Made by a program: the position numbers and the translations under genes
Notes under the pieces: generated by a model
The model's database searches: none
What the model was told of the DNA's origin: nothing
Seen by the model: the letters and a program-made list of their open reading frames with translations, nothing else
Shown: positions 1 to 27,063 of the stretch, piece after piece
Position numbering within the stretch: the first letter of the stretch is position 1
Layout: every line of letters starts with the position of its first letter
DNA from: a virus
Reading direction: 5' to 3' (one strand)
Virus record (IMG/VR): IMGVR_UViG_3300037264_000412
Span: 1 to 27,063 of that record
Length of the DNA stretch: 27,063 bases

Positions 1-1
1 A

Positions 2-79
2 CGGGCAGCGAGCGATCCCCTCAACGCTGTGGCTCACGGACTTCTCATCCAGGCAATGCAAGAATACAGTGAGGAATGA
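2..79 (+). CDS. C-terminal end of an upstream gene (partial)
   Basis: Only the last 25 codons are in the window. The frame starting at base 2 stays open and ends ...AMQEYSEE at the TGA at 77-79. This stop overlaps the ATG of the next gene at 76-78 (ATGA), the arrangement expected for translational coupling. The peptide is helical and amphipathic in look. The fragment is too short to name. Given its place just before the neck-like gene it may belong to the same head-tail joining block, but that is inference from position only. Confidence 0.6.
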   Translation, partial: RAASDPLNAVAHGLLIQAMQEYSEE

Positions 80-900
80 TGAAGGGCGGTCTCTATCGAG
101 TCGATCTCTCTGAGACTCACTACTACGGTGGGAGAGCCTCGGTTTTTTCTACTCGGTGGAGAAATCATCTTTGGGCCCTACGTAGGGGTACCCATCCGAA
201 TCGGTTCATGCAGAACGTCTTCAATAAATACGGGAGGTTCGATACATCCGTCCTTGAAGAGATCTCTGATGAGACCGATCGGTTGAAAGCGGAGCAAGTT
301 TGGCTCGACGTTCACTACGGGAGTCCTGGCTGTCTGAATCTCAGTCCTTCCGCAGATCGTGGTTCGACAAGAGGGATAAAGCGATCTCCGGAGACAAAAG
401 CTCGTATCTCCGCTTCCCTTATGGGTGGTGTACGTTCTCCAGAGACAAAAGCAAGATTGAAAGAGGCATCTAGGAAGCGTTGGGACGCTAACCCGGCTTC
501 GGAAGAGACTCGTAGGAAGATGTCTATCGCTTCCATTGGGAGGAAGCATACGGAATCCTCAAAGTCGAAGATGTCGGAGATCGCCTCGGAGAGGGGGGGT
601 CTTGGTCCCAAGAAGCATTCCGAACAGACACGAGCGAAGATGCGGGAAGCTCATAAGGACAGATTCACCCCGGAATTCCGCCTGAAGATCTCGGAAGCCC
701 AGAAGTTGAGGGCTCTCAAGGAAAAGCAGAACGGGGGGAGGATTACTAAGCCGAAGTCAGAGGAGACTCTCCAGAAGCTATCCTCCTCCCTAAAGATCAA
801 GTTTTCCGATGAGACAGTCCTCTGTAAGATGCGAGAGGCCCAGAAGGCGAGACGCGCTCGGGAGCGTCTAGCGAGGGAGAACTCGTGTACTTCTTTTTGA
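76..900 (+). CDS. GIY-YIG homing endonuclease with NUMOD3 repeats (copy 1)
   Basis: This 274-residue protein is a freestanding homing nuclease expected to cut DNA at an allele lacking the gene. The GIY-YIG domain is at about residues 4-95: GGLY at 4-7, HYYGG at 15-19, candidate catalytic Arg27, candidate metal-binding Glu73 and the closing CLNLSP at 86-91. Residues about 100-265 are a run of roughly eight NUMOD3-type DNA-binding repeats of the form SPETKARISAS, SEETRRKMSIAS, SEQTRAKMREAH. There are two adjacent ATGs at 76 and 79. GAGG at 71-74 is better spaced for the second, so the start may be 79. The 5' end overlaps the previous stop and the 3' end overlaps the next gene by 16 bases, so the gene sits in a seam. 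It closely resembles the GIY-YIG gene at 13626. Family assignment is firm. The target site is unknown. Confidence 0.9.
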   Translation: MMKGGLYRVDLSETHYYGGRASVFSTRWRNHLWALRRGTHPNRFMQNVFNKYGRFDTSVLEEISDETDRLKAEQVWLDVHYGSPGCLNLSPSADRGSTRGIKRSPETKARISASLMGGVRSPETKARLKEASRKRWDANPASEETRRKMSIASIGRKHTESSKSKMSEIASERGGLGPKKHSEQTRAKMREAHKDRFTPEFRLKISEAQKLRALKEKQNGGRITKPKSEETLQKLSSSLKIKFSDETVLCKMREAQKARRARERLARENSCTSF

Positions 901-2009
901 CGGAGGCAGTGAGGAGAAGGCTCATCAAGGAGCTTCGGGCCTACTGGTCTTTGCATCCCGCTTATTCAGATCTGGCTGAAAACGTGCAAGGCAAGTATTC
1001 CTTCGAGGAACGCCCTCAGTACGGCATCATTCTCAAAACAGGTTCTGCCACTAAGGTCCAGTTTGCTCCAGACAACTTCATGGGAACCGTGGCGAGCTAT
1101 GTGGCTCTTGCTCGAATCCCGGGTTATGCGGGTTTGTCAGTTGAGTGGGTCCGAGAAGACGCTCTCGCGATCCAAGCAAACGAGAGTAGATTCCCATCAC
1201 AGGCTGGGATTTACTACTGTGAGATGACTTCAGAGGATGAGTTCTTCGTAGATCCACTACTCGACGTTCGAGACGAGCGGATTACGATGACAACCAACTC
1301 AGAGGGTACTCTTCAGGGAATCCCGTTTGCTGGAAGTCTGAGAGTTTTTGAGATGCCTAGTGCGCGTCTCCTTCGCCCAGGCACGGATTACGTGGTTGGA
1401 GCGGACCAGGTGACGATCTACTTGGCAGTTCCGTTGGCCAATGGACAGGCGCTTTCAGCGGACTACCGGGTTGCTGGAACAACGACGGGACCATGGAAGG
1501 TCGAGCCTCAGGCAGGTCTCAGTCATGTGATCCCTGGAGTGGTACTTGTCTTCGGGCGCCGCTACCAAAAGGGAGATCGTTGGGCAGTGTTGGTTTCCCA
1601 GATTCGTGAGCCTGCGTACTTGGAGTACGGTGGTAAGTGGGAACTGAGCATCGACATTGACATCATCGCTAGGGATGTGACTTCTCAGGTTGAGATTGCA
1701 GACCAGACGGCCATGTTCTTGTGGGCGATCTTGCGTCCCAATCTCATCGAGGAGGGCATTGAGATCGCAGATGTGTCGATGGGTGGCGAGACCGAAGAAA
1801 TCTACGACGAGACCGGGGATGATTACTTCTACAACTCCTCAATCTCGATGACTGTGCAAGCTGATTGGTTCCTACACGTTCCGATCCTCCCGAGGATCTT
1901 GTCCTACCAGGAAGAAGTCAAGAACCTCCCGGACAATCTCTCTCTTTCTCCGTTCCGTGACCCATTCTTCTTAGGGAAATTTGAGCATTTCGAGAAGATC
2001 CTAGGTTAG
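885..2009 (+). CDS. Putative neck / tail-completion structural protein
   Basis: A 374-residue soluble protein with no signal peptide or membrane segment. The N-terminus is helical (LTEAVRRRLIKELRAYW), followed by an SFEERPQYGIILKTGSA stretch. The rest is beta-rich with several internal YxVxxxxV strands and an acidic region near residues 300-312. The look of the N-terminus and its place upstream of the sheath and tube genes suggest a virion protein at the neck (head-tail joining or tail completion). This is inference by position and resemblance, not a defined domain. The start is GTG at 885, preceded by GAGGGAGA at 873-880 and lying inside the end of the GIY-YIG gene. A second in-frame GTG at 909 would remove eight residues. 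The homing gene may have supplied the present start context. Confidence 0.55.
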   Translation: MYFFLTEAVRRRLIKELRAYWSLHPAYSDLAENVQGKYSFEERPQYGIILKTGSATKVQFAPDNFMGTVASYVALARIPGYAGLSVEWVREDALAIQANESRFPSQAGIYYCEMTSEDEFFVDPLLDVRDERITMTTNSEGTLQGIPFAGSLRVFEMPSARLLRPGTDYVVGADQVTIYLAVPLANGQALSADYRVAGTTTGPWKVEPQAGLSHVIPGVVLVFGRRYQKGDRWAVLVSQIREPAYLEYGGKWELSIDIDIIARDVTSQVEIADQTAMFLWAILRPNLIEEGIEIADVSMGGETEEIYDETGDDYFYNSSISMTVQADWFLHVPILPRILSYQEEVKNLPDNLSLSPFRDPFFLGKFEHFEKILG

Positions 2010-2022
2010 CAGGATTTCTATC

Positions 2023-2790
2023 ATGAATTTCATAGATAACAGTCACTTAGACTCCGGTGGGATCTATAAGATCAGTAATCTGATGAATGGTCGTTTCTAC
2101 TACGGTAGCACCCGTAGATTTAGGACTCGATGGGTCGAGCATCAGGCTGCTCTCTGTCGTGGAAAACATACAAATGTTTTCCTGCAAAGGGACTTCAATA
2201 AGTGTGGAACAGGAGCCTTTGTCATTGAGGTCATTGAAGTTATTGAAGGTGAGAGAGATGTTCGGTTAGCAGCCGAAGAGGTTTGGCTTAGGCAATACTA
2301 CGATGGTGGAAAGGTTTGCTATAATCTATCCCCTAGGGCCGTCTCTAGGGAAGGGTCTCCAGATAGGCACCAGCGTCAGCGTAAGCCTGCATCTGAAGAG
2401 ACTAAGGCAAAGATGAGCTTGGCTAGCAAGGGAAAATTGAAGGGTCCTTTCTCGGATGCCGTTAGGGCTCGTAATTTGGACCGATGGGTGAGATTCGGTG
2501 AGTCCAGGCGAGGCTCAAAGAACCCGTGTTCCGACGAGACACGAGAGAAAATCAGCCGGGCGCAGAGAGGAAAGCCGCGTCCCAATCCGTTAGCTTCAGT
2601 TGGAAACGAGAATCGGGCAAAGATTTATCCTGTGGTGTTACTGGATCCTCAAGGTAGAAAACATGGGCCGATCCGTAATGCCGCAAAGTTTTGCCGTGAG
2701 TATAAGCTCCCGTACTCAAAGTTCCCTGGTTTCCTCCATGGAGTTAGCACGTACTATCACGGATGGCGGAAGATTACGGATACTGAATGA
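2023..2790 (+). CDS. GIY-YIG homing endonuclease with NUMOD3 and HTH-like tail (copy 2)
   Basis: A 255-residue protein. The nuclease domain is at about residues 10-105: GGIY at 12-15, FYYGS at 25-29, candidate catalytic Arg36, candidate metal-binding Glu85 and NLSP at 101-104. Two NUMOD3-like repeats follow (SEETKAKMSLASKGK and SDETREKISRAQRGK). The last about 50 residues (LLDPQGRKHGPIRNAAKFC ... YYHGWRK) look like the small helix-turn-helix tail found on many phage HNH and GIY-YIG enzymes. It is clearly more distant from the other two GIY-YIG copies than they are from each other. AGGA at 2011-2014 is a plausible ribosome site 8 bases before the ATG. A short inverted repeat (TCTAT at 2017-2021, ATAGA at 2032-2036) places the ATG in its loop. 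The stop overlaps the next ATG (ATGA). Confidence 0.88.
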   Translation: MNFIDNSHLDSGGIYKISNLMNGRFYYGSTRRFRTRWVEHQAALCRGKHTNVFLQRDFNKCGTGAFVIEVIEVIEGERDVRLAAEEVWLRQYYDGGKVCYNLSPRAVSREGSPDRHQRQRKPASEETKAKMSLASKGKLKGPFSDAVRARNLDRWVRFGESRRGSKNPCSDETREKISRAQRGKPRPNPLASVGNENRAKIYPVVLLDPQGRKHGPIRNAAKFCREYKLPYSKFPGFLHGVSTYYHGWRKITDTE

Positions 2791-3014
2791 ACCATCCATA
2801 TCGGTTTCCTGGGAAGCCCTCGCACACCATTTCGGCTGCCCGTGGGGATGACCACGTCATTGTCTCCGAATATTTCGGCCCCTATGGGGATGTAGTGAAA
2901 GTCTGGCCGGTCAAGGACTATCGAAAGGTGAACAAGTTAGCTCCTCAAGACTTGGTCATCAGGGTTCCGCCGCACGTCATTTTGGCGTTGACGTACCTAT
3001 ATCCTCTGCATTGA
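2787..3014 (+). CDS. Small phage protein of unknown function (75 aa)
   Basis: Its ATG overlaps the stop of the GIY-YIG gene (ATGA at 2787-2790), so it is probably read by translational coupling. The 75-residue product has a mixed strand/helix look, with GDDHVIVSEYFGPYGDVVKVW near the middle and LVIRVPPHVILALTYLYPL at the end. The end is hydrophobic, but its Pro-Pro-His makes a membrane helix unlikely. Before the homing gene arrived this gene probably followed the neck-like gene directly. No family is recognised. Coding is supported by tight packing on both sides and codon use like its neighbours. Confidence 0.6.
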   Translation: MNHPYRFPGKPSHTISAARGDDHVIVSEYFGPYGDVVKVWPVKDYRKVNKLAPQDLVIRVPPHVILALTYLYPLH

Positions 3015-3027
3015 GGTAGAGGCACGT

Positions 3028-3504
3028 ATCCCTGTCTTTCGCTACCAGTGTTCCTCATGTGGGTTGAACTTTTCGACTCGGGTCGCTTCGGCGGAGAGTC
3101 CTGTGAAGTGTTCTTGTGGGTCTGCTGTAAAGCAGGGTGTCCCTAGATCCTTCTCAGTGAGCACCAGCGTTCCTACACAGGGATTGTCGGCTCCTGACAC
3201 GGGTTTGTCCTCGCATGACTACGTGTACGACCGAGTTGTAGGGGAGGACGCCAAGGCAAAGTGGGCGCAAATTGCCGCTCGCCAAAAGGATAAGGTTCGT
3301 CTCATTGAGGAGAGTGGAGCCACTGGATTTGACCTTTCTCGTCAGCCAGATGGTTCGTACAAGGTGATGGCTCCAGAGCAAAGAGCGGCATCTGAGAGGT
3401 CACGGGCGTTTCATTTCAAGATGGATGCATCAGGTCCAGCGCAAGCAAGAAAAAGGTTGGTGGAAGCGACAAGTCGGAGTGTGAAGAGTCCTAAGCTCCC
3501 GTAA
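3028..3504 (+). CDS. FmdB-like zinc-ribbon protein, apparent ATC start
   Basis: The reading frame encodes PVFRYQCSSCG, then KCSCG about 16 residues later, the pattern of the FmdB-type zinc ribbon, whose members normally begin MPxYxYxC. In this frame no ATG, GTG or TTG lies between the preceding stop (2989-2991) and the first cysteine pair. The first such codon is TTG at 3064, which would delete the CxxC. The best-placed start is ATC at 3028, with AGAGG at 3018-3022 ending 5 bases before it, giving MPVFRYQC and 158 residues. ATT at 3010, overlapping the previous stop, is the alternative. After the ribbon the protein is hydrophilic, with GFDLSRQPDGSYKVMAPEQR near the end. It probably serves the tail as a small assembly or structural factor, but the role is unknown. 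Gene: high confidence. Exact start: moderate. Confidence 0.75.
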   Translation: MPVFRYQCSSCGLNFSTRVASAESPVKCSCGSAVKQGVPRSFSVSTSVPTQGLSAPDTGLSSHDYVYDRVVGEDAKAKWAQIAARQKDKVRLIEESGATGFDLSRQPDGSYKVMAPEQRAASERSRAFHFKMDASGPAQARKRLVEATSRSVKSPKLP

Positions 3505-3579
3505 CAATGGGGCTTCCCGGTGCTACGAGTACCGTGGTTAGATACACCATACATACAACATCTCCCGCGCTTTTCGTTT

Positions 3580-3600
3580 CCTCTCCTTTAGCCGGAGAGG
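3580..3600 (+). other. Hairpin upstream of the sheath gene
   Basis: CCTCTCC at 3580-3586 and GGAGAGG at 3594-3600 form a perfect 7-bp stem with a 7-base loop, followed by TTTGACTC. The T run is too short for a confident intrinsic terminator. It may instead be a processing or stabilising hairpin in the leader of the sheath message. It is the main structure in the 130-base gap 3505-3634. I saw no convincing -35/-10 pair there. AGGAG at 3620-3624 is the sheath ribosome site. Confidence 0.5.
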
Positions 3601-3634
3601 TTTGACTCAACCCTGTTTCAGGAGCGCGTGAACC

Positions 3635-6600
3635 ATGCCGACTCTTCTTCGTGGCGGATATGCCCCGCCCGGTGTCTACACTCAGACCTTCTTTGGAGTT
3701 CCCCCGACCCCGACCCCGATTCCCAACCGGCTCCCTGTGTTCATTGGGACTGGTACGGAGATCCTTACACGGTCGAATCTCCCGGTCGTGCGCGGTAGCT
3801 CCAGCACCATCGACCAACAGGTCGTTGACGAGGATGAGTCAGGTCGTGCGGTTGTGAGCGTAGCCCCGAGTGGGCTTGTCACCCTTGGAAACTTCGATGG
3901 GGTGCTCACGAAGTTCCAGGTACGTAACCTCCCGATCGTTTCGGGTGATGGAACGGGAACCCCGGCGGTAGACACGAGCGCCGTTTCGTGTCGGATCAAT
4001 GGCTTTCCGGTCGTGGTTCTTGGTCTCGACGCAGCAAAGGGCATCGTTGAGATTTCGGTCGCCCCACAACCAACCGACGTAGTTCGCTGCACCTACTTCT
4101 TCGACCGTACGGACACCTTGACGACTGACAATGTGTCAGATCAGGTCACCCCGGAAGCGGCGGTCATCGATGGTCTCGCGGGTCAGAACTTCGCGTTCGT
4201 CGCAGGGGCGAACGATGTGTTCTCTCTCTCGGTGGATGGTCTTGCGTATGTGAACATCATCATGCCCACCTCTGCCCCATCAGTGAGTGGGGCAGTCGTT
4301 ACAGCGACCATCAATGGAAGCACAGGCATCGGTTCTCTTGTCGCCACCACCTATGTGAACAACCTTGGTCAGGTCTGCATTCGTCTCTCGGCAGACAAGT
4401 CAATCATCATTGGGACCGGTACGGCAAACACAACGCTCGGATTCACTCCGAACACGGCGACCACTCGTAACCGGATCTTCTATACGTTCCAGGGTCCGAT
4501 CGTAGATGGAACCAATGGCGGTGTCACCACTACTGACCCCTCTCGCATCGTTGTTCTCGTGGATGGGGTTCAGGTCATTCCGACGGCGGTCAATGGTGCG
4601 GCTCGGTCGTTCACTCTGCCGTTCGCTCCGGCCATGGGTTCTACGGTCACGGTCCGTTATTACTTCAACACCTGGCAAGACACGTTCGACTACCTTGCCA
4701 ACATCGGTATCACGGAGATCACCCGGGTCGCTCTCACTCCAGAGGGCAGCACGGCAGGTACGTTCATTCAGGGTGTGAGTTACGTCCTCAAGGACGACGT
4801 GATCGTATGGGGTACGGCTGTTCTTGTATCGCCCGCAACGCACACAGAGGGTGGGGTAACGCTTGGTACATCGCAGATCCAAGCGATGCTGGTGGATAAC
4901 CAGGTTTTCCTCGCTTCCTGTGCAGCAACTGTGGATAACACCGGACCTGTTGCGGTCGAGAGTCGCACGGTGTTCCAGCTTCCACATCAACCCACGACGG
5001 GAAATGGTCGCGGAAATCCGCTCGGTTCGACTCTGTACCAGACGGTCTCTAATGGGAGAATCGATCTCCCAACGAACCGCCCTGATCTCGTCACGGCGTA
5101 CTGGGGATTCGGTATCCTGGATGCGCTTAATCGTGGTCCAGTGACGGTTCTCAAGGTGGATAGCACCACCTCGCAGATCACTCTCGGTGCAAGCGTACCT
5201 GAAGGTGCGAGTGTCTACGCAACGTTCTACTACAACACGCTCGTCGATCAGGCGAACATCGGTTCGAGCCGTGCTTACATGCTGACGTGCGTGACGGCTG
5301 GTCCTGGTGGGATCGGCACGTACGCTCTCACCAGTGGTTCAGGTGCATCACTCTTTGGAGTGAGCCTCACTGGCAAGGGAACCGACCTTACGACAGTAGA
5401 CGTGATGTTCCCGTCCGGTTCGGAATTCTTCCCCGATGCTCGCATCGAAGGTGCTTCTCCGGTCGAAGAGACTGTCACAGTCGAGTTCGCTACGTCGGAT
5501 GTAACTCCGGCTCGATTCACGAACCTCGGTCCCGGTCCCTACTACACTATCAACAACACTTCGGATCGTCTCCGAGTCACGTTTGATGGTGTTCCGGCAA
5601 GCACGGGTCTTGCTGCTGGTATTGACCTTTCCTCTCCCACGGGAGGCACACGTTCGGGTGCCTTCGCACATCTCCTTGGTGAGGAAATCAAGTACACGGC
5701 AGCTTCTGGTGAGACCACCTATGATCTCACTTCCGGCGTAGATGACGCTATCAACCTTGTTGTGGATAGGGTTTCACTAGCAGCAGCGACGGGCACTATC
5801 GCAGGCGCAACGGCTGCCGACTTCGTGTCGGCTATCAACGTCGCAGCCGTGCTCGCAGGCAATGAACCCTTCTACGATGGGGCAGGGACCTTCACGGCCT
5901 TCACCGTCACAGCGGGTGAGTATGATCGGCTGACCCTGCACTACAGAGGTGATGTCAGCGGTCCTTCGGGCAATCAGGTGATCACTCTCACGCCTGGCCT
6001 CTACGTCTCGGTGGGCGCACTCGTCACTGAGATTAACACGCAACTCGCAATCATCAACGGTGTAGGCGGTTTGAATGGTTCGGTCTTGTGTTCAGCGCTC
6101 GCGTCGGGAAGTCTTCGGTTCACACTCACTCTGGATCCGCTCGCCCCAGATGCTTCCGGTTACTTGGAGTTCATCACGGATGGTACTCCGGCTCAGGACT
6201 TCGCCATCGTAGCAGGCATCGATACGGATGCGGCATCCAATGGTGATCAGACCAAGCTTTACAATGGTCCAATCGCTCGTCGCTACACGGTTGCAACCAC
6301 TGCGGGTCGTCTTCCCTACGACCGCATCTTGCTTCGTAACCGCATCTTCCCCGGTGGAAACTCGATCTCCTACGTATCGGCTCTCGCTCAGTCTGGTATC
6401 ACTCTTCAGGGTGGCACAGGCACAGTGAAGTCCGGTCTTCTCAATGGTGAGACTGCTGAGGCAGTGTACGGAGCGAACGTCAAGGACCCCACGATCATCG
6501 CCTACACGGGATGGACGGGCGGACAAGTGCCGACGGGTACCTATGGTGATGCACGTGACGGGCAGCCCAACGTCACCTTCTTCGATGGAACAGATCCGTC

Positions 6601-8599
6601 CAATCCTGCCAACAACGTCATGACGTTCACGGCGGGCGGCGGTCTCGTGACTGTGACTTTCGTGGCTTCGATTTCTGGTACGGACACGGCTCTAGGCCCC
6701 GTTTCAGTGGCGGGTTCGGTTCTCGGACAGATCAATGCAGCCATCGTGGCAGCCGGTCTTACCGCAGTCGTTGCTGTTCGCCAAGAGGGTGCGGCTATCC
6801 GTCTCGTCGGTGGCGGAGTTGGTCCTGCGGCAACCCTAGTCATTGGAGCGGGCAGCGCGAATGACACTCTTGGTTTCGCTGAGGACGATTCGGCGGCTCC
6901 CGTTCCGGTCTCTACACGCCAGTTCGTGTCGGCACTCATGGGCCATGCCCAGGCAGCGGGTGCCTTTGCGACCGCGATGCTCTCCTATGCGGCTCCTGAT
7001 CCGCTCTTCTTTGCGGGTCGTGCGCTTGCTGGGATCCAGAAGGATTCGACAGGCAACGTCTTCCTCTACTTCCAGAGCCTGACGCTTGGTGTCGGATCGA
7101 GCATCGACTTCAACAACGCGACCTCGGATAACGCTCTCGTGACGGGAACCCTGCTTCTCATCACGTCAGCCGACGGGGCCTCTGGTGAAGCGGCTATCAA
7201 CGGTTTCTTCGTCACTTCGTCGAACCCTTCCCTTGGGTCGGGTTCGGCCAACACCTCTGTGTTCAACTCGGGCGTCGGTCAGGACGGCGTAGTCGGTCAG
7301 ACTTACGTAGATGACGTAACGGGTTTGACTTTCACGATCTTGCCTCGCTCGGGTGCGGTTCCCTACCCGACTGGCGTGAATGCGACGATCACCTTCCGAG
7401 TGAGCAAGACCTTCACGACAGACGGGAACATCCCGACTCTAGCGATCCCAGGTCTTGAACTCACAGTCACGAACACCTCTTCGGTGGTTGTTGGTGACAC
7501 AGCGTTCATCGAGACCTTCAAGAAGCCCGGTGATGAACCTACCATCGGTCAAATCTACTACGTCAGCTACCTCTTCGAGAAGCAAGACTTCACTCCGAAG
7601 TTCTTCTCTCGCCTCTCTGAGGTTGTGGCAGAGTACGGAGAAGTGAGTCCAGATAACCCACTTTCTCTTGCGGCGTACCTGGCTTTCCTGAATGGGTCGT
7701 CGGTCATCGCTACGTATCAGGTTCGTAAGCAGTCGGGCTCGTCTCAAGCGAGTGAGCAGACGTACCTTGATGCGCTAGTGGATCTCGAAGGAGATTCACT
7801 GCCGGGGAACATCTCTCCGACGGTACTCGTGTTCCTGACTCCAGCCACAGCAACTTTGGCGAAGTTCACGGCCATTCACTGTGACGTGCAGTCGAGCATT
7901 CGCTACCGAGCGGAGCGGACGGCGATCTTTGGCTTCGCGTCTGGCACTCAGCCTTCGCAAGCTCAAGCCATCGCCGTTGCAACGGGCTCAACGCGTGTCC
8001 GGTTTGTTTACCCGGACATCCTCACGCTCACACTCACTGACGTACTCGGGAACTCCAAGTCATACCTCATCGACGGTCGCTACATGGCTGTTGCAGTGGC
8101 AGCTTCGACAACGGCTCCAAGCATCGATGCAGCAACTCCATGGACGGGTCGGTTGCTTTCGGGCTTCACGGCTCTTGCGCGGAGACTCGATGCGGTGGAG
8201 GCGAATCAGGTCGCTTCCAGAGGCGTCACTGTGATCGAGGAACGCTTGCCATTCATGCGAATCCGGCATGGCCTCACTTCGGACATGAGCAATGTCCTGA
8301 CAAAGGTTCCGACGGTCATCCAGATCGCCGACGACATGCAGCGACGCGCTCGGGCGGTACTTGACCAGTTCGTTGGGGTCAAGTTCCTTCCACAGATTCT
8401 TGGACAGATCGAGGGTCAACTCTCTGAGATGTTCAAGCGCGCGGTGCAGGAACAGGTCATCACCTCCTTCACAGGAGTCAGCGTTGTTCTTGATCCTGAG
8501 GATCCCACGGCGACTCTTGTCGAAGCGTTCTACATCCCCGTATTCCCCCTACTTTACATTCAGCTAGTTTTCCGGGTCAGTTCTCAGTCGAATGTATGA
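3635..8599 (+). CDS. Tail sheath protein, greatly enlarged (1654 aa)
   Basis: The sheath surrounds the tail tube and contracts to drive it through the host envelope. The N-terminus has the typical sheath opening (GGYAPPGVYTQ, then PVFIGTGTE). The conserved C-terminal sheath fold occupies about residues 1300-1654: FFSRLSEVVAEYGEVSPDNP near 1320, TPWTGRLLSGFTALARRLD, GVTVIEERLPFMRIRHGLTS, and a closing FYIPVFPLLYIQLVFRVS. Between the two lie roughly 1200 residues of beta-rich, Gly/Thr/Ala-rich insert. Recurring elements there include TLGF after an IG-G-AN turn (near residues 270 and 1075) and aromatic pairs in YYFNTWQDTFDY and TFYYNTLVDQAN. T4 gp18 has 659 residues, so this one is about 2.5 times longer. 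Start: ATG with AGGAG ten bases upstream. No frameshift or stop interrupts the insert. Sheath identity is strong. The role of the inserts is unknown; surface decoration or host contact is a guess. Confidence 0.9.
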   Translation: MPTLLRGGYAPPGVYTQTFFGVPPTPTPIPNRLPVFIGTGTEILTRSNLPVVRGSSSTIDQQVVDEDESGRAVVSVAPSGLVTLGNFDGVLTKFQVRNLPIVSGDGTGTPAVDTSAVSCRINGFPVVVLGLDAAKGIVEISVAPQPTDVVRCTYFFDRTDTLTTDNVSDQVTPEAAVIDGLAGQNFAFVAGANDVFSLSVDGLAYVNIIMPTSAPSVSGAVVTATINGSTGIGSLVATTYVNNLGQVCIRLSADKSIIIGTGTANTTLGFTPNTATTRNRIFYTFQGPIVDGTNGGVTTTDPSRIVVLVDGVQVIPTAVNGAARSFTLPFAPAMGSTVTVRYYFNTWQDTFDYLANIGITEITRVALTPEGSTAGTFIQGVSYVLKDDVIVWGTAVLVSPATHTEGGVTLGTSQIQAMLVDNQVFLASCAATVDNTGPVAVESRTVFQLPHQPTTGNGRGNPLGSTLYQTVSNGRIDLPTNRPDLVTAYWGFGILDALNRGPVTVLKVDSTTSQITLGASVPEGASVYATFYYNTLVDQANIGSSRAYMLTCVTAGPGGIGTYALTSGSGASLFGVSLTGKGTDLTTVDVMFPSGSEFFPDARIEGASPVEETVTVEFATSDVTPARFTNLGPGPYYTINNTSDRLRVTFDGVPASTGLAAGIDLSSPTGGTRSGAFAHLLGEEIKYTAASGETTYDLTSGVDDAINLVVDRVSLAAATGTIAGATAADFVSAINVAAVLAGNEPFYDGAGTFTAFTVTAGEYDRLTLHYRGDVSGPSGNQVITLTPGLYVSVGALVTEINTQLAIINGVGGLNGSVLCSALASGSLRFTLTLDPLAPDASGYLEFITDGTPAQDFAIVAGIDTDAASNGDQTKLYNGPIARRYTVATTAGRLPYDRILLRNRIFPGGNSISYVSALAQSGITLQGGTGTVKSGLLNGETAEAVYGANVKDPTIIAYTGWTGGQVPTGTYGDARDGQPNVTFFDGTDPSNPANNVMTFTAGGGLVTVTFVASISGTDTALGPVSVAGSVLGQINAAIVAAGLTAVVAVRQEGAAIRLVGGGVGPAATLVIGAGSANDTLGFAEDDSAAPVPVSTRQFVSALMGHAQAAGAFATAMLSYAAPDPLFFAGRALAGIQKDSTGNVFLYFQSLTLGVGSSIDFNNATSDNALVTGTLLLITSADGASGEAAINGFFVTSSNPSLGSGSANTSVFNSGVGQDGVVGQTYVDDVTGLTFTILPRSGAVPYPTGVNATITFRVSKTFTTDGNIPTLAIPGLELTVTNTSSVVVGDTAFIETFKKPGDEPTIGQIYYVSYLFEKQDFTPKFFSRLSEVVAEYGEVSPDNPLSLAAYLAFLNGSSVIATYQVRKQSGSSQASEQTYLDALVDLEGDSLPGNISPTVLVFLTPATATLAKFTAIHCDVQSSIRYRAERTAIFGFASGTQPSQAQAIAVATGSTRVRFVYPDILTLTLTDVLGNSKSYLIDGRYMAVAVAASTTAPSIDAATPWTGRLLSGFTALARRLDAVEANQVASRGVTVIEERLPFMRIRHGLTSDMSNVLTKVPTVIQIADDMQRRARAVLDQFVGVKFLPQILGQIEGQLSEMFKRAVQEQVITSFTGVSVVLDPEDPTATLVEAFYIPVFPLLYIQLVFRVSSQSNV

Positions 8600-8653
8600 G
8601 TGATTTCATATGGTTCTAAGACAGAAAAGAAAGTAGTAGCGAGTTTCTTGGAT

Positions 8654-8678
8654 CATAGTAGACTTCAACTATGTCTAC
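8654..8678 (+). promoter_or_regulatory. Alternative start-codon hairpins of the EDxHD endonuclease gene
   Basis: CATAGT (8654-8659) pairs perfectly with ACTATG (8668-8673), which contains the start codon. GTAGAC (8658-8663) pairs perfectly with GTCTAC (8673-8678), which covers the last base of the start codon and the next codons. The two stems share bases, so they exclude each other. No Shine-Dalgarno sequence lies in front of the ATG. Both structures would hide or frame the start codon in a long transcript coming from the sheath gene. Known parallel: T4 homing genes are often silenced on early transcripts by a hairpin over the ribosome site. Applying that model here is inference. Confidence 0.5.
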
Positions 8679-9921
8679 AAACGATCCGAGAGTCTCCTGT
8701 CCGGTCTGTGGTCTCGTTGCCAAAGACAAGAAGGGACTTGCTACCCACTTTCGTCACCGACGAGAAGCCGGAGACCTAGCCCATCCTGAGTTCCTCGCGC
8801 ATCAAGAAGAGGCGCAGTGGGACGGAAAGATCGAAGGGACGGACTACGTAAGGTGCCTTTCCTGCGGGCTCCGTACACTAACCTTAGCGAGACACCTCAA
8901 GGCGGCTCACAAGATCTCTGCCGACGAGTATCGAACTATCTACGGGCCGAAAGCGAAGATCCGGTGCGACTCCCTCACGGACCGTAGGTCGATAGCTATC
9001 GCGGCCCGAGTCCTCCGAAAGGGAGAGAAGAAGACCGTTTTTTGTCCTTCTTGCGGGGAGTCTTGGGAGGGAAGCAAGTACCTCGTTCCAGGTACTCACG
9101 ACTTTCGATGCGACCGTTGCCGTACCCAGGAGGAAGCGGCGTCCGAAGTGGAACGTTGGGTCGGGAAGTCAGAGCCTGAGGACTACGTGACCTGTAGAGC
9201 TTGCGGGTATCGGGCCGAGAATCTTACCTCTCACCTCCAGAGCATACACCCAGAGCTTCTAGGTACTTATCGAGAGGTCTATTTGGGGGCTCTCATCAAC
9301 GCCTTAATTTCTGGCGTTAGAGACAAGACTATGATTCGAGGGGTTCCTCGCTCCGAGGAGTTTGCTCAAAAGGTTTCGGCGGGGAAAGTGACTCAATTCT
9401 CGGTTGAGGACTATCTACCGTTTCGAATGAAGAACGGAAAGGTATCCGTTGGTAGAGCTTCTCAAGGTCTGGGGAAATGTGAGTCAGCGATTCGGCGAGA
9501 GTGCGTGCGTTTGGGTCTACCTTCCTATCGGTGGGGAGTATGTCAAGATCGGTTCTTAGGAACCCTCTCTAAACTCCTCGGATGTGAGTATGAGGCGCAA
9601 TGGACTTCACCTCTTTTCGTAAATCCAAAATCGAATAGGCGATTTAAATTCGATGGATTCTTCGAAGACATAGGTCTACTCGTTGAATTTCAGGGCCACC
9701 AACACTACACGTTCCCTAACCGATTTCATTCTCCATCCCACGAAACCACTTACCTTGAATGTCGAGAACGGGACGCCGAGAAGCGCCGTCAGGTCTTGGC
9801 CGATGGAAGGTACAAGTACCTAGAGGTCCGAGAGGACCAATCTTGGGATGATTTGGAGTACCTACAGGGTCGTCTCACCGAGATTGGGACCCCGTTCGTT
9901 CGCCTATCTGCGTCACTTTGA
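8671..9921 (+). CDS. Zinc-finger / Vsr-like (EDxHD-type) homing endonuclease
   Basis: A 416-residue protein with four N-terminal Cys-pair modules. These are CPVCG at 10-14 with H26/H29; CLSCG at 62-66 with H75 and H80 followed by ISADEYRTIYG, which resembles the MucR/Ros finger; CPSCG at 125-129 with CDRC at 147-150; and CRACG at 175-179 with H188 and H193. The C-terminal nuclease (about 285-400) shows FDGFF (D328), LLVEFQGHQHY (E339, Q341, H343, H345), FH at 352-353, ECRERDAEKRRQ (D368, K371) and YLEVRED at 383-389. That order fits the Vsr-like EDxHD homing endonucleases typified by I-Bth0305I, a PD-(D/E)xK-type fold. Likely role: site-specific DNA cleavage that spreads the gene between phages. 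It lies between the sheath gene and the next gene with only 6 bases after its stop. It has no Shine-Dalgarno sequence, and its start codon lies in a hairpin. Confidence 0.85.
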   Translation: MSTNDPRVSCPVCGLVAKDKKGLATHFRHRREAGDLAHPEFLAHQEEAQWDGKIEGTDYVRCLSCGLRTLTLARHLKAAHKISADEYRTIYGPKAKIRCDSLTDRRSIAIAARVLRKGEKKTVFCPSCGESWEGSKYLVPGTHDFRCDRCRTQEEAASEVERWVGKSEPEDYVTCRACGYRAENLTSHLQSIHPELLGTYREVYLGALINALISGVRDKTMIRGVPRSEEFAQKVSAGKVTQFSVEDYLPFRMKNGKVSVGRASQGLGKCESAIRRECVRLGLPSYRWGVCQDRFLGTLSKLLGCEYEAQWTSPLFVNPKSNRRFKFDGFFEDIGLLVEFQGHQHYTFPNRFHSPSHETTYLECRERDAEKRRQVLADGRYKYLEVREDQSWDDLEYLQGRLTEIGTPFVRLSASL

Positions 9922-9927
9922 CGAGAC

Positions 9928-10896
9928 ATGTCTGACCTACGATCTCAGATTCTCGGGATGATGGCTTCTCGCGTTGCTGCCTCATGGGCAGTAACCGAGA
10001 AGACTGCGGTCATGCCGAATGATCCTCAAATGACGACCTGTCCGACATGCAAGAAGCCATTGGGTCAGCACGATAAGCGTTGTCAGTATTACTCTAGGCC
10101 ACAACGGACCATTCCTGACGCGGAGTTGAAGCGTATCAGGAACAAGAAGAGGGGTTCCCTTTTGAGGGAGGCTGGATACGGACGAGGTTACGGGGGGGAT
10201 CCTCGATGGATCCGAGCCAAATTCCCAGGCAAGGATATCAAGGGCAACTCCTTCGCGAAGGGCGAAGAAGTACTCTATTGGCCTTTGACACGGACTTTCA
10301 TGACTGGACAAGATGCCAAGAATGCTTGGCACCGATTCCAGGCTGAGAAGAGTGACGAAGAAGGGATGTCCTATCTCAGGAGTGGTGCCGCAGACTGTTC
10401 TCCACCCACTTGCTCAGATGGTACATCAGCAGAATACGATGACGGCAAGGATGCTTACGTTTGTCCCTCGACTGGAGAAATAGGACCCAATGGTCCTATC
10501 TGTCGAAGTGCATCACCGGAGAGAGTCGCCTCTCGATTTGCTCTGCACACTGATGATGAGCAACTCGTTGCCATATCTGAAGCTCTCAAGAAGAACAACA
10601 TCCTGAGTCATCTGGTTGATGGGATGGCTTCAAAGGCACGAAAAGAAGGGGTCTCGTTTGGATTTCGCGATGCAAGAGATGCCTTGCGTGCTTGGTATGC
10701 AGGAGAGCAGATCACGAAGGGCTCTCCAGAGTACCTTAGGAAGCAAGATGTTGCGTGGGGATTTCTGACGTCCACCTCTGGTAAGAAGCTTGTTAGCAAA
10801 CTCACTGATATGGTGGGTTCTGTTCTGAAAACTCGGAACAAGAGTGTAGGGTTCCGAGACATCGCTAGGGCTGTCGATGACTACATGACATTGTAG
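9928..10896 (+). CDS. Phage protein of unknown function with VASR motifs (322 aa)
   Basis: No family is recognised. A possible zinc-binding patch, CPTCKKPLGQHDKRC, is at about 38-52. A basic Gly-rich stretch follows (RNKKRGSLLREAGYGRGYGG, 71-90), then a cysteine-containing middle (C157, C162, C179, C192). The motif RVASRF at 199-204 separates this from a helical C-terminal domain that may contain two related units (GFRDARDALRAWY near 245-257 and GFRDIARAVDDYM near 308-320). A similar MASRVAASW is at 12-20. The first ATG is at 9928, six bases after the endonuclease stop, with only a weak ribosome site. ATG at 9958, giving MMASRVAASW, is an alternative. It was presumably next to the sheath gene before the endonuclease arrived, so a virion or assembly role is possible but unproven. 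Confidence 0.65.
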   Translation: MSDLRSQILGMMASRVAASWAVTEKTAVMPNDPQMTTCPTCKKPLGQHDKRCQYYSRPQRTIPDAELKRIRNKKRGSLLREAGYGRGYGGDPRWIRAKFPGKDIKGNSFAKGEEVLYWPLTRTFMTGQDAKNAWHRFQAEKSDEEGMSYLRSGAADCSPPTCSDGTSAEYDDGKDAYVCPSTGEIGPNGPICRSASPERVASRFALHTDDEQLVAISEALKKNNILSHLVDGMASKARKEGVSFGFRDARDALRAWYAGEQITKGSPEYLRKQDVAWGFLTSTSGKKLVSKLTDMVGSVLKTRNKSVGFRDIARAVDDYMTL

Positions 10897-10937
10897 GGCT
10901 TGTCGATGTGCAAACGCCTATCCAGAAGGAAGCACAG

Positions 10938-11285
10938 ATGTCAGACCACAAGTTACGTTCAAAGCTCATTCATCTGGCTAATACGAAGCCAGAACTTAGG
11001 GAACACCTTCTTCCTATTCTGAAAGAAGCAAGTGATCCTGTACTTGAGAATGTCGGATCACCACCCAAGTACAAAATGGCAATCAAAGTTCATGCCTTAC
11101 GTCTTCTTGAGGCTCCACCAGATCAAGAGTATGCGGCTTTTGGTGCGTTGCTCAGGGGTTGTTCTGATTACGCCAAAAAGGGACTTGGGATACCTAACCT
11201 TTGGCGTATTCTGACAAAGGCGGAAGATTTCTTGGAAAAGAACTACATTTTACCGAGCGTTCGGGACATCCTTCCCAAGGGGTGA
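10938..11285 (+). CDS. Small helical phage protein (115 aa)
   Basis: The start is set at the ATG at 10938 because AAGGAAG at 10926-10932 lies just before it. The in-frame GTG at 10908 has no ribosome site. The N-terminus LRSKLIHLANTKPELREHLL continues into PILKEA, an amphipathic helix pair with a regular leucine spacing. I have the impression this segment is shared by several proteins of large phages, but that is memory, not a search result. The rest (YAAFGALLRGCSDYAKKGLG, then IPNLWRILTKAEDFLEKNY) is also mostly helical. No catalytic motif is visible. Function unknown. Confidence 0.65.
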   Translation: MSDHKLRSKLIHLANTKPELREHLLPILKEASDPVLENVGSPPKYKMAIKVHALRLLEAPPDQEYAAFGALLRGCSDYAKKGLGIPNLWRILTKAEDFLEKNYILPSVRDILPKG

Positions 11286-11321
11286 AAATCATAGATCACA
11301 ATCATTTGGTAAGAGAAGACC

Positions 11322-12314
11322 TTGGAAACTTCTCACGCATCTGCGGTTCGAATCGCTTCTAGATTCCTGGAGGCAACTTCAAAACGTAACGCTTGTATCA
11401 TCGCTACTGGAAATTGGGGGGACAAGCGAGTCCTTCTCAAGAACCGAGACCGTAACTACAACCCCAAAGTCAGCATTGTTCGTGAAGTTCTGGAAGGCGT
11501 AGAAGTCGCCTACATGACTGACGAAGTGACGGACTGGAACGAGGGGCTTAACGAGCACGGGATCGGCATCGTCAACTCGGCACTCTCCGTTGGACGAGAC
11601 GAGGCAGAGAAGAAACTCGTTTCGATCGGAAAAAAGTCAAAGGACGGAGTGCGAATTCTAGAAGCTCTGTCATGTAAGACACTGGCTGAGGCGATCAAGA
11701 GCGCCAAGAATTCCCACGGCGGGATCAAGGGTCACACCTTCATTTCGAGCCCTGATGGTGTCGTAGCAATTGAGCAGACCAGCAAGCACGAGTGCAAAGT
11801 CAAGACGCTAGATCCCGATTCCATCTACGTGAGGACGAATCACGGGATCGAGTATGAGGATGCCGGATACACAGAGGGGAAGAAGTACATCTCTTCGATA
11901 GCTCGGCGAAACAAGGCCAAAGAGATCTTGAAAGACGTGAAGTCTCCAGAAGGTGTAGCTCCCGCACTCATGGCTGGACGGTCAAAGGACAGGCATGATC
12001 CAAACAGCGTGATTCGTGACACGAAGGACATGTCTACGACCTCTCAGACGATCCTCAATCTGACAGACTTGGAGTTGATCCTGTACGTGATCCCAAAAAA
12101 GTCCACTTACGAAGGGCTCACGAACAAGCTTCCGAAGGGTCAGAAGCCAAAGATTAAGGTGAGAGTGTTCTCGTACCTGGATGATGGATCTGAGGTTGTA
12201 GAACTAGATCCTGAGACCGGGAAGAAGAAAGCAGACCCAAAGAAGGTCGCTTCTCAGTTTCTAGGAGACAACATCCTGGTTTTCAGTTACGGCAGCAACA
12301 ATCCTTTCATCTGA
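11322..12314 (+). CDS. Ntn-hydrolase (C45/C69-like amidohydrolase or acyltransferase), joined to a broken GGCT domain
   Basis: Ntn hydrolases cut amide bonds with an N-terminal Cys exposed by self-cleavage. The candidate nucleophile is Cys25 (NACIIATGNWG), which would release a 24-residue propeptide containing VRIASRFLEA. Supporting motifs are KNRDRNY at 40-46, GLNEHGIGIVNSAL at 75-88 and TNHG near 171-174, in the order seen in the acyl-CoA:6-aminopenicillanate acyltransferase (C45) and related families. The start is TTG at 11322; an in-frame stop at 11310-11312 excludes anything earlier. The last residues, NILVFSYGSNNP, are not part of the hydrolase. They are the opening of a GGCT domain whose remainder continues in other frames to 12738. 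The intact gene would then have been a two-domain enzyme of about 472 residues. Substrate unknown. The fold call is moderate and rests on motifs only. Confidence 0.65.
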   Translation: METSHASAVRIASRFLEATSKRNACIIATGNWGDKRVLLKNRDRNYNPKVSIVREVLEGVEVAYMTDEVTDWNEGLNEHGIGIVNSALSVGRDEAEKKLVSIGKKSKDGVRILEALSCKTLAEAIKSAKNSHGGIKGHTFISSPDGVVAIEQTSKHECKVKTLDPDSIYVRTNHGIEYEDAGYTEGKKYISSIARRNKAKEILKDVKSPEGVAPALMAGRSKDRHDPNSVIRDTKDMSTTSQTILNLTDLELILYVIPKKSTYEGLTNKLPKGQKPKIKVRVFSYLDDGSEVVELDPETGKKKADPKKVASQFLGDNILVFSYGSNNPFI

Positions 12315-12738
12315 GCAAGATTCTTGGTCATGATGTAGAGACAATCGGAGCTTTTGCGCAGGGATATGAACGTGTCTTTCGAGGGTATTCAGAACGATGG
12401 GGAGGAGGAACTGCGTCCTTGTCCCCCTCGAAGGATAGGGTTGTCTATGGAATTGTCGCAAGAGTACCCCCTGGCGATTTGAAGAAGCTGGACCAGATTG
12501 AAGGATTTGCCGAGGGAGCTACCGTAGAGACAAGATTGACGTCACTCTTGCGAATGGAGACCCAGTCCCAGTATTTGCCTACGTCGCAACGAGTCCTGAG
12601 TCCAATCCTCCTAGTCCTCGTTACTTTGCGGAGGTATCTGACACGATTCGATCGTACAGAGAAGGTTTCTGGGGGGATTGGGTCGAGGAGGATGCGCTCG
12701 CTCGGCTTTCGTTTCCAGCCTATAGGACTGAGTTGTAG
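12270..12738 (+). pseudogene. Gamma-glutamylcyclotransferase (GGCT)-like domain split over three frames
   Basis: Three frames read in succession give one coherent GGCT-like domain. Frame A (to about 12305) gives ILVFSYGSNNP with the hallmark YGSN. Frame B (about 12308-12520) gives HLSKILGHDVETIGAFAQG, YERVFRGYSERWGGGTASL, RVVYGIVARVP and LDQIEGFAEGA. The EG of LDQIEG is the usual catalytic glutamate region. Frame C (12520-12738) gives YRRDKIDVTLANGDPVPVFA, YVATSPESNPPSPRYFAEV and a TAG stop at 12736-12738. Each joint is a -1 step: inserting one T near 12306 and one near 12520 restores a single frame. Neither site is a classical slippery heptamer. Either the gene has decayed in two places or the assembly carries two single-base deletions. 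GGCT enzymes release gamma-glutamyl groups as 5-oxoproline. Confidence 0.75.
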
Positions 12739-12768
12739 ATAGGGATCTCGCTCCCGGAGACAAAGAAC

Positions 12769-13581
12769 ATGGCGAATTCTGACATTAACCCATCAAATGG
12801 CGTACAAGGTTCGTCATACCTTTACGATTTTGGAACCTCGCCAAACACCCGTGTTGCCGTCAGCCAGAAGGTTCGACTCCTTGCTCCGGCCTACGGGTCG
12901 GAAACGAAGGCCCTCTTCCAGATGGGCGTAGTTACGTCGTTCTCTCCGACTCAGAGCCGGAACATGGACACGGTACGAGGTATCGGTTACGGGGACATGA
13001 TCGCCGAACTAGTCCCTTCCGTGACAGAACCCGTCACCGGTACGATTGAACGTGCTCTCCTGTACCTCGCGAACCTGTGGCAGGCGACTGGCTACGCGGG
13101 TGGTGTGGACGGCCCGGTTCGGTCGCTCGCCCATCACCGCTGGCCCTTCGACATTGAGCACCAGTTGGTGTTCTCGACGCTTGCAGACTCAGACCTTGGT
13201 TTCGCAAACGTTGGTCACTCTGGAGCGCAACGGAACTTCGGTGGTGGCGTCCAAAAGGTCAGTTTCCCCCAGGTCAGCGTCCCGACCCCGGCTCCGCCTA
13301 CCTACGGGACATCTCAGGGTCACTCGGCCATCATCACGATGTACGAGGCAGCCTGGTTCAACTCATGGTCTGCGACCTACACGCAGGACGCTGGTCAGAT
13401 CCTGGAATCTGGTGACGTGACGGTCTCTGACGTTCACGATTTCTCCAGTCTTTACGGGGAGTTCCTTCCGAGCGGGAACGACCCCTCCGTTGATCAACTG
13501 GGGTCGATCCGCTTCGGTGGTGCGGCTGAGATTGGAACTCTTACGGGTGCCGGTGCTGTTGGTGGTACCGGGATTCGTTAA
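12769..13581 (+). CDS. Tail tube protein
   Basis: A 270-residue protein expected to form the inner tube of the contractile tail, stacking as hexameric rings inside the sheath and around the tape measure. The N-terminus is MANSDINPSNGVQGSSYLYD. The body is beta-rich (FQMGVVTSFSPTQSRNMDTV, RGIGYGDMIAELVPSVTEPV, YEAAWFNSWSATYT), with a Gly/Ala-rich flexible end (GTLTGAGAVGGTGIR). These are the look of tube proteins of large myoviruses, and the place between sheath and chaperone/tape measure is the usual one. The ribosome site CGGAGAC lies 8-14 bases before the ATG. The gene and its homing-endonuclease neighbour are followed by an intrinsic terminator at 14407, which would end the tube transcript. 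Confidence 0.75.
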   Translation: MANSDINPSNGVQGSSYLYDFGTSPNTRVAVSQKVRLLAPAYGSETKALFQMGVVTSFSPTQSRNMDTVRGIGYGDMIAELVPSVTEPVTGTIERALLYLANLWQATGYAGGVDGPVRSLAHHRWPFDIEHQLVFSTLADSDLGFANVGHSGAQRNFGGGVQKVSFPQVSVPTPAPPTYGTSQGHSAIITMYEAAWFNSWSATYTQDAGQILESGDVTVSDVHDFSSLYGEFLPSGNDPSVDQLGSIRFGGAAEIGTLTGAGAVGGTGIR

Positions 13582-13603
13582 GTTCGGATCTTGTCTGATT
13601 CGA

Positions 13604-13625
13604 TCGTCTAGCCTAAACTAGACGA
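13604..13625 (+). promoter_or_regulatory. 8-bp inverted repeat abutting the start codon of the third GIY-YIG gene
   Basis: TCGTCTAG (13604-13611) and CTAGACGA (13618-13625) are perfect inverted repeats separated by CCTAAA. The right arm ends at the base before the ATG at 13626, and no Shine-Dalgarno sequence is present. In RNA the stem would occupy the whole ribosome-landing region. It could also be a protein operator in DNA. It resembles in position the hairpins at the EDxHD gene (8654-8678). Confidence 0.55.
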
Positions 13626-14375
13626 ATGCCCCATCCGAATAATGATCTCATAGAGCCTTCCCGAAAGGGAGGGCTCTACGTCATTCGGCTCTCTGACACC
13701 CACTACTACGGCGGGCGTGCGAAGAACTTCAGGGTGCGTTGGAAGGATCACTTACGGGCTCTCCGCGAGGGACGACACGATAACTCTCGTGTTCAAGCCA
13801 CGTACAACAAGTACGGTCGATTTGAGCCTACAGTGTTTCTTTCTATGTGCGACGACGCCTCGGATGAGAGTCGGAGAGGTGAAGAGCAGAAGTGGCTCGA
13901 CAAGCATTTCCGAAAACCTGGATGTTTGAACTTGAGCCCATTCTCTGACGGCGGTTGCTCAGGTCACACTGAAGAGACCAGACGTAAGATGTCGGAGACC
14001 CGGAAGTCACGTCCGGACCTCTTAGCTCAAGCGAGAGAGTCGCTCTCTAGAAACAGAGTCCATCTTGACCCACAAAAGAAGATAGACCAGGCTCTGAAAA
14101 TGTGCGAGTCTCATAAGGGGAAGAAGCAATCCCCGGAACAGATTGCAAAAAGGGTCAAGGCTCACCTGGGTCGGAAGAACACCCCTGAGACTCGCGCTCA
14201 GATGTCCGAGTCGGCGAAGCGCCAAGCCATCGCTCACCCCACCTCACATGGATCCGAGACCCGAGCGTTGATTTCAATCCAGCAGAAGGGTCGAGTGTGG
14301 GTTAACAACGGGCTTCGGAATTCCCGTATGTTTCCCGATAGTATCTCTGTTGGTTGGTCTGTTGGTCGTATCTGA
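13626..14375 (+). CDS. GIY-YIG homing endonuclease with NUMOD3 repeats (copy 3)
   Basis: A 249-residue protein. The nuclease domain is at about residues 14-105: GGLY at 15-18, HYYGG at 26-30, candidate catalytic Arg38, candidate metal-binding Glu87 and CLNLSP at 100-105. NUMOD3-like repeats follow (TEETRRKMSETRKS, SPEQIAKRVKAHLGR, TPETRAQMSESAKR). The C-terminus WVNNGLRNSRMFPD ... GWSVGR is the tail module common to T4-type homing enzymes. The domain shares long runs with the gene at 76 (KGGLY, THYYGGRA, NKYGRF, PGCLNLSP), so the two are close relatives. It lies between the tail tube gene and a strong terminator. It lacks a ribosome site and has an inverted repeat directly before the ATG, so translation is probably restricted or depends on a special transcript. 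Confidence 0.9.
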   Translation: MPHPNNDLIEPSRKGGLYVIRLSDTHYYGGRAKNFRVRWKDHLRALREGRHDNSRVQATYNKYGRFEPTVFLSMCDDASDESRRGEEQKWLDKHFRKPGCLNLSPFSDGGCSGHTEETRRKMSETRKSRPDLLAQARESLSRNRVHLDPQKKIDQALKMCESHKGKKQSPEQIAKRVKAHLGRKNTPETRAQMSESAKRQAIAHPTSHGSETRALISIQQKGRVWVNNGLRNSRMFPDSISVGWSVGRI

Positions 14376-14406
14376 GTCAACTTTCAGCGACTTACGGTAG
14401 AGTAAG

Positions 14407-14441
14407 GGAGCCTGCAAGCCGCAGGCTCCTTTTCTCGTTTT
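14407..14441 (+). terminator. Intrinsic terminator after tail tube / GIY-YIG gene
   Basis: GGAGCCTGC (14407-14415) and GCAGGCTCC (14421-14429) make a perfect 9-bp GC-rich stem with a 5-base loop (AAGCC), followed at once by TTTTCTCGTTTT. This is a textbook intrinsic terminator for + strand transcription. It separates the tube transcript from the chaperone/tape measure block, which would need its own promoter or read-through. Confidence 0.85.
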
Positions 14442-14455
14442 CAGGGAGCAAATCT

Positions 14456-15733
14456 GTGGGCCTTACTCTCCAAGACCTCAAGACTGCGATGGCTCCCCTT
14501 GCCGAAATCGGGAAGGGGGAACTGACTTTCGAGGTCAGTGGGACCACTATCTCCCTTCGAGCCCTGACTCCAGAGGAAGAAATCCAGGTGCAGAGATTTG
14601 CCCGATCAGTCCTGGCGGAAGGGGATCTCACAGATCAAGCAAACGCTTTGGAGTACTTGGACCGGTTCAGAAACGGTTCTCTGGGCTACAGCATCGTTCA
14701 AGTTGGAGACCTAGATTTTCGCAATGTGGAATTCATTGAAACGGGAGAGAAGCTCCCGAATGGGACGGCCATCAAGGTCCATCGTCACGAGGCCATCCAA
14801 CAACTTGTAGGTACGTGGTCACGCAACATGACTGTCGCCGTCTTCAAGAAGTTCGGCGAACTCATGAACCAGGTCGAGAAGGAAGTCGATGGGCTCGTTG
14901 AGTTTGAGCCTGTCGATTACGATGCGGAGATCACTCGACTTGAAGAGCGCATCTCAGAACTCAAGGAAGAAAAAGCTCGTTTGAATGGGTCCGAAGATGA
15001 CCCCAGGACCAATCTTCGGAAGCAGGTTGCAACTTCTGGCAAGTCCTTCCGTCGGCCTCATCAGGGAAGTGCAGTACCTGTTGACCTGACCAAGGACCAG
15101 ACCAATACAGTCCAAGAGGCAGAGACAGTCAGTGTTCCTTCGGCTGTTGACCGGGAGATCATTTTCGATGACGGGGAGGCTCAGTTCAAGGAAAGGGAGG
15201 TCAAGGAGCCTGTCCAGGAGCCTCTACCTCCCGTGGAAGTTCCAGCCGAGAAGTCCGTGCCTTCGGGACCTCGGAAGGCCGTGTTCGCCCGCGAGAACGT
15301 GAAGGTGCCTCCTCCAACTCCTGCTGCGGTCGAGGCTGCCACGAAGCAAGTGGTACCAGATGACTTCGTGAAGCTAGCTGAGAGTCATCCAGAGGGAGAG
15401 CCTTTGCCTCCTCTGTCAGATGTCATGTCGTCAATGGTGGACATGACAGACCCTGAGGCGGCGGAGAAGGCTGTCGAAGTAGAGACACGCCGCATCATGG
15501 AGATGCGGGCCAATGCGGCTCGGGTTGGAAGGCCACCACCTCACATGGCGGCAAAGCAAGTAGCTCAGGAGATTGAGCGTCCGGTTGCCGCAGGGCTCAA
15601 GGATGGTGTTGAAGTCTACAAGATGCCTACGGAGACGCTCACGGACAGGAAGTCTCCTGAATCAACGTCTTCTCCGGCACCTGTGCGAAGTAACGTCAAC
15701 CCTCGATTCAAGCCTACACGCAGCGGGGGTTGA
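14456..15733 (+). CDS. Tail assembly chaperone-like protein
   Basis: The start is GTG at 14456, with AGGGAG at 14443-14448. Longer versions of this frame run back through the terminator at 14407 and are not credible. The 425-residue product has an N-terminal domain of about 130 residues (GKGELTFEVSGTTISLRALT, then PEEEIQVQRFARSVLAE) that looks like tail assembly chaperones, which hold the tape measure before tube polymerisation. A short coiled coil (ITRLEERISELKEEKARL, about 159-176) follows. After that comes a long low-complexity, Pro/Val/Glu-rich region that is probably disordered. The position between tube and tape measure supports the call. Many phages make a second chaperone by programmed frameshift. 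I found no convincing slippery site here and no overlapping second frame. Confidence 0.6.
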   Translation: MGLTLQDLKTAMAPLAEIGKGELTFEVSGTTISLRALTPEEEIQVQRFARSVLAEGDLTDQANALEYLDRFRNGSLGYSIVQVGDLDFRNVEFIETGEKLPNGTAIKVHRHEAIQQLVGTWSRNMTVAVFKKFGELMNQVEKEVDGLVEFEPVDYDAEITRLEERISELKEEKARLNGSEDDPRTNLRKQVATSGKSFRRPHQGSAVPVDLTKDQTNTVQEAETVSVPSAVDREIIFDDGEAQFKEREVKEPVQEPLPPVEVPAEKSVPSGPRKAVFARENVKVPPPTPAAVEAATKQVVPDDFVKLAESHPEGEPLPPLSDVMSSMVDMTDPEAAEKAVEVETRRIMEMRANAARVGRPPPHMAAKQVAQEIERPVAAGLKDGVEVYKMPTETLTDRKSPESTSSPAPVRSNVNPRFKPTRSGG

Positions 15734-15863
15734 TTCCAGCGCCGGTGCTTCCCTCCACGACGTCTCGGTTTTGTCTCGGTTTTTCAAGGTACCGAGCTAC
15801 CTGTTTCAAGAGAGCTAGCAGACAAGCAGTCATTGTCCAGCGGCCCTTCTAAGGGTGGTGTTT
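15734..15863 (+). other. Gap with a hairpin between chaperone and next tail gene
   Basis: This 130-base gap has no credible reading frame. CTCGGT (15775-15780) pairs with ACCGAG (15791-15796) over a 10-base loop. A second CTCGGT at 15764-15769 could pair with the same arm instead, so two forms are possible. No T run follows, so it is not a clear terminator. AAGGGTGG at 15851-15858 is the ribosome site for the next gene. Confidence 0.4.
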
Positions 15864-17060
15864 ATGCTACCCACCACGACCAAGGAACAGAGGGAGCCCA
15901 TGTACGAGGACCTCGTTCCCTTGGTCGTACCGGGGTTCCTTACATCGCGTTTGCAGATCGGGGGCCTTACTCTTGGTCTGCGATCTCTGTCACTGACAGA
16001 CACCAACCTCCTTCGCAAAGTAGCCCATGAAGGAGGCCCTAACTGGGCATTTCAGCTTGCAGCCGCGAGCATTTGGATGATCGATGGACTCTCGTTGTTG
16101 GAGAGCTATCCGTACTCTCAGAAGATTGCCTTCACGGCTCTTCAGAGAGCCCACAAGTCTGTGGTAAGGGCCGTATTCGCGCAGGCGTTGAGCTTCTTCC
16201 GCAGGATGCGGGATGTCAATCGCGTGTTCGAGGCGTTCCTGTACGAGGATGAATCTCGTCGTTTGTGGAAGGCTACGAACAACGGGATGCACCCGATTTG
16301 GACTCACGTGGGGATGCCAGGTCTTGATCGTCTAGGTATGAACCCGTTCCAATCTTCTTGGGTTCAGTGGAACAGGTCCGAAGATGATCGACTCGATGAC
16401 GACTATTCGTGGAGCCTCACAAAGGTTCTTGTCTCGGTGCAGTCCTCGAAGTCGGCTAAGAAGCTCGATGCAAAGGACAGAACTCGCCTTGAAGCCGAGA
16501 AGTCCCGTCGAGCAGAGGTCCAGAACCGCGCCTACTACACCTTCAAGGGCCTCCTCGATGAAGAGGGCAAAGAGACGGTACATCCCATCCTACAGGTGCT
16601 TCAGCCTCATACCGCTGCGGAACTCTCGGAAGAGATGCGTCGTTGGGTTGTGGGTGAAAAGGACTTCCATGACTTGGTGATCGACGATTACAAGAACCGC
16701 ATCAAGACTGAGTTTGAGGCCAAAGAGCAGGAATCTGAGCTTGTTCTTCGACAAGCTAGAGAGAGGGCTGTCCGTGAAGAAAGTCAGCTAGGAGTTCCGA
16801 AGCCCCGGTTGGTTGGTTACACGGCAGACCAGCTTGCGAAGCTCCGTCCGAGTCAGGGGAAGCCTGGAGCCAAGTTCATCATCGAGGCCAGCATGACCTC
16901 CAGAAACTTCAATCGGTATCTGCGGGACCGTCCAGACCCTGGAGCCCTCGACGTGGCAGGTGGAAAGATTGTCGTCAAGAACCATTCCCAAGAAGAGGAT
17001 GCACCACCAACTCTCAATGATCTGATTTCAAATAGAAAGTCCATTTTGAATGGGGGTTAG
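15864..17060 (+). CDS. Tail-region protein of unknown function (398 aa)
   Basis: The start is set at ATG 15864, five bases after AAGGGTGG. GTG codons at 15855/15858 overlap that site. ATG at 15900 has its own GAGGGAG and cannot be excluded. The N-terminal part (LQIGGLTLGLRSLSLTDTNL, WAFQLAAASIWMIDGLSLLE) is compact and partly hydrophobic. The middle and end are highly charged and helical (SKSAKKLDAKDRTRLEAEKS, FEAKEQESELVLRQARERAV). A place between chaperone and tape measure suggests a role in tail assembly, perhaps as a second chaperone component. No motif proves this. The end of the gene (LNGG, stop) sits inside an inverted repeat that borders the TnpB element. Confidence 0.65.
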   Translation: MLPTTTKEQREPMYEDLVPLVVPGFLTSRLQIGGLTLGLRSLSLTDTNLLRKVAHEGGPNWAFQLAAASIWMIDGLSLLESYPYSQKIAFTALQRAHKSVVRAVFAQALSFFRRMRDVNRVFEAFLYEDESRRLWKATNNGMHPIWTHVGMPGLDRLGMNPFQSSWVQWNRSEDDRLDDDYSWSLTKVLVSVQSSKSAKKLDAKDRTRLEAEKSRRAEVQNRAYYTFKGLLDEEGKETVHPILQVLQPHTAAELSEEMRRWVVGEKDFHDLVIDDYKNRIKTEFEAKEQESELVLRQARERAVREESQLGVPKPRLVGYTADQLAKLRPSQGKPGAKFIIEASMTSRNFNRYLRDRPDPGALDVAGGKIVVKNHSQEEDAPPTLNDLISNRKSILNGG

Positions 17061-17074
17061 TCGTCAAGAACCCC
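17053..17074. repeat. Inverted repeat at the left border of the TnpB insertion
   Basis: GGGGTT (17053-17058) and AACCCC (17069-17074) form a perfect 6-bp inverted repeat with a 10-base loop. The left arm is the last codons of the upstream tail gene; the right arm is in the short space before the end of tnpB. It could be a subterminal hairpin of an IS200/IS605-type right end or a simple transcript end. No T run follows on either strand. Confidence 0.4.
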
Positions 17075-17190
17075 TCTGAACTCCGATACTTATGAGGCTG
17101 CCCTCAGGTCGGTTCTCGTTTCAACGGGATCTGCCTCAATCACTTGAGGTCTTATGTTCCCTCCACGAGCAGTCACCGGAGTTCCTCCGG
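17060..17190 (-). ncRNA. Candidate omega (guide) RNA region at the tnpB 3' end
   Basis: TnpB nucleases use an RNA made from the 3' end of their own gene and the adjoining flank. Read on the minus strand, this stretch holds three short, clean hairpins in or next to the end of tnpB. In + coordinates these are CCGGAG/CTCCGG at 17176-17190, CCTCAA/TTGAGG at 17134-17149 and TGAGG/CCTCA at 17093-17106. That density fits an omega RNA scaffold, but codons of the gene could give it by chance. The right-end boundary, and so the guide, cannot be fixed from one sequence. Confidence 0.35.
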
Positions 17191-18331
17191 CCAAGATTCG
17201 CTCTCCGTACTGTCGGAGGTTCAACGAAGCATTTGCGTCACGGTCTGTAACGAGCCCGCATTTCTCGCACTCGTAGGTCCTCGTTCCTAGACTCAAATCT
17301 TTCTTTACGTTCCCACAACCCGAGCAAGTTTTTGAGGACGGGAAGAACCGGTCAGCTACAATCAGTCGAGATCCATACCACTCGGATTTGTAGGTAAGCT
17401 GTCTACGTACTTCTCCAAAGGCAACACTTGAGATGGCTTTAGCAAGGCTTCGATTCTTGACCATCCCAGAGACGTTCAAGTCCTCAATGACGATCACAGA
17501 AGGTCGCTTGGTTTTCACGATCTCCGAGGTCATCTTGTGGATCGAATCCGCTCTCTGAAATGCAATACGTGCATGGACTTTGGCGAGTTTTGCCCTAGTC
17601 TTTGCCCTTCGATGAGATCCTTTCTTCTGGCGTGATAGCCGTTTACTGAGCCGACAGATGGACTTCAATGATCGGTCCAGATGCTTTGGGTTCTCGTAAG
17701 TTGTTCCATCAGACAGGACCGCAAGGGTCTTGATCCCAAGATCGATCCCAAGAACCTCTTCTGTTGTCTTGACCTTCGTGGGTTCTCTATCTTCGATCAA
17801 AACAGAGGCGTACCAACGTCCAGCCTTCTCGGAGATTGTAACCGTCTTCACGGGTCGATCTGTTGGAACGTACTCATGCTCTTTGAGACGGACCGCACCA
17901 ATCTTCGGGAGCCTGATGGAAGAGTTTGAGATTGAGACTTTCTGTGGAAATTGGAAAGAGGTTCGAGAGATTCCTTTCTTCTTGAACTTAGGGTATCCTG
18001 GCTTCAATCCAGCTTTAACCCTCCGAAAGAAGCATTGGAAGGCTTGGTGTAGATTCTGGATAGACATTTGAAGGGAGGCTGCCGTAACCTCAGCAAGCCA
18101 AGGGTAAGTAGTTTCCTTGAGGTCAGGTAGTCTATCTTGAAGATCGAATGGTTTCAGAACATCCATCACCTTTTCGCCCTCAGGAGTCGTAGCTCTCTTC
18201 TCAGCGTAGTCTCGCTTGATTTCAGCGAGAGCCCAGTTCCAGACGAACCTCACCGCACCAGCGTGACGACGGAATGCCGTTCGCTGGTAGTTGTTTGGGT
18301 CGAGTTCGATCTTGTAGACGCGTAGGCTCAT
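17090..18331 (-). CDS. tnpB: TnpB RNA-guided nuclease (IS200/IS605 OrfB family), intact
   Basis: A 413-residue protein, full length for TnpB. The N-terminal helix-turn-helix part (YQRTAFRRHAGAVRFVWNWA, then FKKKGISRTSFQFPQ) is typical. The RuvC-like catalytic residues are all present: D197 in LGIDLGIKTLA, E283 in VIEDLNVSGM and D365 in TDRDANASLNL. The zinc ribbon is complete: C336 and C339 (CSGCG), C355 and C358 (CEKCG). Active TnpB cuts DNA next to a short flanking motif under guidance of an RNA from the element's end. No TnpA transposase gene is nearby. It is the only minus-strand gene here and lies between the stop of an unknown tail gene and the tape measure start. It interrupts no reading frame, so it behaves like a homing element. 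No clear ribosome site precedes its ATG. Confidence 0.93.
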   Translation of the reverse strand: MSLRVYKIELDPNNYQRTAFRRHAGAVRFVWNWALAEIKRDYAEKRATTPEGEKVMDVLKPFDLQDRLPDLKETTYPWLAEVTAASLQMSIQNLHQAFQCFFRRVKAGLKPGYPKFKKKGISRTSFQFPQKVSISNSSIRLPKIGAVRLKEHEYVPTDRPVKTVTISEKAGRWYASVLIEDREPTKVKTTEEVLGIDLGIKTLAVLSDGTTYENPKHLDRSLKSICRLSKRLSRQKKGSHRRAKTRAKLAKVHARIAFQRADSIHKMTSEIVKTKRPSVIVIEDLNVSGMVKNRSLAKAISSVAFGEVRRQLTYKSEWYGSRLIVADRFFPSSKTCSGCGNVKKDLSLGTRTYECEKCGLVTDRDANASLNLRQYGERILAGGTPVTARGGNIRPQVIEADPVETRTDLRAAS

Positions 18332-18342
18332 TCGGTATCGGT

Positions 18343-18371
18343 AGTATACTCTTTAAAGACTGTACGGTCTA
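18343..18371 (-). promoter_or_regulatory. Possible tnpB promoter
   Basis: On the minus strand TAGACC (complement of 18366-18371) and TATACT (complement of 18343-18348) are spaced by 17 bases, a fair match to a sigma70-type -35/-10 pair. The -10 ends 11 bases before the tnpB ATG, so the message would be nearly leaderless, in keeping with the lack of a ribosome site. AGTATACT is a palindrome, so the match may also be chance. Confidence 0.35.
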
Positions 18372-18375
18372 GAGG

Positions 18376-21300
18376 ATGGCGGCTAAATCAGACAGCGACC
18401 ACGTCGTCCGGCTTTCGCTGGATTTCTCCGACTTCGTTCGAAAAGCGAAGCAGGCTGGGGAGAAGTCTAGCGAAATCATTGGTAAGGCACTTGAAGCTGG
18501 GATTTCGTCACACGCGACCACTGGCTATCGTCGGTCGATGAAGGCGTATGAGATTTTGCGAGAGTGCGCTGAAAAGCGGATGGAGGCGCTCACTTTCGCC
18601 CAGGATACCAAGCGGGCTGGAAAGGTTGCTCAGAAGCTAGGAGATGTCCAACGGGAAATTGCGAAGCTCAATCAAGAACTTAATGATCAAACTCTGGATG
18701 AGAGTGTCAAAAAGCAGAAAGCAGCCGAAAGAAAACTCTTTCAAGAGAAGTGCAAACTTCTCGATCAATTGAATCAAGGCATGGCAGTTGGCTTCGATGA
18801 TGCCATTAGGACTCTCAATGAGGGGATGGCAAAGATCGGTAAGCAACAGAGATTAGCTAGTGCAGCGATGATTCGCACCACGGATCAGATGTCTCGTGGT
18901 GCAGAGCGTACGGCTGAGTTCATGAAGATGTTTCGCCGGGATGCTTCTCGGGGTGCAGATGATCTCAACGATAAGTTGGGCGGAGCACTAGAGACTTTCC
19001 GAGATGGTTTGTCCAACATCGACGTGGGGTCGATGCTTGCTGGTGGTGGGAAGGGTCTTGGAAAGGGTCTTGGCGGCATTGCTGAAATGCTTGGTGGTCT
19101 GGGTGGTTCTGGAGGCGCACTAGGAACTTTGGCAGCATCTTTGGGGGCTGTGGCTTTGGTCCTAGGACCTCTTGTTATCGCGTTTGGGGTTTTTGCCGGA
19201 GTCATGTTCGGCATTGATAAAGAGGTCAAGGAGTTCAACAAGAGCGCCATCAATGCGTTTGGCACGCGCGGTGTGATGAACATCGGCATGGGGAACATGA
19301 GGGATAACCTCACGGTTCTTCGGCACGTCACACAGGATTTCACCAAGACTCTCGGTCTCTCCTCTGATGAAGCAATAGGAGTTTTCGATGCTCTCGATGC
19401 TGGTGGCATCACCATGGCGAGACTCACTAGAGGGACGATTAATGCAACAGAGAAGGAGAAAGCCCTAGGGGATACTCTCCTTAAAACCGCAGCTACAGCT
19501 AAAGCTCTTGGGGTCAGTGTCAGTGAATTTGCTGGGACACTTGCTGAGTATACGGACTCGCTAGCATTCAGTCTTGAGAACGTCACGGACCAATTCGCTC
19601 TCATTTCCAAGCAAGCTCAGGATGCTGGGTTCAGCACACGTCGTTTCTATTCGTTGATCACTCAGGCGACAGCAGGACAAGCCTCGTTCAATACGCATCT
19701 AGATCAGACGGCTGCTCTACTCATCAAGATGACCAAAGTTCTTGGTGAAAAGCAAGCCGCTGAAGTACTTGGAGGGGCTGCTGGTGGTTTCAAGGAAATG
19801 GGTACTCAGGAACGGTACAAGACAATCATGACGACTGGAGCAGGTCGGACTAAAGACATCATTACCAGGAGTGCTCAGCGTCAAGCGAGTAATTTCATCA
19901 ACGATCTGGCTAAAACTCTGAGTCCGGATGAAGTTCAAAAAGCACTTGAGCAAGCATCCCGTGCTGGTGTCACAGTGTCTAAAGCTGCGCGTGCAGATCC
20001 AACTGGACAACTACTAGTAAAAGAACTTGCGGCCATGTCTCGCAGCGATCAGGCCGTGCTTACCGCTTCGTTTGAAACCTCTTCAGATAAATCTGTTCAA
20101 GCGTTGGGTCGTCAATTGGATCAGCTTACGACTGTCAGTAGGGGTACTACAGGGGGTATGGCTGCCATGGCTGATGCCATGTCTGGACTCGATCCTGGTG
20201 CGACCATTGCCATGAAACTTCAAAGCGCAATGGCAATTCTTGGAAGGCCACTGAATGAGTTGACTGGCATTGATAGGATGGCTGCTGAGTCAATCACAGG
20301 TATGTCTGGGGCACAGATTGAACAGTATCAAGCTCTGGCGAGAGCTTCAGAAGGAAGTTACCAATTACTGAAGAGCATCCAAAAGGAACCTCTCCCAGGT
20401 ACTCCAGATTCTGCGGAACGAAAGGCTTTCCAAGACGATCAAGACAAGAGGTTTGGTGCTCATATCGATGAGCAGGGAAAGATCGTTGATGCAAGCGGAA
20501 TTGAAGTAAAGAACTCAGTTGATCTACTTACTTCGAGCATGGAACGTGGGAATGCGGAAGTAAAGGAAGTATACGACAAAAACTTCGCTCTCGCTGAGCA
20601 AGCTTTTGATGAGACTGCGACAATCTCGGAGATCCTTCAGAACAAAATCACCATGTATTTGAGAGGCATCTACGAAGATTTCGGTCTCCCGATGATTGAC
20701 ATGATCGGAGACCTAGTTGCCAGGTTTGCCGGCGGTAAAACACGAGAAGAGCGACAAGGAGCACGAGATTTCCGTGATGCTCTAACGAAGGGTATCCAGG
20801 AATCTGGTACTGAATCAACAGCCGCGAAACGCACGATTGCTAAGTTGGCTCGTAAAGAAACTAGGACTCCAGAAGAAGAAGCTCAATTGCGTGATGCCCG
20901 TGCTACGAGAGACGCTGCTGATGCAACTATCGCAGCTAGCGAAGCAGCACTAGCAAGGCTTTCCGCAGGAGACACTTCTGCTCTTACGAGAAGAGAGTAT
21001 GGAACAGCCCATGGTTGGTTTCAAACGAAAGAAGCTGCGCAAGCAAGTCTGACTCGGGAAGAGCGTGGGACCGATATAGAAGAACGAGATGTTGCTGTTA
21101 GCGGCTCTATGGCTGCTGCTGATGTTCGTGGTAGGGCACGTACGGGGGCTGCAAGGGCTGCAAGACAGCAAGTATGGGCGGCAGAGTCAGCGGAAGCTGC
21201 GGCAAGGGCTGGAGCGGATAGGACTGCGGCATGGAGGGCGGATAGAGCAAGGACTGGGGGAGTAGCTCCTGCTCCGGCTTCCGTTGGCACTACAGCACGG

Positions 21301-22119
21301 GTTGTGCCTGGTGTTACCATTCCTGCTGCGGCTCCCGTGGCGGCTACTGCGGCACCGACTTCAACTCCAACGGCACAGGCAAGACATACCGAAGCGGCTG
21401 CGGCTCAAGTAGCTGAGCCCATCTCTGCCGCAGTGGTAGGGGGAGCCGCAACGACGGCTGATGAACATGCAGAGACTCGTTCGACCATCAAGAAGGTCGC
21501 TAAGGAGTCTGACAAGAATCTCACCAAGATCCTCACGAAGGACATGAAGCTCGGGAATGCTCTTGCACGGAGCAACCTTCCAGATGCCATCGCAGAAGCT
21601 CAGGTCAAACAACAGATTGCAGCCCTCGCGTTTGCGGCTGGTCTCGATCCGGAAAAAGCTGCGGATGCTGTCGAACAGTACATGGAAAAAGGGACTCTGA
21701 CTGGGCCTCTATCGACGGCATTGGGAAATCTTGATGAGACAGCAAAAAGAGATCTCGGTGGACTTGCGGGAGGACTTGGAGTTCTTCTGGGAGGTGGTGC
21801 GGATAGTACGGGTCTAGCAAGAACAGCCGGTGCGCGACGTTTCCCAGAGGCTGCCGAGGCGGCAACAGGAGCCGATACCGAAGAACAGGTCAGAGACTTT
21901 ATCTACCGAGGTGATGGCGTACGTGGGACCATCACGCCTATTGATACGGCAGATGATCTTGTCGGAATGAAAGGCGGGGGGCCCCTCGATCGAGCGATGG
22001 GTGGCGGCTCTGTCACTGTGAACATCTACGGTGGCGATGAGCGCAAGGTCTTCGACGTGGTGAAGCGTGTTCTCCAACAGTCTGGGATTGGTCCTGGTCG
22101 AGTAGCGTCACGTGCCTAA
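18376..22119 (+). CDS. Tail tape measure protein
   Basis: A 1247-residue protein that fills the growing tail tube, sets its length and is released during infection. The N-terminal 180 residues are helical and charged (DVQREIAKLNQELNDQ). At about 215-285 comes a Gly-rich run and a strongly hydrophobic segment (LGAVALVLGPLVIAFGVFAG), the membrane-active part usual in tape measures. The rest is long, helical and repetitive, including an Ala/Thr-rich stretch near 905-1020 (AAPVAATAAPTSTPTAQA). It ends in GRVASRA. By the common rule of about 1.5 angstrom per residue the tail would be near 190 nm, an estimate only. AGAGG lies directly against the ATG with no spacer, which is unusual and may reflect the nearby TnpB insertion. 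Confidence 0.85.
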   Translation: MAAKSDSDHVVRLSLDFSDFVRKAKQAGEKSSEIIGKALEAGISSHATTGYRRSMKAYEILRECAEKRMEALTFAQDTKRAGKVAQKLGDVQREIAKLNQELNDQTLDESVKKQKAAERKLFQEKCKLLDQLNQGMAVGFDDAIRTLNEGMAKIGKQQRLASAAMIRTTDQMSRGAERTAEFMKMFRRDASRGADDLNDKLGGALETFRDGLSNIDVGSMLAGGGKGLGKGLGGIAEMLGGLGGSGGALGTLAASLGAVALVLGPLVIAFGVFAGVMFGIDKEVKEFNKSAINAFGTRGVMNIGMGNMRDNLTVLRHVTQDFTKTLGLSSDEAIGVFDALDAGGITMARLTRGTINATEKEKALGDTLLKTAATAKALGVSVSEFAGTLAEYTDSLAFSLENVTDQFALISKQAQDAGFSTRRFYSLITQATAGQASFNTHLDQTAALLIKMTKVLGEKQAAEVLGGAAGGFKEMGTQERYKTIMTTGAGRTKDIITRSAQRQASNFINDLAKTLSPDEVQKALEQASRAGVTVSKAARADPTGQLLVKELAAMSRSDQAVLTASFETSSDKSVQALGRQLDQLTTVSRGTTGGMAAMADAMSGLDPGATIAMKLQSAMAILGRPLNELTGIDRMAAESITGMSGAQIEQYQALARASEGSYQLLKSIQKEPLPGTPDSAERKAFQDDQDKRFGAHIDEQGKIVDASGIEVKNSVDLLTSSMERGNAEVKEVYDKNFALAEQAFDETATISEILQNKITMYLRGIYEDFGLPMIDMIGDLVARFAGGKTREERQGARDFRDALTKGIQESGTESTAAKRTIAKLARKETRTPEEEAQLRDARATRDAADATIAASEAALARLSAGDTSALTRREYGTAHGWFQTKEAAQASLTREERGTDIEERDVAVSGSMAAADVRGRARTGAARAARQQVWAAESAEAAARAGADRTAAWRADRARTGGVAPAPASVGTTARVVPGVTIPAAAPVAATAAPTSTPTAQARHTEAAAAQVAEPISAAVVGGAATTADEHAETRSTIKKVAKESDKNLTKILTKDMKLGNALARSNLPDAIAEAQVKQQIAALAFAAGLDPEKAADAVEQYMEKGTLTGPLSTALGNLDETAKRDLGGLAGGLGVLLGGGADSTGLARTAGARRFPEAAEAATGADTEEQVRDFIYRGDGVRGTITPIDTADDLVGMKGGGPLDRAMGGGSVTVNIYGGDERKVFDVVKRVLQQSGIGPGRVASRA

Positions 22120-22774
22120 TCGACGTCCAATCATCCGATCAGCCTTTTCTTCGGCCCAGGATGAATTTGCAGGCCTCGGGAAGCGGCCTGTCGTGTTCGA
22201 CATCATCGCACCAGGTAGCCAAACGTCTCTCCTGGGGGACAACAAGCTCGTTCTTCACGTCAACCCTAGTACTATGCAGATTTCTTACACGAAGGTCATT
22301 GAGCGTACTCAGACGCTTGGTGGTTTCGTTGAGACGCATTGGGGCAACGCTCCAGCCGAGATGACGCTCAATGCGGCGACAGGTGGGTTCGTTCGCTTGT
22401 TCACAGGACTCTCCAACATCACCGGGGTGACCCCATCGAACTCGAACATCCTTCCCACGAACATGCAGGCAATCGATACTGGAGGTACTCGTCGGGATAC
22501 GATTGCCTACGACAAGTATCTGGACTTCCTCGCGCTCTTCAAGAACAACGGAGCTATCTACGACGCTTACGGGAACATTGCTCTTCAAGGGCAGATCTTA
22601 GTCATGTTCGATGGTGGGATGTGGTGGGGTTACTTCACGACGTTCTCTGTCGAGGAGACGGCTGAGAAGCCGTATCAGTTTGATCTCACAGCAGCCTTTT
22701 CCGTGGACCGGGAGAAGCACACGCTCCGCACGATCAACATGCCCCTCATCCCTATGTCTAGGGTGGGTGGTTGA
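22112..22774 (+). CDS. Baseplate / tail protein, short paralog
   Basis: 220 residues, starting at GTG 22112 and overlapping the tape measure stop by 8 bases. The core at about 46-205 matches the core of the next gene product in order: VNPSTMQISYTKVIERTQ, THWGNAP, RRDTIAYDKYLDFLALFKNN with GAIYD, then YFTTFSVEETAEKPYQFDLT. The pattern NPxTxxIxYxK ... WG ... RD ... FALxxxxGxIxD ... FSxxE ... F is shared. The place right after the tape measure and the pairing with a longer copy point to a baseplate or tail-tip protein. No enzyme motif is seen. Confidence 0.65.
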   Translation: MPNRRPIIRSAFSSAQDEFAGLGKRPVVFDIIAPGSQTSLLGDNKLVLHVNPSTMQISYTKVIERTQTLGGFVETHWGNAPAEMTLNAATGGFVRLFTGLSNITGVTPSNSNILPTNMQAIDTGGTRRDTIAYDKYLDFLALFKNNGAIYDAYGNIALQGQILVMFDGGMWWGYFTTFSVEETAEKPYQFDLTAAFSVDREKHTLRTINMPLIPMSRVGG

Positions 22775-22776
22775 TC

Positions 22777-23988
22777 ATGGCAAATCCTATTCAGCCTGCT
22801 CGGTTCTTCGAGGGACTCCCGACCGCACCGAATTTCGTACGTGAGTACGAGATTCAGGACTCAGTTCCGATTGATGGTTCGAAAGCAAGCCTGCGAGCGT
22901 TTTCTCCGTTCGTCTTGAGAGTTCTTCCTCCGCTGATTCTCGGGGACAACTTCAACACTCTCCGTGTCACCAGGCCACCCAATGGAAATACGGCTGGTTC
23001 ATCTCCTCGTGTGGATTATGCTGGGGCTATTCGTTCTCTGAACCAGCAACGAAATCTCTCTGAGGAAGTCTATCAGCAAAAAGTAAACCGTGGAGGTTTG
23101 ATTCCAGGATTGTCAGGAACGAGTACACGGGACATTGAAGAAGCTATCTCGAACTCGGCTCGCAATCAGGCGATCTCTCCGACTGTTCCAGAGTCGAGCC
23201 GTAATCGAATCCTTCCGGCCCTTTCCAATGATGTGACGGCGCTCTCGATTCTTCTCCAACTTAGTCGGTTGCTAGACATCCCTCCCATCTGTCTCTACAT
23301 CAATCCCAATACGTTCACGATCAACTATGCGAAGATCGCACAGTTCCAGGAACGTTCTCGCTATGGCTACATCTACCAGGCATGGGGTGAAGAGCTTACG
23401 AAGATCAGTTTCTCCTGCACGATTGGCGCGTTCATCGCAGGTAAGCGGTCATCGTCTCAGACGAATGTAGCCTCTGGAGTCCAGTACGCCTCTAAGCGGG
23501 ACTCCGCAGCGTTTCAGCAACTCATGGCCGTCTTCGCTCTCTATCAGAGCAGCGGTTACATTCAGGACACGACCGCGAATGCGACGGGTCGGCAATCCAA
23601 GGCAAATCTGCTCGTTGGGAACACAGCGATTGAGTACGACCAGACCGTGTACGTTGGGCACATGGATTCGTTCTCTTACTCGGAAGAAGAGACGTTGCAA
23701 AACGGTGGTCTTAAGTTTGAGATTGAGTTTACGGCGATCAAGGTCTTTGATGTAGCTCAGTCAAAGATGTCCATCTCGCCTGAGAACTCCCCTAGTAACT
23801 TCTACAATCCATCGGCAGCATCTTCCCCATCTACTGGGTCCAGGCTGTCTAGGACGCTCCTGGGGTCAGGACCGACCCAATTCCTTACGGCTCCCACGAT
23901 TGGAGGGGTTCCGGCTCAGCCGTGGTCTGGAGCGGCTGTAGGGTTGCGTTCTGAAACGGGCAGCGTGATTACCACTAGGCGGACCTGA
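22777..23988 (+). CDS. Baseplate / tail protein, long paralog
   Basis: 403 residues. ATG at 22777 is preferred over TTG at 22771 because the G-rich ribosome site GGGTGGGTGG ends at 22770. A core at about 172-325 is paralogous to the preceding protein (INPNTFTINYAKIAQFQERS, QAWGEELTKISFSC, KRDSAAFQQLMAVFALYQSS with GYIQD, SFSYSEEETLQNGGLKFEIE). It adds about 170 residues at the N-terminus and about 80 Ser/Pro/Gly-rich residues at the C-terminus (PSAASSPSTGSRLSRT) that are probably flexible. The stop is 2 bases before the hub gene start. Likely a baseplate component contacting the hub. The exact position in the baseplate is inference. Confidence 0.65.
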   Translation: MANPIQPARFFEGLPTAPNFVREYEIQDSVPIDGSKASLRAFSPFVLRVLPPLILGDNFNTLRVTRPPNGNTAGSSPRVDYAGAIRSLNQQRNLSEEVYQQKVNRGGLIPGLSGTSTRDIEEAISNSARNQAISPTVPESSRNRILPALSNDVTALSILLQLSRLLDIPPICLYINPNTFTINYAKIAQFQERSRYGYIYQAWGEELTKISFSCTIGAFIAGKRSSSQTNVASGVQYASKRDSAAFQQLMAVFALYQSSGYIQDTTANATGRQSKANLLVGNTAIEYDQTVYVGHMDSFSYSEEETLQNGGLKFEIEFTAIKVFDVAQSKMSISPENSPSNFYNPSAASSPSTGSRLSRTLLGSGPTQFLTAPTIGGVPAQPWSGAAVGLRSETGSVITTRRT

Positions 23989-23990
23989 CC

Positions 23991-26900
23991 ATGAGCATTC
24001 TCAACCGCCCTTACATTGGGACGTGGGGTCCTAATCAGCGGAAAATAGTCCAGGTCACACCAGATGCACTCGTCTATCTGAATGGAGATACGGGTCTGGC
24101 GGGATGTCAGACTTGCCGTCACCGAATTGATGTCCAGCAGTTCGTTACGTCGGTGTCAGTAGATGCAGGTGTGGATCCAGGAGCCTCCTCGGCAAACATC
24201 ACTCTCTCAATTCCTCGCCACTACGGAGACTCACTCTTTCGAGACGGGAACACTCTTCTTCGTAACGGCTTGGAGGTTCACATCTACTTTCGGGGTTACT
24301 TCCCGATGACGGGTCTCGCTGACCCAAATGCCGATGAAGGAACTGTCGGTGGCAAGAACGGGATTCGTCTTTCGGACATTCCTCAGTATCCATACTATCC
24401 TGTGTTTCACGGGGTTGTTACGACAGTCAATCACGAGTACTCAGGAGGGTACTACTCGGCGTCTCTGACGTGCTCTGGGATGTTGCACTTCTGGCAGTAC
24501 ATGCAGATTGCAGCAAACGGGTCATTTTTCGGAGCCCGTCCAAACAACTCTGCGGTACGAACCAATCTCAAGGGACACATCTTTACTGGGATGAGTCCTT
24601 TCGCGATCATCTATTCTCTCTACCGAAACACGATTGGAGCCGCTGCTGGAGTCGGATTTGCTCTTCAGAGCCGCACCAACATGCAGGCTATTTCGACGGC
24701 TTCTGGAGATTCTTTTTACTCGATGGTACTCCAGTACTGGGAACGTCGGTTCCTTCAAGGGATGTACGGGCTCCGTATGCATGGAGCTTCAGGACAACTT
24801 TTTTCGGGTAGTACACAGGTATATTTGGCGCGACTTGGAGGTCGTGACGCGCGGTTTCTTTCTGTTGTCAATGGTTCTGGTAGAGGCCCTTCTGACATCC
24901 TTGCGGGGAGTGCCGCTGCGTTCAATTTGATTGATAGGGATGAGGATACTGGGAAAGTACTTCGAGGCGCGGATGTACGTTTCTTGGCTTCTTCGGGTGG
25001 TGGGGCTCGTGACTACGGTGTGGTCGTCCCACAGATGCAAGCATTCGTAAACGACATCTCTCAGTGGGGTCAAGTCAATTTCTTCGAGACCACATACGAA
25101 AGTAAGCTAGACATTGCTACACAGGTCTCGACTATCTGTGGTTATGAGTTTTTTCAGGATATGGATGGCGATTTGGTGTTCAAACCGCCGCTCTACAATC
25201 TGGACACAAGCTCATCTCGTATTTACCGCCTTGAGCCTGAGGACATCATCTCGATTTCGTTCACCGAGAGTGAACCAGAGGCCACCTATGCTACTGTGAA
25301 AGGTGGTCCGTTTCAGAATATGCGGGGTGTGGTGGATGAGGCCGAATTCGGAGTCAAGGCTACTTACTATGATTACCGGCTCATTGCGCAATTTGGTTGG
25401 CGTGAAGGCTCTTTGGAGTCGAATTACTACTCGAACGCCAGGTCTGCTTTCTACGCTGCGGTCGCTAATCTAGATCGTATCAATCAAGGCATGAACTCAG
25501 CCTCGGTCACGATCCCTCTTCGACCTGAGATTCGACAGGGATTCCCTGTTTTCATCCCCCACATTGACTGCTTCTACTACGTTCAGTCAGTGAGTCATGC
25601 TTTCACTTTCGGGAGTAGTTGCACGACGACGTTGAATCTTGTTGCACGTCGTCGAAAGTTCATTCCACCAGGTGACCCGGGTATGGCTGGGATTGCAAGC
25701 ATCAAGCTTGATCAGACAACCCTTCCACCTAAGCCTCTCCAGTATCTTGACAACAGCAACATCCCTCGGGTTCTTGGATTTCCAAACGTTGTCATGGCGC
25801 TTGATCCAGAGCGAATTAACCCATTGTTTTTCGTATTCGGTCTTGACGTCGAAGAGACTCGTGGAAGAACACCGCCAGAATTGTTGCGTTCACGAAGAGA
25901 GCTTCTCGCATCGAACTTTGCCCAGCTTCTCGTATCGAACAACATTCTAGGTTACCGAATTCCGGATCAGGTAGAAACTACTCCTGAGATTTCAAATGAA
26001 GCAACAGCTTTCGCGGCTGTACTTACGGCTGCGTTTGGTCCAGATCCCTCTGCACCTTCTGCAACAGTCGATTCAGAAACTCCTGTCACTGAGCATACAA
26101 CTCGTCCAAGTATCATTTCGGGTCCTTGGTTCATCCAGACTTCTGACAGGGCTGGTCAAGAGGTTACAGCGACACAACTGCGTGAAGGTCTGAGCGCCCT
26201 CATTGAAGCTCGTACTGATATTCGTCGAAGTATTGCAAGGATCAATAGAGAGATACAGACAAAAGAAGCCCAGATTCAAAGACTGGGTGGAGAAGCTCAC
26301 ACAGCAAAAAGAGCACGTCTGTTTTCTGAGATCGTAACGTTTCGTGCCGAATCTGTCACCTTGAATGAGTTTTTAACTGGTGAAGACGCAGCTTCGGATC
26401 GATGGAACTCAGTTGCAACTAGAAGGCGCTTAACTGACAATGGTGAGTTGGTGAATTTCCTCATTGGTCTGGTGCGTCAAAGAGATCCAAGTACGGTAAA
26501 CCGGGACATGAGCGTGGATGCTACTGGGTCGCTCAATAACTCAGCGACGATCCTTGACTTACTTGGAGACAGAAAGGCCGCCATAGGACTCAACACTCCT
26601 GGCTACTATCGCTACTATTCATCTGCACATCCAAATCCAGACCAACAAGGTTACATAGCTCTTTTAGGAGAGTCCTCAACTCGCACAGAGTCAGAAACTT
26701 CTGGGACTAGTGTTGAAGATTTCACCCTAAACATAGATCCTGAATTGGCAGTTGGATTAGATGACACAGGTACGAGTCATACGACTCCATCAAATACAGC
26801 TTTGACAACTGTAGGGGTGACTGATTTAACTGGTGTTGATATGACTGAAGGGGACCAGGGGGTTGAGGCCAGCACAGAACGTACAAATCTTGTGAAGTTG

Positions 26901-27063
26901 GAGAACGTATCTCCAGTGAATGGATTGAACGTTCGCACATTCACCTCACAAGATCCAACTCCGACTCCTACAGATCAAATCTTCGCATTGTCTTTCGAAC
27001 AGAGAGCTACGACTCGCTTTGGGCGTACGACTGTTTTCGTTGAACGTCGTTCAGCATCGGTTG
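23991..27063 (+). CDS. Baseplate hub-like protein (partial, runs off the window)
   Basis: The frame opens at ATG 23991 and has no stop to the window end, so at least 1024 residues are encoded. The N-terminal about 180 residues resemble the hub domain of contractile tails: CQTCRHRID at 39-47, VTSVSVDAGVDPGASSANIT, LEVHIYFRGYFP, VFHGVVTTVNHEYSGGYYSA, then CSGMLHFWQYMQI. A middle part (about 370-560) continues as beta-rich hub (YESKLDIATQVSTICGYEFF, YYSNARSAFYAAVANLDRIN, GFPVFIPHIDCFYYVQSVSH). Residues about 730-800 form a coiled coil (IRRSIARINREIQTKEAQIQ). The remainder is Ser/Thr-rich linker leading to a new folded part at the edge. Hubs anchor the tail tip and the spike. The N-terminal call is moderately strong. 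The C-terminal extension is not recognised. Confidence 0.75.
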   Translation, partial: MSILNRPYIGTWGPNQRKIVQVTPDALVYLNGDTGLAGCQTCRHRIDVQQFVTSVSVDAGVDPGASSANITLSIPRHYGDSLFRDGNTLLRNGLEVHIYFRGYFPMTGLADPNADEGTVGGKNGIRLSDIPQYPYYPVFHGVVTTVNHEYSGGYYSASLTCSGMLHFWQYMQIAANGSFFGARPNNSAVRTNLKGHIFTGMSPFAIIYSLYRNTIGAAAGVGFALQSRTNMQAISTASGDSFYSMVLQYWERRFLQGMYGLRMHGASGQLFSGSTQVYLARLGGRDARFLSVVNGSGRGPSDILAGSAAAFNLIDRDEDTGKVLRGADVRFLASSGGGARDYGVVVPQMQAFVNDISQWGQVNFFETTYESKLDIATQVSTICGYEFFQDMDGDLVFKPPLYNLDTSSSRIYRLEPEDIISISFTESEPEATYATVKGGPFQNMRGVVDEAEFGVKATYYDYRLIAQFGWREGSLESNYYSNARSAFYAAVANLDRINQGMNSASVTIPLRPEIRQGFPVFIPHIDCFYYVQSVSHAFTFGSSCTTTLNLVARRRKFIPPGDPGMAGIASIKLDQTTLPPKPLQYLDNSNIPRVLGFPNVVMALDPERINPLFFVFGLDVEETRGRTPPELLRSRRELLASNFAQLLVSNNILGYRIPDQVETTPEISNEATAFAAVLTAAFGPDPSAPSATVDSETPVTEHTTRPSIISGPWFIQTSDRAGQEVTATQLREGLSALIEARTDIRRSIARINREIQTKEAQIQRLGGEAHTAKRARLFSEIVTFRAESVTLNEFLTGEDAASDRWNSVATRRRLTDNGELVNFLIGLVRQRDPSTVNRDMSVDATGSLNNSATILDLLGDRKAAIGLNTPGYYRYYSSAHPNPDQQGYIALLGESSTRTESETSGTSVEDFTLNIDPELAVGLDDTGTSHTTPSNTALTTVGVTDLTGVDMTEGDQGVEASTERTNLVKLENVSPVNGLNVRTFTSQDPTPTPTDQIFALSFEQRATTRFGRTTVFVERRSASV

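Follow-up and report, generated by a model that had tools for sequence, protein, structure and literature searches.

A gamma-glutamyl cyclotransferase (GGCT) domain divided among three reading frames was found behind an intact Ntn hydrolase in the window, i.e., the whole stretch of DNA analyzed here (IMG/VR virus record IMGVR_UViG_3300037264_000412, positions 1 to 27,063; 27,063 bases). Each of the two frame breaks corresponds to one missing base, and we put it at slightly better than an even chance that the two losses represent real, very recent breakage of the GGCT half of a two-domain fusion gene. The hydrolase and GGCT region comprised the following features:

11322..12314 (+), intact hydrolase ORF with a TTG start (330 aa), covering an AAT/C45-type Ntn hydrolase, the linker and the first GGCT residues
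11394..11396 (+), codon of Cys25, the predicted N-terminal nucleophile after self-cleavage, assigned from its invariance in alignments and a fold match
12174..12275 (+), linker of ~35 residues from the Ntn domain to GGCT, delimited by Ntn relatives that end near residue 284
12276..12305 (+), GGCT piece 1, hydrolase frame, with the glycine-rich YGSN loop
12306..12307 (+), joint 1, two bases left of one codon, placed by gap-free alignment to the phage homologues L219 and L218
12308..12517 (+), GGCT piece 2, second frame, HLSKILG...LDQIEGFAEG (Pfam GGACT, 19.4 bits alone)
12500-12502 (+), codon of the catalytic-type Glu (LDQIEG) in piece 2, aligned to Glu98 of human GGCT
12518..12519 (+), joint 2, two bases left of one codon, placed by gap-free alignment to L219 and by codon usage
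12520..12738 (+), GGCT piece 3, third frame, YRRDKIDVTL..., with TAG at 12736-12738 (AIG2_2, 15.3 bits alone)

The hydrolase ORF passed via the linker into NILVFSYGSNNP and then reached TGA at 12312-12314, and the GGCT domain as a whole extended over 12276-12735. The continuous reading frame of an intact GGCT gene was thus interrupted by two -1 breaks. The original prediction had proposed that one domain is coherent here only across three frames, beginning with YGSNNP (12288-12305) in the hydrolase frame, and had left it to a profile search whether a GGCT match would be obtained. The three-piece reading, scored with X at the joints, matched Pfam GGACT (PF06094) with 47.8 bits (cut-off, 22.8 bits; E 2.6e-12; positions 1-106 of 120). 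The single pieces remained below the GGACT cut-off, with 19.4 bits for piece 2 and only a weak AIG2_2 match of 15.3 bits for piece 3. With a home-built GGCT profile, constructed from bacterial homologues and two phage homologues with the window excluded, the composite scored 113.9 bits versus 56.9 and 30.3 bits for pieces 2 and 3 alone. The composite also matched human GGCT (E 1e-7). The YGSN motif was present at 12288, and the Glu of LDQIEG was aligned with Glu98 of human GGCT, for which a catalytic role has been described (PMC7022552). Further, a codon-usage model trained on the other window genes favored the hydrolase, second and third frames in this order, switching at the same joints. The GGCT identity of the three-frame domain was therefore confirmed at the level of sequence, and the three-frame structure of the domain stood as predicted.

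These results also bear on the reading in which each frame would be a gene of its own, separate from or overlapping the others, and the resemblance to GGCT a coincidence. A 107-aa ORF does begin at TTG 12419, but the profile scores and the gap-free alignment span one domain, and no relative with such genes was found. The GGCT profile results refuted this reading, which we regard as extremely improbable.

Two stand-alone phage GGCT genes were detected by pattern search (L219:784-1227 and L218:4054-4503), both of which were continuous. The L219 protein was 44% identical to the window GGCT domain, and their alignment ran through both joints free of gaps, a full codon of L219 facing the two bases left in the window; this indicates that each joint lacks exactly one base and nothing more, in line with the two single-base -1 steps proposed earlier. 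The original prediction had also pointed to related phages as a source of either fused or separate genes. What would have spoken against it, separate genes in relatives, was observed only by half: Ntn and GGCT were separate in the two phage homologues and fused in none found, and no Ntn relative was detected in the L218 and L219 records, but GGCT itself was one continuous frame in both. Among annotated phages, the L219 query found phage G gp514, and tblastn with the three-piece GGCT gave no match. Searches of 284 and 299 genomes gave bacterial GGCT matches in 37 and 9 of them, respectively; those aligned were continuous, and one match of the 284-genome search had a TAG inside the aligned range.

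The two base losses were 212 bases apart, with joint 1 located within a T run and joint 2 outside any homopolymer. The two steps share the -1 direction, and at joint 1 one can imagine a slip of a single codon, from TTC to TTT; both features would fit expression of the whole fused protein by two programmed -1 ribosomal frameshifts. However, an X XXY YYZ slippery heptamer was absent from both joints, as had been noted in the claim that neither is a normal slippery site, and the codons at joint 2 suggest that no re-pairing of an Ala tRNA would occur there. The RNA downstream of the joints was no more stably folded than its shuffled versions (z -0.17 and 0.67; folds without pseudoknots), and the single-frame homologues, both from phages (L218, L219) and from the aligned bacteria, need no shift. 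Programmed -1 frameshifting was rejected on the lack of a heptamer, of a stimulatory RNA structure and of a frameshift in relatives, and is considered very improbable. The same very low likelihood applies to a phage bifunctional Ntn amidase-GGCT enzyme whose second domain would be reached by two unconventional -1 recoding events.

For the first half of the gene, the predicted Ntn hydrolase identity was borne out by a match to Pfam AAT (PF03417; 32.9 bits; cut-off, 23.2) and by the predicted fold; the match to NCBIfam C45_proenzyme (NF040521) reached 43.8 bits, below its cut-off of 85. A fold comparison was needed because a sequence-profile search of the Ntn family in PDB yielded chance flavodoxin matches only. 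The AlphaFold model of the hydrolase (pLDDT 80.8) matched 3gvz (Z 19.1 over 220 residues, rmsd 3.2 A), the isopenicillin N acyltransferase precursor 2x1c (Z 18.1; Foldseek E 1e-9), NAAA (Z ~18) and bile salt hydrolases (Z 16-17). Cys25 was invariant in 15- and 23-member alignments, and in the comparison with solved structures of penicillin V acylases and bile salt hydrolases, the first aligned residue was residue 25, which fell on their Cys1/Cys2. The model accordingly has the Ntn fold with a predicted N-terminal Cys nucleophile, of the AAT/C45 type. Self-cleavage before Cys25 is presumed from what is known of the family, and an amide is the safest assumption for the substrate.

About 300 viral IMG/VR stretches encoded relatives of the hydrolase, of which 80 were fetched (L015-L094). 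The stand-alone Ntn proteins, from Chryseobacterium phages MA9V-1/2 and IMG/VR, were about 40-54% identical to the window hydrolase over residues 23-282, and nearly all of them ended at window residue ~284, without linker or GGCT. In the 80 relatives, no GGCT was fused to the Ntn gene or located within ~5 kb of it. As far as seen, the Ntn-GGCT fusion is thus specific to this locus; it is a variant that rests on one sequence and was seen nowhere else among the relatives searched. In the inspected examples, which come from large phages, the neighbors of the Ntn gene were late structural genes, according to gene names read from sequence. One Ntn relative (L071:1629-3155) carried a different C-terminal extension of ~208 residues (...NPGPKWKAEYWSCRMW...), indicating that the Ntn family has more than one fusion partner. 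No PHROG match was obtained for the window hydrolase, and one weak match was found among 15 family members. With the patterns used, no Ntn relatives were detected in plasmids or bacterial genomes. Searching viral and bacterial contigs for the pattern VFRGxxxxWGGG led to nothing beyond unrelated proteins and chance matches. A limited literature search on phage Ntn/AAT and on jumbo-phage GGCT turned up no relevant publication.

The 27 kb metagenomic window is a piece of a large tailed phage, and the locus sits in its tail module, for which the following features were recorded:

3635..8599 (+), conserved structural gene upstream of the hydrolase, with full-length in-frame relatives in L004-L009
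12769..13581 (+), conserved structural gene downstream of the GGCT remnant, with 92% identical relatives in L004-L007
76-900, 2023-2790, 13626-14375 and 17090-18331 (-), the four mobile-type genes (GIY-YIG/NUMOD3, TnpB/IS605 OrfB)

The product of 3635-8599 is probably tail sheath-like and that of 12769-13581 tail tube-like; no PHROG match was found for either. The stretch between these two conserved genes was accessory, and the same spot measured only ~550 bases to 3 kb in the closest relatives. No hydrolase or GGCT gene was present between the tail genes in the closest tail-module relatives, nor was an Ntn or GGCT gene found elsewhere in the records of these relatives. The sequence comparison thus identifies the hydrolase locus as a variable spot between tail genes, with related phages that are without the gene. 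Of the four genes listed last, all inside the tail module, three are homing endonuclease-like genes of the GIY-YIG/NUMOD3 kind and one is a TnpB/IS605 OrfB gene.

In addition, a VASRFL-type tag-like motif occurred three times in the window, at the hydrolase N-terminus (11349), in the linker (12240), where it reads VASQFL, and in ORF 9928-10896 (10522). In a 199 kb relative (the contig of L007), four copies were found versus 0.65 expected in shuffled proteins, mostly close to protein ends. The product of 10908-11285 in the window had the N-terminal motif LRSKLIHLANTKPELREHLLPILK, and a similar start (LRSKLIRLAH..PELR..LLPLLK) was seen in three proteins encoded by the related 199 kb contig. This shared N-terminus is possibly a targeting or packaging tag.

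The differences between the window GGCT domain and L219 were distributed over the three codon positions as 23/22/50 in piece 2 and 28/21/43 in piece 3. The dominance of the third position suggests that the divergence built up while these frames were translated and, together with the retained YGSN loop and Glu, that the breaks are young in any case. The earlier proposal that the lesions are either recent or sequence errors is consistent with this undecayed state of the domain. In the second of these cases, the phage would carry an intact Ntn-GGCT fusion, and both base losses would be sequencing or assembly errors in a low-coverage stretch. We consider this credible, at somewhat less than an even chance: apart from the breaks, the GGCT domain is undecayed and retains the catalytic-type Glu, the YGSN loop and the family motifs, joint 1 lies in a T run, and the window itself comes from a metagenome as a 27 kb fragment. 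However, random error would require two hits only 212 bases apart in the same domain, for which simple arithmetic gives a chance of about 2% in ~23 kb of coding DNA, and the position of joint 2 outside a homopolymer also argues against error. All other window genes with relatives were in frame over their whole aligned length, and no further frameshifts pointing to poor sequence were found in them. Since the other testable conserved genes are in frame, the losses look more like decay of a dispensable domain than random error; both cluster in one accessory domain that the Ntn family does without. Against decay, no substitution or stop marks further erosion, which is odd for two successive lesions, and another contig of this phage with the lesions was not found, an exact search across joint 2 having returned no other copy from a collection in which very near records may be lacking. 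On this evidence, we lean toward real loss over error.

Recent breakage would imply an ancestral gene encoding an AAT/C45 Ntn amidase/acyltransferase, a linker of ~35 residues and a gamma-glutamyl cyclotransferase; that this gene was once a true fusion is suggested by the frame, which is open through the linker. The first loss may have released the GGCT domain from selection, and the second would have come before substitutions could erode the domain. The present product would be the 330-residue hydrolase ending at TGA 12312, with the linker and a dozen former GGCT residues attached. It most likely folds, self-cleaves in front of Cys25 and works alone, since nearly all relatives end naturally at residue ~284, and the GGCT activity, by which 5-oxoproline is released from gamma-glutamyl substrates, has probably been lost. 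On this history, a large phage would have acquired an accessory enzyme fusion at a variable spot flanked by two conserved tail genes and would later have given up part of it. Should the natural gene be an intact fusion, a single phage protein would combine amidase with gamma-glutamyl chemistry, and this pairing would give a clue to the substrate. Taken as a broken gene, the locus is ordinary; the half that remains intact is a member of a widespread family of phage Ntn hydrolases.

Among known systems, the hydrolase half resembles the AAT/C45 enzymes, i.e., isopenicillin N acyltransferase, NAAA and bile salt hydrolase/penicillin V acylase, in the shared profile, the predicted Ntn fold and the Cys with which the catalytic domain begins. 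It differs from the solved AAT/C45 structures in its low identity to them (about 9-19%), and its phage family is found in structural-gene neighborhoods. The second half resembles the GGCT family (PF06094; PHROG 2520; Bacillus phage G gp514) in the YGSN loop, the LDxxEG motif with the catalytic-type Glu and the contiguous profile coverage. In contrast to the phage and bacterial GGCTs inspected, which occupy one frame and of which none was seen fused to this hydrolase, the window GGCT is spread over three frames and lies behind an Ntn hydrolase.
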